In this document: positions 1 to 64,000 of the stretch, piece after piece
How the letters are laid out: each line of letters begins with the position of its first letter
Position numbering within the stretch: position 1 is the first letter of the stretch
Source: Streptococcus oralis
GTDB lineage: Bacteria; Bacillota; Bacilli; Lactobacillales; Streptococcaceae
NCBI RefSeq assembly: GCF_016028255.1
Contig: NZ_CP065707.1
Coordinates: 1,503,001 to 1,567,000 of the forward strand
Length of the DNA stretch: 64,000 nt
Reading direction: 5' to 3'
The notes under the pieces: generated by a model
The model's input: only the letters and a program-made list of their open reading frames with translations
Database searches by the model: none
What the model was told of the DNA's origin: nothing
Position numbers and translations under genes: made by a program

Positions 1-285
<285 letters not shown>

Positions 286-300
286 TCAAGAAATAGAAAT

Positions 301-337
301 GAGATGGAGATATAGTTGGGAGGAGTTCCTCCATCTC
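301..337 (-). other. intercistronic hairpin between lacE and lacG
   Basis: A 9-bp inverted repeat, GAGATGGAG (301-309) with CTCCATCTC (329-337), sits between the lacE stop and the lacG start. No run of U follows it on the minus strand, so it looks like an mRNA processing or stabilising hairpin rather than a terminator. That role is inference. Confidence 0.5.
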
Positions 338-357
338 ACTTCTTCGCTATTTACCTT

Positions 358-2052
358 TTATTCTTCAAACTGCGCTTGAACAAAGGCAAGAGCGCCTTTT
401 CCATCGCGAGTCAATTTAATGTATTGCCCACCTTCTGTCTTGGCAAGTTTGATACCAAGTTTGTCGGTTTCGGCCTTCATGTCTTCAAAGTTTGAAGCAA
501 CTTGAGGAGCAAGGATAACCAGATCAAACTCAGGCAACATTTCACGGTGAGCACCATAGCCACCAGCTGCTGCTTTAACAGGAACCTTGTACTCTGCAGC
601 TGCTTTGTTTAGAGCATTTGCAAGGAGACCACTTGTACCTCCGCCTGCACAGAGAACGAGAACATTTGTTTCTTCTGTGATTGTGTTTTGCGCTGTTTCT
701 ACACCTGCTTTTTCAAGAATAGCATCTGCTTTGGCAGTATTGAAGTTTGCTGCTACTTTTTCTTTCAATTCATCATTAGCTTTACCAGAACGTTCTTCTT
801 CAAGGATTTGTTCATCATAAACCTTGAGGAATGGATAGTAAATGGCTACGTCAACAAGAATTAACAAAGCAGCAAGTACAAATGACAAGAATTGGAAGTT
901 TGTACCGAGAACAATACCGAGCGGACCTGGTGTTGTCCAAGGAAGGTTGGCTGTAAATGAGTTCATACCAAGCGTTTCAATAAAGAATTTAAAGATCCAT
1001 ACGTTGGCAATTGGCGCAAAGATAAAGGGAATAAAGAAGATTGGGTTCAAGACAAGTGGTGCACCAAACAGGATTGGTTCGTTCACACCGAAGAAGGTTG
1101 GCACTACTGATGCACGTCCGATCGCACGGTTACGTTTCGATTTGGTCAACCACATGAACATGAATGGAACAACCAGTGTCGCACCTGTACCACCCATGGT
1201 AACAATAAACATTTGTGTACCTGAAGTAAGGATCTTGTCTGCATGCATCCCTTGTTGGAGAAGGTTCAAGTTGACTTCGGCATTTGCATAGGTAATAGCT
1301 GCGATTGCTGGTTCAACGATAGATGGGCCATGGATACCAACAAACCAGAAGAAGGCAAAGGCACCAAAGATAATCGTAATACCTAGATAACCATCAGCAG
1401 CAGAGAATAATGGTGCAAAGAATTTACCGATTGATTCAGCTACGCTTGCACCAACAAAATGACGAGCTAGTAAATCAAGAGCATAAAGAGAAACCACTGA
1501 TAGAGTGAATGGAATCACATCTTTAAAGACTTGTGAGATATTTGGTGGAACTTCGTCAGGCATACGAATAGTGACGTTGTTCTTAACACAAACCTTATAG
1601 ATGGCTACGGTCACAAAGGCCGCAAGAAAGGCTGAAAGCAACCCTTTTGTCCCAAGGAAACCTGTCGCGAAACCACCTTCAATCGGATCAGCTGCCAACA
1701 TCAACAAACCAACAATAGCTGCCAATAGTGTTGACATATAGTTGATTTGGTTGGTTTTCTCCATGCTACGGTTGACTGAGTCCGTCAATGACTTGGCAGT
1801 TGTACCAGCAACCAAGAGAGCCAAAATTCCCATTGAATAGCTGTAAGGTTTCATCAGAAAGGTTACAACTTCATCAGACCATTTAAAACCCCATGAGTTC
1901 GGAACAAAGGCAATCAAGATAAAGATACTTGAGAAGAGAATAACTGGCATTCCAGCAATGAAACCATCACGAATAGCGCGAAGGTAGATATTACGAGACA
2001 GTTTTTCAAAGAAAGGCTTTCCTTTCTCGATAAAAGCAATTAGTTTGTTCAT
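358..2052 (-). CDS. lacE: PTS lactose-specific enzyme IICB
   Basis: 564 residues. The N-terminal ~430 residues are a multi-pass membrane IIC domain of the lactose/cellobiose family. The C-terminal ~100 residues are a IIB domain whose phosphocysteine is in [13 protein letters not shown] (about residue 468). It imports lactose as lactose-6-phosphate using phosphate passed from LacF. The start codon overlaps the lacF stop by one base, indicating translational coupling. Length and domain order match the usual LacE. The neighbours lacF, lacT and lacG leave little doubt about the substrate, although the family also takes other beta-galactosides. Confidence 0.95.
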
Positions 2053-2369
2053 TACTTAACTCCTCTCTTGTAGAGTTCGATTAAATGGTGCATCAAATCT
2101 TTGAGCAAGATAGTTGTCATCAAGTGATCTTGGCCGTGCATCATGGTCACACTATAAGCCAAATCCTCACCAGCTGCCTCCTTGGTCAACAGACTTGTTT
2201 GCGCGTGATGAGCCTCGGCGATACAGCCACCAGCTTCCTCAACTAAGCTATCCGCTTTCGCAAAATCACCAGCTTCAGCGGCCTTTAAGGCTTCCAATAG
2301 TTTTGATCGAGCATCGCCAGCATAGGCAACAATTTCAAAACCTAATAATGTTACTTCTTCTCTATTCAT
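2052..2369 (-). CDS. lacF: PTS lactose-specific enzyme IIA
   Basis: 105 residues, the normal size for the lactose IIA family. The phosphorylated histidine is His78 in the MMHGQDHLM motif, which matches the known active site of LacF proteins. The all-helical cytosolic protein takes phosphate from HPr and passes it to the LacE IIB cysteine. It follows lacT by 34 nt and is coupled to lacE by a one-base stop/start overlap. No anomalies are visible. Confidence 0.95.
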
Positions 2370-2403
2370 GATAGAATCCTCCTTATATATTATTTGATAA
2401 ATC

Positions 2404-3240
2404 TTATGACAGTAAACGTTGTATATGTAGAACTAGATAAACTCGCTCACTCTTATACAAATCAAGACCAGTATGTTGCGTAATCACATCATAAATCTTG
2501 GAGCCAACCTCAAATGCCTTTGGATAGGATTGTTTGATATGGTCTTCCATATCTAGAAGCGATTGATTATCATCTCTGGAACGGTCTAAATAATCCAAGA
2601 AATAATTCAAATGAATCATAAAACGATCATAGAAATGATTATTCTCTTTGGTTCGTTGAATTGCATAACCCTTTAGCACTTCTTCAACATTCCTGAGAAT
2701 TTCTTTCCTCTTATCAATCGACTCAACCACTTGGACTTCATTTTCCCCTTCGGCATTGATGAAATGATAAGCGATCCGAATAATTTCATCCTCAGGGAAA
2801 TGATCTGTCAACTTCTGACGATAGATTTCAAAGGCTTCCTTTGCGATTTGAAAAGCGATAGGATACTTGGCAGAAATATCTGGCAGATTGCTATCCTTGT
2901 ACCTTCCTTGTGTTAGAGTTTGATAAGAACAGTAAATATGATCTGTCAAGGTCACATAGAGATACTCTTGAATCGGATAATGATATTTCTTAGAAAGCTT
3001 ATCAATAATCTCATAGGTCACTGTGATAAAATCAAGCGGGACATCTTTGAGCAGAGCCATAAAGTTTTCTCTGGACTCTTCGGTCTTCATCCGAAAGATT
3101 TTCTCAACCTGATTTTCAGCAATCAAATCCCCCTTCTTCTTTCCGAATGCAATCCCCTTACCAATTACAATCACCTCTTCTCCTTTGTCATTTCTGACAA
3201 GTGAAACATTGTGATTCATTGGATTTAGAATTCGATACAT
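2404..3240 (-). CDS. lacT: lac operon transcription antiterminator (BglG family)
   Basis: 278 residues. An N-terminal RNA-binding CAT domain (about residues 1-55, beginning [15 protein letters not shown]) is followed by two PRD domains carrying the PTS-phosphorylated histidines. LacT binds a ribonucleic antiterminator in the lac leader and prevents termination when lactose is available. The matching RNA element lies directly upstream at 3278-3358, which supports the assignment. The ATG is preceded by GGAGG. It is the first gene of the lacTFEG unit, as in the S. pneumoniae and Lactobacillus casei lac operons. Confidence 0.93.
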
Positions 3241-3277
3241 GTCAACCTCCTTTTATATCTTAAAGGTATATGAATAC

Positions 3278-3358
3278 AAAAAATGACCACAAATGAACTA
3301 GAAAATCCTTTGATTTCTAATCCACCTGTGATCATGCCTAATATTACTTAGTAACACT
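3278..3358 (-). promoter_or_regulatory. LacT ribonucleic antiterminator (RAT) overlapping an intrinsic terminator
   Basis: On the minus strand the leader reads GTGTTACTAAGTAATATTAG then GCATGAT, which resembles BglG-family RAT elements. It runs into a long imperfect hairpin (TGATCACAGGTGG... to ...CATTTGTGGTCA, 3284-3334) followed by TTTTTT. LacT binding to the RAT should block hairpin formation. The 5' arm of the terminator overlaps the RAT 3' end, as required for mutual exclusion. Confidence 0.85.
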
Positions 3359-3382
3359 CACCTTGTATTAACTTATGATTTA

Positions 3383-3419
3383 AGTATAGCACAAGTCAGT
3401 TATTTTGTAAACCTTTACA
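3383..3419 (-). promoter_or_regulatory. lacT promoter with overlapping catabolite-responsive element
   Basis: TTTACA (3406-3411) and TATACT (3383-3388) are separated by exactly 17 nt. A dyad TGTAAAGGTTTACA (3406-3419) overlaps the -35 box and fits the cre consensus bound by CcpA, which would give direct glucose repression of lacTFEG. The promoter lies between lacD and lacT, so lacTFEG is transcribed separately from lacABCD. Confidence 0.85.
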
Positions 3420-3474
3420 TACAACTTTTTTTAAAATTTTTTTAGATTCATGTTCCTAGCCTAGGAGGACTTGC

Positions 3475-4455
3475 TTACACGCGTTCAGTCCATGAAGTCG
3501 CTGTTGTTTGAAGAACTTTGTTGAGTTCGTCAATGTTCTCAAAACCTGTTGTACGTAGCCATTCACGAGCTGCTGCTTCACCGTCTTTGATGTAGGCTTC
3601 AACTGATCCAGCCCAGGTTGCACGGCCACAAAGAACTCCGTTGAAGTTTGCACCTGATTCGTGGGCAAATACAAGTGTTTCTTGGAAGAGTTTTGCTGAT
3701 ACTCCCGCACTCAAGTAGATGTATGGCAAGTTAGTCGCTTCATCTTGTGCTTTGAAGAAGGCTGCTGCTTCTTCACGAGTATGAACGATTTCACCATCGC
3801 CAAATCCTTCAACGTATTTAACATTGACTGGAACTTCTACTTTCAAAACATCGATGTTGAAGCGTGGGTCTGAGAAGACCTTCATAGCACCGATAACCTT
3901 GTGTGGTTTCACTTTAGCGTATTCTGCAGAACCTGCGTCAGCGATCTTTTCATCGTAAGCGAGGATTTCAAGGAAGAATGGAATGTCTTCCGCCACACAC
4001 TCTGAACCGATACGTTCGATGTAGGCTTGTTTTTGTTGGTTGAGTTCGTCAGAGCTGTCTACATCGTAGTAAAGCAAGAATTTGACTGCATCCGCACCTT
4101 GTTCTTTGATGCGTTTTGCAGACCAAACATCCAAGCAGTCAGGCAAGCGTTTGGTGCTAGTTGTGTCGTATCCTGTTTTTTCATAAGCAAGGAGAAGACC
4201 AGCATTTGGTGCAAGAGCTTTTGTAGCTGGAAGTCCATACTCTGGGTCTAAAAGCATAGATGATGCGTATTTTGTCAATTCATCTGCTACCAAGACTTTG
4301 AGTTCTTCCATTTGAGCAACTGTTGGCTCTTCTGTTTGGTATTGAGCCATGAGGCGCTTCAAAGCACCACGTTGGTCAAAGGCGAGAGCTGAGATGATTC
4401 CATTTTCATCTGAGAGTTTTTCTAAGCATGCACGTTTGTTTTCTGTTAAAGCCAT
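3475..4455 (-). CDS. lacD: tagatose-1,6-bisphosphate aldolase
   Basis: 326 residues, the standard length for the class I LacD family, a TIM-barrel aldolase that uses a Schiff-base lysine and needs no metal. It splits tagatose-1,6-bisphosphate into dihydroxyacetone phosphate and glyceraldehyde-3-phosphate, the last step of the tagatose-6-P pathway. The start is one base after the lacC stop, and all four lacABCD genes run in order on the minus strand. In some streptococci one LacD paralogue has a regulatory role. Context here favours the metabolic one. Confidence 0.95.
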
Positions 4456-4456
4456 T

Positions 4457-5386
4457 TTATACCTCTTTTACTATTAATTGTTCATATAGAGCCTGATAGT
4501 TGGCCATATTGACATGACCTGTCATCTTTTCTTGAGCGTTGAGCATACCAAGGACATTGGCCTTGATGAGGAGTTCACGATCAGATTCCTTATGAAGAAG
4601 TCCTGATGAAATCCCTGCCACAGTAGAATCACCAGATCCAACTGGATTAACTACCTGAATTCTTGGAATATCTACTTTATAGAAAGTGTCACCATGTTTT
4701 GCAAAAGCACCATTTGCTCCAAGTGAAACAATAATCCACTCAATCCCTGCAAATAGAGGCTCTTGAAGAACTTCTTTTAATTCATCCAAATCCTCAGAAA
4801 CTTCTCTTCCTAGAAGCTGAGACAATTCTTCGTTATTTGGTTTAATTACTGTTGGTTTATGTGGTGATTCAAGAATCGCCTGAAGGGCAGCACCAGAGCA
4901 GTCCAAGACTACAGGCTTCCCTGCTTGATTGGCAAGCTCCACCAAGTTTGCATAGTAGTCAACTGGAAGACCTGCTGGCAGACTACCTGAGATGGCAACT
5001 ACTTCCACAGTATCAAGAAGATTTTCGAAATGAACCAAGAAATCTTGCCCTTCTTGTTCCAAAACTTCAGGCCCTTTTTCAAGGATTTCTGTTTGGTTGT
5101 CTCCGTGGAGAATAGCGATACAGTTACGAGTCTCTCCTTGAATGGAGAAGAAACGTTTCGTTACTTTATCATCGATATGCTCTACTAAAAACTCACCAAG
5201 TTTACCACCGACCAAACCGGTAGCAACAACAGAATCACCAAATTCTGAAAGAACTCGTGTAACATTGAGACCTTTACCACCAGCTGTCTTGGTCACGTCC
5301 ACCACACGGTTGACAGTGTCAATTTTCAATTCATCCAAAGGATAGGAAATATCGATGGATGGATTCATTGTGACTGTTAAAATCAT
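4457..5386 (-). CDS. lacC: tagatose-6-phosphate kinase (PfkB family)
   Basis: 309 residues. Both PfkB-family signatures are visible: the [15 protein letters not shown] segment near residue 37 and the C-terminal [12 protein letters not shown] motif, which contains the catalytic Asp and anion hole. It phosphorylates tagatose-6-phosphate with ATP. Adjacent lacB and lacD identify it among the closely related 1-phosphofructokinases. It lies 10 nt after lacB in the lacABCD transcript. Confidence 0.94.
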
Positions 5387-5396
5387 GCGTCACCTC

Positions 5397-5912
5397 TTAG
5401 TCGTGGTATTCACCGCGATCCCATTTTTCAAGGAATTCTGTAAAGAAGTTTGCATCTGCTTGATGAGCATTGTGAGTTTCAACGTGCTCAATTTTCGCAA
5501 TCAATTTTTTGTTTTCTTCTGATGGTTTGTATTCAGCTTTGATGAAAGCTTCAATAATATCGCACATAAGCAATTCACCAGTGATTTTACCACCAAAACC
5601 AATAACATTGGCGTTCAATTGTTCTTTTGCATAAAGAGCTGTTGTCATATCACGAACCAAGGCAGAACGAACTCCTGGAACTTTATTTACAGCGTTGTTG
5701 ATACCAACACCAGTACCACAGATACATACCCCAAGATCAGCTTGACCGCTTGTAACGGCTTCACCAACTTTTTTACCAAAGATTGGGTAGTGAGTACGTG
5801 TGTGGTCATAGGTACCAAAGTCGATGACTTCATATCCTTTTGATTTCAAAAATTCTGAAACCGCCATTTTTTCATCTGTTACGATGTGGTCACATCCAAT
5901 TGCAATTCTCAT
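5397..5912 (-). CDS. lacB: galactose-6-phosphate isomerase subunit LacB
   Basis: 171 residues, a RpiB/LacAB-family subunit. The sequence starts [22 protein letters not shown] and contains the [18 protein letters not shown] phosphate-binding and active-site loop. LacA and LacB together isomerise galactose-6-phosphate to tagatose-6-phosphate. The gene is 30 nt downstream of lacA with a good RBS (AAGGTAAG). The length matches other LacB proteins. Confidence 0.95.
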
Positions 5913-5942
5913 TTTTAACTTACCTTTCTTACTGTAATCTAA

Positions 5943-6368
5943 TTAGCACATTTTGTTCAACATATCAACACGAATTTGGTGACGGCCACCGTCGTATTTA
6001 CCGTTAACAAATCCTTTAGCAATATTTTTAGCCAATTCATCACCAACAAGTTGTGCACCCATAGTGATCATACGTGAGTTATTGTGGCCACGAGTCATAT
6101 AAGCTGAGCGTTCATCTGAAACTTCTGCGGCAACCATTCCTTTGATCTTAGTTGCAACCATAAATGGACCAGCCCCATAAGTATCAATCACGATACCAAG
6201 ATTTTGTTCTTCTTTGTTTACTTCTGCAACAACAGCAAGAGTCACATCAACAAAGTCTTGACCTTCAGCTGTAACATCCACAACGTGGAAGTTTTCTTTT
6301 TCCAAGAAGTCTTTCACAACTTCTTTCAATCTCAAACCTGCAGCATCTGCACCGATAACAATAGACAT
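5943..6368 (-). CDS. lacA: galactose-6-phosphate isomerase subunit LacA
   Basis: 141 residues, the shorter subunit of the LacAB isomerase ([21 protein letters not shown]). In place of the Cys-containing loop of LacB it has [18 protein letters not shown], as is usual for LacA. It is the first gene of lacABCD, with a consensus promoter and candidate operators just upstream. The RBS AAGGAG precedes the ATG. Confidence 0.95.
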
Positions 6369-6555
6369 ATTGTATACTCCTTTTTATTTTTCTAGGCTAG
6401 TAAAGACTTATATAGTTAGCAGTTTACCTACAAAAGATTTTCTAGCAGTTTAGTGACAATTTAATTGAATAAGCTGTTCGATAGCTTATCCAAGTCTAGG
6501 AAATCAAATTCCTAGAAACAAACTTTCTCCGCGAAAGAGAATATAACAAGTGATT

Positions 6556-6653
6556 ATTTGTTTGTTACAAACATCATTTGTTGCTTACAAACATAATATA
6601 CTCCTATTTTTAGAAAAAGTCAACAGTTAATGTTTGTTTTTGTGTTTTATTTT
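6556..6653 (-). promoter_or_regulatory. lacA promoter with phased direct repeats and candidate LacR boxes
   Basis: TTGACT (6618-6623) and TATATT (6595-6600) are 17 nt apart on the minus strand. Downstream of the -10 there are two related 19-nt units (6556-6574 and 6576-6594) that share TTACAAACAT exactly 20 bp apart, placing them on one face of the helix. Upstream of the -35 there is TGTTTTATTTT (6643-6653), which recurs upstream of the PTS promoter at 10073-10083. DeoR-family LacR is the likely ligand, by inference. The 6369-6658 gap holds nothing else that I recognise. Confidence 0.75.
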
Positions 6654-6658
6654 TTAAT

Positions 6659-7555
6659 CTAAAAGACTTCAATATCAAAGCCAATTTGATCCACTTGACC
6701 GGGTTCCAAGAGACGAACGTTTTTCTTATCTTCTAAATGATCTCCTTCTTCAAGTGAAGTTGATAAGCCTGACCATGGTTCAAAGGCAATGAAAGGCCCC
6801 TTATTTAAGGTTGACCAGATGATGAGATTTGAGAACTCTTGGAAGTGTACTTTTAATCCCTTCTCATGCTTACGAGAACGAAGGGCAATTGTTCTGGATT
6901 GTAACTCATCGAGGGTCACTGCATCAACACTAAATAGATCGTAACTGAGGTCCACTTCCTTTTGTGAATCCAACCATGGACTTCTATCTTGGAAGTCTAA
7001 CATTCCTGTTTCTGGGAAAGGACGTGGAACAGAGCAAGTCTCTTCTTTCTCAAACTCTAAATAGTAATCTTCATAGACTTCATCATCAAGTAGAGGACAA
7101 TTAAATCCTGGATGTCCACCAATAAAGTAAGGCATGACCTTGCTAGTGTCTTTATTAAATATTTTGTATTGAGTTCGTACTGTCTTGCCAGTAAGAATAT
7201 AAGTGATTTCTAGGCGGAAATGATAAGGATAGTTTTGATAGCTATTCTGATCATCTTCGATGGCAAAGGTCACACTGTTTTCTGTTTGATCAACTAATTC
7301 AAATTCTTTTTTACGGACTAAACCATGACGCGGAATGGTTCCTTTCGTCTCCGTTCCATCTTCGTGGCTATAGAAGGCTGTATCCTCTCTCAAAGAGCCA
7401 CAGATTGGAAAAAGTACTGGAGCTTGCCCACTCCAATAGGTGGCATCTCCTTGCCACAGATACTCAATTCCATCTCGATCCTTGATTGATGACAAGGCGC
7501 CACCAAAAGTTTTAAATTGGACCGTCAATTGGTCTGATTTGATTTCAATTACCAT
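6659..7555 (-). CDS. lacX: aldose 1-epimerase-like protein LacX
   Basis: 298 residues, galactose-mutarotase superfamily. Likely active-site residues are the histidines in PRHGLVRKKEF and GGHPGFNCP and the glutamate in FEPWSGLS. The length and the lac location match LacX of lactococcal and streptococcal lac clusters. It probably interconverts sugar anomers (free or phosphorylated), but the exact substrate is not established by sequence. It follows the PTS genes after a strong hairpin terminator, so its expression probably depends on read-through. Confidence 0.82.
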   Translation of the reverse strand: MVIEIKSDQLTVQFKTFGGALSSIKDRDGIEYLWQGDATYWSGQAPVLFPICGSLREDTAFYSHEDGTETKGTIPRHGLVRKKEFELVDQTENSVTFAIEDDQNSYQNYPYHFRLEITYILTGKTVRTQYKIFNKDTSKVMPYFIGGHPGFNCPLLDDEVYEDYYLEFEKEETCSVPRPFPETGMLDFQDRSPWLDSQKEVDLSYDLFSVDAVTLDELQSRTIALRSRKHEKGLKVHFQEFSNLIIWSTLNKGPFIAFEPWSGLSTSLEEGDHLEDKKNVRLLEPGQVDQIGFDIEVF

Positions 7556-7583
7556 TATTTTCTCCGATTTCTTGATAGTTTAT

Positions 7584-7633
7584 AAAAAACTAGGTTGCCA
7601 CTCCCAACATCGGAAATTGACAACCTAGTTTTT
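7584..7633 (-). terminator. intrinsic terminator between PTS IIC gene and lacX
   Basis: AAAAACTAGGTTG (7585-7597) pairs with CAACCTAGTTTTT (7621-7633), a 13-bp stem with U tracts on both sides. It would cut most transcripts from the PTS promoter before lacX, giving a stepped expression level. Confidence 0.85.
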
Positions 7634-7658
7634 ACAATTTACATTTTATAGGAGCGAA

Positions 7659-9134
7659 TTATTTAGCATTTGCTGCGTATTCTTCGTTACGTTTGATCAT
7701 TTGTTTTCTATACCAAGCAAAGATACCTACATAGAATACAAGGAAGGCTGCTGCACCAAGGATTGCTTTGATATCACCTGTTGTAGCATTACCGATTGCC
7801 CAACCAAATAGTTTTTCGATTGGTCCTTCAAGAGTTGAGTGAGTGATCAATTGAGTTTGGCTCACACCTTCTGGGAAGGCACCTACACCCTTAGCAAGTT
7901 CAGTTGCAAATGGAGCGATAAGAGTACCTGAAAGAAGGAAGAGTGGCAACAAGAGTGTTCCGAAGATGATCATACGGAGCAATTTACCACGTGTAACAAC
8001 CAAGAGAGCTGGAGTCACACCCATAGCGATGATACCTGCAAGTGGCAAGATACCATTTCCGACGTTTGAAAGAAGCACTGCTTCTACTAGCATGATTGGA
8101 GCAAGTACGTTGGCACAAGCCCAGATTTCAGCACGACCAGCGATGAAAGGCCAGTCAAGACCGATGTTGAATTTACGTCCTTGAAGACGTTTAGTAGCAA
8201 CGTTTGTAATACCTTGTGAAAGTGGTTCTACGGCTGCGATAAACCAAGATCCGATAAGTGAGAAGAGCTCCAAGCAGACACCGGCAGTCAAACCAAGGCT
8301 CAACCAACCTTTAATAACAAGTTCCCATTTATCGGCTCCTTCTACACCAGCAACTGGGTGTGGAGTTCCCATCAAACCAATAACGATACCAAGAATGAAA
8401 CCGATAAAGAATTTAGATCCCCAGAAACCGATTTTCTTGTTCAATTTTGCAGCGTCAAAGTCATATTTATCAAGACCTGGCAATACTTTATCGAAGATCT
8501 TATCCAAAACCATGATAACTGGGTTCATCATGTAGTTCATGTGAGTTGAAGTCATTGGTGATGAACTTGGTGCGTTAAGAAGGTCGTCGAATGTTGGTTT
8601 CATCAAGTCAGAGTTGATGATTTTCAAAACACCTACTAGGACAACTGCTGCAGTTGCAATGAAAAGTGAAACTCCTTGGCTAACACCATTGTTGTCTGCA
8701 TACCATTTGATCAAAAGACCAGTGATTGACAAGTGCCAGATGTCAAAGATATCGACGTCAAGTGTGTCCGTTTTCTTCATTGCAAGCATCACAACGTTGA
8801 CAATCAACATTACAAGCAAGAAGTAAAGTGTCCAAGCAGATCCCCAAGTGATGGTTGCAAGTGGTGCCCAACCAACGTCAGTGATGTTCAATTGAATACC
8901 AGTATTTTCAACGAATTTCGCAAGAGATGCTGAGAAAGCTCCGTTGAGCATACCGATGATAGCACCGATACCAGTAAGGGCGATGGCAAGTTTGATACCA
9001 CCTTCAAGCGCTTTGGAGAATTTCACTCCAAATAGTAAGGCCAATACTGTCAAGATGATCAGCATGATGATAGGACCACCCATTTCCAAGACTGGCTTGA
9101 AAATCTTATTGGCTAGTTCGATAATGACATCCAT
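7659..9134 (-). CDS. gatC: PTS galactitol-family enzyme IIC (probably galactose transport)
   Basis: 491 residues, a very hydrophobic multi-pass membrane protein starting MDVIIELANKIFKPVLEMGG, typical of PTS galactitol IIC. With IIB and IIA immediately upstream it forms a complete Gat-family permease. In oral streptococci Gat-family systems beside the tagatose-6-P genes have been implicated in galactose uptake as galactose-6-phosphate. The adjacent lacABCD genes would consume that product. The substrate is therefore inferred from context; the family assignment is firm. Confidence 0.88.
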   Translation of the reverse strand: MDVIIELANKIFKPVLEMGGPIIMLIILTVLALLFGVKFSKALEGGIKLAIALTGIGAIIGMLNGAFSASLAKFVENTGIQLNITDVGWAPLATITWGSAWTLYFLLVMLIVNVVMLAMKKTDTLDVDIFDIWHLSITGLLIKWYADNNGVSQGVSLFIATAAVVLVGVLKIINSDLMKPTFDDLLNAPSSSPMTSTHMNYMMNPVIMVLDKIFDKVLPGLDKYDFDAAKLNKKIGFWGSKFFIGFILGIVIGLMGTPHPVAGVEGADKWELVIKGWLSLGLTAGVCLELFSLIGSWFIAAVEPLSQGITNVATKRLQGRKFNIGLDWPFIAGRAEIWACANVLAPIMLVEAVLLSNVGNGILPLAGIIAMGVTPALLVVTRGKLLRMIIFGTLLLPLFLLSGTLIAPFATELAKGVGAFPEGVSQTQLITHSTLEGPIEKLFGWAIGNATTGDIKAILGAAAFLVFYVGIFAWYRKQMIKRNEEYAANAK

Positions 9135-9178
9135 AATAGTTCCTCCCTTTATTTTTATGGAATCTTACAAAATAATAA

Positions 9179-9484
9179 TTAACTTAGTCCGTGTTCTTTG
9201 ATAGCTGCCTCAATATTGTCAAATACAGGAGCGCTCATTGCTGGAATACGGAACAAGATTGGTCCAGCTTCGATAACTGGAATACCTGGTTCAAAGCCAA
9301 GATCTGTTGCAGCGATTGGTGTAAAGATATCGTAGCCTTTCATAAGGTCTTCATTCACATCTTTTACCATAACTGCATCACAGTGAACATCGTAACCGCG
9401 ATTTGCGAGTTCTTCTTCAAGAGCACTTTTAATTTGGTGACTTGAGTTAACACCTGCACCGCAGGCAGCGAGAATTTTAATCAT
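9179..9484 (-). CDS. gatB: PTS galactitol-family enzyme IIB
   Basis: 101 residues from the ATG at 9484. This start is preferred to a possible one 12 codons upstream because GGAGGA lies at the right distance and the protein then begins MIKILAACGAGVNSSHQ, the usual IIB start. The phosphocysteine is Cys8, in the CGAGVNSS loop. It transfers phosphate from the IIA histidine to the incoming sugar at IIC. It is in one operon with the IIA and IIC genes. Confidence 0.9.
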   Translation of the reverse strand: MIKILAACGAGVNSSHQIKSALEEELANRGYDVHCDAVMVKDVNEDLMKGYDIFTPIAATDLGFEPGIPVIEAGPILFRIPAMSAPVFDNIEAAIKEHGLS

Positions 9485-9522
9485 TAGGATTTCCTCCGAT
9501 TTTATTTTTTTAATAGACAAGA

Positions 9523-9999
9523 TTAAGCTGTCGCTTCAGCTATATAAGCATAAAGTTTTTCTGGTTTAGAAATTTTTGATAAATCTTCCAGATGGCTATT
9601 CCCTGTGAAAAAGTCCATCAACTGAGCAAGAATGTTGGTTTGACTCGAACTTGAATTGTTAATGATAAAGAAGAGTAGAGATACTTCCACTTCCTTATCA
9701 GGAGCAATCATATTGTGAAAAGTTACTGGTTTTTCTAATCGAACAACCACCACTTTCTCAGCTAGATTGTGAACAATATCTGTATGAGGAATCGCTACAT
9801 TTGGCAAGTCCTTTCCCAGAAATTCCATATCTAAGCCAGTTGGAAATGACCTTTCACGCGTGATCAAGGCTTCACGATAAGTTGGAGTCACTATTTCTCG
9901 TTCTTCCAACAGGGTTGCTACCTGATCAAAGAGTTGTTCTTGATTATCCGCTTCTAAGCAAAACACCAGGTTTTTGTCAAAGAAATGATCTAATCCCAT
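9523..9999 (-). CDS. gatA: PTS fructose/galactitol-type enzyme IIA
   Basis: 158 residues, PTS EIIA type-2 domain. The phosphohistidine is His72 in the PNVAIPHTD motif. It is the first gene of the three-gene PTS operon, behind a near-consensus promoter at 10037-10065. No membrane segment is present, so it is a cytosolic phosphocarrier. Length and motif agree with Gat IIA proteins. Confidence 0.9.
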   Translation of the reverse strand: MGLDHFFDKNLVFCLEADNQEQLFDQVATLLEEREIVTPTYREALITRERSFPTGLDMEFLGKDLPNVAIPHTDIVHNLAEKVVVVRLEKPVTFHNMIAPDKEVEVSLLFFIINNSSSSQTNILAQLMDFFTGNSHLEDLSKISKPEKLYAYIAEATA

Positions 10000-10036
10000 A
10001 AGAGTTTCCCTTCTTTCAATTAACTTTTACGTTATA

Positions 10037-10083
10037 AGTATAACACTATATGAAATCGTTGTCAATACTTTTTGTTTTATTTT
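10037..10083 (-). promoter_or_regulatory. promoter of the PTS operon with shared upstream box
   Basis: TTGACA (10060-10065), a 17-nt spacer and TATACT (10037-10042) make a near-perfect sigma-A promoter. TGTTTTATTTT (10073-10083) lies just upstream of the -35. The same 11-mer lies upstream of the lacA promoter (6643-6653), which suggests co-regulation, probably by LacR. Confidence 0.85.
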
Positions 10084-10171
10084 GTTTCTTTTTTGTTGAT
10101 TGTGTTTTTTTAATTAATTACAATCATTATCAAACAATCTTTTTAAATTCTATTTTCGTGCATTTCAAACA

Positions 10172-10196
10172 AAAAAAGACCAAAATGGGTCTTTTT
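10172..10196 (-). terminator. terminator downstream of licC
   Basis: AAAAAGACC (10172-10180) pairs with GGGTCTTTTT (10187-10196), with T tracts on both sides. It ends the lic/tar transcript just before the PTS promoter and could also stop opposite transcription. Confidence 0.85.
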
Positions 10197-10216
10197 GTTA
10201 CTAATTCTAATGTTAT

Positions 10217-10906
10217 TTAGTTAATGGAAGATAAAATTTCTTCTAGCTTTTGATAGTCCTTAACACTATCGATTTCATAGATGCTGTTGCCTTCTAATTC
10301 TTCGACATACACATCTAATTCCTTGATATTGTCTTTAACCATGTTCTCCCAATAGAGATCAACAAACTCACCACTTGCATAGGCTTTGTCAATAAAACCA
10401 ACAATCTTTTCTGCAGTTGGAGCATCCCAGAATGATACGCCGCTCAGAATACGACCAGCCTTGCTATCAACGATGATGTCTTGAACTTTATAGTCATCAC
10501 CATAAACCAAGAACCATTCATTCTCACAGTCTTCACGATAAACACTGAAATAGGTAGAACGTTCAAGATTATTTCTAAACATATTTTTGAAAAGATAATT
10601 ATCCGCATCAATAACATAGCTGTTAGCTAAATCTTCTTTTACAAGGTAAAGTGAGTAAAAATTGTTGTAATCTGCATACTTGTCGTTAAAGACTAAACGA
10701 ACACCATATTTTTCTTTTAGGTAGTCAAATTGTTCTTTGAGGTAGCCAACAACGATAATAATCTCATCAATTCCTCTCTCTTTCAAAAATTCGATTTGGT
10801 ATTCTACCAAGGGTTTTTGGTTGACCTTAACCAAGGCTTTGGGGGTATTTTCAGTCATAGGACGCAGACGAGTTCCCAACCCCGCTGCCAAGATAATTGC
10901 TTTCAC
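10217..10906 (-). CDS. licC: phosphocholine cytidylyltransferase
   Basis: 229 residues. The N-terminus MKAIILAAGLGTRLRPMTEN is the nucleotidyltransferase signature, with a KAL phosphate-binding segment following. LicC makes CDP-choline from phosphocholine and CTP. The product is the donor used by LicD enzymes to decorate teichoic acids. It is the last gene of the licCBA-tarJI unit, 11 nt from licB. The sequence is very close to the pneumococcal enzyme as I remember it. No licD or tacF is inside the window. Confidence 0.93.
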   Translation of the reverse strand: MKAIILAAGLGTRLRPMTENTPKALVKVNQKPLVEYQIEFLKERGIDEIIIVVGYLKEQFDYLKEKYGVRLVFNDKYADYNNFYSLYLVKEDLANSYVIDADNYLFKNMFRNNLERSTYFSVYREDCENEWFLVYGDDYKVQDIIVDSKAGRILSGVSFWDAPTAEKIVGFIDKAYASGEFVDLYWENMVKDNIKELDVYVEELEGNSIYEIDSVKDYQKLEEILSSIN

Positions 10907-10917
10907 GCTATTCTCCT

Positions 10918-11796
10918 TTATTCTTTAATAATAATATAAACACCAGCCATGACAACAAGCGATGTAATAATGGTTACCATATCGAGTGGTGTTCCTAAAA
11001 GCATTGCTGAGAACAATACTGTCCAAACGACATAGCTTACGTTCAAACCAGTTGCTTTTGCTGGTTGCAGACGATTGATAGCAATATAGTAAGCTAGGTA
11101 TGAAATCATATTACATGCTGCAAAGACTAACATCAAACCCAGCAATTGCCCATCTGCTACTTCTGCAAATGAATGATGAGAAAAGAGGACAATGACAAGA
11201 TATGACAAGAATGAGGTTACTTGGCGGATTAATAGTGCTTCAATTTCACTTAATTCACTTTCCATGGCGTAGGAACTAAGGACACTTTCACTTCCCCAGG
11301 CGATGGCACAAACTAATGCACAAAGAATTCCGATATAAAAAGAATTAACCTGCTCAACTTTGTAAGTCTGGGCAATAATACCAGCGATAATCAACAAAAT
11401 ACCAAACACAGTATTCTTAGATACCTTGTGTTTCAAAATGAAAAATGCTAGTAAAACAGAAACTGCTGGGTAGATAGCTGATACTGAAGATGCAAGAGAA
11501 CTACCGATATATTTAACCGCATAAAGATTGGCTTGCATTCCTATAGGTCCAGCTAGCAAGGCTCCGATAATAACACTGACATTTCGAATATTTAGAAAAA
11601 TCGAGAGTCGAACTTTTCCTTCTTTTACCAAAAGAAAAGCTAACAAGATAAAGATACTCAAGAAATCATGAGCAGCCGCCACCACAAAGGGGGAAAGATT
11701 GGTAAAAATTGAAAAGATATAAGAACTAATTGTCAGACCTAGTCCCCAGAAGATACCCGAGAGCAGACCGAAAGAGACACCATTTTTATTCTTCAT
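10918..11796 (-). CDS. licB: choline transporter (DMT/EamA family)
   Basis: 292 residues from the ATG at 11796. This start, four codons inside the longest frame, has GGAGG five nt upstream and gives the usual N-terminus MKNKNGVSFGLLSGIFWGLG. About ten membrane helices and two EamA repeats are evident. LicB takes up choline for teichoic acid decoration. It sits between the choline kinase and cytidylyltransferase genes with almost no spacing. Confidence 0.92.
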   Translation of the reverse strand: MKNKNGVSFGLLSGIFWGLGLTISSYIFSIFTNLSPFVVAAAHDFLSIFILLAFLLVKEGKVRLSIFLNIRNVSVIIGALLAGPIGMQANLYAVKYIGSSLASSVSAIYPAVSVLLAFFILKHKVSKNTVFGILLIIAGIIAQTYKVEQVNSFYIGILCALVCAIAWGSESVLSSYAMESELSEIEALLIRQVTSFLSYLVIVLFSHHSFAEVADGQLLGLMLVFAACNMISYLAYYIAINRLQPAKATGLNVSYVVWTVLFSAMLLGTPLDMVTIITSLVVMAGVYIIIKE

Positions 11797-11797
11797 C

Positions 11798-12655
11798 CTA
11801 ACCTCCATAATAAGTCAAACCTTCGACAGCTCTTTGGTAACGATTGACACCGTAATCTCCAAAATCAGCCCCTTGAGCTTCTTTGTACACTGTCCACAAA
11901 CTCCAGATAGTATCTTGCAAGATTTTATAGATACGAATCTTCTCACGTGATACTGGAGTTTTGTCACTCTCATAGTAGGTTAGAAAATCTTCTTCTTCCT
12001 GATTTGTAAATTCAGACTCCAAAAAGAGAGCTGCCAAATCCCACATCGGGTCATTCATAGAAGAGTATTCCCAGTCGATCAAATACATACGTCCTTGGGG
12101 TGACTCGATAAAGTTTTCTGGTACCAAGTCGATATGACAAGACTTTCTGTCGACACCCAAATCAGCCAACCTTTTCTCTAGTGAAAATACATTTTTTCTT
12201 ACAGTTTCATAATTGGTGTAGGGGATATTTCCCTCAATCAGGATTTCGTATTTTTTGATTTCTTCAAACGGAGCAAATTCCCTTCTTAGTTCTTTACCAG
12301 ATCCATGAATGGTTTGTAGAATCGGGGCAATCTTTTCAAATTTGGTCTTGATTGAAGTGGAATCAAGCGTTGTGGCAGAATCAATGTACTCATTTACCTT
12401 GATTCCTGACTCAATATCAAAAAGATAATTCTTGACATCAAGATTCAAATCTTTCAACAATTCAAGATTATATTTTTCATCTTGACGATTGATGAGCTTT
12501 TCAGTCCCTTTTCCGAAAAATTTAATGATATAAGGTTTGGAGGTTGTTTTAACCAAGTAGTTTTGGTTGGTCATGCCACCCAGTTGTTCAACACTAAGGA
12601 CTTCCTCTTCATCAGATAGCAAAGAAGAAATTTTTTCTTTGATGAGTTTCTCCAC
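11798..12655 (-). CDS. licA: choline kinase
   Basis: 285 residues, an aminoglycoside phosphotransferase/choline kinase fold. The catalytic Brenner-type loop reads SCHIDLVPENFI and the metal-binding DFG-like segment reads LIDWEYSSMNDPMWDLA. It phosphorylates imported choline with ATP, which traps it in the cell. It lies between tarJ and licB in the same transcript. The length is close to pneumococcal LicA/Pck. Confidence 0.93.
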   Translation of the reverse strand: MEKLIKEKISSLLSDEEEVLSVEQLGGMTNQNYLVKTTSKPYIIKFFGKGTEKLINRQDEKYNLELLKDLNLDVKNYLFDIESGIKVNEYIDSATTLDSTSIKTKFEKIAPILQTIHGSGKELRREFAPFEEIKKYEILIEGNIPYTNYETVRKNVFSLEKRLADLGVDRKSCHIDLVPENFIESPQGRMYLIDWEYSSMNDPMWDLAALFLESEFTNQEEEDFLTYYESDKTPVSREKIRIYKILQDTIWSLWTVYKEAQGADFGDYGVNRYQRAVEGLTYYGG

Positions 12656-12671
12656 AATTAACCTCCATCTC

Positions 12672-13694
12672 CTACACTTCCCACTTAAATACTGTTTTAA
12701 AAGCAGTATTTAGGTCTGTAGCAAAGACACGGTGAATGTCCTTGATTTCTCTCACTGGTTCTTCAATATAAAGAATATTTTTCAAACGATTCGCAAACTT
12801 CTTGACTTCCATCATCTGGATGGCCTTCTCAAAATCGACGCGTCCTGAGCGAGATGAACCAACCAAGAGCAAGCCTTTTTCTAAGGCATCTCGTGTATTG
12901 ATATTGACCTTGTATTCACTCACTCCCATCATGAGAATCGTTCCCTGAGGTCGGATGTAACGAATCAGATCATTGATAGCTGGTCCTGTGCCATCACCAC
13001 CGCAACATTCAAATCCATGATCAAAGGTCAGATCCTCGGGAATATTATCCGTGATGTAGCACTCTTTTGCAAAAGAGAAAAGCTCCAATTTTTCCCAATG
13101 GCGGCCAATCACGATAATCTCTGCTTCTGGTAGAGTGTAATTGATAATATTGGCAACCACAAAGGCCAAACTACCATCTCCGATAACAGCAATACGCTCT
13201 CGCTTGCTGTGGGCAAGATTCAAGAAACGATCCATAGCATGCATACCAACACTTACAAACTCGGTAATAGCTGCAACTGTGTCCTCAATGGAATTATAAG
13301 ACACAACACGATCTTTTGGCAGAGAGACAAATTCTCGCATAAAGCCATCATAACCACTAGATAGGAAGTAGGTCCCTATCATGTAGTTTTCGTAGAACTC
13401 CTTGTCACTCTGCATAGGCGGTTGATTAGGAATCATAACTACCTTTTGACCGATTTCATAAGTCCCGGTTGGATCTGAAATAACAGTTCCACAAGACTCG
13501 TGAATCATAGCCATAGGAAGCTTTTTAGCCAATATCTTTGGATCACGTTTTCCTTGATAGTAACGTTGATCTGCATGACAAACTGCCATATAATTTGGAC
13601 GAATAAGGATATGATTCTCCTGATCAATGTCCTCTTCTTGGTATTTTACATTGATAAACTTTGGTTTGGTCAGTTGATAAATTTGATTAATCAT
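12672..13694 (-). CDS. tarJ: ribulose-5-phosphate reductase (zinc alcohol dehydrogenase family)
   Basis: 340 residues from the ATG at 13694 (MINQIYQLTKPKFINVKYQ). This start leaves 4 nt after the tarI stop; a longer frame would overlap tarI. It is a medium-chain dehydrogenase, with metal-site residues in CHADQRYY and AMIHESCG and a Rossmann motif VIGDGSLAFVVANI. TarJ makes ribitol-5-phosphate, which TarI then activates for the ribitol units of teichoic acid. Confidence 0.92.
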   Translation of the reverse strand: MINQIYQLTKPKFINVKYQEEDIDQENHILIRPNYMAVCHADQRYYQGKRDPKILAKKLPMAMIHESCGTVISDPTGTYEIGQKVVMIPNQPPMQSDKEFYENYMIGTYFLSSGYDGFMREFVSLPKDRVVSYNSIEDTVAAITEFVSVGMHAMDRFLNLAHSKRERIAVIGDGSLAFVVANIINYTLPEAEIIVIGRHWEKLELFSFAKECYITDNIPEDLTFDHGFECCGGDGTGPAINDLIRYIRPQGTILMMGVSEYKVNINTRDALEKGLLLVGSSRSGRVDFEKAIQMMEVKKFANRLKNILYIEEPVREIKDIHRVFATDLNTAFKTVFKWEV

Positions 13695-13698
13695 AGCC

Positions 13699-14406
13699 TT
13701 AGTCTTTCTCAATCATACTTTTCGCGATTTTCAAGTCTGTTACAGTTGTGATTTTAAGATTTGAATATTCCCCTTTAGCTAGGGCAACGTCTTTTCCTTT
13801 GATAACAAAAATCTTACATGCATCCGTCAGGATTTCCTTTTCTTGAGCAGATAGAGAACCATACAAATCCATGAAATCCTTGCAACGGAAAGTCTGAGGT
13901 GTTTGACCTTGATAAAGATGAGCACGATTTGGAATATCCGTGATAAATTGGCCATTAGTGCTTTCAACAATGGTGTCGACCGCTTCTACTACTGTGTCAA
14001 CTGCATCATGATCTTGAGCGAGCGTGATATTGTCCTGAATCATTCGAAGTGTGATAAATGGACGAACAGAGTCGTGGGTAATCACAATATCTTCTGGAGT
14101 AATTGGACGGTAGGCATCAATGGCTTCTATAATCTTCTCAATACTGCTATTACGATCAGCACCACCTTTGGTAATAATGATACGATCCTTGTGGAGAGAA
14201 AGATACTTGTCAACCAAGTCCTCAGCGTGTGATACCCAATCTCCATGAACTCCAACTACAATTTTTTCAATACTTGGCTCCAAGACAAATTTTTCGATTG
14301 TGTGGATCAAAATAGGACGATCACCCAACTCCAAGAATTGCTTTGGTAAATTACTGATTCCCATGCGTGTGCCAGTTCCTCCGGCTAGGATTCCTGCATA
14401 GATCAT
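13699..14406 (-). CDS. tarI: ribitol-5-phosphate cytidylyltransferase
   Basis: 235 residues, IspD-like fold. The N-terminus YAGILAGGTGTRMG carries the CTP-binding glycine loop, followed by the conserved LPKQFLELGDRPI segment. It makes CDP-ribitol from ribitol-5-phosphate. It is the first gene of the tarI-tarJ-licA-licB-licC operon, downstream of an extended -10 promoter. Gene order matches the pneumococcal lic1 locus. The adjacent tacF and licD genes of the pneumococcus are not here. Confidence 0.92.
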   Translation of the reverse strand: MIYAGILAGGTGTRMGISNLPKQFLELGDRPILIHTIEKFVLEPSIEKIVVGVHGDWVSHAEDLVDKYLSLHKDRIIITKGGADRNSSIEKIIEAIDAYRPITPEDIVITHDSVRPFITLRMIQDNITLAQDHDAVDTVVEAVDTIVESTNGQFITDIPNRAHLYQGQTPQTFRCKDFMDLYGSLSAQEKEILTDACKIFVIKGKDVALAKGEYSNLKITTVTDLKIAKSMIEKD

Positions 14407-14449
14407 ATATATTCTCCTTTAGTTTATTCTAAAAAACTCATTACCATCT

Positions 14450-14455
14450 ATTATA
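14450..14455 (-). promoter_or_regulatory. tarI extended -10 promoter
   Basis: TGATATAAT on the minus strand is a perfect extended -10 element. The -35 position (TTCATG) is weak, as is common with extended -10 promoters. Between here and tatA (14456-14702) there is AT-rich sequence and the terminator at 14621-14676; I see no gene. Confidence 0.75.
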
Positions 14456-14620
14456 TCACAATCTGCCTCCATCATGAAAAAAAGACAGAAAACGATCTAT
14501 TTGAGAAATAAAATTAGATTTCCCTCTATATTTTTTTACTCAACATTCGGTTAATATAGAGTCTTTTAGAATATAATACAAACCTTAAAGAAAACTTAAA
14601 ATTATTTTTAAGAATACAAT

Positions 14621-14676
14621 AAAAAGCTAGGAAATTGCTCACCTAGGCCTAGACAGCTACAGTTCCTAACTTTCTT
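14621..14676 (-). terminator. terminator downstream of tatA
   Basis: AGTTAGGAACTG pairs with CAATTTCCTAGCT around a ~22-nt loop and is followed by TTTTTA on the minus strand. It ends the efe-tat transcript. Confidence 0.65.
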
Positions 14677-14702
14677 GTTTTTATTTATGATTATGGAATA
14701 GA

Positions 14703-14873
14703 TTACTTTTCCTGATCTTGGTCACCAACTCCTTTAACTGCCTTTTTAAACTCAGACAGCATTTTACCGATTGATTCACCAAGTTCTGGTAACCGTTTTG
14801 GTCCAAAGATTAAGAGTGCCCCTAAAACAATGATAATCAATCCTGGAGCACCGATATCACGTAAGATTCCCAT
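14703..14873 (-). CDS. tatA: twin-arginine translocase subunit TatA
   Basis: 56 residues, found by reading the gap after tatC. It starts MGILRDIGAPGLIIIVLGAL, has one transmembrane helix, the FGPKRLPELG hinge and an amphipathic helix, and ends in a short charged tail. This is the complete TatA architecture. Its start overlaps the tatC 3' end by 17 nt, so the two are coupled. The gene pair makes a minimal TatAC translocase. The only evident substrate nearby is EfeB. Confidence 0.93.
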   Translation of the reverse strand: MGILRDIGAPGLIIIVLGALLIFGPKRLPELGESIGKMLSEFKKAVKGVGDQDQEK

Positions 14874-15588
14874 TCTTTTCTCCTTTCATTTTTTTCTTTA
14901 CAATACTCTTGCTAATTGCAATACTAAGCTCATAGAGCGAGATTAAAGGAACAGTCATAGCTAGATCGCTGATAAAATCAGCTGGTGTCAAAATAACAGC
15001 TAGCACCAGTAAAATAAAATAAGCGTAACGACGATAAGCAACTAAGAAACCTGGTCCAATCAAGCCAATCGACGTTAAAAAAGCGATGATGACAGGCAAT
15101 TCAAAGATGAAACCCAAGGGTAGGGTTGTTTGAAAAACAAAGGCTAAGTAGTTCTGCGCTGTTAATTGAGTTTCAAATAATCCTTCCCCAAGTCCTAAAA
15201 GAACTTGAAGTAAGGCTGGTGTCACAAAGTAGAATCCAAATGCCAGACCAAGTATGAAGCTAATAAAACTAGCTGGAATATAGACAAAGATTGCTCTTGC
15301 TTCTTCTGTTTTCAATCCTGGTTTGATAAAACTCCAAATCTGATAAACTGTAAAAGGTAGAGTAATAGTAAAGGACATTAGGCTCGCTAAGCGCAAATAA
15401 ATCCACAGAATATCATTTGGACCTAATACAATCAACTTTTGATTAAAGGACCGAGTCAGATAGTAATAAAGCTGATCAGCAAACAATAAAGCTCCACAAA
15501 AGACTATAGAAAAGCAGGCTATAACAGCAATGAACCTCTTTCTAAATTCTATCAGATGTTCAACTATTGTCAATTCTTTTGTATCCAT
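14857..15588 (-). CDS. tatC: twin-arginine translocase subunit TatC
   Basis: 243 residues with six predicted membrane segments, starting MDTKELTIVEHLIEFRKR, the usual TatC N-terminus that binds the twin-arginine signal. It directly abuts efeU, and tatA overlaps its end. Linkage of tatAC to efeUOB is known from several Gram-positive bacteria in which Tat exports the haem peroxidase EfeB. Confidence 0.93.
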   Translation of the reverse strand: MDTKELTIVEHLIEFRKRFIAVIACFSIVFCGALLFADQLYYYLTRSFNQKLIVLGPNDILWIYLRLASLMSFTITLPFTVYQIWSFIKPGLKTEEARAIFVYIPASFISFILGLAFGFYFVTPALLQVLLGLGEGLFETQLTAQNYLAFVFQTTLPLGFIFELPVIIAFLTSIGLIGPGFLVAYRRYAYFILLVLAVILTPADFISDLAMTVPLISLYELSIAISKSIVKKKMKGEKNGNLT

Positions 15589-17277
15589 CTACTTTTCACC
15601 CTGTCTCAATGTGACAACCAAAACAATTATCAAGAAGACTAGCTGACTTCCTAAACCTTCCCAACTTGGATAGATGCCCAATAGGTCGATAGTTGGGAAA
15701 CTTGATAGCAGGTGATTTGGTGCCATATTTGTCAGCTGCAGAGCATGCACACTAACTCCAAGCATCTTGAAGGCAAGAGCATAAATCATCCAAGTTAAGA
15801 TAAAGAAGACCTTATGAGGTAGGAATAATTGACTCGCCTTGTTCATCAGAAATGCAATAATCAGCAAGACTAACAAAGCTAGAGAAATACCTAGGATAAA
15901 CTCAAAACGAGATATTTTCGGTAAAATCCCTACGTAAAATAGAATGGTCTCTGCTCCTTCACGGAAAACAGCTAGAAAACTAAGTGCAAACATGGAAATG
16001 AATGAACCTGTCTTGGTCACAGTTTTCATCTGCGAATCCATAAAGTCATTCCATTTTTTGACCGAGGATTTACTGTGAAGCCAGATACCAATCACAATCA
16101 TCATCACTACTGCGAAAATGCCAACAGCACCTTCGATAATTTCACGATTGGCCCCTGATGTTACTGCAGGAAAGGCAATTTGTAGTATAAATGCAATCAC
16201 TAGACTCGCAACGATACCTGTTAGGGCCCCACCGTATACCCACTTGAGTCCTTTACGCATCTTGGCTGCTTTTAATGTTGTGACCAAGGCCATGACGATT
16301 AAGAGGGCCTCTACTCCTTCACGTAAGAGAATGAGCATGGCATCAAAAGCATTGTAGCTTGCAGTCGTATCAATTTGAGATAAATCCGCAATCAGTTTTT
16401 CTAATTTTTCTTGATATTCCTTCTCACTTCCCTTGACCATGATTACAGGACTTTCGCTTTCGACTCGGGTGTAGAGGGAAGGATTGGTCGTGCTAACAGA
16501 ACCTTCAACAGTTGGCCATATAGTAATAAACTCTTTCATGGCAGCTGTCCCTGCCGTCGGGTTACCAGCTTTAAATTCTTCCAAGGCTTTTTTGAGAAGG
16601 GAAATGCCATCTTTGAGATTTAGATTGGAGGAACTTGTCGCTACTTCTTTGCCAGTCACGAAGTTATCAATGGCAGTTTTTAAGTCGTTAAAAGAAGACT
16701 GGATAGCATCATAATCTGTCGGCTCTGTTTCAATGCTACTCCGTAAGAAAGAAATAGCTGTTTCTACTTGACCATAATGAGCTGTACTGTTGTCACGGAC
16801 AACACTCTCATTGATCGTCCAGGTTGAATTCATCTTTTTATAAGCTTCTCGGACTTGCTCTATATCTTTTGAAGAAATTGCCTTATCCAAAGTCTCAAAA
16901 CGTGGTCTTAAGCGACTGACAAGTTTTTCCTTCTCCGAATTCAGATCTATTGGATTTTGTTCTTTTTCAAAAGCTAGAAGGGCAGAAGAGATTTGTGTCA
17001 GATTTTCTTCACTAATCTCCCCTGACAGTGCAAGTTTCTCCTTGACAGCCTTTCCAGCATCTGAATCAGCATGTTCTACTTTTTCAAAATCCGTCGCCAT
17101 TTCTCTAACTAGGGCCTTGGCTTCTGCCTGATTTCCATTTTTTACAGCCTGAGAGGCATCGGTAATCTTTACAAAATAAGAACTCAGACTTTTCTTCGCA
17201 CCGACAGGAGAACTAGCTAACAAGAGAAAAGACAAAGCCAAGAAACAAATGTTAGTCTTCCAATAATTTCTGACCAA
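15589..17277 (-). CDS. efeU: EfeU/FTR1-family iron permease
   Basis: 562 residues. The start codon is TTG at 17275-17277, with AAGGAGG five nt upstream. A signal sequence (NICFLALSFLLLASSPVGAKK) and a ~300-residue extracellular helical region precede a seven-helix FTR1 domain. Two REXXE iron-binding motifs are visible, LREGVEAL and FREGAETI, as required for FTR1 permeases. The start lies inside the last 26 nt of the efeB reading frame, showing tight coupling. It probably moves iron across the membrane with EfeO and EfeB. Confidence 0.9.
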   Translation of the reverse strand: MVRNYWKTNICFLALSFLLLASSPVGAKKSLSSYFVKITDASQAVKNGNQAEAKALVREMATDFEKVEHADSDAGKAVKEKLALSGEISEENLTQISSALLAFEKEQNPIDLNSEKEKLVSRLRPRFETLDKAISSKDIEQVREAYKKMNSTWTINESVVRDNSTAHYGQVETAISFLRSSIETEPTDYDAIQSSFNDLKTAIDNFVTGKEVATSSSNLNLKDGISLLKKALEEFKAGNPTAGTAAMKEFITIWPTVEGSVSTTNPSLYTRVESESPVIMVKGSEKEYQEKLEKLIADLSQIDTTASYNAFDAMLILLREGVEALLIVMALVTTLKAAKMRKGLKWVYGGALTGIVASLVIAFILQIAFPAVTSGANREIIEGAVGIFAVVMMIVIGIWLHSKSSVKKWNDFMDSQMKTVTKTGSFISMFALSFLAVFREGAETILFYVGILPKISRFEFILGISLALLVLLIIAFLMNKASQLFLPHKVFFILTWMIYALAFKMLGVSVHALQLTNMAPNHLLSSFPTIDLLGIYPSWEGLGSQLVFLIIVLVVTLRQGEK

Positions 17278-18465
17278 TATAGCCTCCTTTCTCTACTCCA
17301 CCAAAGCAGGCAAAAAGACCGCTACCGATGTGGGTTACATACTCATTCATCTTGTCTGTAGCTCCGAGGTTGGTTTGAACCTTTCCAAAATGATCTGGAT
17401 CCTTTTGGAAAGAGATAAAGAGTAAACCTGTGTCAAATTGTCCAGTCTTATCATCAATTCCATCCGAGTATGAATAGGAACGTCGTAAGAGTGGCTTATC
17501 TACTCTTTGGCTAATCGAACATGCGAATCATCTGGTAAAAGACTCAAATCTACTTCATCAAACTCATTCTTCTTACCAAAGGGGGCGCCACTTTCCTTAT
17601 AACGACCAAAGGTATTTTCTTGCTCTTCAAGATTGGTTCGGTTCCAGGTATCGAGAAACATCTGGATGCGACGAACGGCCATATAGGATCCATTTTCCAT
17701 CCAGTCCTTGCTGTCGGCCCAGACAACACGATCAAAATCCTTTTCTTTGGTCACATTGGCTGTTCCATCTTTGAAACCAAAAAGATTGCGTGGTGTCTCC
17801 ATACGATCCCCAATAGCAGCAAATCCAGATTGGCTCCAACGGAGGGTCACTGCATTTCTCCCTTTACGAATGAGGTTGCGAATAGCATGAAAAGCAACTT
17901 GCTCATCATCTGCACAGGCTTGGATAACAATATCTCCCCCAGTATATTTTTCACGCAGTTGCTCCTTTGGAAAGGGTGGAAAATCCCTAAAAAGTTGAGG
18001 ACGCTTGTGCTCCAAATTCATCTTTTTCAGGAAACTAGCAGACACACCAAAAGTCAGCGTTAAACGATGAGGATTTAGCCCCACTGTTTCTCCAGTATCG
18101 CTAGGAGGCAAGAGGGCATTCTGACCATCTTTTTTGACCAATTCTCCTTCTACCAACTTGCTACTATAACCTGTCCAATCCTTGAAAAGCTGGATAATCT
18201 TATCTTTATCTGTCGTATGCAAATCTAGGACAACAAAATAAATATTCTTCTGCATAGAGGGCGTGATACCCGCTTGGTGTTTCCCATAAAAGTCGATCTT
18301 TTCATTACCGTACGAGATTTTTTCCTGTTTGTCTAACCTAGGTGCTAAAAAAGCGGAGGCACCGGAGAGACCGAGTGCTAGCCCAGCACCTCCAATACCC
18401 GCTTTTTTTAGAAATTCTCGACGGTCCATTTTTTTCTCAAAAAAATTTTCGTCTTTCTTAGTCAT
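17252..18465 (-). pseudogene. efeB: Dyp-type haem peroxidase EfeB with a frameshift
   Basis: The open frame 17500-18465 encodes 321 residues. A Tat signal (DRREFLKKAG plus a hydrophobic stretch) is followed by a Dyp peroxidase domain with the GFKDGTANV motif (GXXDG) and DSHVRLA, which holds a conserved histidine. The frame stops at TAG after RLAKE. The missing C-terminus is fully readable in another frame, from RVDKPLLRRSYSYSDG to EKGGYIGQKLLED, ending at 17252. Adding one G (GAG to GAGG near 17502) would restore KEVDKPLLRR. A one-base deletion or a sequencing error therefore splits the gene and removes about 80 residues. Confidence 0.88.
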
Positions 18466-18470
18466 ACTGC

Positions 18471-19343
18471 CTATTCTCCATCAAGAAATTTGCCCATTTG
18501 TGATAGAGGTTCACCAAGTTTTGTCACGGCTTCAGCCAATTCTTTGGTGTCTTCTTTTGATAAGTCTGTATAAAGTTTGTAGTGTTCCTTGTCTGTCATA
18601 TGTTTGTCCAACAAGCTATTAACAGATTTGAAATCAGCCTCTAATTCTTTGACTAAATCAGCATCTGATTTTTCTAGTAAAGGTTTAAAGAGTTGGAATA
18701 TCTTTTCAGCTCCCTCGATATTAGCTCGGAAGTTGTACAAATCTGTATGAGAGTAGATTTCCTCTTCACCCGTAATCTTGCTTGTCGCCACTTCATTGAG
18801 CAAGTCGACTGCCCCTGTCAACATAATCTTGTGATCGACTTCAACAGTCGCTACCTTAGCCTTCAACTCTTTGATATCGTTGACAAGCTGATCACCATAA
18901 CTTTCGGTTCCCTTAGTTGTGTTTTCTTCCCAAAGGATGCGCTCGATACGGTGGAAACCTGACCAACCTTCCTCAGTCTTGTTTTCATCAACATAGTCTG
19001 CTAGACGAAAGTCAATCTTAACATCAGATTCACCAAAACTCTCAGCGATTGGTTCTGAACGTTCATAAGCCATACGAACAAGTGGATAAGCTTTCTTGGC
19101 TTCCTCCAATTTTCCGTCTTTCAAAAGCTGGACAAAGCCTTCTGTATCCGTTAAGAGTTTGTCAATTTGTCCTTGAACAAAAGTCTTATAATCTGCGGTT
19201 GCCTTATCAAGTAATTTTTGTTTATCATCTGATAAAGCTGTCACCTTAGAGGAATCATTTGTATCGGTTGATTTTTCAAAACGGACCGCACATGCTGTCA
19301 ATAGCAAAGCTGAAGATAAAAGGACAAAACCTAGTTTTTTCAT
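18471..19343 (-). CDS. efeO: iron-uptake lipoprotein EfeO/EfeM (imelysin family)
   Basis: 290 residues. The N-terminus MKKLGFVLLSSALLLTAC has a lipobox with Cys18, so it is a surface lipoprotein. The rest is an imelysin-like helical domain with the GFHRIERILWEE segment containing the HxxE metal-site motif. In the Efe system this protein captures iron outside the cell and hands it to EfeU. It is the first gene of efeO-efeB-efeU-tatC-tatA and is preceded by an extended -10 promoter. Confidence 0.9.
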   Translation of the reverse strand: MKKLGFVLLSSALLLTACAVRFEKSTDTNDSSKVTALSDDKQKLLDKATADYKTFVQGQIDKLLTDTEGFVQLLKDGKLEEAKKAYPLVRMAYERSEPIAESFGESDVKIDFRLADYVDENKTEEGWSGFHRIERILWEENTTKGTESYGDQLVNDIKELKAKVATVEVDHKIMLTGAVDLLNEVATSKITGEEEIYSHTDLYNFRANIEGAEKIFQLFKPLLEKSDADLVKELEADFKSVNSLLDKHMTDKEHYKLYTDLSKEDTKELAEAVTKLGEPLSQMGKFLDGE

Positions 19344-19389
19344 TGTATACTCCTATTGGTTCAGGAAGCCTGAATTTATTTTACGTTCC

Positions 19390-19395
19390 ATTATA
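19390..19395 (-). promoter_or_regulatory. efeO extended -10 promoter
   Basis: TGTTATAAT on the minus strand, about 45 nt before the efeO ATG. The -35 region is weak. No clear metal-repressor dyad was recognised between this promoter and the divergent one at 19530-19558. Confidence 0.7.
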
Positions 19396-19529
19396 ACATC
19401 CTTTCCTTAATTTTTTAATAAATTGTCAGAAAATTTAATATTTGAGAATTTGAAGTAGCATTTTCCAGTAAAATTAGAAAGGGCCTAAAAATTAGAATCG
19501 TAGAACTTTTTTCAGATAGTTTAAAAAGT

Positions 19530-19558
19530 TTGTATTCCACTATTCTTTTCTCTATAAT
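19530..19558 (+). promoter_or_regulatory. promoter of the VIT-family transporter gene
   Basis: TTGTAT (19530-19535), a 17-nt spacer and TATAAT (19553-19558) on the plus strand. Its position shows that the upstream in-frame ATG at 19530 cannot be the start of the following gene. Confidence 0.8.
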
Positions 19559-19577
19559 GGAGAGAAAGGAGATGACT

Positions 19578-20273
19578 ATGACAGAAATGAAACATGAAAT
19601 TGATGCAAACTTTGCAGGCCGACTCAATATCCTACGCGCAGGTGTTCTGGGAGCCAATGATGGGATTATTTCCATCGCTGGAGTCGTTATCGGTGTTGCC
19701 AGTGCGACAAGCAATATCTGGATTATCTTTCTATCAGGATTGGCCGCTATCCTCGCTGGTGCTTTTTCTATGGCAGGTGGCGAATATGTCTCTGTATCGA
19801 CTCAGAAAGACACGGAAGAAGCCGCTGTCGCTAGAGAACAGTTGCTCTTGGATAAGGATATCGAATCTGCAAAACAATCCCTCTATGCTGCTTACCTTCA
19901 AAATGGTGAGTGTGAAACGTCCGCCCAACTCTTGACCAACAAGGCCTTTTTAAAAAATCCACTCAAAGCCTTGGTAGAAGAAAAGTATGGAATCGAGTAC
20001 GAAGAGTTTACCAACCCTTGGCATGCTGCTATCTCTAGCTTTATCGCCTTTGTACTGGGAAGTCTTCCTCCTATGCTTTCGATCACCGTCTTTCCAAGTG
20101 ACTATCGTATTCCAGCAACTGTTCTTATCGTAGCCCTTTCCCTTCTCGTCACTGGCTATACCAGTGCTAAATTAGGAAAAGCTCCTACGAGAACTGCTAT
20201 GATCCGTAACCTCTGTATCGGACTTCTCACCATGGGCGTAACCTTCCTCTTGGGACAACTCTTTAGTATCTAA
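19578..20273 (+). CDS. VIT1/CCC1-family metal ion transporter
   Basis: 231 residues from the ATG at 19578, chosen because AGGAG lies six nt upstream and the promoter occupies the longer frame. The N-terminal NFAGRLNILRAGVLGANDGI segment and SMAGGEYVSVSTQKD are typical of the vacuolar iron transporter family, with five membrane helices. Members move Fe2+ or Mn2+ out of the cytosol. Its divergent position to the efe operon suggests a role in iron balance, but the direction and metal are not proven by sequence. Confidence 0.85.
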   Translation: MTEMKHEIDANFAGRLNILRAGVLGANDGIISIAGVVIGVASATSNIWIIFLSGLAAILAGAFSMAGGEYVSVSTQKDTEEAAVAREQLLLDKDIESAKQSLYAAYLQNGECETSAQLLTNKAFLKNPLKALVEEKYGIEYEEFTNPWHAAISSFIAFVLGSLPPMLSITVFPSDYRIPATVLIVALSLLVTGYTSAKLGKAPTRTAMIRNLCIGLLTMGVTFLLGQLFSI

Positions 20274-20283
20274 GCTAAAAGAA

Positions 20284-20314
20284 ATACCTCGACCAGCATC
20301 GAGGTATCTTTTTT
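20284..20314 (+). terminator. terminator after the VIT-family gene
   Basis: ATACCTCGA (20284-20292) pairs with TCGAGGTAT (20299-20307), followed by a T tract up to 20314. It overlaps the 3' end of the convergent bceB gene by two bases. Confidence 0.88.
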
Positions 20315-22301
20315 ACATTTGCACAATCTTGCGATAACTTCTTGAGGTAATCATAAAGATCAAAACATAGACGATGAGGAAGATAGCACAGATGGACAAT
20401 GTAACGGTCAACATCATGGTCGCATCGAGCACGCCAATAACTTTTAGGATGAGGCTAAGCATATGATAGGCAAAAGCAAGGTGTAGAAAGGCAAAGAGCA
20501 ATGGAAGGAAGAAAACAGTTAGAACCTGTTTGTTAATCGTTTGCTTGATTTGCTTTTGATCAAGTCCGACCTTTTGCAAAATGATGAAACGTTCACGGTC
20601 TTCATAGCCCTCAGAGATTTGTTTGTAGTAAATAACAAGAACTGTTCCTACCATAAAGATGATAGAGAGGAAGATACCGATGAAGAAAACTCCACCAAAG
20701 AGAGCACTCATCTGCGCACTACTATCAGCCAGATTGCTTCCGTAAACATAGCTTCCTTCTTTGTTTATTTCTCTATTAAAGTTGTTGACGAATTTTGAAT
20801 AGTCATCTGCAATTTTAAGTTGCTCGTCCTCACTAGCTGTTACATTCATACCCCCATAGTATTGATTAAAGATGGAAGAGTTAGGATGCTGTTCAAGAAA
20901 GGCTTGTAAGTCAGGAACAACCAAATAGTTATAATCCGAAGTTAGGATATTGTACTGATTTGGGACATGTTCAAGAATAAAATCTTTTTTGATTTCTTCC
21001 TTTATTGTATAGGTCTGGTCATTTAGAGTCAGTTCTTTCTGTCCTTGAAGTTCTTTGTTTTTAGTAAACAATCCGACTTCCTTACCTGAAAGTGCAAGTT
21101 TTTGCCCCGTCATATTCTCATAGTCTTTTTGGTCAAAGACCATAAAAATAGTTTTCGGTTGAACACGATTTTGACCTTTCTCAAAAATTGTCAATTTCGT
21201 ACCTTCTTGATTTGCCACACCAAAGTTACTGTATGTAAGGACTTCTTTCTTTGTAACAGTCAATCCCTTATCACTAGCATACTGGTCTAGGAGTTTATTT
21301 ATATCTTCTTTTTCAACATTCTGCCCTGTAATCCCAAAATCATGCGGATTCATGACTTTCTTGAAAGTTTCTGAAGCCTTGAAGACGCTCGTTGTAGCAG
21401 ACATAGTCACCAAGACCATGGTTGAGAGAATAGCAATCGTCGCCAGACCAACCGCATTTTTCTTCATGCGGAAAATGAGATTGGATACGGAAATCATGTT
21501 ATTAGGTTGGTAATAGTAACGCTTATTTTTCTTCAATATTTGTAGGAAAACTGTGATCCCTGCATTAAACAAGAGATAGGTACCAAAGATTACCAACAAA
21601 ACTGCTACGAAGAAAATCAGAACAGCAGAAAGTGGGTTTTCGACTGTTATTGCTAGGTAGTAACCAGCTACTAGACTGATTAGACCTAGAATGGTTTGGA
21701 AACCTAAGAATCGTCCTTTTTTCTCACCACTGGCTTTTTCACGAGAGAGCTGAAGGGCATTCATGCGTGCGATGCGAAAGGCATTGATAAAAATCAAACC
21801 TAGGAAGATTGCCCCAAAGACAATGAGAACTAGGATAAAGACAATTGGTTGGAAAGTCGAAACGAGCTCTACTTTCATCTTCATCAACTTCAGAAGAAGG
21901 GCAAAGATTAGCTTATCAAAGAGAGCTCCTAGGCCGAGACCAGCTGTCAAGGTCAAGAAACCAAAAATAAGAAGCTCCTTAAAAACCATACTGATCAAAT
22001 GGCGCTTTTCAAGACCCAGCATACCATATACACCCAGCTCCTTTGAGCGGTTCTTCATGACAAAACTATTGGCATAAAGGACAATAATTCCAGAAGCGAT
22101 GGTAACAACCACCATACCGAGAGCGAGGGTCATAGAGATAGTTTCTCCCCCACGGATCTTGCCAATATTAGGATTAAGTGACAGTGAGTAAAAGAGATAG
22201 GTGATGGTCACAGCTAAGAGAACAGCAAGAGCAAAGGGATAGTAGAGTTTGCGGTTTTTGATTAAGTTCGAAACCGCTAACTTATTGGTTAATCGAAACA
22301 T
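20313..22301 (-). CDS. bceB: BceB-type ABC transporter permease
   Basis: 662 residues, FtsX/BceB architecture. There is one N-terminal membrane helix, groups of helices at residues ~50-300, a ~200-residue extracellular domain (about 320-520) and a final group of helices. Length and topology match BceB/VraG permeases, which sense and remove antimicrobial peptides such as bacitracin from lipid II-cycle targets. It is encoded right after its ATPase. No BceRS-like two-component system is next to it. Confidence 0.87.
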   Translation of the reverse strand: MFRLTNKLAVSNLIKNRKLYYPFALAVLLAVTITYLFYSLSLNPNIGKIRGGETISMTLALGMVVVTIASGIIVLYANSFVMKNRSKELGVYGMLGLEKRHLISMVFKELLIFGFLTLTAGLGLGALFDKLIFALLLKLMKMKVELVSTFQPIVFILVLIVFGAIFLGLIFINAFRIARMNALQLSREKASGEKKGRFLGFQTILGLISLVAGYYLAITVENPLSAVLIFFVAVLLVIFGTYLLFNAGITVFLQILKKNKRYYYQPNNMISVSNLIFRMKKNAVGLATIAILSTMVLVTMSATTSVFKASETFKKVMNPHDFGITGQNVEKEDINKLLDQYASDKGLTVTKKEVLTYSNFGVANQEGTKLTIFEKGQNRVQPKTIFMVFDQKDYENMTGQKLALSGKEVGLFTKNKELQGQKELTLNDQTYTIKEEIKKDFILEHVPNQYNILTSDYNYLVVPDLQAFLEQHPNSSIFNQYYGGMNVTASEDEQLKIADDYSKFVNNFNREINKEGSYVYGSNLADSSAQMSALFGGVFFIGIFLSIIFMVGTVLVIYYKQISEGYEDRERFIILQKVGLDQKQIKQTINKQVLTVFFLPLLFAFLHLAFAYHMLSLILKVIGVLDATMMLTVTLSICAIFLIVYVLIFMITSRSYRKIVQM

Positions 22302-22302
22302 A

Positions 22303-23061
22303 CTAATTCACCTCGCTTGCCATAACAGTCAAAGTATCAGAGATTTCTTGGAACATCTGACGCTCTGTCTTGTCTCCACGGTAGATTTGGTTGTAAAGAA
22401 TGCCGTCCTTGATAAAGAGAACGCGCTTGGCCCTGCTGGCTGCTGCCGTTGAGTGGGTTACCATAAGAATAGTTTGGCCACGCTCATTGATTTCATCAAA
22501 AACATCTAGAAGAGCCGCAGATGACTTGGAGTCAAGGGCTCCTGTTGGCTCATCGGCAAGAAGAATTTCAGGTTCGGTGATAATAGCGCGTGCTACTGCT
22601 ACCCGCTGTTTTTGACCACCTGAGATCTCATAAGGGTACTTCTCTTGCAATTGGTTGATGCCCAGATTTTCAGCGGTTACTACCAATTTCTTCATCATTT
22701 CCGTAATGGATTTTCGTGATAAAACTAACGGAAGCAAGATATTGTCCTTAACAGACAAGGTATCTAGTAAGTTAAAGTCTTGGAAGACAAATCCCAACTT
22801 TTCACGACGGAAACTTGAAGCCTGGGAATTCTTAATAGTTGCTGTGTCTGTTCCATTTAGGTAAACCTGACCACGAGTTGGTTTGTCAAGCATTGCTAGG
22901 ATGTTGAGTAGGGTAGACTTCCCTGAGCCAGACTCTCCCATGATAGCAACGTAGTCACCCTTTTCTACAGTAAAGTGAATGTCTTTGAGTGCTTCTACTT
23001 GGTTGCCTTGGAAACGTGTTTTGTAGATTTTTTGAACGTGTTTTACATCTAAAAGTGTCAT
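22303..23061 (-). CDS. bceA: BceA-type ABC transporter ATPase
   Basis: 252 residues. Walker A is GESGSGKST, the signature is ISGGQKQRVAVARAI and Walker B is ILLADEPTGALDS. It belongs to the MacB/BceA group that pairs with BceB-type permeases. It starts 13 nt after a 36-codon gene and ends one base before bceB. Function with BceB in peptide antibiotic resistance is family knowledge; the specific drug cannot be read from sequence. Confidence 0.88.
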   Translation of the reverse strand: MTLLDVKHVQKIYKTRFQGNQVEALKDIHFTVEKGDYVAIMGESGSGKSTLLNILAMLDKPTRGQVYLNGTDTATIKNSQASSFRREKLGFVFQDFNLLDTLSVKDNILLPLVLSRKSITEMMKKLVVTAENLGINQLQEKYPYEISGGQKQRVAVARAIITEPEILLADEPTGALDSKSSAALLDVFDEINERGQTILMVTHSTAAASRAKRVLFIKDGILYNQIYRGDKTERQMFQEISDTLTVMASEVN

Positions 23062-23074
23062 GATTTTCTCCTTC

Positions 23075-23185
23075 TTAATATCCCATCATTTGAAACTGTG
23101 CTTGCATCATAGCGCATCCCAGTTGAACACGCTCGATATCTTTTTGACTTGGTTTTCTTGTTTTCTTTTGTAAGATTCTTTTCAT
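23075..23185 (-). CDS. 36-residue protein encoded in front of bceAB
   Basis: A 37-codon frame with a strong RBS (AAAGGAG, seven nt before the ATG) ending 13 nt before bceA, whose RBS lies in that gap. The product has a basic N-terminal half (starting MKRILQKKTRKPSQK), then a segment rich in Met and Gln that ends MMGY. It has no signal peptide and no membrane helix. It is the first cistron after the candidate operator and is probably co-transcribed with bceAB. I do not recognise a family. It could be a small regulator or accessory subunit of the transporter, or a translated leader. Confidence 0.7.
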   Translation of the reverse strand: MKRILQKKTRKPSQKDIERVQLGCAMMQAQFQMMGY

Positions 23186-23269
23186 GTTTTTGCTCCTTTG
23201 TTCTTTATGAGTCTAGTTTATCGCAAAAAAAGGCGGCCTGCCATAACCTAACCTTACAAAAGAGACTTT

Positions 23270-23291
23270 AATCTTACATTTTTGTAAGATT
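23270..23291 (-). promoter_or_regulatory. candidate BceR-type operator
   Basis: Perfect inverted repeat AATCTTACA-(4 nt)-TGTAAGATT. Its core TTACA-N4-TGTAA matches the binding sites known for BceR-like response regulators. It lies about 85 nt before the small gene. A second half-site (CTTACA, 23253-23258) lies nearer the gene. The promoter itself is not clear; a -10-like GATAAA is near 23220. Confidence 0.75.
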
Positions 23292-23372
23292 GAGGAATTT
23301 TTTTGAAAATAGCTACTATAAGAAGTCCTGTCATTGCTTGTTTTATTCTTAAAATAATAGTAAAATTAAATT

Positions 23373-23465
23373 ATGAAAAGGCTTTCTTTAACATCTTTTA
23401 AAAGAATTGGCTTTCTGCTAATTATTTTTAAAAGTGCTAAACTATCATTCGTATCACTGCTATAA
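23373..23465 (+). CDS. possible 30-residue leader peptide
   Basis: The frame starts MKRLSLTSFKRIGFLLIIFK and stops exactly at the base of the hairpin at 23464-23488. There is no convincing Shine-Dalgarno sequence, so translation is doubtful. The composition (basic, then hydrophobic) resembles the first residues of the following BAM protein. It is listed because its stop position relative to the hairpins would suit translation-dependent attenuation. Confidence 0.3.
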   Translation: MKRLSLTSFKRIGFLLIIFKSAKLSFVSLL

Positions 23466-23499
23466 GGAGGGAGGTTCAGCCCCTCTTTTTAGAAAGAGG
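23464..23499 (+). promoter_or_regulatory. two mutually exclusive hairpins before the BAM gene
   Basis: Hairpin 1 pairs GAGGG (23467-23471) with CCCTC (23481-23485), can extend to 8 bp, and is followed by TTTTT, so it is terminator-like. Hairpin 2 pairs CCTCTTT (23482-23488) with AAAGAGG (23493-23499). It would bury the GAGG ribosome-binding site of the gene starting at 23505. Both use the same CCTC, so only one can form. Confidence 0.55.
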
Positions 23500-23504
23500 T
23501 TCCT

Positions 23505-25499
23505 ATGAAACGTGTTTTTCTCTTCATCAGCAATCTTCTTTTAACTTTCTTTCTCATTGCCACTCTGTCCTTTTGGAAAGACTCTCTTCCACAAATCCTG
23601 TTCCCGGGTGCAGCAGTATTAAGTGGGCAAGCAGATTATTCTACCGTTAAAGAAGAATTAAATAGTCTTGCTAAAGAACATAATAGTCTTATCGCAAGAA
23701 CCATTTGGGAAGTAGATAGTGATGGAAAATCACAAACTTACTACGAAGTTTTTGGAGATGGGAAACTCCCAGACTGGATGCCTCCAGCAAGTCAAGAAAG
23801 CATTCACAAGAGCGATCTTCTCAACAACTACAATATTATCAGCGGATCCCTAACTAGTCAAGAATTGGCCACTCATCTGAAAGAACTTGGACTAGAAAAA
23901 GCGAATGCATTTGAAAATGACAGAGTATCCTTTGTACTTGCCCTCTTTACCCAACCTAATCAGCTTACCAGTATGTTAATCTTTTTGCTGACTTTCTTAG
24001 CTTTGATTGTTATTGGCCAAATTCAATCTCTCTCTCAGTCAGGGATTCGATTGATTTCTGGAGAACGACTGAGCCATCTCTTCTTTCGTTCTCTCGCAAG
24101 AGACGGACTTGATATCCTTCTTTTTGGTCTACCTGCTTTGCTGATAGCAAGTGTCTTGCTCATTTCCCTAGGATATCCTTATGAAGTTCAGACTTTTCTA
24201 GGAATACTTTTTATTCTTTACAATAGCCTACTTCTCTTACTTAGTCTTCTAATTGCCTTTCTTTTTACCATTTCTTTAAAAAAAGTTCATCTCCTCTCTA
24301 TCATCAAAGGAAAATTACCAATCAAGTCAATTCTACGCATTCTCTACTTTGGTCAGGTACTTGCCATTCTACTGGTTATTGTAGGATTTGGACGTATGTC
24401 TACTTACTATCATATCCTTGAGAAAAATGAGGCTGGACAAGCTACTTGGGAACAACGCTCCAATGTTGTTACTCTTCAAACAGGGCGTTCCAGTCAGATG
24501 AAAAATTTAGATGAACTGCAGACAAATGCTGATAAATGGTTTGACTTTATTCAGCATGCTATAGATAATGAGAATGCCTTCCTTATTAAACATAATCTAG
24601 TTGAGCAAGCTCTTAAGCAAGCTACCTCAAATCATAATGAAACTGAAAATAACCCTTATGGTGTGGAAGGAAAAAATATTCTCTACGTCACGCCCAGCTA
24701 CTTCAAAAAGGAAGGTATAGAATTATCATCAGAAATCTTTCAAAAAATCAGCACCCTCAAAGATGGACAGATTCTTGCCGTACTCCCAGAAGAACTACAA
24801 AAAAATGAAAAAGATATAAAAGCAAACTTGCAACAAGAGTTAGCCAACCGATTATACAATAGCGAGTCTAATCAAACTGTCGAAGTTAGTATAGCTTATA
24901 CCAATCAAAAAAATGATGTATTTCTCTATAATACCGCCCATATTGCTTATGATCAATGGTTATCAAATCCCATCTTTCTTGTGCTTTCTCCTAAAGCACT
25001 TGGCAAGGCTTCCTCCATCTTCTGGTTTACAAATCTAGAATATCTCTATTTTACAGACCTCCACCAGACACAAGAACTCTTGAAACACTATCAACTTGAT
25101 CATATGGTCTCAGGGCTATCGTCTGCTAGGGAAACCTATCTCCAGTTAAATCAAAAAATTAAAATAGAAATTTTTAGTAACTTAGCGAGTGCTATGTTTG
25201 CTATTTTGACTTCAATTTTGCTGTTTACAAGTTTAAATCTGCTCTATTTTGAAGCCTTTCGCAAAACCATATTCTTGAAAAAAATCGCAGGCTATTATTT
25301 CTTTGAATTACACAATAGATATATCACTTCTCAAATAATAGCTCTCTTTCTTGGAAGTGGTCTAGCTTTCATTATTTCTAAGAATATCTGGATTACCCTG
25401 ATCCTATTTTTCAGCTTTTCAAGTTTAGCCGTTCTTTTATTGAAGATTTGTGATAAGAAGGAAAGTAAAACCTATGCTAGCATTATCAAAGGAGGATAG
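23505..25499 (+). CDS. bacteriocin-associated integral membrane protein (BAM, lactococcin 972 group)
   Basis: 664 residues. There is an N-terminal signal/anchor helix, an extracellular region (about 40-150), a group of helices (about 150-300), a second extracellular region (about 310-555) and three C-terminal helices. This layout, and the ABC ATPase directly after it, match the bacteriocin-associated membrane proteins of lactococcin 972-type loci, thought to give immunity or export. No lactococcin 972-like precursor gene is present here, so this may be an orphan immunity or peptide-defence pair. The ATG has GAGG five nt upstream. Confidence 0.75.
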   Translation: MKRVFLFISNLLLTFFLIATLSFWKDSLPQILFPGAAVLSGQADYSTVKEELNSLAKEHNSLIARTIWEVDSDGKSQTYYEVFGDGKLPDWMPPASQESIHKSDLLNNYNIISGSLTSQELATHLKELGLEKANAFENDRVSFVLALFTQPNQLTSMLIFLLTFLALIVIGQIQSLSQSGIRLISGERLSHLFFRSLARDGLDILLFGLPALLIASVLLISLGYPYEVQTFLGILFILYNSLLLLLSLLIAFLFTISLKKVHLLSIIKGKLPIKSILRILYFGQVLAILLVIVGFGRMSTYYHILEKNEAGQATWEQRSNVVTLQTGRSSQMKNLDELQTNADKWFDFIQHAIDNENAFLIKHNLVEQALKQATSNHNETENNPYGVEGKNILYVTPSYFKKEGIELSSEIFQKISTLKDGQILAVLPEELQKNEKDIKANLQQELANRLYNSESNQTVEVSIAYTNQKNDVFLYNTAHIAYDQWLSNPIFLVLSPKALGKASSIFWFTNLEYLYFTDLHQTQELLKHYQLDHMVSGLSSARETYLQLNQKIKIEIFSNLASAMFAILTSILLFTSLNLLYFEAFRKTIFLKKIAGYYFFELHNRYITSQIIALFLGSGLAFIISKNIWITLILFFSFSSLAVLLLKICDKKESKTYASIIKGG

Positions 25500-25500
25500 T

Positions 25501-26151
25501 ATGATTGAATTGCAACATATTTGGAAACAATTTGGTTCTCGTATTATTTTTTCAGACTTGAATCTGAATTTTCAAAGTGGTATAGTGTATGCTTTGATAG
25601 GAGACAGTGGTTGTGGAAAAACCACTTTGCTCAATATGCTTGCAAAACTAGAGACTTTCGACAAAGGAGAAATCGTTTACAAAGGAAAGTCTTTGACTTC
25701 ACTAAAAAATGAGGAATTCTATCGTAACGAGCTAGGTTATCTCTTCCAAAACTTCGGACTATTAGAAAGTCAGACCATTCGAGAAAATCTTGAGCTGGGA
25801 CTGATTGGCAAAAAACAGAACAAGAAACAAGAAAAAGAGAGACTTCTTCTTCAAGCACTACAAGCTGTCAGACTAGATTATCTAAGTCTCAACCAAAAAA
25901 TCTATGAATTATCTGGTGGTGAAGCTCAACGCGTAGCGCTTGCTAAGATTATCCTGAAAAATCCTCCTTTAATTTTAGCCGATGAGCCTACCGCCTCGCT
26001 AGATCCAAAAAATTCCAAGGAAATTATGGAAATTCTCCTTGAACTTCGTAATGCTAATAGAACAATTATCATCGCAACTCACAATCCTAGTATCTGGAAA
26101 ATGGCTGATCAGGTAATTCATCTCTCTCAAGATGGAAAAGAATATACTTAA
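25501..26151 (+). CDS. ABC transporter ATPase, lactococcin 972 group
   Basis: 216 residues from the ATG at 25501, chosen because GGAGG lies five nt upstream and the BAM stop is at 25499. Walker A is GDSGCGKTTLL, the signature is LSGGEAQRVALAKI and Walker B is LILADEPTASLDP. It is close to the putative bacteriocin-export ATPases that accompany BAM proteins. It is translationally coupled to the preceding gene and followed by a strong terminator. Confidence 0.82.
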   Translation: MIELQHIWKQFGSRIIFSDLNLNFQSGIVYALIGDSGCGKTTLLNMLAKLETFDKGEIVYKGKSLTSLKNEEFYRNELGYLFQNFGLLESQTIRENLELGLIGKKQNKKQEKERLLLQALQAVRLDYLSLNQKIYELSGGEAQRVALAKIILKNPPLILADEPTASLDPKNSKEIMEILLELRNANRTIIIATHNPSIWKMADQVIHLSQDGKEYT

Positions 26152-26156
26152 ATACC

Positions 26157-26192
26157 AAAATCCCTTGTGGCTAAATAACCACAAGGGATTTT
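26157..26192 (+). terminator. terminator after the BAM/ABC pair
   Basis: AAAATCCCTTGTGG (26157-26170) pairs perfectly with CCACAAGGGATTTT (26179-26192), a 14-bp stem with an 8-nt loop. It is symmetrical and could also stop minus-strand transcription from the pspC-domain gene. Confidence 0.88.
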
Positions 26193-26255
26193 CAGTCATT
26201 TATGCTGCTTCTTTTAAGTAACATAGTGCAAATAATAAATACTTCCTATTAAATC

Positions 26256-26528
26256 TCACCAAAACCAGCCATCATTGTCTTCAATAGCTTGGGCTTCCTT
26301 GCGTTTGCGTGGTCCTGTTCCGTACATTTCAGCTTCAATCTCTTCCTTAGTTGGCAAGATAGAGGCAAGGATGATGTAAATAATCACACCGATTCCAAAA
26401 TTTGCCACAGTAAAAATGGCGAAGAGAAAGCGTACTAGGGTTACATCAAGTTTCCACTTGTCTGATAGACCAGCTAAAACTCCTGACACCATACGATTTC
26501 GTCTCATTTTATAAAATTTTGTATTCAT
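26256..26528 (-). CDS. PspC-domain small membrane protein
   Basis: 90 residues from the ATG at 26528. Its promoter (TGCTATACT, -10 at 26560-26565) lies within a longer frame, so the shorter start is correct. It begins MNTKFYKMRRNRMVSGVLAG, the PspC (phage shock protein C) domain start, followed by one hydrophobic helix with VANFGIGVIIYIILASIL and an acidic tail. Streptococcal members are usually tied to envelope stress, but no regulator is adjacent. It is transcribed separately from sprT. Confidence 0.82.
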   Translation of the reverse strand: MNTKFYKMRRNRMVSGVLAGLSDKWKLDVTLVRFLFAIFTVANFGIGVIIYIILASILPTKEEIEAEMYGTGPRKRKEAQAIEDNDGWFW

Positions 26529-26587
26529 GATTGTTTCCTCTTTCGGTATTCTTACAAATAGTATAGCATAAAACGGGACCAAGAACA

Positions 26588-27031
26588 TCAGTCCTTAGGC
26601 CGATTTAAGACAACGAGTTTACCTCGGCAGATGCCACAGCGATAGCGTTTTGTGTCAATCCTTCTCTTGCGTTGATAGATTTGCTGGCAAGATTGGCACT
26701 GATAGACTAGGTAACTATCCTGACTTTTCAAAGGTGGTACAAAGCGCAGTCCATCCACTTCTTTCAATAGTTCCTTAAATTCTCGGTCCTTATGGCGATA
26801 ACCCTTTTTCTGAAAATAAAGGTGATAGTGACAGAGTTCATGGCGCACGATTTTGCGAAAGACTTCCAAACCTAGTTCATTATAAACCTTGGGATTAAAA
26901 TCCAAATGCCCATCCTTTGGAAAAAATCGTCCACCTGTCGTTCGCAAACGAGAATTCCACTGGGCTTGGTGGGTGAAAGGTCTACCAAAGTCTTCGAGGG
27001 AAACAGACTGAACATACTCAGTTAGATTCAT
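26588..27031 (-). CDS. sprT: SprT-like zinc metalloprotease-domain protein
   Basis: 147 residues from the ATG at 27031 ([19 protein letters not shown]). A longer frame exists, but this start matches the family and overlaps the tex end by 14 nt. The HELCHYH zinc-binding motif is clear. Four cysteines near the C-terminus (CQSCQQ and CGIC) form a zinc ribbon. Bacterial SprT-like proteins are of unsettled function. The gene is coupled to tex. Confidence 0.88.
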
Positions 27032-29147
27032 CTGGAGCGAGAAGCGACAGGTTGACTTTTTCACGTTCAGTATCGATTTTCTTAACCCAGACCGTTACCA
27101 AATCTCCCACTGACACCACTTGACTGGGGTGTTTGATAAATTTGCGACTCATATGAGAAATATGAATCAAGCCGTCCTCGTGAATCCCGATATCAACGAA
27201 GGCACCGAAGTCAACGACATTACGTACCACACCTTCCAGCTTCTGGCCGACTTTCAAGTCTTTGATATCCAGTACATCTTGACGGAGTACAGGAGCATCA
27301 AAGGAATCACGGAAATCTCTACCTGGTTTGAGAAGGTCGGCAATGATATCTTTAAGGGTTTCTGGTCCAAGGTCAAGTTCTTGCGCCACTTCCTTGACTG
27401 AAAGGGACTTGAGTTTGCTTTGGGCTTCTTCATTCAAGTCCTTGATATCCAAGCGTTTGAAGAGTTCCTTGACAGCAGCGTAATTTTCTGGGTGAACTCC
27501 TGTATTATCAAGGATATTGCTGCTTTCTGGGATACGGAGGAAGCCAGCTGCCTGTTCAAAGGCCTTGGCACCCAGACGGGGAACCTTTTTAATTTGGGCG
27601 CGTGAAGTGATTTTCCCTTCTTCCTCACGGTATTTGACAATATTTTCAGAAATAGTTTTATTGAGTCCAGCTACATGGGAGAGAAGAGCTGGGCTGGCTG
27701 TATTGACATTGACACCAACTTGGTTGACAACGGTATCGACGACAAAGTCCAGACTCTCAGACAGTTTCTTCTGACTGACATCGTGCTGGTATTGACCGAC
27801 ACCAATTGACTTAGGATCAATTTTAACCAATTCAGCAAGGGGATCTTGCAAACGACGGGCGATAGAGATAGCAGAGCGTTTTTCAACGGTTAATTCTGGA
27901 AACTCCTGACGAGCAAGTTCACTAGCAGAATAGACAGAAGCTCCACTTTCATTGACAATAACATAGCTGACTTCTGGAAACTCTTTCAGAACTTCCGCCA
28001 CAAAGGCTTCACTTTCCCGACTGGCCGTTCCATTTCCGATAGCAATAATTTCTACGCCATACTGACCAATCAAGTCGGCTAAGTCTCGCTTGGCTTCTTC
28101 GATTTGATGAGCTGAAGCTGGTTTAACAGGATAAATGACTTGGGTCGTCAGCATTTTTCCTGTTGTATCAACGACAGCCAGCTTAGCACCTGTACGAAAG
28201 GCAGGGTCAAATCCTAGAACCACGCGCCCTTTCAGCGGAGCAACCAAGAGGAGATTGCGCAGATTGTCAGAAAAGAGTTGGATAGCCCCTTCTTCTGCCT
28301 TCTCAGTCAATTCTGTCCGAATGCGTCGTTCGATAGCAGGCAAGACCTTTTTCTTAACTGACTGTTGAACCACTTCATCTATATAGGCATTTTTCACCTT
28401 GAAACGAGCAGCAAAGAAAGATAAGATACGGTCCGTCGCATGTTCAAAGCCAACCTTCAAAATACCTAGTTTTTCCCCACGATTGAGGGCCAAGGTACGA
28501 TAGCCCTGCATGTTGCCAACTGTCTCTGAAAAATCATAATAAATCTGAAAAACTTGTTTTTCATCAAGACTTTCATCCTTGACTTGCGAAGTAAGTTTAG
28601 AGTGTCTCAGCACCTCCTGATAAGTCATAGCACGTAAATTGACATCTTCCGATAAGGATTCGACCAAGATATCAACTGCTCCAGCCAAGGCTTCTTGACT
28701 AGTCGCAAATCCTTCACAGACAAAGTTCTCAGCCTCTTTCTCTAAGTCAGTTACGTTTTGCAAAATTAAGCGAGCGAGAGGGAAGAGTCCAGCTTCACGG
28801 GCAATGGTTGCCTTGGTCCGACACTTTTCCTTATATGGAAGATAAAGTTCTTCAACGTCTGCTAATTTTTCAGCTGCCAAAATAGCTGCTTCCAATTCCT
28901 TAGTTAGCTTGCCTTGTTCTTGAATCTTAGCTAAGACAGCTTCTTTACGGTCGTTGAGATTTGTCAGACTTTTATCCAGGTCGATAATGGCCTTAATCGC
29001 CACCTCATCCAAACTACCAGTCATGTCCTTTCGGTAACGCGCGATGAAAGGAATAGTCGCCCCTTCAGCCGTCAAACTTAGAACGGTATCAATTTGCTTT
29101 AAGGTTACTCCCAAATCTTGGGAGATTTTTTCATATTTTTTATCCAT
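27018..29147 (-). CDS. tex: Tex, RNA-binding transcription accessory protein
   Basis: 709 residues from [14 protein letters not shown]. Visible domains are the N-terminal Tex helical region, the YqgF RNase H-like domain ([19 protein letters not shown]), helix-hairpin-helix segments (about 480-560) and a C-terminal S1 domain ([24 protein letters not shown]). Tex affects transcription and stress or virulence traits in several bacteria. The -10 box ends only six nt before the ATG, so the mRNA probably has no leader. sprT follows with an overlap. Confidence 0.93.
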
Positions 29148-29153
29148 AAATCT

Positions 29154-29159
29154 ATTATA
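29154..29159 (-). promoter_or_regulatory. tex promoter placed for a leaderless transcript
   Basis: TGGTATAAT is an extended -10 element whose last base is six nt before the tex ATG. Transcription would begin at or next to the A of the start codon, leaving no room for a Shine-Dalgarno site. Confidence 0.72.
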
Positions 29160-29264
29160 CCATAAGGGAAACAATAGAGTCTCTTCTCTAAAAACGGTTT
29201 TTATATTTACTTGATTAATCTTCTATAATATCTATATTTTAGTCTTCCATTTTTAATGCAAAAC

Positions 29265-32200
29265 TTAAAAACTTTTATCAACTAGCCCAATATCATGCTG
29301 AATTAAATTTTTTTCCATCCAAAACAATCCTCTCCATCTACTATAATATTGGTCTCGAGGAGATTTGGTAAAGTATTGTTTTTCTCCAATAAAATTCCAA
29401 AATACACTTAAATCATTTTCTTTTAAAAATTGATCAAGATAATCTTTTCGTATGATCAATCCATTTATAGTATTTGTTAGTTCACCATCAAAAGCTACTA
29501 AGTCTCCCTCTTGACTAAAATAATATCCATCATACTTCTTCTGAACTAAATGTAATTTGCCAATCAACTCTGGACAAGGAATATCAAATGATATAGTTTC
29601 TTTTTTAGAAGCATCATATTCTTCTTCCCAGCAAAAATGAATATGGGCAGGCAAAAGCTTGGCAAGTGTCTTTTTTACTTTAACAGTAAAATACTCTTCT
29701 TTTTCAACTAGTTCAACCTCTTCGCCAGATTGAATGAAATCAAGAACTTTTTGACGTTTAATTTCTTCCTCACCAGTTTCTACATTATAGTTGAACCAAG
29801 AATCTTCTACAATTTCTTTCACACCTGGTGACCATGGGAACTCTCTGTTATATATCTGATATAGAGAGGTTACTTCAGACTGTATTCCATTTTTGAACAT
29901 CTCACTTTTTTCAAAATTAGATTTTAAAGAATCGAATTCACCGTTTTTTACAAAATATGCACCAATAATTCTCCACGTTCTCTGATGACCTTCACAAAAC
30001 CATGAAAATGTATCAGAAGCTTCATCTTTTTGGTTTTTAATTTCTTTATGTTGATAAAGCAATGTCCATTCTGTCCCATCATTATCTTTATAAGTTAAAG
30101 GCATATCAAACAAACTTGTTTTGTGTAAAATCCACTCATTAATTTGTTGATTATTAACTCCTGTATCTTCGATAAAGTTTTCATTATATTCAATAGTGAA
30201 TTTCGGAAGTGATTCTAAAGGAAGCATGAAATGACAATTTAAAGTAGGATCAAAATCTCTAACATATGGTTCCCAAGCACCTTTATATTCCTCATCAGAT
30301 GAGTTACTCCAACCCTTTAACTTATGAAAGTCTGAAACCCTTGCTAGAATATTATAAAATGCAATCCATTGGTATTTCTTTCCAATTCTCTCAATAGTGT
30401 GATTTCTTCCTCTATCAAGAGGGTGCCCGCATGAAATGTCATATTCAGTGAACAATTCATCTGAATATCCTAACTCATCTCGAATATATTGCATTGCATA
30501 ATGATATAGATTCTCAATGTCAACGTTCTTGAACCGATTTAGTGCTGATTGGAAAGTATATCTTCCAAAATCACCGTACATACCGACACCTTCTGGTCTC
30601 ATAGAAGTATCTATTCTGTCAAAGCCTCCTCTTTTACTATCCAAGCTACTATAGGTGCTAGGAGTAACAATAGGAATCGGCTTAGAATTGTAAGGAGGAA
30701 TTATATTTAAACGGTCTATTTTGGCACTATTTTTAGGAAATTCAAATAAATATCTTTCAATAATCAATCTTGCATAATCCCTCAGTAAAATATCTGGATA
30801 GTTGAATTCTTTATCAAATATACTTGAATAGATAAACTCTGCTAAAGATTGAAACTCATTTTCATATGGAATTTCTTTTTTCGTACAGGCACCAAGAACA
30901 ATGCCATATAATCTTTGAATAATGTAAGGGTCATTAACTGTTTCAAATTTTTGTAATAGATATTCACTAAACTCAAAATTATTCTTCAAAATTTCAATCA
31001 TTGCTTTTGATGTTATATCACGTAACCTTCTATTTGAAGAAGCTAGCAACCATGTGAACAATATTAAAAGCAACTTAATTTTCTCTTTCGAAAGGGAATC
31101 AATTTTATTACCTTCATCAAAAAGGCAAATCAATTGAAAAACTCTCTCATATTCATTTGTTAAATTATTGATAAATGGTAGCCAAAGACTATCGCGTTTA
31201 TTTAACTGCTTAGGAAAAAGAATTTCATGTAAGTACTCCGAATTTATAGGACTGTTTTCTTTAATCGCATTTTCGATTAAAACATTGAAAACATCTTGAT
31301 AATTTGTAGGGTAATTATTTGCAATATTTCTAAAAAGCTCTCTACTTACTGTATCTACTGGTCGCCAAGAAAAGCTCTTTAAATATCTGTTGGCTAAATC
31401 ATAACAATCATATTCGTTAGAAATCTTTTCAATCAACTTTATACAGTCTTCATCATATTCTTCAAAATAGAAACAAGATACAAAGAGAAAAGTATCTATG
31501 TTTTTGTTATTTTGAATCTCTCCATTTTCGATTTTCAATAGCTCTTTTTCAAGATAAGAATCTAATTCTTCCTTATCAAACGAAAACTCCATAATCTTTT
31601 GAGCTTTAAGATAATCCTCTAATAGATTATACCCAAAGGAATACACTTCTTTATCTTGACGTACATTGCCAATCATTAAACCTGATTTAAGCAGAAAAGA
31701 AAGAAAGTATGATTTATTTTGAATGCCGTAATATGACCAAAATTTCATTTGAAATAGTTCTTCCTCGATAAGATAATTATTGCTATTACTAAGTTGACAT
31801 TCGGCAATTTCTAATAATAATTTTTTTAATATTTTACCCGAATCCGGAATACCTAAGGCTTTCTGAATTTCTTCATCAATTAAAGTAATAAAACGATCAA
31901 ACATTTGAAAAAGATTTAATTCTTCTCCATTATACGTTTTACAGAATAGAGTTAAAAACAGCGGATTCGTCATCTCATAGTTTAATAACTCAGATGGCGA
32001 AAATGGAATATTGTGAAAATTTAGAAATTCTTTAATTGCTACTACAGAATCATCTTGAAAACCATGATGCGTAATTCTTAAAAGTTCCCCACTTTTTAGT
32101 CGTTCTATCATATTTTCTTCAAAAACGAGTTTTTCATATCCTGTTCTCACAGATAGTACAAGTTTAATATGTTTTCGCCTGCATATTTCTGAAATAATCG

Positions 32201-33446
32201 TTGATAATCCATTCTTCCACACACTTCGATTTGGAGTCTCATTAATTGCATCAATAAAAATATATATGTGCTGATTCTCAATCTCCCCCAGAATATCTAA
32301 CATATCTAAGAATTCACGGAATCCATAATCAAATTCAAATTTCTCCATAATTTGTTTAGAAATATCACTACTAGATAGATAGTGATGTCCTAACAAAAGA
32401 AGTGCATATCCATCCTCACTCATTGTTTCCTTTACAGAATTTGCAAGTAATTGAGTTTTACCCATACCTGCTTCTCCAGTGACAACAAGAATTTTATCGC
32501 TGATGAGTGCCTCCTCTTTGTTTGAACTTCCAATCCAGTTTAGATACCCTATCAATCTATCTATATCACGTACTTGATTGAATATTCTATTCCGATTTTC
32601 CGAAGATAAATCACTAGTTGACTCTATTTTATTATCTAGATTTTCCCTATTAATACTCAATTTTTCAAGTTCGAACTCTAAACTACGATTAATTTTATCA
32701 TTCCACTCTAAATAATTCTCTATATTATCAACCGTTACATCTTCTAAACTGTCAATAAATTTCTTAATTTTAAAAATTATCTCACTTCCTCTTAAGCTAA
32801 AGAGCGTATCTAACTCTTTGAGGAATTCTATTTTTTTACCATTAATTTTATCAACAGCTTTTTGATTTCTAGTAAAAAGATGAATTTTTTCATCTGTTCC
32901 AGTCTCAACATTAAACATTGGGTTATACCTCATACCTAATGAATCAAATGATAATTGATTATAATTTTCAAACCAATCCTTTGTTATCATATGATTCTCA
33001 AAAAAGAAGGATTGTAAATCGGTATACTGCGTAACTTGAGTTAGAATTTCATTATTGCTAATAACCCTTAGTTCAATATCAGCATTTTTCAAAGCTTCTA
33101 CAATTCTTTTATAACTTGAACTTGTTAATGTTAAATCCTTATTACAGTAGAGATAGAAGACATCAAGTTGTTCAGCATATTTTTCTATAGTTTTGTTTAC
33201 TGATTTTTGAATTTGAGAATAATCTACTCTATTAAAAAAATATTTTGCCTGGAAAGAAATTATTTTATTCACTTTAGGACTATAAATAGGTGAAACTTCA
33301 ATGCCTGGATGATTTGGGCTTGAAGTTAAAACGCAGGTGTTATCTAAAAATTGTCTTTTAAATAGTATCCTACATAATTGTTCAAAAGTATCTGTTACAT
33401 CACTATGTATAGATTCAAAATTACTCCAAGCTATCTTATTTTTCAT
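29265..33446 (-). CDS. Mrr-like nuclease / STAND NTPase, AVAST-like defence protein
   Basis: 1393 residues. Residues ~15-150 look like a PD-(D/E)xK nuclease of the Mrr type: Glu22, Glu50 in HPGIEVSPI, and Gln66-x-Lys68 in ISFQAKYF. A linker with SLGMRYNPMFNVET (168-181) leads to a STAND/NACHT ATPase. Walker A is GEAGMGKT (324-331), Walker B is IYIFIDAINET (394-404), and LSVRTGYE is a sensor-like Arg (434). The remaining ~900 residues are helical and then mixed, with no recognised repeats, and probably sense a phage protein. The nuclease-STAND order is that of AVAST (Avs) proteins. The gene stands alone, is visibly AT-rich against its neighbours, and lies between conserved chromosomal genes. 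Confidence 0.75.
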   Translation of the reverse strand: MKNKIAWSNFESIHSDVTDTFEQLCRILFKRQFLDNTCVLTSSPNHPGIEVSPIYSPKVNKIISFQAKYFFNRVDYSQIQKSVNKTIEKYAEQLDVFYLYCNKDLTLTSSSYKRIVEALKNADIELRVISNNEILTQVTQYTDLQSFFFENHMITKDWFENYNQLSFDSLGMRYNPMFNVETGTDEKIHLFTRNQKAVDKINGKKIEFLKELDTLFSLRGSEIIFKIKKFIDSLEDVTVDNIENYLEWNDKINRSLEFELEKLSINRENLDNKIESTSDLSSENRNRIFNQVRDIDRLIGYLNWIGSSNKEEALISDKILVVTGEAGMGKTQLLANSVKETMSEDGYALLLLGHHYLSSSDISKQIMEKFEFDYGFREFLDMLDILGEIENQHIYIFIDAINETPNRSVWKNGLSTIISEICRRKHIKLVLSVRTGYEKLVFEENMIERLKSGELLRITHHGFQDDSVVAIKEFLNFHNIPFSPSELLNYEMTNPLFLTLFCKTYNGEELNLFQMFDRFITLIDEEIQKALGIPDSGKILKKLLLEIAECQLSNSNNYLIEEELFQMKFWSYYGIQNKSYFLSFLLKSGLMIGNVRQDKEVYSFGYNLLEDYLKAQKIMEFSFDKEELDSYLEKELLKIENGEIQNNKNIDTFLFVSCFYFEEYDEDCIKLIEKISNEYDCYDLANRYLKSFSWRPVDTVSRELFRNIANNYPTNYQDVFNVLIENAIKENSPINSEYLHEILFPKQLNKRDSLWLPFINNLTNEYERVFQLICLFDEGNKIDSLSKEKIKLLLILFTWLLASSNRRLRDITSKAMIEILKNNFEFSEYLLQKFETVNDPYIIQRLYGIVLGACTKKEIPYENEFQSLAEFIYSSIFDKEFNYPDILLRDYARLIIERYLFEFPKNSAKIDRLNIIPPYNSKPIPIVTPSTYSSLDSKRGGFDRIDTSMRPEGVGMYGDFGRYTFQSALNRFKNVDIENLYHYAMQYIRDELGYSDELFTEYDISCGHPLDRGRNHTIERIGKKYQWIAFYNILARVSDFHKLKGWSNSSDEEYKGAWEPYVRDFDPTLNCHFMLPLESLPKFTIEYNENFIEDTGVNNQQINEWILHKTSLFDMPLTYKDNDGTEWTLLYQHKEIKNQKDEASDTFSWFCEGHQRTWRIIGAYFVKNGEFDSLKSNFEKSEMFKNGIQSEVTSLYQIYNREFPWSPGVKEIVEDSWFNYNVETGEEEIKRQKVLDFIQSGEEVELVEKEEYFTVKVKKTLAKLLPAHIHFCWEEEYDASKKETISFDIPCPELIGKLHLVQKKYDGYYFSQEGDLVAFDGELTNTINGLIIRKDYLDQFLKENDLSVFWNFIGEKQYFTKSPRDQYYSRWRGLFWMEKNLIQHDIGLVDKSF

Positions 33447-33477
33447 TGAAAAACCATCCTAAATATATTTTATCAGA

Positions 33478-33495
33478 TATGCTAATTTTAGCATA
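33478..33495. promoter_or_regulatory. inverted repeat upstream of the STAND gene
   Basis: TATGCTAA-TT-TTAGCATA, a perfect 8-bp dyad with 2-nt centre, 32 nt before the STAND start codon. It could be an operator or part of its promoter. The rest of 33447-33641 is AT-rich and holds plus-strand -10 boxes at 33554-33559 (TGATATAAT) and 33606-33611 (TATAAT) for the following gene. Confidence 0.45.
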
Positions 33496-33641
33496 AATAA
33501 TATTAAAATCCTATGAGTCATATAAATTTAATTTAAAATACTATCTATTTTGATATAATCAGAAATATGCACGAGTTTAATACCTCCATTTCCGTAAAAT
33601 AATAGTATAATAGAGGTAGAATGTAGAAAAGAGGTGGGCCC

Positions 33642-33773
33642 ATGGCTGTTAAATTCACAAAAACCGATGACTTGGACAAGATGTTTGAGGAATTCGCCAA
33701 ACTTCCTGACTTAACACAAGTCACTTTCCCAGATGACAAAGACAAAAAAGAAAAAGTTGAGAAGAAAAAATAG
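33642..33773 (+). CDS. 43-residue highly charged protein
   Basis: Starts MAVKFTKTDDLDKMFEEFAK and ends in a run of Lys, Asp and Glu. The RBS AGAGGTGGG precedes the ATG. Its stop codon is immediately followed by the ATG of the permease gene, so the two are translated together. No signal or membrane segment is present. A similar short gene precedes this permease in related streptococci as far as I recall. I assign no function. Confidence 0.8.
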   Translation: MAVKFTKTDDLDKMFEEFAKLPDLTQVTFPDDKDKKEKVEKKK

Positions 33774-34679
33774 ATGACGATTTTTCAATCTCTTCCTCCT
33801 AGCATCTTACAAGCAGGGGCTATTTTTCTCTCCATCATGATTGAAGCCCTTCCTTTTGTCTTGATTGGGAGTCTCATTTCGGGATTGATTGAGGTCTATA
33901 TCACACCTGACAAGGTCTATGAGTTTCTCCCTCGCAATCGTTGGGGGAGGATCTTTTTTGGTACCTTCATTGGCTTTCTCTTTCCATCCTGCGAGTGTGG
34001 AATCGTTCCCATCATCAATCGTTTTCTGGAAAAGAAAGTGCCCAGCTACACGGCCGTTCCCTTTCTGGTGACTGCTCCCATCATCAATCCTATCGTTCTT
34101 TTCGCTACATATTCTGCCTTTGGCAATTCGATAAAAATCACCTTCCTACGAGCGTTGGGAGCTATTGTGATTGCTTTGGTTCTGGGGATTTTCCTAGGAT
34201 TTTTCTGGAAGGAACCCATTCAAAAAGAGAATTCTATTACTTGTCATGAACATAACTTTTCACACTTGAGTCCCGCTAGAAAAGTATTTCAGGTCTTTAT
34301 ACAAACTGTTGATGAGTTTTTCGATATGGGCCGTTACTTGGTCTTTGGTTGTCTCTTTGCGGCTATCATGCAGGTCTATGTCCCGACTCGGATCCTGACC
34401 TCTATCAGTGCAAGTCCAGTCCTTGCGATTCTTTTGCTCATGCTTCTTGCCTTTCTCCTCTCTCTTTGTAGCGAGGCAGACGCCTTTATCGGTGCTTCTC
34501 TCCTCTCGAGCTTCGGCCTAGCACCAGTCCTTGCCTTTCTGGTCATTGGCCCCATGCTTGATATCAAAAATCTCCTCATGATGAAACACTATCTCAAAGC
34601 GCGCTTCATCTGGCAATTTATGGGCATCGTGACAGTTCTTGTTTTGCTTTATTCTTACATGATGGGGGTGATGCTATGA
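33774..34679 (+). CDS. predicted permease of the ArsP_1/DUF318 family (YcgR-like)
   Basis: 301 residues with about eight membrane helices. The family motif FPSCECGIVPI occurs near residue 67 and the second half carries SLCSEADAFIGASL, so conserved cysteines are in the membrane. The next gene is a DUF1980 protein, as in the Bacillus ycgR-ycgQ pair. Substrates are not established; metal or thiol-related transport has been suggested for relatives. The ATG follows the previous stop with no gap and the end overlaps the next gene by 4 nt. Confidence 0.85.
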   Translation: MTIFQSLPPSILQAGAIFLSIMIEALPFVLIGSLISGLIEVYITPDKVYEFLPRNRWGRIFFGTFIGFLFPSCECGIVPIINRFLEKKVPSYTAVPFLVTAPIINPIVLFATYSAFGNSIKITFLRALGAIVIALVLGIFLGFFWKEPIQKENSITCHEHNFSHLSPARKVFQVFIQTVDEFFDMGRYLVFGCLFAAIMQVYVPTRILTSISASPVLAILLLMLLAFLLSLCSEADAFIGASLLSSFGLAPVLAFLVIGPMLDIKNLLMMKHYLKARFIWQFMGIVTVLVLLYSYMMGVML

Positions 34680-35494
34680 TCCGATTTTTCATTTTACTGG
34701 GTTATTTTGCCCTGACACTGTATCTGCAGCTATCTGGCAAACTCAGCCACTACATCAACCTCCACTATTCCTATCTAGTCTATATTTCCATGATCCTTTC
34801 TCTTCTGTTGGCTCTGGTCCAATTCTACATCTGGATCAAGAAAATCAATTCTCACAGCCATTTGAAAAGTCGTCGAGCTAGACGAATCAGCATCCTTTTA
34901 CTGTCACTACCTCTGTTGATTGGAGTTGCCTTTCCGACAGTAAGTTTGGACTCGAGAACCGTATCTGCTAAGGGATATCATTTCCCACTTGCTGAGGGAA
35001 TCGACACAGCCATTCAGGCAAGCGAAGGAACATCCAGTCAATACCTCAAACCCGATACCAGCACCTATTTTTCCAAATCTGCTTATGAAAAGGAAATGAG
35101 GGCTACAGCTGATAAATACCTCTCCCAGCCAACCATTCAAGTCACTGATGAAAACTATATGGAGGTCATGGAAGTTCTCTATGACTACCCTCAAGAGTTT
35201 GAAGGAAAGAAAATCGAGTTTACAGGCTTTGTTTATAACGATCCTAGCCATCCAGATAGCCAGTTCCTCTTCCGCTTTGGGATTATCCACTGTATCGCAG
35301 ACTCTGGTGTATATGGACTCTTAACAAAGGGGAACTCACGCCAGTATCCTGACAATACCTGGATTACCGCTAGGGGAACCCTGACACTCCACTACCATAA
35401 AGAACTCAAACAAAAACTCCCAACACTAGAAGTTGAGAGTTTCACAAAAGTAGACAAACCAGAAAATCCATATGTATATCGCGTGTTTCAATAA
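34676..35494 (+). CDS. TIGR03943/DUF1980 family permease-associated protein (YcgQ-like)
   Basis: 272 residues. Three N-terminal hydrophobic helices (residues 1-95) are followed by an extracytoplasmic domain of ~170 residues with FTGFVYNDPSHPDSQFLFRF and FGIIHCIADSG, which carries a conserved Cys. The ATGA overlap with the permease gene shows coupling. The pair is probably one membrane complex. Function is unknown. Confidence 0.83.
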   Translation: MIRFFILLGYFALTLYLQLSGKLSHYINLHYSYLVYISMILSLLLALVQFYIWIKKINSHSHLKSRRARRISILLLSLPLLIGVAFPTVSLDSRTVSAKGYHFPLAEGIDTAIQASEGTSSQYLKPDTSTYFSKSAYEKEMRATADKYLSQPTIQVTDENYMEVMEVLYDYPQEFEGKKIEFTGFVYNDPSHPDSQFLFRFGIIHCIADSGVYGLLTKGNSRQYPDNTWITARGTLTLHYHKELKQKLPTLEVESFTKVDKPENPYVYRVFQ

Positions 35495-35510
35495 AAAGTG
35501 ACCCAACAAC

Positions 35511-35545
35511 AGACAAATTACTTTTTAAAGTAGCTTGTCTTTTTT
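35511..35545 (+). terminator. terminator after the permease pair
   Basis: AGACAAATTACTTT pairs with AAAGTAGCTTGTCT, then TTTTTT. The stem has one small internal bulge. Confidence 0.8.
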
Positions 35546-35591
35546 GTTCTCCTAGCTCAACAAAATCAACACACAACCTTTCAAACAATAG

Positions 35592-35623
35592 AAAAAGTCC
35601 CAAGAAATAAGATTTCTCGAGAC
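35592..35623 (-). terminator. second minus-strand terminator
   Basis: On the minus strand GTCTCGAGAAAT pairs with ATTTCTTGGGAC around a 3-nt loop, followed by TTTTTC. A T tract follows only on the minus side, so it acts on transcripts from the right, probably as backup for the micro-ORF unit and hsdR operon. Confidence 0.75.
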
Positions 35624-35713
35624 CATAAAAATGTTAATAAGATAGGGTTGACAATCATCACATATCATAGCTTAACTGCAATAGAGTTGTGATAGAAAAC
35701 GTTAATTTACTAG

Positions 35714-35777
35714 AAAAAATAAAACTCATATTAAACTGAATATTCAGTTTCTTACTGGCATAAAGCTATTTGAGTTT
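35714..35777 (-). terminator. terminator of the micro-ORF unit
   Basis: Minus strand: AAACTCA (35771-35777) pairs with TGAGTTT (35722-35728) and is followed by TATTTTTT. The loop contains a perfect 18-bp palindrome AAACTGAATATTCAGTTT (35733-35750). It begins 23 nt after the micro-ORF stop and would give an RNA of roughly 175 nt. Confidence 0.65.
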
Positions 35778-35800
35778 AATTTAACAACCACTAACCTCTA

Positions 35801-35851
35801 TTAACGCCACCAAATGCTGAACCAAAAACGGAAGTAGAATCCTAAGAACAT
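35801..35851 (-). CDS. 16-residue aromatic micropeptide ending in WWR
   Basis: The frame ATG to TAA encodes MFLGFYFRFWFSIWWR: nine aromatic residues out of 16, two arginines and no acidic residue. It has an excellent RBS (AAAAGGAGG, eight nt before ATG) and a near-consensus promoter 44 nt upstream, and a terminator follows. I recognise no family. Possibilities are a secreted or membrane signalling peptide (double-Trp peptides are known as streptococcal pheromones, but with different precursors), a type I toxin, or a dual-function small RNA. It is too short for composition statistics; the case rests on the signals around it. Confidence 0.55.
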   Translation of the reverse strand: MFLGFYFRFWFSIWWR

Positions 35852-35894
35852 AATGTGCACCTCCTTTTGAAAAACGTTTTTCCATCTCAACTAT

Positions 35895-35948
35895 ATTATA
35901 TATTTTCTTGTGGAGAATTGCAAATTTTTTCAGTCAAATTCCTAGCTT
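35895..35948 (-). promoter_or_regulatory. micro-ORF promoter P1 with upstream motif
   Basis: Minus strand TTGCAA (35918-35923), a 17-nt spacer and TATAAT (35895-35900). Directly against the -35 lies a 25-nt motif (35924-35948, plus strand ATTTTTTCAGTCAAATTCC then TAGCTT). It recurs at P2 (36058-36083) in the same position. A perfect palindrome GAAAAACGTTTTTC (35869-35882) lies in the 5' leader. Confidence 0.75.
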
Positions 35949-36028
35949 TTTTCAAAAAAATATGATAAAAGACAAAATTTTATATTAAAAATAGTTATTG
36001 ACTTTCGGTTTCTGTAAGATGAAGACAT

Positions 36029-36083
36029 AATATAAATGCACTAAGTCCCATAACTGGATTTTTTCAGTCAAACTTCATAGCTT
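36029..36083 (-). promoter_or_regulatory. duplicated promoter-like element P2
   Basis: ATTTTTTCAGTCAAA (36058-36072) repeats the P1 motif exactly. At the same offset there is a degenerate -35 (CCAGTT, 36052-36057), a 17-nt spacer and a -10 (TATATT, 36029-36034). It lies just downstream of the TPR gene. No RBS-supported frame follows it before P1. Apart from these elements and the terminators, 35495-36164 holds nothing I can identify. Confidence 0.5.
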
Positions 36084-36164
36084 CCAGTTGTTGAAATTAT
36101 AAACTAGCCTCTTTTCTGCGCCATGAATCTCCGCTTTTTACTGTTTTTCTTCAGCTCAGTTGGA

Positions 36165-36776
36165 CTACTTCTCATTTTGTAACAAAGCTCTTACCTCGTC
36201 TGCTCCAATTTTATCCTCAGCTTTTTCAAAGAGTTGAATAGATTGATAAAAATAATCTCGTGATTTGACTGAATCTTGCTTCAGATAAATCTCTCCCATC
36301 CCCCTATAGGCACAGGCTTGGGCAATGAAATCCTCGGTTGTCAAAGCAAAATCTAGGGATTCTCGCATATAGCTTTCTGCCTCTTCTAGATTTCCCAACT
36401 TTAAACGAAGGTAGCCTTGTTCATAGTTGTTAACAGAAAATTTCAAAGCATCATTGGGAAAATATTTTTTTATAATTTGCATTTCCTGATCGATATAGAG
36501 TAGAGCTTTTTGAAAATGACCCATTTCACGATAAATCATGGCTAACTGATGATAGCCTATATGTTCATTTTCTGGGTCACTTTTAGTTCGTGCTAAGTCA
36601 ATATAAGACTGGTAGATCCTTAAGCACTCCTTATAATTTTGCTCTTCAAGATAGATATAGCCCATCAAATTTAATACACTAAAATCCGTGCAAGTTTCCA
36701 ATGAAAAATTAGCTTCAACTAATTTTTTAGCCTCTTCAATCTTGCCCTCAAACAATAAATCCCATGCTTGATTCAT
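36165..36776 (-). CDS. tetratricopeptide-repeat protein
   Basis: 203 residues made almost entirely of TPR-like helical pairs, for example IGYHQLAMIYREMGHFQKAL (about 75-95) and ACAYRGMGEIYLKQDS. No DNA-binding domain, signal peptide or membrane segment is visible. The RBS is AGGAGG, six nt before the ATG. It ends the hsdR tail operon, 17 nt after the preceding gene, and sits directly upstream of the twin promoters. A protein-protein or peptide-binding role is likely from the fold alone. Confidence 0.75.
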   Translation of the reverse strand: MNQAWDLLFEGKIEEAKKLVEANFSLETCTDFSVLNLMGYIYLEEQNYKECLRIYQSYIDLARTKSDPENEHIGYHQLAMIYREMGHFQKALLYIDQEMQIIKKYFPNDALKFSVNNYEQGYLRLKLGNLEEAESYMRESLDFALTTEDFIAQACAYRGMGEIYLKQDSVKSRDYFYQSIQLFEKAEDKIGADEVRALLQNEK

Positions 36777-36793
36777 ACATATCCTCCTGCATC

Positions 36794-37132
36794 TTATGTT
36801 GTATAGAAATCGATTGATAAGTCGCTATTAGACTCGTATTTTTTCCAAGATAAACTGAATCCATAATAATCTTCAAATTCAGGGTGCCAGTCATAATAAA
36901 GTGGGATACGACTATATTTTCTTGCAACAACTTCGTCTTCAAATTCTGGAGACTCCCCTGCAGTAATACCAAATTGAAGACCATTTAGTTCCCAGCTATT
37001 GCCCCAAACATTTTCATCCGAGAGAACATCGATCCATCTAGAAGCATCAAGATCAAAATCTGCACATAATTCCAGTTCATAGAATTTTCTACAGTTAATC
37101 TCTGAAGGCTTAATATAAAGGGCACCATCCAC
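36794..37132 (-). CDS. 112-residue acidic protein of unknown function
   Basis: The start is GTG at 37132, just after the preceding stop; no in-frame ATG is suitable. The protein is acidic and tryptophan-rich, with KFYELELCADFDLDASRWID and WELNGLQFGITAGESPEF. Size and composition resemble immunity-type proteins, but no family could be named. The spacing (6 nt before, 17 nt after) places it in the hsdR tail operon. Confidence 0.6.
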   Translation of the reverse strand: MDGALYIKPSEINCRKFYELELCADFDLDASRWIDVLSDENVWGNSWELNGLQFGITAGESPEFEDEVVARKYSRIPLYYDWHPEFEDYYGFSLSWKKYESNSDLSIDFYTT

Positions 37133-37138
37133 TTGGTA

Positions 37139-37843
37139 CTATTTATCTTTGACTTGAATCTGTGTGATTTTCATTGGAATCGGAACTCCATTTAACTCTA
37201 ACCAGAAATAGCCTAAAGAGGTTTTGATACTATAATATGGCTGATTAGCAGGTTTAGCGTTTTTAGAGCAAGCATCAAGAATTCTTCCAAGCATAATTAA
37301 ATTTCTACAAACGGTTTTCGAAGTGTGTGGGTCGAAATGTGAATACCTACGGGTGACTCGTTTTAACTTTTCAACGGGAAAAGTGATATCCTTTGGTAGG
37401 GCATGATACTTCTGTACGACTAAAGCAGTTTTTTCAGTATTTTCCTTCCCCGCTGGAACGACTACAGCGTGCCCAATATGGATATTTGGGTCATCGCAGA
37501 TATAAGTATAGCCATTCCCTCCCTCCTGAAACTCAACAACAACGAGATTTAGCTCTTGATTCGGATCAAAGAGAGGCTCAACCTGTTCTGCTTCTTGGCG
37601 CTCATAAAAAGTAAAGCAATCTCTACCCCCGTCTTCGCCAAAAACCATGAAACTGCCACATTCAGGGCACTTCCACATATAAAAGGATGCTTCAGAAATA
37701 TCATCATAAGAAATTTTATTATGGTCGTCAGCTTTATTCATGATTTCTTCAAACAACTCATCCGAATAAACTGAATAAGCATTTGGATCGGGCGCTCGGT
37801 GGTCGTTCATTGCTTGCCCGCATCTACATGTCCATTTACCCAT
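37139..37843 (-). CDS. zinc-ribbon protein of unknown function
   Basis: 234 residues. The N-terminus has GKWTCRCGQAMND and then MWKCPECGSFMVFGED, two CxC/CxxC pairs that should bind zinc. The middle (about 100-170) contains GYTYICDDPNIHIGHAVVVP and VEKLKRVTRRY, a small beta-barrel-like domain seen in other bacterial proteins of unknown role. RBS GAGG. It starts 8 nt after the nucleotidyltransferase gene. A nucleic-acid or protein adaptor role is possible but not shown. Confidence 0.6.
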   Translation of the reverse strand: MGKWTCRCGQAMNDHRAPDPNAYSVYSDELFEEIMNKADDHNKISYDDISEASFYMWKCPECGSFMVFGEDGGRDCFTFYERQEAEQVEPLFDPNQELNLVVVEFQEGGNGYTYICDDPNIHIGHAVVVPAGKENTEKTALVVQKYHALPKDITFPVEKLKRVTRRYSHFDPHTSKTVCRNLIMLGRILDACSKNAKPANQPYYSIKTSLGYFWLELNGVPIPMKITQIQVKDK

Positions 37844-37851
37844 AAATAACC

Positions 37852-38625
37852 TCAGTCGTGGCCTAATTCTTCAAGGAAAAATTGATTTAGAGCTTTCCAG
37901 TCTTTCTTGACGTCAGTAACATTTTGGATGTATACATCCAACTCTTGGATATTATCTAAAATATAATCTTGAATTGGCTTTATAGGCTCAATTTGCATAC
38001 CTTCAGGACTGTTTATCTTAATGTCAAGCAATCTTGAAACATGCTTCTTCATTTGAGACGGCAGCAATTCTTTCACCAAATCATCAAATAAAATCGGAGG
38101 GATTGAATGGTATTTTTCGATCCAACGACAAGCCAAAATAGGACGAAGCGCGTAGAAATACTTTTTAGGTTTGACCTTGTCTCCTGAAAGATACTTATTC
38201 ATTTGAGTTCTAGCAGTGTTCAAGTAATGGTGAAGCATTTTTTTCTCTGAAAAATACTGGTTGGCAAGAGGACGTATGCGCTCGATAAAATCCGTTTGTT
38301 GATAAACAATTGGTGACTGTAACCATTCAAACAGTGTTGGATTTGACTTATAAAGGAGTTTTAAAGTCTTATCTAAATCCCAGCCACTCACATCCCAAGT
38401 ATCGTCAATTGGTAACTCGATAACATCACGCTGTTCATTTAAACGGAGATAGAAATCTCGCTTGTGTTTGTAGATAAACCGTACATCAAAGTCACTATCA
38501 GGAGACTCAAAGCCCCATGCACGACTACCAGACTCGATAGCCCACAAAACTGTGATACCATAATCACGCTCAATTTCTGCTAATTTTTCAGGTACCAGAA
38601 CATTCATTTCTTCTTGCGTTTGCAT
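37852..38625 (-). CDS. RlaP/YcgL-type nucleotidyltransferase
   Basis: 257 residues, DNA polymerase beta superfamily (COG3541). The nucleotidyltransferase core is ESGSRAWGFESPDSDFDVRF, with the GS motif and two metal-binding aspartates. Relatives have been linked to RNA repair and occur next to type I restriction genes. It starts 17 nt after hsdR, with AGAGG as RBS, so it is likely co-transcribed with it. The biochemical target in this context is unknown. Confidence 0.82.
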   Translation of the reverse strand: MQTQEEMNVLVPEKLAEIERDYGITVLWAIESGSRAWGFESPDSDFDVRFIYKHKRDFYLRLNEQRDVIELPIDDTWDVSGWDLDKTLKLLYKSNPTLFEWLQSPIVYQQTDFIERIRPLANQYFSEKKMLHHYLNTARTQMNKYLSGDKVKPKKYFYALRPILACRWIEKYHSIPPILFDDLVKELLPSQMKKHVSRLLDIKINSPEGMQIEPIKPIQDYILDNIQELDVYIQNVTDVKKDWKALNQFFLEELGHD

Positions 38626-38642
38626 TTATAACCTCTTATTAT

Positions 38643-41600
38643 TTACGCTGCTTCTCCAGCTCGATCATTGATGAGTTCAATTGTTTGGACAATATTACGA
38701 AGTATAGGGAGTTGGTGTTGAAAGAGTAGTTGAACTGAACCATACGATTTAAACGGCTCTTGTGTTAAAACTTTAGTCTCCAAACAACCATTTTCTACAA
38801 TGTAATCTACAATCAATTTCACAAAGGAAATCTGCTTGGCATTGAGACTCTCATCCGATAAAAATTTAGAAAAAACTTGATTGGCAGACTCTCTATCCAA
38901 ACCAATAATCTCACGAACCAATCTAGGAATTGCCTTATTTTCATAATGTTGTTGGTAATCTGACTTGCTACCTAATTTTTCCCATAACAATGTTTCAAGT
39001 GCAAGTAAATCCTGAGAGGTCAATTTTTCATTATGGTATAACTTAGAAATTGCTTCATCATCTAGATGAGTTCTCAAATAATGTTCAACTTTTTCATTAT
39101 AAGATCGTAGGTCATTGACTTGTAAATATGGCTTAGTATCATGGACAGTGGAAAGAATGTGATCATCAAAATTGACATAATATACAGTGCGTTCCGGTTT
39201 ATCCAGAAACTGTAGTAAATCTCGAAGCGCAAGGCGTATTTTTTCCAACTCGGATAAACTAACTTCTTCCCAAAATTCAGGTTCTTGTACTTTCCTGATA
39301 ATTTCAGCCTGTGCAAAAACTTGTGGTATATTGCCAACCCTAGCAAGGGCTTTAGCTGTTTTCATAACTTGAGATATATGGACAGTTGCTGGCTTAGCCA
39401 ACAGTTGTCCTAACTGTATCTGAAACAGCCATAAATCAAATCGTCTCGCCATCTCGTCTTCTTTATTTTCTTCAAATAGAATCGGAGAAAGATCTTTCTG
39501 GATTGTTTCACTTGTGACGGTCGTTAGATTTTGCCAATTTTCCAACTTTCTGTAAGTATAAACTGTATCTAAGACCATACGAACCCTAAAGTCTAACTCA
39601 TTTAAGCTCACCATACGTCCATGAAGTTCTGAGACGAGTTGTTGACGGTATTCTCTAGCAAACTGATCATCTTGATAACGAAGCTCCTGCAGTTCACGAA
39701 TCAAGTCCACCTTGGTGTTAAACAAACGTTGAGTCAGAGAAACAATGTGACGACCATCTCCTTCTCTTGGATCAGCTTTGAAATATTCAAAATTATCACC
39801 ATAATCGAATACCAAGAAATTTTCCTTATCCTGCTCAGGGCCGAATAAATCTTTACAAAGACGGGTTCCACGGCCAATCATCTGCCAAAACTTAGTTTTA
39901 GAACGCACTTTCTTGAAAAAGATTAAATTAACAACCTCTGGTACATCAATACCTGTATCCAACATATCAACAGAAATTGCAATTTGAGGGTATTTCTCCT
40001 TAATTTTAAAATCATCAATTAAGGTTTGATAATGCTTAATGCTATAATCAATCACTTGAGCATAATCGCTTCCTTTTTCAGGATAGCGTTCGTTAAAAAT
40101 ATCTCTGATGTATTCAGCGTGTCGATGGTTTTTAGCAAAGATAATGGTTTTACCAATTTCGTCACCTGAAGCTGTCTGAATCCCTCTTGTCATTAGTTCA
40201 TCTAGAACAATTTTAACTGTTTTTCTATTGAAAATAGAGGTATTAAAATCCTCAGGATCAATATCTTTCTCAGAACTACCATCTTCAAATTGACTATCAA
40301 AATATTCTTTTTCGTCTTGAGATAAATCATCGTAATGTAGACCATCCGTAGGTAGTTTCAACTTCGTTTCAATCGAATGATAAGCTACTAAATAGCCATC
40401 TTTGACAGCCTCTTCCAGATCGTATGCGTATGTTGGAACACCATTCTCCAAGTTAAAGAAACCGTAAGTATTTTTATCTAAATCTTGACGCGGAGTGGCA
40501 GTTAATCCTACAATCCGTGCATCAAAATAATCAAAAATTGATTTGTATTTCTGATAAATAGAACGGTGAGATTCATCAATTATGATGAGATCAAAGTGCC
40601 CAACAGTGAAGGGGCGTTGATTTACTTCTTCTTGATCACTAATCGCTCCTATCATAGTCGGATAGGTTGAAAAAACCATTCGACTAGATCGAGCACCATC
40701 TTTATCCTCTAAGAAATTGCAAACTGAAAGATCTGGAAGTAATTTCCTAAACGAGTCATAAGCTTGCTTAACTAGGGATGTTCTATCAGCCAAGAAAAGA
40801 ACATTTTTAACCCAGTTATGACGCGATAGGATATCAACTAGAGAAACCGCTGTACGGGTTTTCCCAGAACCAGTTGCCATAACCAAGAGTGCCTGTCTAC
40901 GATTATTGGAGAATGCTTCACAGACACTTGTAATCGCATGTTTCTGATAATGACGTCCAGAAATGTCGTCCCTAATTTTGCTAGAAATATCCTCGAGTGG
41001 TTTTTGCAAGTGACGTCTGTCCATCAACAGTTGCAACTCTTCTTGAGAGTAGAACCCTGCAATCTGGCGACGATTAACACCATCAAGTATGTAGTGCTTT
41101 AAACCATTGGTAATAAAGCAAATTGGCCAATAGCCGATTTGTTTCTCAAGAGCTTCAGCGTATTCTTTGACCTGTACTTCCCCTGCTTCTGGATTTACAG
41201 ATGCCTTTTTAGCTTCAACAATTGCTAGAACTTTCCCATTTTTGCCATAAAGGACATAGTCACAGTATCCAGTTCCTGTACCATGCTTCAAACCATGAAC
41301 GGCTACCTCAACACGACAGTTTTCCTCAAATGTCCAACCCGCTAAACGGAGATCAATATCAATAAAGAGTTTTCTTGTCTCTGCTTCAGATAGTTGATCG
41401 ATATGGAAAGATACATCTTGCCGTAGAGCTGCTGTTTCACGTTTTTCAGTATAAGTCTCTTGAGCAGCCAAGGACTGACTAGCCATCTGTTCATCGAAAT
41501 CAGGAAGATCTGGCAAACTGTTTTGTAATTTCGCCATAGATTGCGGCGTTTCTCGAAACTTGATGTTTGCTGTAAGTGGCAATAACTTCTCATCGAAATA

Positions 41601-41993
41601 ACGCTCCACAAACTTGTTACTGTAGCAATAATCAATAAAATTGACAAACTGAAACAAATGATGCAAAGCCAAAATCGCTTCTCGTTCCTTAATTTCTCCA
41701 CCATGTGCAGCGTGATTTCCCCATCGAATTAAAAGAACAATCTGCCTGTGGAGCTCAGGATCCACAATCTCTCTAAAATCATCATCCCATACCAAAGAAG
41801 ATAAGGTAGCACGATAGGGAGCTTCTAGATATGAATCGTGACTATATATCCAATGAACAGCCTGCTCCAAAGCACGACGCGCCATAAAAGCAGTAGCCAC
41901 AGTAGATGTCGCAATCATATTTTCAGCTTCTATACAAGGCTTTGAAAAAGATTCATACTCTTCGTTATTTAAAAGAAAATCAAAATTTCCCAT
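38643..41993 (-). CDS. hsdR: type I restriction enzyme, R subunit
   Basis: 1116 residues. An N-terminal DUF4145-like helical domain (1-130) is followed by a PD-ExK nuclease (CDYVLYGKNGKVLAIVEAKK, about 235-260). Next are superfamily 2 helicase motor domains with VMATGSGKTRTA and IIIDESHRSIY, and a helical C-terminal domain that docks the methylase. It translocates and cuts DNA when HsdS finds unmethylated sites. A TATAAT box at 42026-42031 could give it its own promoter inside the silent hsdS fragment. No disruption is visible. Confidence 0.93.
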   Translation of the reverse strand: MGNFDFLLNNEEYESFSKPCIEAENMIATSTVATAFMARRALEQAVHWIYSHDSYLEAPYRATLSSLVWDDDFREIVDPELHRQIVLLIRWGNHAAHGGEIKEREAILALHHLFQFVNFIDYCYSNKFVERYFDEKLLPLTANIKFRETPQSMAKLQNSLPDLPDFDEQMASQSLAAQETYTEKRETAALRQDVSFHIDQLSEAETRKLFIDIDLRLAGWTFEENCRVEVAVHGLKHGTGTGYCDYVLYGKNGKVLAIVEAKKASVNPEAGEVQVKEYAEALEKQIGYWPICFITNGLKHYILDGVNRRQIAGFYSQEELQLLMDRRHLQKPLEDISSKIRDDISGRHYQKHAITSVCEAFSNNRRQALLVMATGSGKTRTAVSLVDILSRHNWVKNVLFLADRTSLVKQAYDSFRKLLPDLSVCNFLEDKDGARSSRMVFSTYPTMIGAISDQEEVNQRPFTVGHFDLIIIDESHRSIYQKYKSIFDYFDARIVGLTATPRQDLDKNTYGFFNLENGVPTYAYDLEEAVKDGYLVAYHSIETKLKLPTDGLHYDDLSQDEKEYFDSQFEDGSSEKDIDPEDFNTSIFNRKTVKIVLDELMTRGIQTASGDEIGKTIIFAKNHRHAEYIRDIFNERYPEKGSDYAQVIDYSIKHYQTLIDDFKIKEKYPQIAISVDMLDTGIDVPEVVNLIFFKKVRSKTKFWQMIGRGTRLCKDLFGPEQDKENFLVFDYGDNFEYFKADPREGDGRHIVSLTQRLFNTKVDLIRELQELRYQDDQFAREYRQQLVSELHGRMVSLNELDFRVRMVLDTVYTYRKLENWQNLTTVTSETIQKDLSPILFEENKEDEMARRFDLWLFQIQLGQLLAKPATVHISQVMKTAKALARVGNIPQVFAQAEIIRKVQEPEFWEEVSLSELEKIRLALRDLLQFLDKPERTVYYVNFDDHILSTVHDTKPYLQVNDLRSYNEKVEHYLRTHLDDEAISKLYHNEKLTSQDLLALETLLWEKLGSKSDYQQHYENKAIPRLVREIIGLDRESANQVFSKFLSDESLNAKQISFVKLIVDYIVENGCLETKVLTQEPFKSYGSVQLLFQHQLPILRNIVQTIELINDRAGEAA

Positions 41994-42079
41994 TTTTCTC
42001 TCACTTTGAATAAATAGATAGCTATATTATACTAGATTTCAAGCTATTTCTCCACAGTTTTATAACTATCCCACAAGCA

Positions 42080-42148
42080 AATTGTGATTTGTCGACTTGA
42101 GCCACAAAGTCTGCGAACTCGTTTTGGAGGGAAAGAGGGGGGAGGGGG
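42080..42148 (-). repeat. 69-bp direct repeat, silent copy
   Basis: 69 bp identical, except one base (T/C at 42097), to 44506-44574 in the active hsdS. It encodes the conserved C-terminal PLPPLSLQNEFADFVAQVDKSQ region and includes a purine tract GGGAAAGAGGGGGGAGGGGG. Confidence 0.95.
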
Positions 42149-42586
42149 CACACAAATTTAGAAATTTGAGATTTATTAACTTTAGGCAAATTAGTTCTAC
42201 TTGAAAACGATAAAATAAAGTTCAAAAAATAATCACTTCTTAACACATGAGCAAGAAATATCCTATTCATTTTTTCGTCAACTGTTAGAATTGGATAAGC
42301 GTCTGCTGAACATACTCCCATAAAATCAGGAAGAGCTACTTTATTTAAATTAGGCCTAATCTTACTATAAATAATGTGTTTCTTAGTAAATAAATACTTT
42401 CCACTACTGATTTGATCTTCTCCTACCGTTCTATAACCTATAAGTTTTCCAGTGTTTTTTTCAATACTATCTATTCCAATGTGTGGTAAATCTATGAAAT
42501 TGCTAAAATCGGAAATCATTTTTGTATCAAATTTTGCAAACTCATTAAACGAAGCATAATCCCACTTAAATTCATTTAACAATAAG

Positions 42587-42616
42587 TCCCCAAACATCTC
42601 GTTAAATCGGGATTTG
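42587..42616 (-). repeat. 30-bp direct repeat, silent copy
   Basis: An exact 30-bp match to 45046-45075 in the active hsdS (begins TCCCCAAACATCTCG on the plus strand). It encodes the central conserved segment before the second recognition domain. The two copies are 2459 bp apart in the same orientation. Confidence 0.95.
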
Positions 42617-42619
42617 CAG

Positions 42620-43585
42620 TTAAGAGATGAATTTTTGGTGTGAATGTTTGACATTGCTTTGGTTAACCATGGCATAGGCCAGAGTTGTATCAATTTTGCT
42701 GTGACCGAGTAGTTTTTGGACTTGCTCAATAGGCATTCCTTTATCAATAGCCTTTGTCGCTAGGGTTCTTCTGAATTTATGTGGATGAACCTTTTGTATT
42801 CCAAGTTTTTGTCCTAACTTTCTCAATCGAATCTCGACACCAGCAATTCCAAGTCTCTGGGCTTTTCCAAGTAGCGTTACAAAAAGAGCTGGATGACTAT
42901 CTTTTCTATCATTGAGATAGTTTCTTAAATGAATTTTCGTACGAGCATCAAAATATACGGGTCTTTCTTTTTTTCCTTTTCCAAAAACAACGCACTCTCT
43001 GTTTTCAAAATCAATATCAGAACGATTCAACTGGACCAGTTCTCCTACACGCATACCTGTTGATGCTAGTAGGTCAATCATTGCCAAATCTCTTAAATTT
43101 TCACAATTATCTCTCATAATTTCCAGATGTTCGTCCGTATAAGTTTCTTTCACAGTTTGTTCTGTTTTAATTTTTTTAATCCTTCGAATAGGATTCTTGA
43201 TGATATATTCCTCTTGCTCAAGCCAAGCAAAAAAAGAGGACAATATACGCCGAATATTGTCCAAATTCGCCTTACTACAGTCCTTTTCAGACTGATAATT
43301 TGCTAGATAACTCCTTAAATCATCTGTTGTCAGTTGTGTCACAGACTCCTTAATATGATGAAACAAATTTTCAATTGTTCTCTGATAATAACGTATTGTT
43401 TTTGCGCTACAGCCCTCCACCTGCTTAGCAGTGATGAATAGTTGCAACAGATTATTATTTGAATGCTTCTGCTTCTTTTTTCCATCCACTAGATGGCGTT
43501 CTAAACTCTCTCGCAATGCTAGTAATTGTTCATTGTTTAAAAAGGGTAACATTTCTTGTATGATAATTGTAACTTTTGATTCCAT
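42620..43585 (-). CDS. tyrosine recombinase of the variable restriction locus
   Basis: 321 residues, XerC/D-like. There is an N-terminal SAM-like core-binding domain (about 45-135) and a catalytic domain with Arg in STGMRVGELVQL, HKFRRTLAT (HxxR), LGHSKIDTTLAYA (His and the nucleophile Tyr). All catalytic residues are present. The position between the toxin-antitoxin genes and the silent hsdS fragment matches the pneumococcal tvr locus, where such an enzyme is linked to hsdS rearrangement. Its stop is 4 nt from the 30-bp repeat. Confidence 0.92.
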   Translation of the reverse strand: MESKVTIIIQEMLPFLNNEQLLALRESLERHLVDGKKKQKHSNNNLLQLFITAKQVEGCSAKTIRYYQRTIENLFHHIKESVTQLTTDDLRSYLANYQSEKDCSKANLDNIRRILSSFFAWLEQEEYIIKNPIRRIKKIKTEQTVKETYTDEHLEIMRDNCENLRDLAMIDLLASTGMRVGELVQLNRSDIDFENRECVVFGKGKKERPVYFDARTKIHLRNYLNDRKDSHPALFVTLLGKAQRLGIAGVEIRLRKLGQKLGIQKVHPHKFRRTLATKAIDKGMPIEQVQKLLGHSKIDTTLAYAMVNQSNVKHSHQKFIS

Positions 43586-43611
43586 AAATTCTCACTTTCA
43601 TAATTACTCAT

Positions 43612-43663
43612 CAATAAAAAGAGGCAATATCAGTTTCTGCATTACAGAATTCTAATATTGCCT
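43612..43663 (-). terminator. terminator after the toxin gene
   Basis: Minus strand AGGCAATAT (43655-43663) pairs with ATATTGCCT (43622-43630), with further inner pairing, followed by CTTTTTATT. It separates the toxin-antitoxin transcript from the recombinase gene. Confidence 0.85.
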
Positions 43664-43706
43664 GTTCATTTATTTTCTTATGCTCATTTCAATCCAGCAT
43701 ACTATC

Positions 43707-44120
43707 TCACTTTTTGACCTTTTCTCTGATAGAATGTTCAGAAATCCATTTAGAGTAGCTTATCATTTTTTCATCAGTTAAAGCTTCTACCGCTATAGTC
43801 ACGCACATATCAACCGCTTCTTCCGCGGAAACAGTAAAGTGATAACCATTTAATTGTAAAAACTTCACCAAAACAAAGAAGGCCGTTCGTTTATTGGCAT
43901 TGGCAAAAACATGCTTCTTTATCAATTGGACAAATAATATTGTTGCTTTATCAAAAATTGTTGGATAAAGAGGTTTGCCAAAAACAAATTGTTCTGGTAA
44001 GTTCACAATCATATTTAACGCTGAAGGACTAACTGTTTGAATTTGCTCCTTTGGAGAATACCGTTGAATTGCTAAAGCATTGATTTTTTCAATTTGCTTT
44101 TCTGTTAGATAGACTGTCAT
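43707..44120 (-). CDS. doc: Doc-type (Fic fold) toxin
   Basis: 137 residues. The Fic/Doc active site reads HVFANANKRTAFF, the Doc form (HxFxxANKR) that phosphorylates EF-Tu in characterised members. The N-terminus YLTEKQIEKINALAIQRYS and the PSALNMIVNLPEQFVFG segment are also typical of death-on-curing proteins. Its start overlaps the antitoxin stop by 4 nt. The motif is intact, so the toxin is probably active. Confidence 0.92.
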   Translation of the reverse strand: MTVYLTEKQIEKINALAIQRYSPKEQIQTVSPSALNMIVNLPEQFVFGKPLYPTIFDKATILFVQLIKKHVFANANKRTAFFVLVKFLQLNGYHFTVSAEEAVDMCVTIAVEALTDEKMISYSKWISEHSIREKVKK

Positions 44121-44353
44121 TTTTCCACCAAAGCTTTGAAAACATCGTCGTATTCATCAAAAATTGTATCCAATTTTAAGTTAAAGGCATCATCAGAAAC
44201 ATAAGAGATCTGATGATCCAATTCTTCAGGAGTAAAGATAATTTCACCACTTGGTAACAATTTTGCTTCGTATTTAACACCACTTGGAATATTGAACTCG
44301 CTTGGAATCGTAATGGTGATTGAATTTCCTTGTTTTCTTGTTTTTACAACCAT
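44117..44353 (-). CDS. AbrB-type antitoxin
   Basis: 78 residues. The N-terminal swapped-hairpin DNA-binding domain is MVVKTRKQGNSITITIPSEF and the acidic C-terminal part (FDEYDDVFKALVEK) would bind the toxin. It is upstream of doc with an ATGA overlap, the normal antitoxin-toxin order. It has its own promoter with a palindromic operator. In the tvr locus such a pair is thought to stabilise the variable segment. Confidence 0.87.
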   Translation of the reverse strand: MVVKTRKQGNSITITIPSEFNIPSGVKYEAKLLPSGEIIFTPEELDHQISYVSDDAFNLKLDTIFDEYDDVFKALVEK

Positions 44354-44373
44354 CTGATTTCCTCCTTTGAAGT

Positions 44374-44402
44374 ATTATAACAAATAATTACGGTAATTAC
44401 AA
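44374..44402 (-). promoter_or_regulatory. toxin-antitoxin promoter with internal operator
   Basis: TTGTAA (44397-44402), a 17-nt spacer and TATAAT (44374-44379). The palindrome TAATTACGGTAATTA (44385-44399) lies between the two boxes, where binding of the antitoxin would block RNA polymerase. The RBS AAAGGAGG follows. Confidence 0.82.
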
Positions 44403-44435
44403 CGATAGTGTAAAACTGCTATTTCATCTCAGATC

Positions 44436-45602
44436 TTAACCGAAATATTCCTGCATAAGTGATTTTTTCAAGGTTTCCAATTCTTCTAGTGATTTTTGAA
44501 TTGCCAATTGTGATTTGTCGACCTGAGCCACAAAGTCTGCGAACTCGTTTTGGAGGGAAAGAGGGGGGAGGGGGATGTATAATTCTTCAATCTGATTTTT
44601 TGTTATCGCTTGACGGGTGGCGCCTGAACTTTCTCCTATTTTCAGTAACAAACTCTTAAACTCTGAAGTTATTAGAAGTTGATTTAAAAATATTGGTGAT
44701 AATAAGTGCTTTTTACAACGAATTATAGAAACGTGCTGATTAACTCTCGCAGGCAAAATATTTTGAGGAACAATACAGCAACGAGATACAGATGCACCTG
44801 TAATATTTAGCAAAACATCGTCGGATTCAACAATTACATTATTTAATTTTTCAGCCTGAACATTAGTTAGATAAGCTAAATCTTTGAAAATAAACTTACC
44901 ATCATATACATTCATACTTCTAATAAGTGCTATCCCTTCGTTGACATAACTTTCTCTTCCTCCTCTAGGTGTAGCCCCTGAACCAATTTTTAATGTTAAT
45001 TTTGATAATCTATGTTTTTCCCAACCCATTTCATTCAGAACAGGATCCCCAAACATCTCGTTAAATCGGGATTTGACGAGTTTTGATAATTCAGATAGTT
45101 GTTGTTTACGAGATTCAATTAATTTATTAACACCATCTAATCTCAAAACAATTTGCTGTTGCATAAAAGGCTCGTTGTATACAATAGACAAGTTATTCAA
45201 CTTTGCCTTGTTTAACGTTCTACCCATCACAGCCCTGTCTGTTAAACTATCAAAATTCATTCCTTGTAGTGCATAGTAAAGATATTCATTAAAAAGCATC
45301 TTATTATTTTTAACCACAAAATTAGCTATTGCTTCGTTTGTGTACATATTTTCAGCAAGAATTCCAACCTTGCCAATAGATAACTTAAAACTCATCACAA
45401 CTGTCCCTTTTGAAACAATTTGCATTTTTTCTTTTTGGACAGCTTCTTGAGTTATTTTCTCCTTAGTAGTACATAATATTTTCCCTTTCATATCTGAAAT
45501 GGATAACCAAGGATAGTCACCTCCCCAATATAAAGTTTGAGAACGATTTGGTGTCTTGCCAATTCTTATCTCACAAACTTCCCCCAACTTCACTTTTTTC
45601 AT
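44436..45602 (-). CDS. hsdS: type I restriction enzyme, specificity subunit
   Basis: 388 residues with the usual plan: first recognition domain (about 1-150), central conserved helices (about 155-190, SRKQQLSELSKLVKSRFNEM), second recognition domain (about 195-340) and C-terminal conserved helices (about 343-388). Codons 176-186 lie in the 30-bp repeat and 343-366 in the 69-bp repeat shared with the silent fragment. The second recognition domain is therefore the exchangeable part. It starts 12 nt after hsdM. Confidence 0.93.
   Translation of the reverse strand: MKKVKLGEVCEIRIGKTPNRSQTLYWGGDYPWLSISDMKGKILCTTKEKITQEAVQKEKMQIVSKGTVVMSFKLSIGKVGILAENMYTNEAIANFVVKNNKMLFNEYLYYALQGMNFDSLTDRAVMGRTLNKAKLNNLSIVYNEPFMQQQIVLRLDGVNKLIESRKQQLSELSKLVKSRFNEMFGDPVLNEMGWEKHRLSKLTLKIGSGATPRGGRESYVNEGIALIRSMNVYDGKFIFKDLAYLTNVQAEKLNNVIVESDDVLLNITGASVSRCCIVPQNILPARVNQHVSIIRCKKHLLSPIFLNQLLITSEFKSLLLKIGESSGATRQAITKNQIEELYIPLPPLSLQNEFADFVAQVDKSQLAIQKSLEELETLKKSLMQEYFG
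44506..44574 (-). repeat. 69-bp direct repeat, active hsdS copy
   Basis: Partner of 42080-42148 with one mismatch. Crossing over between the copies would exchange the end of the gene and excise a 2.4-kb segment containing the toxin-antitoxin and recombinase genes. Confidence 0.95.
45046..45075 (-). repeat. 30-bp direct repeat, active hsdS copy
   Basis: Exact partner of 42587-42616, in the central conserved region of hsdS. Confidence 0.95.
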
Positions 45603-45614
45603 ACATGCATCTCC

Positions 45615-47108
45615 CTACTTGAGCAATTCCTCTAACTCCACTAAGCCAGCTTGAATTTCTTTTTCTAGATCATTAATTTTCTTTAAGATGACTTCTGTTG
45701 GTTCATATTCAACTTTTTCATACTCGATTTCTTTGTATTTATTGATCGATAAATCATAATCATTATCCTTTATCTCATCGACTGGAACAAAGAAAGACTG
45801 GTCCGTTCTCTTACGTTCTGCTTCGTTTTCAAGTTGATGGAAACGTTGAATAATATCTGGAATATCATTATCACTGATCGGTTGTCGTTTATCATCCAAA
45901 CTTAAACCATCTGCTTTCATATCGTAAAACCAGACCTTATCCGTTCCACCATTTCCAGTTTTTGTAAAGATGAGAATGGCAGTTGAAACTCCAGCATAAG
46001 GTTTGAAAACGCCACTTGGCATTGATATTACAGCATCCAATTTATGATTCTCTACAATTTCCTGACGAATTCCTTTATGGGCTTTAGAAGAACCAAAGAG
46101 GACACCGTCAGGTACAATAACTGCTGCACGCCCCCCTGGTTTCAATGTACGCAAGAAAAGAGCAAGGAAAAGCAATTCTGTTTTTTTGGTTTTTACAGTC
46201 GCAAGAAGATCATTTGAAGTTGAATCGTAGTCAAGTGACCCTTTAAATGGAGGATTTGCTAAAACTAGAGTGTACTTATCTGCTTCTTCATTATCTTGAG
46301 ATAGTGAGTCAAGATAACTAATTTGTGGATTTTCCACTCCATGCAGCATCATATTCATTGCACCAAGTCTAAGCATGGTTGTATCCGTATCATTTCCATG
46401 AAACATATTGTTATGAAAATGGTTGATATTATCTGGATTGGTTTCCCATTCATCTTTTTTACGCTTTAGGTAGCGGCTAGCAGATACTAAGAAACCAGCA
46501 GACCCCATAGCAGGATCTGAGATAATATCCTTGATAGTTGGTTGCATCAACTCAACCATCATATCGATGATGTGACGAGGTGTACGGAATTGTCCATTTT
46601 TACCTGCGGTTGACAATTTTGATAGCAGATATTCATAGATGTCGCCAATATCATTAACTCCCTGTGTGTCATTATAAAAATCTATATCTGACCCTCTAGT
46701 TGGAAATTCATCTAATATAGAAATCACCTTTTGGAGCGTAGCAGGTTTATTAATTTGAAAGATAGCTTCTCGCATATAACGTGAAAAAGCTGTATCGTCA
46801 GTATCACCCTTAAGATTCTTCATAAATGGAAAAATCTCCTGAGTCATTAATTGATAAACTTCCTGAGCATCTCCTATATTTTTAAATGTCGACCAACGGT
46901 ATTCAGGTTTGTCTTTTGGAAAAATTCCCTCATAAGAAATCCCTAGAAACTCAGCATCGCTTTCGCGTCCAAGTTCGACACTATCCAAATCCTTCATAAA
47001 CAGAAGATAAGTCAATTGTTCAATATTTGTTAGAGGATTTGCATTTCCTTCAGTCCACAGCATTTCCCACAGTTGATCGATTTTACTTTTTAATTCGCCT
47101 GTAATCAT
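45615..47108 (-). CDS. hsdM: type I restriction enzyme, methyltransferase subunit
   Basis: 497 residues, gamma-class N6-adenine methyltransferase. The SAM-binding motif is SDPAMGSAGFLVSA and the catalytic motif IV is LANPPFKG (NPPF). An N-terminal helical HsdM_N domain and a C-terminal coiled tail that contacts HsdS are present. It is the first gene of the locus, behind an extended -10 promoter. It needs HsdS for specificity, so its methylation pattern will change with hsdS rearrangement. Confidence 0.95.
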   Translation of the reverse strand: MITGELKSKIDQLWEMLWTEGNANPLTNIEQLTYLLFMKDLDSVELGRESDAEFLGISYEGIFPKDKPEYRWSTFKNIGDAQEVYQLMTQEIFPFMKNLKGDTDDTAFSRYMREAIFQINKPATLQKVISILDEFPTRGSDIDFYNDTQGVNDIGDIYEYLLSKLSTAGKNGQFRTPRHIIDMMVELMQPTIKDIISDPAMGSAGFLVSASRYLKRKKDEWETNPDNINHFHNNMFHGNDTDTTMLRLGAMNMMLHGVENPQISYLDSLSQDNEEADKYTLVLANPPFKGSLDYDSTSNDLLATVKTKKTELLFLALFLRTLKPGGRAAVIVPDGVLFGSSKAHKGIRQEIVENHKLDAVISMPSGVFKPYAGVSTAILIFTKTGNGGTDKVWFYDMKADGLSLDDKRQPISDNDIPDIIQRFHQLENEAERKRTDQSFFVPVDEIKDNDYDLSINKYKEIEYEKVEYEPTEVILKKINDLEKEIQAGLVELEELLK

Positions 47109-47149
47109 ATAGTCTCTTTTCTTTGGTTTTTAAAGTTATGAATATCACT

Positions 47150-47178
47150 ATTTTAACAGATTTTCAATCAAGCTTCAA
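47150..47178 (-). promoter_or_regulatory. hsdM promoter
   Basis: TTGAAG (47173-47178), a 17-nt spacer and TAAAAT (47150-47155) with an upstream TG, about 42 nt before the hsdM start. Confidence 0.65.
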
Positions 47179-47245
47179 TTATGTTTCTCGCTATAAAAAT
47201 TTCTTTCAAAAATAAAAAAGCAAACACAAAATATAGTTCACTTTT

Positions 47246-48172
47246 TTACTCTTCATCCTTCCAGTTCCGAGCAATCTCTTCGTCTTTCTGGAGTTGGTCT
47301 ACCAGTTCCTCTACGGAGTCAAATTTGACCATATCACGGACACGGTCCAGCCAGTAAACAATGATGGTCTCACCGTAAATGTCATCTGAAAAGTCAAAAA
47401 TATTGACTTCAAAACGTGGTTCTTCGCCATCAAAGGTGACATTTTTCCCCACACTTGCCATGCCACGATATCTCTGACGTTGTACTTCTACATCGACTAC
47501 ATAGACACCATCTGCTGGCATGTAAGTTCGATCTCTTAGAACCAGATTGGCTGTTGGATAACCGATAGTACGCCCACGAGCATTTCCATGAACGACCATC
47601 CCACGAGATGGGAGCGGAGTGCCGAGCAGATGATTGACTTCCTTTACATCTCCATCAAGAATAGCCTGACGAATCCGTGTGGAACTAATCTTGCCCTTTT
47701 CGTCCTCGACCGGAGGAACAATGATGATCTCTCCATCAAAATAGTCCTTCAGGTCATCTGCAGTTTTCTTATCAGAGCCAAAGGTATAGTCAAATCCTGC
47801 CACAATGATAGCTGGTTTTAAAGCCTTGATATAGGTATCAAAGAATTCTTGACCCGTTAAACTAGCAAATTTGCTACTAAAGTCAAGTAAGAAGAGAGCC
47901 TCTACTCCATGCCACTTCATCTTGTGCTCACGTTCCTCGTGATTGACGATATGGAGCATGAGCTCAGGTTGGTAAGGTTGCAAGGCAAGTTTTGGCGACT
48001 CTGTAAAGGTCATCACGACAACTGGCAGATAATCCTTCATTGAAGCCTTGCTGGCCACTTCAAAAAGTTTCTGATGCCCCTTGTGGATGCCATCAAAATA
48101 ACCTAGTACAAGGACTGTTTTACCCGGTACTGCAATATCTTTTTCGTTCTTAATAGGTACTGTTGTAATCAT
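47246..48172 (-). CDS. ribF: bifunctional riboflavin kinase / FAD synthetase
   Basis: 308 residues. The N-terminal FAD synthetase domain shows VLVLGYFDGIHKGHQKLF with the GxFDGxHxGH motif. The C-terminal riboflavin kinase domain carries GYPTANLVLRD and GVYVVDV. It makes FMN and then FAD from riboflavin. The -10 box (TGATATAAT, 48179-48184) ends six nt before the ATG, so, like tex, it probably has a leaderless mRNA. Confidence 0.94.
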   Translation of the reverse strand: MITTVPIKNEKDIAVPGKTVLVLGYFDGIHKGHQKLFEVASKASMKDYLPVVVMTFTESPKLALQPYQPELMLHIVNHEEREHKMKWHGVEALFLLDFSSKFASLTGQEFFDTYIKALKPAIIVAGFDYTFGSDKKTADDLKDYFDGEIIIVPPVEDEKGKISSTRIRQAILDGDVKEVNHLLGTPLPSRGMVVHGNARGRTIGYPTANLVLRDRTYMPADGVYVVDVEVQRQRYRGMASVGKNVTFDGEEPRFEVNIFDFSDDIYGETIIVYWLDRVRDMVKFDSVEELVDQLQKDEEIARNWKDEE

Positions 48173-48178
48173 GAAACT

Positions 48179-48184
48179 ATTATA
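48179..48184 (-). promoter_or_regulatory. ribF extended -10 promoter, leaderless position
   Basis: TGATATAAT with only six nt between the -10 and the start codon. No Shine-Dalgarno sequence can fit in the transcript. Confidence 0.72.
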
Positions 48185-48276
48185 TCATAGAGCAAGTCTT
48201 TTCGCTAAGAGGAAATCCCAAATGTCGTTTTTTGCGCCTGAACTGACCTTAAGAGAAAATTTAACATTTTAGTTTT

Positions 48277-48305
48277 AAAAAATAGCACCTCCTATGAGAT
48301 GCTAT
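48277..48305 (-). terminator. terminator after smc
   Basis: ATAGCATCTC and GAGGTGCTAT pair around a short loop, followed by TTTTTT on the minus strand. Confidence 0.82.
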
Positions 48306-48315
48306 CATTTGGTAA

Positions 48316-51300
48316 CTAGTCTATTGTTTCTTCTAAATCTTTTAACTTAACCGAAACAATCTTGGAGACACCTGATTCTTGCATGGTAACTCCATAGATA
48401 GAGTCCGCTGCCGCCATCGTCCCCTTACGGTGGGTTACGACGATGAACTGACTATCCTTGTCAAAGCGGTTGAGGTAATCCCCAAAACGTTTGACATTGG
48501 CTTCGTCCAGCGCCGCCTCTACCTCGTCCAAGATGACGAAAGGAATGGTCTTAACTCGGATAATTGAGAAGAGCAAAGCCAAAGCTGATAGGGCTTTCTC
48601 ACCACCACTCATGAGGTTGAGAGATTGGATTTTCTTACCTGGTGGTTGGACAGAAATCTCCACACCAGCGGTTAAAAGATCTCCCTCAGTCAATATCAAG
48701 TCTGCCTGACCGCCGCCAAACATCTGTCTAAAGGTCACTTTAAAGGACTCACGAATAGCTTCAAAGGTTGATTTGAAGCGTTCCTTAACCTCATCATTCA
48801 TTTCTGTGATGGTCTCAAGGAGCAGGTTTTTCGCAGACAAAATATCGTCTCGTTGGCTATTGAGGAAAGCCAGACGGTTGTGAACTTCTTCGTACTGGTC
48901 AATAGCGTCCAAGTTGACAGGACCCAGCGAGCGAATAGCCTTCTCTAAATCCTTAACCTCTTGCTCTGCCAGATTGAGATTTTCCAACTCATGCGCTTTT
49001 TCTAGAGCCTCTGTGTAGCTGATCTGGTACTGGTCTGTTAATTGAGCTTGTAGATGGCGCAAGCGTTCGCTGACTTTTTCCTTCTTAGCTTCAGCACGTG
49101 TTTGTTTGCGAATCCACTCCTCATTCTGCTGACGAGCCTGATCCAAATGACTGGCAATATCATCCAGTTGACCCTCTATATCATCCAACTCAAACTGCTT
49201 GCGAATCAGACCTTGTTGGAGATTTGTTTTCTGAGTTTTGGCCTCTTCCTCTTGCTGACTTAGCAAATCCGTATCAACTTTCTCGAGATTATCAACCTTT
49301 TCTTGGAGGAGACGCTGAATCTCCTCTTGTTCGATATCCAGACTATCCAGTTCCTTTCCTAAGCGTTCAATATCAGTCACTTCGTACCGCTTTTGTCCTT
49401 GCAGTTCGGACTTAAGCAAGCGCGCTTGAGAAATCTGTTCCTGCAAGTTTTGATAACGTTCTTGAATGGCGTTTTTGTTAGACTTAATCTCTTCAATCTC
49501 AGCTTCCAGATTTTGCTTTTCACTGGCAATGGTAGCAAGACGCTCTTGGCATTTTTCCTTGTCCGCTTGCCAATCTCCGAGAGAAAGACGATTTAATTCC
49601 TCTTCTTGAAGTTTCCAAAGAGTTTCTAACTCTTCCACTTGCTGGTTGGTTTGTTGATAAGCAAGGTACAAGCCTTGCTCCTGAATACGAGCTTGCTCAC
49701 CCTGAGATTTGATGGATTCTAATCTTTCTGTCAATACCGCCATCTCATCTTGCAAGGTCTTCAAGCTTGCCTCTTCAGAACGCAGACTAGTTTCTTCTTC
49801 AGTAATTTCTTTTTGTAATTGCTCTAGTTCTGGCTTGATGAAAATACTGTTATTTTGACGATTGGCACCACCCGCGTAGGAACCACCTGTGCGCAATTCG
49901 GTACCATCAAGTGTCACCATGCGAACCTGATAGCGAACTTGACGAGCAGCTGCACGCGCATGTTCCACGGTATCAAAGATAGCCGTTGTGGCTAGCAAGT
50001 TCTTGAAAATGGCTTCTAGTCTCTTATCAAACGACACCAACTCATCTGCCATTCCCAGAAATCCTGGACTTGCAGCGATAACGTCTTGATTCTGACTAGA
50101 AATCGTACGCGCCTTGATAGTCGTCAAAGGAAGAAAGGTCGCACGACCAGCTCTGTTACGTTTTAGGAAATCAATCGCCTTTGTTGCCGCGTTTTCATCT
50201 TCTACGATAATATGCTGGCTACTGGCTCCAAGTGCAATCTCCAAGGCAGTTTGATAATGCACATCAAAGGTCAGATGCTCACTGACTGCACCAATGATCC
50301 CACCTAGACGCTCTTTTTCTTGAAGAACACTCTTAACACCTGCGTAAAAGTTACTATGATTTCTAAGGATATTCTCTAAACTTTGGGCTCTAGCCTGCTT
50401 GTTTTTGAGACTATCCAGACGGTCAAAGAGTTGACTCTGCTGGGCTTGGTAAGAAACTTTCTGCTCCTCTTGTTCCTTGGCACTAACTTGATAGTCTGTC
50501 AATAATCTCTGAACCTGCTCCTTGGCAGTTTCAAGCCCATCTTTTTGCTGACTAGCCTTCTCTTTAGCTGTAGCCAGTTGTTCTTTCAGTTTCTCAAGTT
50601 GATCTGCTTGTTTTTGAGATAGTTGACGGCTGTTCTCCAGTTCATTCTCGATGCGGGTCAGTTGGTTTGAGACATCCGCTTCTTCTTGTAAAAGTGCCAC
50701 AAAACGTTCACGTAAGAGCTCAATCATCTGGTCAGGATCATCTGAAAATGCCAACAATTCTGCTTCTAAACGATTGAGTTCCTTGTTGTTTTCAGCTAAA
50801 CTTTCCTCTAACTGTTCCAGATTCCCTTCTTTTTCAGCCTTTTCCTTACTTAGAGCCTTTCTCTTATCTTCCAGAGTCGCCAAACGTGCTTGTGCTTCTT
50901 GTTGATTAAGGGCTACCTGCTCAGATTCCAGTTTGGATAGGGCTAGTTTTCGCTCTAAGTCACTAATCAAACTGGTCAAATCCATTAAGCTTCCTTGGTC
51001 TTTGGTCATTTGAGCTTGGAGATCTTGCCGTTTCTTTTTAAGAGTCTGATTTTCCTCTTCTAACTCTTCACGCTTTTGGTAATAACTAGTCAAGAGTTCC
51101 TGAACTTGCGTTAGCTCTTCTTCTGTCAACTCTAGTTCAGCCTTGTTTTCCTTGATTTGGGCAACCAGTACATCCAAGTAAATTGCCTTGCGTTGACCAT
51201 CCAAGTCTAAAAACTTCCGAGCATTTTCAGCTTGTTTGGCAAGAGGCTTGATTTGATTGTCCAACTCATAGATAATGTCCTCTAAACGGTCTAGGTTGTC

Positions 51301-51855
51301 CTGAGTTTGTTGCAGTTTGCTCTCTGTTTCTTTTCTGCGTGTTTTGTATTTTAAAACTCCAGCAGCTTCTTCAAAAATAGCACGGCGTTCTTCAGGCTTA
51401 GAGTTAAAAATTTCCTCAACCTTCCCTTGAGAGATGATGGAGAAGGAATCCCGTCCCAAACCGGTATCCAAGAAAAGGTCATGTACATCACGAAGACGGA
51501 CTTTTTTGCCATCAATCCGATACTCGCTATCACCACTACGATAGATATGGCGTTCTACCTTGATTTCTTGCCCCGCATCCTTGATAAAACCATCTTCATT
51601 ATCCAAGGTCACGACAACAGAGGCATAATTGAGCGGTTTACGACTTTCAGTCCCAGCAAAAATGACATCGGGCATCTTGCCACCACGAAGGCTCTTGACA
51701 CTGGACTCTCCCAAGGCCCATCGCAGACTTTCTGTGATATTTGACTTCCCAGATCCATTTGGCCCAACGACAGCTGTCACACCTTGGTCAAAGACAACCC
51801 TGGTCTTGTCAGCAAAAGACTTGAATCCCTGGATTTCAATTTCCTTTAAATACAT
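48316..51855 (-). CDS. smc: chromosome segregation ATPase SMC
   Basis: 1179 residues, full length. The N-terminal head has Walker [13 protein letters not shown]. Two long coiled coils (about 170-500 and 680-1000) flank a hinge (about 510-640, with [14 protein letters not shown]). The C-terminal head has the signature [14 protein letters not shown] and Walker [15 protein letters not shown]. It is the core of condensin with ScpAB, which are not encoded here. The start overlaps the rnc end by 10 nt, the usual rnc-smc arrangement. Confidence 0.96.
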
Positions 51856-52544
51856 GAATCAAGCCCTTTCTCAACGGCATTTTTTGCGGCCTCTTGCTCT
51901 GCCAATTTTTTAGAACGGCCTTGGCCTTTTCCTATACTCTTGCCCTCAACTAGAACTTCTACATCAAAAACCTTATCATGGGCAGGTCCCATCTCAGAAG
52001 TCACCTGGTAGCGAATGTCCACATCCCCATTGACCTGGAGCAACTCTTGCAGGTGTGTCTTGTAATCCTTAATCATTTCAAAGTCACCTACTTCAACCTT
52101 GGGAATCATGACCTGATAGATAAACTCTTTTACCCTAGCTACATCCTTGTCTAAAAGCAAAGCTCCCAGAAAGGCTTCAAAAGCATCACCGAGAATGGTG
52201 TCACGATTGCGCCCACCAGACTTTTCTTCTCCTTTACCCAGCTTGATAAACTGATCAAACTGGCAATCACGCGCAAAACCAGCCAAACTTTCCTCACGGA
52301 CAATCATGGCACGGAGCTTGGACAAATCTCCCTCTGGTTTCTTAGGATATTTTTTATACAGATATTCTGAAATCAATAATTGCAGAACAGCGTCTCCTAA
52401 AAATTCCAAGCGCTCATTGTGTGAAATTTTTAAGAGGCGGTGCTCATTGGCATAACTCGTATGAGTAAAGGCCGTTTCCAGTAAGTTTTTGTCTGCAAAT
52501 TCGATTGCAAAACGCTTCTTCAGTACAGTTTGTAATTCTTTCAT
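51846..52544 (-). CDS. rnc: ribonuclease III
   Basis: 232 residues. The catalytic signature [12 protein letters not shown] has the metal-binding Glu and Asp residues, and a double-stranded RNA-binding domain follows ([16 protein letters not shown] to the C-terminus). It processes rRNA precursors and structured mRNAs. A promoter with TGTTATAAT lies at 52578-52606 and the RBS is AGAGGT. It is coupled to smc. Confidence 0.95.
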
Positions 52545-52577
52545 ACTGACCTCTTTCTAATAATTACGATCCTTTCT

Positions 52578-52606
52578 ATTATAACAAAAAAAGCCCTCTG
52601 AGTCAC
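52578..52606 (-). promoter_or_regulatory. rnc-smc promoter
   Basis: GTGACT (52601-52606), a 17-nt spacer and TATAAT (52578-52583) with TG upstream (extended -10). Confidence 0.72.
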
Positions 52607-52677
52607 TTTAAAACGGGACTAGGAAAGATTTGGGTAGTTTTTGAAAAAAGATTTCCAATTTTGGAGGAAATATAAAG

Positions 52678-52704
52678 AAAAAAGCCTTATTTAAAGGCTT
52701 TTTT
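52678..52704 (-). terminator. terminator after tRNA-Arg
   Basis: AAAAGCCTT and AAGGCTTTT form a stem with U tracts on both sides, just after the tRNA 3' end. Confidence 0.85.
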
Positions 52705-52716
52705 AGGCTGTTTACA

Positions 52717-52788
52717 TCCACCCTGAGGGAATCGAACCCCCATCTTAAGAACCGGAATCTTACGTGATATCCATTACACTAAGGGTGG
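52717..52788 (-). tRNA. tRNA-Arg (anticodon CCG)
   Basis: 72 nt on the minus strand without encoded CCA. The acceptor stem is CCACCCT/AGGGTGG (7 bp). The anticodon stem is TAAGA/TCTTA around the loop TTCCGGT, giving anticodon CCG. The T arm is GGGGGTTCGATTCCC. It reads CGG codons. No gene is visible in the rest of 52545-52855 apart from the rnc promoter and terminator. Confidence 0.95.
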
Positions 52789-52855
52789 AAACTTGTTTTA
52801 TTATAACAGAAATTTGCTCTAATAACAAGTTTTTTATGGATGGACTAAGCGTCCA

Positions 52856-53842
52856 TTAGTGGGAAGCATCCCCATTCCAGATAGAGTTTTTCACGATAAC
52901 ATAATCAACGTGTTTGAGGTCAGCAACCTTGCGTCCACCTGCGTAGGAAATAGCACTTTGCAAGTCCTGCTCCATCTCAGTAAGGGTGTCTTGCAAGTGC
53001 CCTTTAGCAGGCAGTAAGATGCGCTTACCTTCCACATTTTTATATGCTCCTTTTTGGTATTGAGAAGCTGAACCATAGTATTCTTTGAACTGTTCCCCAT
53101 CAACTTCGATTGTCTTCCCTGGACTTTCGATGTGTCCTGCAAAGAGGGAACCAATCATGACCATACTAGCACCGAAACGGATAGACTTGGCAATGTCACC
53201 GTGTGTACGAATCCCACCATCGGCAATAATCGGTTTACGCGCAGCCTTAGCACACCAGCGTAGGGCAGCCAATTGCCAACCGCCTGTACCAAAACCGGTC
53301 TTGACCTTGGTGATACAAACCTTACCAGGACCGATTCCAACCTTAGTAGCATCCGCACCAGCATTTTCCAATTCACGCACAGCTTCTGGCGTTCCCACAT
53401 TCCCAGCAATGACAAAAGTATCTGGTAATTCTTTCTTGATGTGCTGAATCATAGAAATCACGCTATCCGCATGACCATGGGCAATATCAATCGTGATATA
53501 CTCAGGAGCATCAGCCTTGAGTTGGCTAACAAAATCATACTCATAGTCCTTAACACCAACAGAAATGGAAGCAATGAGCCCTTGATCGTGCATACGTTTG
53601 ATAAAAGGAATGCGCCCCGCCTCATCAAAACGATGCATAATATAGAAGTACCCACCCTTAGCAAGCTGCTCTGCTACGTTCTCATCCAAAATCGTCTGCA
53701 TATTTGCTGGCACAACAGGTAGTTTAAAAGTGTGTTTTCCAAACGTAATACTTGTATCCGCTTCTGAACGGCTTTTAATGACACATTTATTTGGGATCAA
53801 CTGAATATCTTCGTAATCAAAAATTGGAAATTCATTTAACAT
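52856..53842 (-). CDS. guaC: GMP reductase
   Basis: 328 residues, IMPDH/GMPR TIM barrel. The active-site loop [20 protein letters not shown] holds the catalytic Cys, and the phosphate-binding motif is [13 protein letters not shown]. There is no CBS domain, which separates it from GuaB. It converts GMP to IMP with NADPH for purine salvage. It has a consensus promoter and a structured ~75-nt leader. Confidence 0.95.
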
Positions 53843-53862
53843 ATCAATGTCTCGTTTCTTTT

Positions 53863-53908
53863 GTAATGACCTACCTATGCCTTCGCATCACTACGTCTTT
53901 TCCGACGT
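53863..53908 (-). ncRNA. structured 5' leader of guaC
   Basis: In the transcript a hairpin ACGTC-GGAAAA-GACGT (53893-53908) is followed by GTAGTGA...TCATTAC (53863-53894), with an inner TGC-GAAG-GCA hairpin. The two outer stems share two bases, so they may compete. It does not match the purine riboswitch as I know it. Its role is unknown. Confidence 0.45.
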
Positions 53909-53919
53909 TTCCTTGACTT

Positions 53920-53948
53920 ATTATAAACCAAAGTACAGTTTTTGTCAA
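53920..53948 (-). promoter_or_regulatory. guaC consensus promoter
   Basis: TTGACA (53943-53948), a 17-nt spacer and TATAAT (53920-53925): a perfect match to the sigma-A consensus. Confidence 0.9.
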
Positions 53949-54021
53949 ATATTTTTAATAATCAAATTATATCGTTCGGTTTTTACTTGAGGAATAGAGA
54001 AGGAAAGTGGAGAGAGTAGTT

Positions 54022-55320
54022 TCACTCCACTTCATTATCAATATTCCTTTTAAAAATTTTTTCAGAATTTTCCATTATTTTACAAAACACACTATAGGAT
54101 GAGGTATTCTGAGGGATTTGGATAGAGCACTTTTTAAGCAAGACTCCGTATCCCACTACTTTTCCTATCTCACTATTTACTGACTGCTCTATACTAGGAA
54201 AAATCAGTCCAGCTTTCTTAGCTTTTATAATATAAGAATAGGAAATCAACTGGAACAAGTCCTCACGATTAATCCCTTTTTCAGTAAACTCCAGTTTTTT
54301 ATATTTTGCATCTAGAACAATCTTTCGTTCTCTGTCATAAAAATCTGGATATACTTTTCGTTCCCCACCAGAAAATATTAGGATGCCGCCTTTCTTTTCT
54401 TTATTTCGAGGATGGATGAAACCTTTTGGCAACAAGGTGTAAACATACTCTTCCCAAAGCCAGGCAACATCAAAGAGAATACCATGTACCTTTTGGGCTT
54501 GAGGTCCAAGACCATGCTTTTCTCTACTCAGAATCATCAAGCAGAGTTCCTGTAATTTTCTATACTCTCTAAAATAGGCGTGTCGGATGGGTTTGATTTT
54601 ATTCATTCTGATAATCTTGGCACGATCAGCTAGTTTATAAGATGAGGTTACACGAGTAATTTCTGTCATATTTTCACGATTACTATCGAGCAGAACTCCG
54701 AAACCTTTCTGATTCTTAATGTACTCAATCGTATGCCGAATCAACTGCATGAGTGGATTATCATAGGTAAACTCCCTAGTGGTATAGGCAATGCTTCCCA
54801 TAAAAGGAACATTTTTCTTAAGATGCATTCCTACATCTAGCACTCCCTTTACATGACTATCGTTATGGAAAAATCTCTGGTATTCCTTATAAAGACCTTT
54901 TCGAAGAGCAGCTTGCAGATATTTGGGAAAGAGGTAAATCAAAAGCTGATAGAGTTTATCCTCTTGAGATAGACCGATGTCTAAACTAGTCAAATTCATA
55001 TTGAGAATCTTTTGTAAAAGATAATGCAAAAAATGGTCGTTACTTTCATCAGAAAAACGAGAGGAAATCGTTAATCTTTCCTGACCATATCCAAGAAAAC
55101 CAATCACGTTCCCTGTCTTGATTTCCTGATTAACTGTTTCAAAAATCTTTTGGTCCCTGTCTAAATCAGGAGAATTTATCAAATCATTCGGGAAAATAAA
55201 AATACTGTCCTCCCTAGAAAGGTTATCTAGTGTTCTATCAAGAAGTGCTTGACTTAGGTTGGGATATTCTGCGACAAAGTCTTCTTTAGCAATTCTATAC
55301 TGATTATCAGTTATCCGCAT
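54022..55320 (-). CDS. mcrC: McrBC restriction system, McrC subunit
   Basis: 432 residues from the ATG at 55320, which overlaps the mcrB end by 14 nt; a start two codons upstream is also possible. The C-terminal half has the PD-(D/E)xK nuclease core of McrC: YPDFYDRERKIVLDAKYKKL. Residues ~80-180 match the McrC N-terminal domain. With McrB it cuts DNA with modified cytosines. A weak hairpin (54006-54031) overlaps its stop. Confidence 0.9.
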   Translation of the reverse strand: MRITDNQYRIAKEDFVAEYPNLSQALLDRTLDNLSREDSIFIFPNDLINSPDLDRDQKIFETVNQEIKTGNVIGFLGYGQERLTISSRFSDESNDHFLHYLLQKILNMNLTSLDIGLSQEDKLYQLLIYLFPKYLQAALRKGLYKEYQRFFHNDSHVKGVLDVGMHLKKNVPFMGSIAYTTREFTYDNPLMQLIRHTIEYIKNQKGFGVLLDSNRENMTEITRVTSSYKLADRAKIIRMNKIKPIRHAYFREYRKLQELCLMILSREKHGLGPQAQKVHGILFDVAWLWEEYVYTLLPKGFIHPRNKEKKGGILIFSGGERKVYPDFYDRERKIVLDAKYKKLEFTEKGINREDLFQLISYSYIIKAKKAGLIFPSIEQSVNSEIGKVVGYGVLLKKCSIQIPQNTSSYSVFCKIMENSEKIFKRNIDNEVE

Positions 55321-57229
55321 TATCATCACCAGTATCTTGCTGATCTGTTTGGTCATTATTTGTCAGATCAAATGCTTTTTTCAATGTATCCAGAGTTTCA
55401 GCCTCTTCGTAAGAACCTCGTAAGTAATCTTCCAAAAGCGGTTTAAGGTAATCAGACCAGAGTAATTCATAGTCAAAATCTACATCCTTCAACTTAAGGA
55501 AATAACTTGGTCCGATATGATAATGGCTGTTTAATCCCTGAACGTTTTCGATAGCAACATTCAAATTTCTTAGACGAAGTTTTGCTTCTTCTGCATGGAT
55601 ATCTAGTTCTTTATCCAACATAGCAACTTGGCTTTCAGCAGTAACTTCAACAAAGCGGAAACGACGACGCATAGCAAAATCAAAGGTATCTACTGAACGG
55701 TCAATATCATTCATTGTTCCGATGATGTAGACATTCTCAGGGATATAAAACTTGTCATCCGTCTCATGTAAGTTAGCATACTGGGTGGAAACACTCCCCT
55801 TTTCACCACGATAACCAGGATCAATAGAGAAAAAGATTTCCCCAAAAATCTTAGAAATCTCCCCACGGTTGATTTCATCGATGATGAAAACGAATTTCTT
55901 GTCTGTGTCAATTTCTGTTGGAGAAATATAATCTTTCAGACCAAATCTTTTCTTTAAAGTTTCTAGGACAGTTTTTCCACCACTTTTGTAGTATTCTTGC
56001 TTATTATAATTTTTATCTTTATACAACTCGTAAACATATTTGCGAGGTAGTGACCATCCTGGAACACCACTATCATAATTTACTGACAAATTTTGTCTAC
56101 TATTAACAGATAAGTAAGATGTTTTTGTTATATATTCTTTTTCTTCAGCAACATTTATATATTCTAAGTAAGAATCCCAAGCCTCATCAAAATTATCTTG
56201 TCCTCCAATCAATTGGGCTTCTTTTGCTTTCTGACAAAAATCTTTAAAAATACCATCCTGTAGCTTAAACTCAATAGCTCCATCCCCATTTGATACTGGT
56301 CTCAACCCCTCTACAAAATCCGTATAATCATAGGAAGGGTGAAACTGTACAAAGCCGATTTGGTCTTCGTTGCCATCCGTTAATTCTTTAGCTATTTCTT
56401 TAGCAAGATAAGTTTTTCCTGTACCAGGTGCACCACGGAGAATGAGGTTTTTGGATTGTAGTAGAGTTTGACTCAATGGATGATAAACCTTATATTCTGC
56501 AGACATTTTTTCTTCTTTCTTTTCTTTATCGTCTAGAAATTGTGTTGAATACTCAAATAAAATACTACCCAACATTGAAGATTCTAGTTCTGGATAGGTT
56601 TTAGAAAATAGTTTACAAATCTCATGATTCTGACGATAGGGCCCTCCTTGATTACTTTGAGGAATCAACCTATTCCAAAATTCATTCTGACTATTCATAT
56701 TTACTCCTAAAAAAGAATGGTTCTCAGAATAAATACAAAGTAGTTTTGTTACTACTGCAGAACGCCCAATAAACTCATTCTTTGACTTTTTTATGTCAAA
56801 AATAGGATTATTGAAATCTAACATTCTTCCAGCTTGGATGATCTCATACAAATCCGATTTTAATTTGTTAAATCGGTCTTCTAGTTCTGATTCTGGAATG
56901 ATTTTATTTGCTTGATTTTTGTAGCTTTTGGTATTCTCATTCCAATAAATACCAAATTTTGAAGAACCTCCGCCTCCAATTCCCATAAATAATGATTGGT
57001 ACTTTCCTGCCTCAATAGCATAGCAAAAAGAATTACTTTTGGCACCTTTCCCAATTATATATTCATCAATAGACATGGTTAAAATTCTATCAAGTGGCCA
57101 TTCTTTAAGAAATTCTTCACGTAATTTTTCATTGTGAATACTATATTTAAATGCATCTTCTCTTAATCTTATTTTATTTTCTTGATACCAAGCATAAAAA
57201 TCATCTAAACTAACTTTCCTTTTCAGCAT
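55307..57229 (-). CDS. mcrB: McrBC restriction system, McrB GTPase subunit
   Basis: 640 residues from the ATG at 57229; a TTG one codon earlier is possible. The AAA+ domain has Walker A LRGAPGTGKTYLAKEI, Walker B VFIIDEINRGEISKIFGEIF, and the GTP-specificity and sensor segment VYIIGTMNDIDRSVDTFD. The N-terminal ~200 residues, with YQSLFMGIGGGGSSKFGIYW, would be the modified-DNA reader and differ from E. coli McrB, so the recognised modification is unknown. RBS AAAGGAG. Located between guaC and the leu genes. Confidence 0.9.
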   Translation of the reverse strand: MLKRKVSLDDFYAWYQENKIRLREDAFKYSIHNEKLREEFLKEWPLDRILTMSIDEYIIGKGAKSNSFCYAIEAGKYQSLFMGIGGGGSSKFGIYWNENTKSYKNQANKIIPESELEDRFNKLKSDLYEIIQAGRMLDFNNPIFDIKKSKNEFIGRSAVVTKLLCIYSENHSFLGVNMNSQNEFWNRLIPQSNQGGPYRQNHEICKLFSKTYPELESSMLGSILFEYSTQFLDDKEKKEEKMSAEYKVYHPLSQTLLQSKNLILRGAPGTGKTYLAKEIAKELTDGNEDQIGFVQFHPSYDYTDFVEGLRPVSNGDGAIEFKLQDGIFKDFCQKAKEAQLIGGQDNFDEAWDSYLEYINVAEEKEYITKTSYLSVNSRQNLSVNYDSGVPGWSLPRKYVYELYKDKNYNKQEYYKSGGKTVLETLKKRFGLKDYISPTEIDTDKKFVFIIDEINRGEISKIFGEIFFSIDPGYRGEKGSVSTQYANLHETDDKFYIPENVYIIGTMNDIDRSVDTFDFAMRRRFRFVEVTAESQVAMLDKELDIHAEEAKLRLRNLNVAIENVQGLNSHYHIGPSYFLKLKDVDFDYELLWSDYLKPLLEDYLRGSYEEAETLDTLKKAFDLTNNDQTDQQDTGDDNADN

Positions 57230-57324
57230 CAATCGTACTCCTTTTATAATAATGTTCGAATAAAAACTATGTATTTCATATATAGAATATCATATCCTAT
57301 AGAAAAAGGAAAGAATTTCTAAAG

Positions 57325-57373
57325 AAAAAGCCCAGTGTAGAGACTTTCTTCCCTCTCAACACTAGACTCTTTT
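57325..57373 (-). terminator. terminator after the Sua5-family gene
   Basis: Minus strand AGTGTTGAGAG pairs with CTCTACACT around a ~15-nt loop and is followed by GGGCTTTTTC. T tracts occur on both sides. Confidence 0.7.
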
Positions 57374-57378
57374 TTATC

Positions 57379-58158
57379 TTAATAATACTCTCCCTGACGG
57401 TAGTCCCATGAGTTAAAGGTATCTGACAAGTGCATCATGATTTTATCAATGTCAAGTCCTTTACGGATCACAATTGGAGCTGGTGAGATTGATCGTGCTC
57501 CACCTTGTTCTGGGATGAGTTTGCCGTCCTTATCGACCATAGACACCATCACACCTTGCTCGTAGCGAGTTTCAATCGTTTTGTCAGGTTGGATGGATGC
57601 AACGTAGTCGTCTGCTTCGATGACAAGGTCCACTGCTCCTTCGATACGTTCCCCGATACCTTCCACCTTACCACGGTTTCCTTTTCCAGATGGGTTAGCT
57701 GATGAAGCATAGACCATCTTGCCTTCTTCCCAAAGTTTAGCAGCCAATTGTTCACCAGCTTTCCCAAATTTGATAACAAAACAGCTTGTACCACGAACGT
57801 CTGTCATGAGTTCTTCACGGCCATCCCCGTATGCTTTCAATTTCTCAAAAGCTTCTGGTTTCCAAGGAAGGATACAACCAAGGAGAATGTCTTCGTCCCA
57901 ATGTTTTTGGTAGAAGGCTTCGATTTCTGGATTAAGTTGTGCTAAAGCGCGAAGCTCATCCATGCTACCACAGAGGACAACTCCTGGCTTGTTACGGTTA
58001 CGTTCTTTAGCTTCAAATTTGCGTTCAAGTCCTGCCTTGTCGCTGGTCATGATGATATAGCCGACTTTGGTAGGGCAAACGATACAACCGCCCTCACCTT
58101 TTAAAATGTCATAGCCTTCTTGTGAAAGTGTTCCGTTCCATTGAATGTGTTTTGTCAT
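57379..58158 (-). CDS. Sua5/YciO/YrdC/YwlC-family protein
   Basis: 259 residues. The YrdC fold is indicated by CPTKVGYIIMTSDKAGLERKF (substrate loop), RNKPGVVLCGSMDEL and YASSANPSGKGNRGKVEGIG. Family members bind nucleotides and threonylcarbamoyl-AMP for tRNA t6A synthesis. This one is an extra-long variant located with the leucine genes. Whether it acts in t6A synthesis or something else cannot be decided. It follows leuD by 29 nt. Confidence 0.75.
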   Translation of the reverse strand: MTKHIQWNGTLSQEGYDILKGEGGCIVCPTKVGYIIMTSDKAGLERKFEAKERNRNKPGVVLCGSMDELRALAQLNPEIEAFYQKHWDEDILLGCILPWKPEAFEKLKAYGDGREELMTDVRGTSCFVIKFGKAGEQLAAKLWEEGKMVYASSANPSGKGNRGKVEGIGERIEGAVDLVIEADDYVASIQPDKTIETRYEQGVMVSMVDKDGKLIPEQGGARSISPAPIVIRKGLDIDKIMMHLSDTFNSWDYRQGEYY

Positions 58159-58187
58159 AGTTCTATATTTCCTTTTCTATTTTTCTT

Positions 58188-58781
58188 CTAGTCCTGCCAG
58201 TAGGCTGGTCGTTGTTTTTCATAGGCAGCAATCAAGTCTTCATACTGCAAAGTAATACCGATATCATCCAAACCATTTAAGAGCTTGTGTTTCCACTCGC
58301 TATCAATTTCGAAAGTGAAGACTCCAACTGGTGAGATAATTTTCTGTTGTTCCAAGTCCACAGTTACCTGGTCAGTCGGTTGTAGCTGGGCTAGTTTCTC
58401 TCTAACCTCTCTGGACTGGACAATAGGCAACATACCATTATTGAGTTCATTATTGTAATGAATATCACCGAAAGACCCGGCAATCACGACTTTAAAACCA
58501 TAGTCAGCTAATGCCCAAGCTGCGTGTTCCCTAGACGAACCTGCTCCAAAGTTATCTCCTGAGATGAGGATAGTGGCTTTGCGATATTCAGGTAGGTTAA
58601 AGACAAAGTCTGGATCTTCAGTATAGTTGTCGTCCAGATAACGCCAAGCATACATGAGGTACTTACCAAAGCCTTTCTTATCAATTAACTTGAGAAACTG
58701 CTTGGGAAGGATTTGGTCAGTATCAATATTATCATTCATGAGAGGAACGGTCGTTCCCGTATAGACTGTAAATTTCTCCAT
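58188..58781 (-). CDS. leuD: 3-isopropylmalate dehydratase small subunit
   Basis: 197 residues. The swivelling-domain signature is [21 protein letters not shown]. With LeuC it isomerises 2-isopropylmalate to 3-isopropylmalate. It is 9 nt downstream of leuC and has normal length. Confidence 0.96.
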
Positions 58782-58790
58782 ATCCTCTCC

Positions 58791-60173
58791 TTACTGGGCT
58801 TCTGGCATCTGCCGAACATCTACGAAACGCCCTGCGATAGCTGCTGCTGCTGCCATTGCTGGACTGCAGAGATGGGTCTTAGCACCAAAGCCTTGTCTAT
58901 CTTCAAAGTTGCGGTTACTAGTTGAAGCGCAGTGGACACCATCAGGGACCTTGTCGGGATTCATCCCTAGGCACATAGAGCAACCTGGGTCTCTCCACTC
59001 AAAGCCAGCATCTAAGAAGACCTTATCCAAGCCCAACTTCTCAGCAGCTCGTTTCACAGGACGCGATCCTGGTACTACAATTGCTGTTAGATTGGGAGCT
59101 ATTTTCTTTCCTTTGACAAATCGCGCAGCCAGTTGCAAGTCACTGAGACGAGCATTGGTACAAGATCCAATAAAGATATAGCCTAGTTCAATGTCCGCCG
59201 GCTTTTGACCAGGTTCCAAGTCCATGTAATGATAAGCTCGTTCATCATTCATATCCTTAATTTCTGGAAAACTACTGTCAAAGTCAACGCCCATAGCAGG
59301 ATTGGTTCCCCAGGTCACCATAGGTGCCAAGTCAGAGACATCCATATGGATAACCTTATCATAAACAGCATCATCATCGCTGACAAGCGTCTTCCAATCG
59401 GCAACCGCCTCCTCGAAAGCTTCGGGAACACATTCCCGTCCCTTGAGATAGTCATAGGTAGTCTGATCTGGATTCATAATTCCCATCTTAGAACCAAACT
59501 CGATGGACATATTGCAGATGGTCATTCTCTCTTCCATGGTCAGTGCATCAATTGCTTGCCCACGATATTCCACCACATAGCCAACACCACAGGCAACGCC
59601 GTACTTGGCAATTAAGGCGAGAATGTAATCCTTAGAATAAACTCCTTTTTGAGGAACACCAGTGAATTCTACCAGCATTTTCTTGGGTTTAACTTGCCAG
59701 AGTGTCTGAGTAGCAAAGACATGCTCAACCTCACTGGTCCCAATCCCAAAGGCGATAGCTCCGAAAGCTCCGTGAGTAGCTGTGTGACTGTCTCCACAGA
59801 CGATGAATTTTCCTGGTTGGGTCCGTCCTGTTTCTGGACCTACCATGTGAACGATTCCCTGCTTTTCAGAACCGTGGGCCGCATGTTCAATCCCAAACTC
59901 CTCAACATTTTCAGCAAGCTTATCAATTTGGGCCTTAGAAATAACATCTCGAATATCATAGATGTTGACCGTTGGTACATTGTGGTCAAAGGTTCCAAAT
60001 GTCAAGTCTGGTCGTCTCAATCTGCGGCCTGCATCTCGTAATCCTTGAAAAGCTTGGGGACTAGTCACTTCATGAATATAGTGCTGGTCCACATACATGA
60101 GTTGGGGCTGCCCTTCTTCTCCTGTGATGACATGGCGGTCCCATAATTTATCAAAAATTGATTTTCCTGCCAT
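58791..60173 (-). CDS. leuC: 3-isopropylmalate dehydratase large subunit
   Basis: 460 residues, aconitase family. Three iron-sulphur ligand cysteines are in [10 protein letters not shown] and [12 protein letters not shown]. The protein is complete and coupled to leuD. It catalyses the second committed step of leucine synthesis with LeuD. Confidence 0.96.
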
Positions 60174-60176
60174 CCA

Positions 60177-60446
60177 TTACCTCCAAATAAAATATAAGGC
60201 TACTAGCGTGGTCACCATCCCGAGAAACCAAACTGTTTTAAAATACCATTTTCTAGTCTTGTGATGAAAGGTGATTCCTGCCAACCAGGCACCAAAACCA
60301 CCACAAGTAAGGGCTAAAATGAGTAAGATTTTCTCTGGGACGCGCCAAGCACCTCTTCTTGCCTTGGATTTGTCAATGCCATAAATCAAGAAAATCAGCA
60401 AATTCCAAATCAAGAGGGCAAGCGTGATTCCTTCATTTATCTTCAT
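60177..60446 (-). CDS. DUF1294 small membrane protein
   Basis: 89 residues with three to four hydrophobic segments and the conserved YGIDKSKARRGAWRVPEKIL and GGFGAWLAGITFHHKTRK segments of DUF1294. Its start overlaps the leuB stop by 4 nt and leuC begins 3 nt after its stop, so it is a true member of the leu operon. Function is unknown. Confidence 0.85.
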   Translation of the reverse strand: MKINEGITLALLIWNLLIFLIYGIDKSKARRGAWRVPEKILLILALTCGGFGAWLAGITFHHKTRKWYFKTVWFLGMVTTLVALYFIWR

Positions 60447-61480
60447 AATCTTTCAATGATGGCTTCTGTCATTTCCTTAGTCGAAGCCTGTCCTCCAATA
60501 TCTCTTGTTAAAATGCCAGCCGCTAAACTAGCTTCAACAGCACGCTCGATACGCTCTGCATCCTCATAACGTCCAAAACTGTCTCTCAACATCATAGCAA
60601 CTGACAAAATCATAGAGATAGGATTGGCAATTCCTTGACCTGCAATATCAGGCGCTGAACCGTGAATAGGCTCATAAAGACTTGGCCCCTTTTCAGAATG
60701 ACTGGCTGATGGCATAACACCAAGAGTGCCTGATAGAACGCTTGATTCATCAGATAAGATATCTCCAAAAAGATTTTCCGTCACGATGACATCAAACTTG
60801 GCAGGATTGGTAATCATGATCATGGCAGCTGAGTCCACCAACTGGTGCTCCAAGGTTACATCTGGAAAATCTTGCGCAACCTCCTCAGCTACTCTGCGCC
60901 AGAGTTTTGAAGTCGCTAGAACATTTTGCTTATCGATACTAGTAACGATTTTTCTGCGACTTCTTGCGATTTCAAAGGCCTTGCGAATGATCCGCTCTAC
61001 TTCCTCATAGCTGTAGTCGTTGATATCACGCGCTTTTCGCTCTTCAAGGATATGATCCCCAAAGTAAATTCCACCTGTCAACTCACGCACCACGACAAAG
61101 TCTACACCAGCAATTCGTTCCGGTTTGAGAGGTGACAAATGCTTGAGACTATCAAAAATCTTAACAGGGCGAATATTGGCATAAAGATTGAGTTCCTTAC
61201 GAAGAGCCAGCAAGCCTTGTTCAGGCCGAACCGATGCTCCATCATACTGAGGACTACCGATAGCCGCAAGGAGAATAGCATCTGCTTCTCTACATGCCTT
61301 GAGGGTTTCATCAGGTAAGGGATGCCCCGCAGCATCAATACCCGCACCTCCAAAGGGGCGTCTGTCTATCTCATAGTTAAATCCTGTTTTTGAAGCTAGA
61401 GCTTCCAGAACCGCTAAACCAGCTTCCATGATTTCTGGACCGATTCCATCCCCTGCTAGAGCTACTATTTTCTTTGTCAT
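60443..61480 (-). CDS. leuB: 3-isopropylmalate dehydrogenase
   Basis: 345 residues. The NAD- and substrate-binding residues are in ALRKELNLYANIRPVK, ELTGGIYFG and the C-terminal GSAPDIAGQGIANP motif. It oxidatively decarboxylates 3-isopropylmalate to the leucine keto acid. It lies 11 nt after leuA with RBS GGAG. Confidence 0.96.
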   Translation of the reverse strand: MTKKIVALAGDGIGPEIMEAGLAVLEALASKTGFNYEIDRRPFGGAGIDAAGHPLPDETLKACREADAILLAAIGSPQYDGASVRPEQGLLALRKELNLYANIRPVKIFDSLKHLSPLKPERIAGVDFVVVRELTGGIYFGDHILEERKARDINDYSYEEVERIIRKAFEIARSRRKIVTSIDKQNVLATSKLWRRVAEEVAQDFPDVTLEHQLVDSAAMIMITNPAKFDVIVTENLFGDILSDESSVLSGTLGVMPSASHSEKGPSLYEPIHGSAPDIAGQGIANPISMILSVAMMLRDSFGRYEDAERIERAVEASLAAGILTRDIGGQASTKEMTEAIIERL

Positions 61481-61491
61481 AGCCTTCTCCT

Positions 61492-63054
61492 TTACACACT
61501 AGGCATGTCTCGGTAGGAAACGCTATGCCCCATCTCACCTGCATTCTCTTTTTGAACAAAAGTATTGGCATTGATATAAGCAATAGCCGAAGCCTTCAAT
61601 ACATCGAAATCAAGACCTGCTGCGTTAAAGATGGTTTCTGTATCTCTGTTTTCAACAGTGACCAAGACACGAGCTTGGGCATCGATTCCATCTGTTACCG
61701 CGTCAATAGTGTAGGACACCAAGCGGACAGATTGGTTAAAGAACTTATCGATAGCGTTAAAGATCGCTTCAACGGAACCTTGCCCTGTCGCATTGAATTC
61801 GACTTTCTCACCATCCATATTGGCTAGGCTAACGAGCGCTTCAATCTCATTATCTGCATGGGTTTGAAGTTGCAAATCATCAAAATGGAAGCCTTCTGGA
61901 TTTTCAACCATGGTTCCAGCTACCAGAGCTCGAATATCTGCATCTGTGATTTCTTGTTTCTTGTCCGCCAGTGCCTTGAACTTAGCGAAGAGTGGTTTGA
62001 TATCCTCTTCTGTAAAATCTAGAGCCAATTCTCTTAGTTTCTCAACAAAGGCATGGCGACCAGACAATTTACCAAGTGGAAGGCTATTACTCTTAACACC
62101 GACCAATTCAGGTGTGATGATCTCATAAGTGAGAGGATTTTTAAGGACTCCATCTTGGTGAATGCCCGATTCATGAGAGAAGGCATTGCCACCAACGACA
62201 GCCTTGTTTTTAGGAACTGGAATACCAGAGAAGCGAGAAACCATTTCAGACGTATTCATTGTTTCATCCAAAATAATATCACTAGTTGCTTGGAAGAAAT
62301 CCTCACGAATCTTTAAAGCAACAGCTACTTCTTCAAGAGCAACATTACCTGCGCGTTCACCAATACCATTAATAGTTCCCTGGACACGTCCAGCACCGTG
62401 TTTAATTGCTGTCAAAGTATTTGCAGTTGCCATACCGAGATCATCGTGACAGTGGACACCAAAGACAACTTTATGATCTGATTTGATATTTTCAGTCAAG
62501 TGATCAAAGATACGTGCAAACTCTTCTGGAGTCGTAAAGCCAACTGTGTCAGGGATATTGATATAAGATGCACCTGCATCGACCGCTGTTTGAACGACTT
62601 GTAATAGGAAATCCAACTCTGTTCTAGTCGCATCTTCAGGAGAGAATTCGACGATTTCAAACTTAGAACGTGCGTAAGAAACATGTTCCTTGATAGCTTC
62701 TAAAATCTCTTCCTTGCTCTTATTGAGCTTATACTTGCGGTGAATCGGACTGGTAGCGATAAAGACATGAATTTGTGGATACTTGGCATCCTTAAGTGCC
62801 TCATAACAAGCATCAATATCAGATTTTACAGAACGAGCTAATCCTGTCACTGCTGTTTTTTTCATGGCTTTAGCAATTTCTTGAACAGCTATAAATGAAT
62901 CTGGACTAGCAGCCGGAAAACCAGCTTCAATTACAGAAATTCCCCATTTCTCCAGCTGCCTTGCAATGGAAACTTTTTCCTTTATTGAGAAGTTAACACC
63001 AGGTGTTTGTTCCCCATCACGAAGGCTTGTATCAAAAAATTCAACTTTACGCAT
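61492..63054 (-). CDS. leuA: 2-isopropylmalate synthase
   Basis: 520 residues. The DRE-TIM barrel begins FFDTSLRDGEQTPGVNFS, with GVHCHDDLGMATANTL further on. The C-terminal regulatory domain (about 390-510) binds leucine for feedback inhibition. It condenses acetyl-CoA with 2-ketoisovalerate. It is the first gene after the leu attenuator and is preceded by GGGGA. Confidence 0.96.
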   Translation of the reverse strand: MRKVEFFDTSLRDGEQTPGVNFSIKEKVSIARQLEKWGISVIEAGFPAASPDSFIAVQEIAKAMKKTAVTGLARSVKSDIDACYEALKDAKYPQIHVFIATSPIHRKYKLNKSKEEILEAIKEHVSYARSKFEIVEFSPEDATRTELDFLLQVVQTAVDAGASYINIPDTVGFTTPEEFARIFDHLTENIKSDHKVVFGVHCHDDLGMATANTLTAIKHGAGRVQGTINGIGERAGNVALEEVAVALKIREDFFQATSDIILDETMNTSEMVSRFSGIPVPKNKAVVGGNAFSHESGIHQDGVLKNPLTYEIITPELVGVKSNSLPLGKLSGRHAFVEKLRELALDFTEEDIKPLFAKFKALADKKQEITDADIRALVAGTMVENPEGFHFDDLQLQTHADNEIEALVSLANMDGEKVEFNATGQGSVEAIFNAIDKFFNQSVRLVSYTIDAVTDGIDAQARVLVTVENRDTETIFNAAGLDFDVLKASAIAYINANTFVQKENAGEMGHSVSYRDMPSV

Positions 63055-63083
63055 AAGATTTCCCCTTTTCCAAATATGGTTTT

Positions 63084-63120
63084 AAAAAAACATCTCGCTC
63101 AGAAACCCAAGCGAGATGTT
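63084..63120 (-). terminator. leu operon attenuator (terminator form)
   Basis: AACATCTCGCT pairs with AGCGAGATGTT around a ~9-nt loop, followed by seven U on the minus strand, 30 nt before leuA. Its 5' arm can instead pair with 63126-63137 (minus strand CCAAGCGGGAGT), which forms an antiterminator. Confidence 0.88.
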
Positions 63121-63165
63121 GATTTACTCCCGCTTGGTAAGCCAAACAGGACTAATGCTTTTGCA

Positions 63166-63219
63166 CTAGCCCGAGTACCTCAACAACAAAGCAAATTGAT
63201 TAAACTTAGCTGTTTTCAT
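63166..63219 (-). CDS. leuL: leu leader peptide
   Basis: 17 residues, MKTAKFNQFALLLRYSG, with three consecutive Leu codons (TTG TTG TTG). RBS AAGGAG. A hairpin CTAGTGC-AAAA-GCATTAG (63152-63169) covers its stop codon. Ribosome stalling at the Leu codons when charged tRNA-Leu is scarce would favour the antiterminator. This is classical translational attenuation. Confidence 0.85.
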   Translation of the reverse strand: MKTAKFNQFALLLRYSG

Positions 63220-63255
63220 GTTTGACTTTCTCCTTCGTTTGATATCTTGTCTAGT

Positions 63256-63284
63256 ATTCTAGCATAGCTAAAAACACTTGTCAA
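63256..63284 (-). promoter_or_regulatory. leu operon promoter
   Basis: TTGACA (63279-63284), a 17-nt spacer and TAGAAT (63256-63261) with a TG one base upstream of the -10. Confidence 0.88.
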
Positions 63285-63296
63285 GAAAAAATCCAT

Positions 63297-63311
63297 TATT
63301 TTCTGAAAATT
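63297..63311. promoter_or_regulatory. CodY box
   Basis: AATTTTCAGAAAATA on the minus strand matches the CodY consensus AATTTTCWGAAAATT at 14 of 15 positions. It lies 12 nt upstream of the leu -35, consistent with repression by CodY when branched-chain amino acids are plentiful. Confidence 0.85.
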
Positions 63312-63368
63312 TCTTCAGTAAAGAATATTTTGCTAATTGAAAGTATTTGAAAACTCAAGTAACTTTAC

Positions 63369-64000
63369 TTATTTTTTCACTGTCAAGTTCCAACTTCTTT
63401 CTATCAATTTCAGTACCATTTCATCTGACAAAGTATCATCAAGCGCCAGACTAAGCCAGTAGCGTTTGTTCATATGAAAAGCTGGATAAATGCCCTTTTG
63501 TGAAAGCAAGTCAGCTACTTGGTCGTGTTTGAGGTTGACTGCTTCAACTAGCCCTTCTCTCCCCTTATCTAACTTATCCCATGGAATTCTCATCAAAACA
63601 GCATACCACTTTTGATTGCCTTCATGGCGCAATACAGCTGTATCAGGCGACTTTTCCCACAGATACTCCAACTGATTACCATACTTTTCTTGAACCTGAT
63701 CCATGATACGCTTAGTCTGAGGACAGATAAAATCCTGCACATCAAAGCAAGCCTTCCGAATCTGGTAAAGAATCTCCAAACAAGCCTCACGGACACTTCC
63801 GACAAAACTTCCCCTCATACTTTCCATGTGTACTTGAGGATAGAGATCACCCGTCTCTTGATCAAAGACCTGAAAACTCACATCATCAACAGTGATGGAC
63901 ACAGTTATAAAAAAGTCACCCTGCAAAATCTGGTAACTATAGGTCCAGACTTCCCCATTTTCTACAAAACCATAGGCATGGGCTTTTTCTTTATTAAACT
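63369..64000 (-). CDS. MmcQ/YjbR-family protein (cut by window edge)
   Basis: The visible part is ~209 residues plus stop, and the frame stays open to the window end. The upstream segment reads FNKEKAHAYGFVENGEVWTY, so the gene starts beyond 64000. The C-terminal ~120 residues, with DKGREGLVEAVNLKHDQVADLL and FHMNKRYWLSLALDD, are the MmcQ/YjbR (CyaY-like) domain. The N-terminal extension is common in streptococci. Some relatives are called DNA-binding; no firm function is known. Confidence 0.82.
   Translation of the reverse strand, partial: FNKEKAHAYGFVENGEVWTYSYQILQGDFFITVSITVDDVSFQVFDQETGDLYPQVHMESMRGSFVGSVREACLEILYQIRKACFDVQDFICPQTKRIMDQVQEKYGNQLEYLWEKSPDTAVLRHEGNQKWYAVLMRIPWDKLDKGREGLVEAVNLKHDQVADLLSQKGIYPAFHMNKRYWLSLALDDTLSDEMVLKLIERSWNLTVKK

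Follow-up and report, generated by a model that had tools for sequence, protein, structure and literature searches.

In the 64,000-nucleotide stretch of Streptococcus oralis contig NZ_CP065707.1 analysed here (the window), a single long gene is found between tex and a conserved short gene that adjoins a permease gene (Table 1). Its product has three parts, a predicted Mrr-like nuclease, a STAND ATPase and a C-terminal sensor. The open reading frame is intact and uninterrupted for 1393 codons, and its coordinates, strand and length agree with those given in a previous sequence-only reading of this DNA, as does its AT-richness (30% GC vs. 39% for the window). The genome (2.02 Mb) holds no second copy, the ORF matching only itself. 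A promoter scan yielded 36 sites vs. 27.4 expected. The reading frame is open in all four carriers among the 147 genomes of the genus, and the dN/dS ratio of the gene is 0.30 vs. the orthologue in genome G079, 0.28 vs. G101 and 0.14 vs. G058, where dS is near saturation. We therefore conclude that this ORF is a real gene under purifying selection and not a chance reading frame.

Table 1. Features of the locus, with positions in the window
Feature	Position	Strand	Evidence
Gene of the probable Avs2-type antiviral STAND protein, whole, 1393 aa	29265..33446	-	ORF; PADLOC Avs2, 8.9e-211
Predicted Mrr-like PD-(D/E)xK nuclease, residues 1-150 (effector)	32997..33446	-	hhalign to Mrr_cat proteins; predicted model
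E22, helix-1 glutamate of the nuclease	33381..33383	-	invariant, 40/40 and 34/34
E50, acidic residue aligned with D of Mrr_cat proteins	33297..33299	-	invariant; profile alignment
Q66-A67-K68, QxK motif	33243..33251	-	Q66 and K68 invariant; position 67 A/S/V
Mostly helical linker, residues 151-310	32517..32996	-	predicted model
STAND/NACHT NTPase, residues 311-560	31767..32516	-	Pfam NPHP3_N; NOD2/NLRC4 structural matches
Walker A GEAGMGKT (324-331)	32454..32477	-	sequence; conservation
Walker B FIDAINE (397-403)	32238..32258	-	sequence; conservation
Predicted Avs2 sensor (residues 561-1393), helical at first and rich in strands at its end	29268..31766	-	profile match to 9o4e; Foldseek match to 8dgc
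Sensor motif ERIGKKYQWIA (1019-1029)	30360..30392	-	1019-1028 invariant, 40/40; present in 9o4e
Sensor motif VRDFDPT (1062-1068)	30243..30263	-	invariant, 40/40
Inserted segment (~55 bp in two close relatives instead)	29170..33585		blastn ends vs. G007 and G019
tex, left flank	27018..29174	-	Pfam Tex domains
Conserved 43-codon gene flanking the site on the right	33642..33773	+	sequence comparison
ArsP_1-type permease, flank	33774..34679	+	domain search

Conservation was assessed in two alignments. The first (A1) comprises the query and 39 homologues chosen among the 120 matches listed of 312, with candidates recruited by words from the first 500 residues of the query. The second (A2) comprises the query and 33 of 80 loci, and its rows, like those of a further alignment (A3), were recruited by two sensor patterns. 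The sequence-only reading had placed an Mrr-like PD-(D/E)xK set at residues 22, 50 and 66-68, and these positions proved right: E22, E50, Q66 and K68 are identical in all sequences of both alignments, and position 67 is occupied by A, S or V. Since the A2 rows were recruited by sensor patterns, the search itself cannot account for the conservation of the nuclease in A2.

Profile comparison points to the same family of nucleases. The Pfam Mrr_cat model (PF04471) gave no match to the query at E<=10, for which reason we name the domain Mrr-like rather than Mrr_cat, and it matches two of the 34 A2 sequences at E<=0.1. An hhalign comparison between a profile of residues 1-155 and Mrr_cat proteins of relatives (13 of the 14 matches found there) gave a probability of 93.6 and an E-value of 3.3e-8 for this single comparison, in which the E, G-x-E/D and QxK positions of the two sides line up; none of 100 column-shuffled controls reached it, and the best of them had a probability of 1.3. 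The prediction of an Mrr-like PD-(D/E)xK nuclease in the N-terminal domain is thus supported by profile homology beyond chance. Like the Mrr_cat endonucleases, the query has a helix glutamate, an acidic residue after a glycine and a QxK motif, but its acidic residue is E in place of the D of the Mrr_cat consensus, and the nuclease is fused to STAND and sensor parts.

The ATPase assignment, also made in the sequence-only reading from GEAGMGKT and FIDAINE, was upheld, with residues G324, G327, G329, K330, D399 and E403 invariant in both alignments. The Pfam NPHP3_N model matches residues 1-560 with 25.5 bits (cut-off 24.8) and the whole protein with 24.1 bits, under the cut-off. The predicted model of residues 1-560 (pLDDT 89), a confident one that lends support to the nuclease as well, has Avs4 (8dgf) as its best PDB match in Foldseek, with an E-value of 1.8e-12 and an alignment that spans residues 3 to 557; NOD2 and NLRC4 are also among the structural matches of this half.

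The remainder of the protein was described in the same reading as a possible sensor region with no recognised repeats. Indeed, Pfam gave none at E<=10, and the predicted model of the C-terminal half (pLDDT 86) shows a long run of helices that leads into a strand-rich end. When this model was compared with solved structures, as the sequence-only reading had suggested, the best Foldseek match was Avs3 in complex with terminase (8dgc, E-values 1.3e-7 and 2.0e-7), its two chains being the sole ones at E<=0.001; Avs2 9o4e is absent among the Foldseek and VIA matches listed for both half-models, an absence that carries no weight. At the sequence level, a profile of residues 550-1393 matches Avs2 9o4e in two stretches with an E-value of 1.4e-196. 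Sensor conservation is quoted from the 40 sequences of A1 alone, because the A2 and A3 rows had been recruited by two sensor patterns. The unusual C-terminal motif had been taken as the possible mark of a sensor type not yet described. This claim was not borne out, as ERIGKKYQWIA occurs in Avs2 9o4e, whose structure is solved, and in two proteins with an NCBI annotation as Avs2. We thus reject an undescribed sensor type, given the full-length PADLOC Avs2 match, the presence of the motif in 9o4e and the sensor profile match to 9o4e, and we assign the C-terminal part, on homology, to the Avs2 sensor.

The whole protein shows the same affinity. The PADLOC model PDLC02162 (Avs2) covers residues 4-1377 on profile positions 2-1359 of 1379, and six of the seven PADLOC models listed at E<=10 are Avs2 models, with none among the seven named for another Avs type, including Avs3 and Avs4. 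In the PDB, the sole clear match by sequence is Avs2 9o4e (4.7e-87; 5.2e-170 in a profile search). The query thus belongs to Avs2 in the broad sense used by PADLOC, with the full-length profile match, both Walker motifs and sensor homology all present. The NCBIfam Avs2 model NF041813 matches at 2.4e-177 with 592.3 bits, below its curated cut-off of 1000 bits, so the query is filed as a related branch and not as a member of that family; the two annotated Avs2 proteins score 1424.4 and 1675.1 bits. It is therefore an ordinary member of the already described Avs2 kind that lies outside the NCBI Avs2 equivalog.

Comparison with individual systems refines this placement. The STAND ATPase and sensor are homologous to those of Avs2 (PDLC02162, PDLC02164, NF041813 and 9o4e), with the sensor motif kept, and are shared with both proteins annotated by NCBI as avs2. 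One of these, the Mrr-type Avs2 of Rhodothermus (WP_144295528), also has the same predicted effector as the query, its Mrr-like domain scoring 104.7 bits with a nuclease profile based on A2 and 24.2 bits with one based on A1. On the other hand, the match to Avs2 9o4e begins only at residue 127 of the query or, in the profile search, at profile position 154, with no N-terminal likeness seen, and its sensor is ~100 aa longer. Avs4 (8dgf, bound to the phage portal) resembles the N-terminal half in structure but has no sequence match through Avs4 models, and terminase-bound Avs3 (8dgc) resembles the sensor half in structure, whereas no Avs3 model matches in sequence and the 8dgc chain is ~600 residues longer. 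No title on a streptococcal Avs2 was found among the literature matches listed.

The relationships within the family were analysed in a FastTree phylogeny of the ATPase and sensor (86 rows, midpoint root, long branches flagged), from which L055, L067 and L093 were left out as broken or partial ORFs. The query groups with streptococcal proteins inside a separate, mainly Bacillota branch of 44 rows, to which two spirochaete records, a single Bacteroides record and some records without a phylum label belong as well. Both annotated Avs2 proteins fall in the other branch of 42 rows. Among 89 proteins surveyed for effectors (the 80 loci, the two annotated Avs2 proteins and seven others), the Mrr-like domain was found in 77 at >=40 bits with the A2-based profile, for which 33 of these 80 loci had themselves served as input, and in all 44 rows of the mainly Bacillota branch. 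Four of the twelve proteins without it are truncated ORFs or lie at contig ends (L067, L087, L093 and L109). The other eight, including the Vibrio Avs2, have a different N-terminus and all belong to the 42-row branch. Effectors are thus swapped in Avs2, and the query carries the commonest effector of the 89-protein sample.

The gene was said to be inserted alone between tex and a conserved short gene, and this was demonstrated by an empty site in two close relatives, G007 and G019, that lack the 4.4-kb insert. In blastn, their likeness to the window breaks off at 29167/29169 and starts again at 33586, tex is located ~100 bp from the 43-codon gene, and the adjoining permease is 94% identical to that of the window. 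The permease locus was compared across the 23 relatives of the genus that have it (L011-L033): tex is found less than 300 bp from the permease, with no insert, in nine and 0.5-1 kb from it in three, and in the remaining eleven it is not within 1.5 kb, the distance covered.

Across the genus, the gene is present in four of 147 genomes (its own genome included) at three sites, and a second draw, made with a profile across the taxonomic family, yielded it in three of 295 genomes at E<=1e-50. G079 carries it at the same site as in the window. G101 has it at another site, between genes that by eye we take to be YcxB-like and polA, and the shared DNA (29315-33447, 93.9% identity) is essentially the gene alone. 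G058 has a 57% copy elsewhere, among genes presumably belonging to a restriction-modification cluster, also judged by eye. Synonymous divergence is uneven along the gene, as recombination would give; vs. G079, for example, dS is 0.37 for the nuclease but 0.05 for the sensor. Insertion by a transposon or integrase was considered and rejected, as no target duplication was seen by eye at the ends and the only ORF of >=100 aa in the insert is the gene itself. Single-gene recombination appears likelier, because the DNA shared with G101 is limited to the gene. In phage records, 2 of 50,697 matched, both with <60% identity and less than half of the query covered; in plasmid records, 69 of 72,556 matched, all with <60% identity, and six of these cover >=80%.

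A type I restriction cluster, comprising HsdR, an integrase-family gene and HsdS, is located at 38.6-45.6 kb of the window, ~5 kb from the gene, so that other defence genes do occur in its neighbourhood. No long near-perfect pair of inverted repeats that would make this system phase-variable was found. For the relatives, whose defence islands the sequence-only reading had proposed as a check, we scanned the 73 ORFs nearest on each side, out of 139 in 39 loci, with pieces of the Avs2 ORF excluded. These matched 97 PADLOC families at 1e-20, none by more than four ORFs, the counts being of families and not of distinct proteins. They include type I restriction (two proteins), type II methyltransferase (two) and the candidate group PDC-S02 (at most four), which accounts for 21 of the 25 families listed. 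As a control, 37 genes of the window that lie beyond the restriction cluster, tex and permease among them, gave one family with three matches and one family with one. It should be noted that one protein can match over 100 PADLOC models (the window HsdS matched 115 at 1e-3); because families are counted and one protein matches many, no enrichment of defence genes around the relatives is claimed.

Two parts of the sequence-only interpretation thus stand, an Mrr-like nuclease with a STAND ATPase in an AVAST-type architecture and its acquisition as a single gene, and a third, the new sensor type, falls. Because of the homology, we consider it highly probable that the gene is a one-gene Avs2-type antiviral STAND system, an Mrr-effector variant of a mainly Bacillota branch, with a terminase-sensing mechanism. 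According to the excerpted text of PMC12724215, an E. coli Avs2 recognises its target via the C-terminal sensor and ATP-dependent oligomerisation activates the N-terminal effector; the same excerpts give the large terminase subunit as the target of Avs1-3. The effectors of Avs1-4 are described, in excerpts of PMC12931631, as nucleases that cleave phage and host DNA. By analogy with characterised Avs2, the sensor would bind a conserved phage protein made in infection (the large terminase subunit being the likeliest), the STAND domains would oligomerise with ATP, the clustered Mrr-like domains would cut phage and host DNA, and the infected cell would die or stop before phage release. Terminase sensing that leads to DNA cleavage and abortive infection is the likeliest mechanism, and all its steps beyond the intact, conserved three-part Avs2-type protein are ones that we infer.

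A protein of the same family with the same effector might respond to a phage protein other than terminase, and the position of the branch outside the NCBI Avs2 equivalog, the shorter sensor and the Ksap1 protein reported in excerpts of PMC12724215 as a second trigger bound by a Klebsiella Avs2 are consistent with such a response. We regard it as possible but unlikely, since the sensor half is homologous to that of Avs2 9o4e over nearly its whole length and has terminase-bound Avs3 as its best Foldseek match. It is likewise doubtful, and rather improbable, that the mainly Bacillota branch forms a functional Avs2 subtype with a distinct trigger or a terminase range of its own, which the shorter sensor and the sub-threshold NF041813 score would then reflect. 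A solitary Mrr-type restriction protein, acting on modified DNA through a regulatory ATPase with no sensing of phage proteins, would account for the N-terminal domain but not for the remainder, which is an Avs2 STAND ATPase and sensor; moreover, eight of the 89 relatives combine this ATPase and sensor pair with another N-terminus, so the sensor is independent of the Mrr-like nuclease, and restriction of this type is very improbable. Finally, a decaying or non-functional copy, for which the rarity of the gene in the genus could speak, is hardly credible against an ORF open in every carrier, the retained catalytic and Walker residues and a dN/dS of 0.28-0.30 vs. two near orthologues.

The favoured terminase-sensing Avs2 leaves the picture of Avs systems unchanged. 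It places a one-gene immune protein with a terminase-sensor-like part in Streptococcus, where close copies occupy differing chromosomal sites of the genus, and provides a moderately sized Avs2 from a Gram-positive host whose effector is a plain nuclease. It would serve as a test case for whether the mainly Bacillota branch and the characterised Avs2 of Gram-negative bacteria recognise one and the same phage protein.

Relative to the copies at L007 and L008, two loci in other genomes, synonymous divergence (dS) along the Avs2-type gene (29265-33446, minus strand) is strongly uneven, ranging from 0.04 to 0.49 by domain; this pattern is regarded as a sign of recombination between copies of the gene. 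Elsewhere in the window, type I restriction genes with an adjoining RlaP-family gene occupy positions 37852-45602.

Type I restriction genes and the integrase-family gene among them
Feature	Window position
HsdR, type I restriction	38643-41993
Integrase-family gene	42620-43585
HsdS, type I restriction	44436-45602

Among the Avs2 relatives, the ORFs of L067 and L093 lack the N-terminal part in frame, though the contig extends further, which may reflect either a frameshift or an assembly error. The Avs2 ORFs of L096, L097, L104 and L135 share the ATPase and sensor of the other relatives and differ in the N-terminus, whose first ~150 residues form, by eye, a further distinct type also present in a Vibrio Avs2. 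Finally, the nuclease is absent from the first ~130 residues of the L095, L100, L107 and L118 ORFs, most of them from Bacteroidota, and visual inspection of this region revealed two apparent hydrophobic membrane-spanning stretches. These proteins may thus carry a candidate membrane effector joined to the same sensor.
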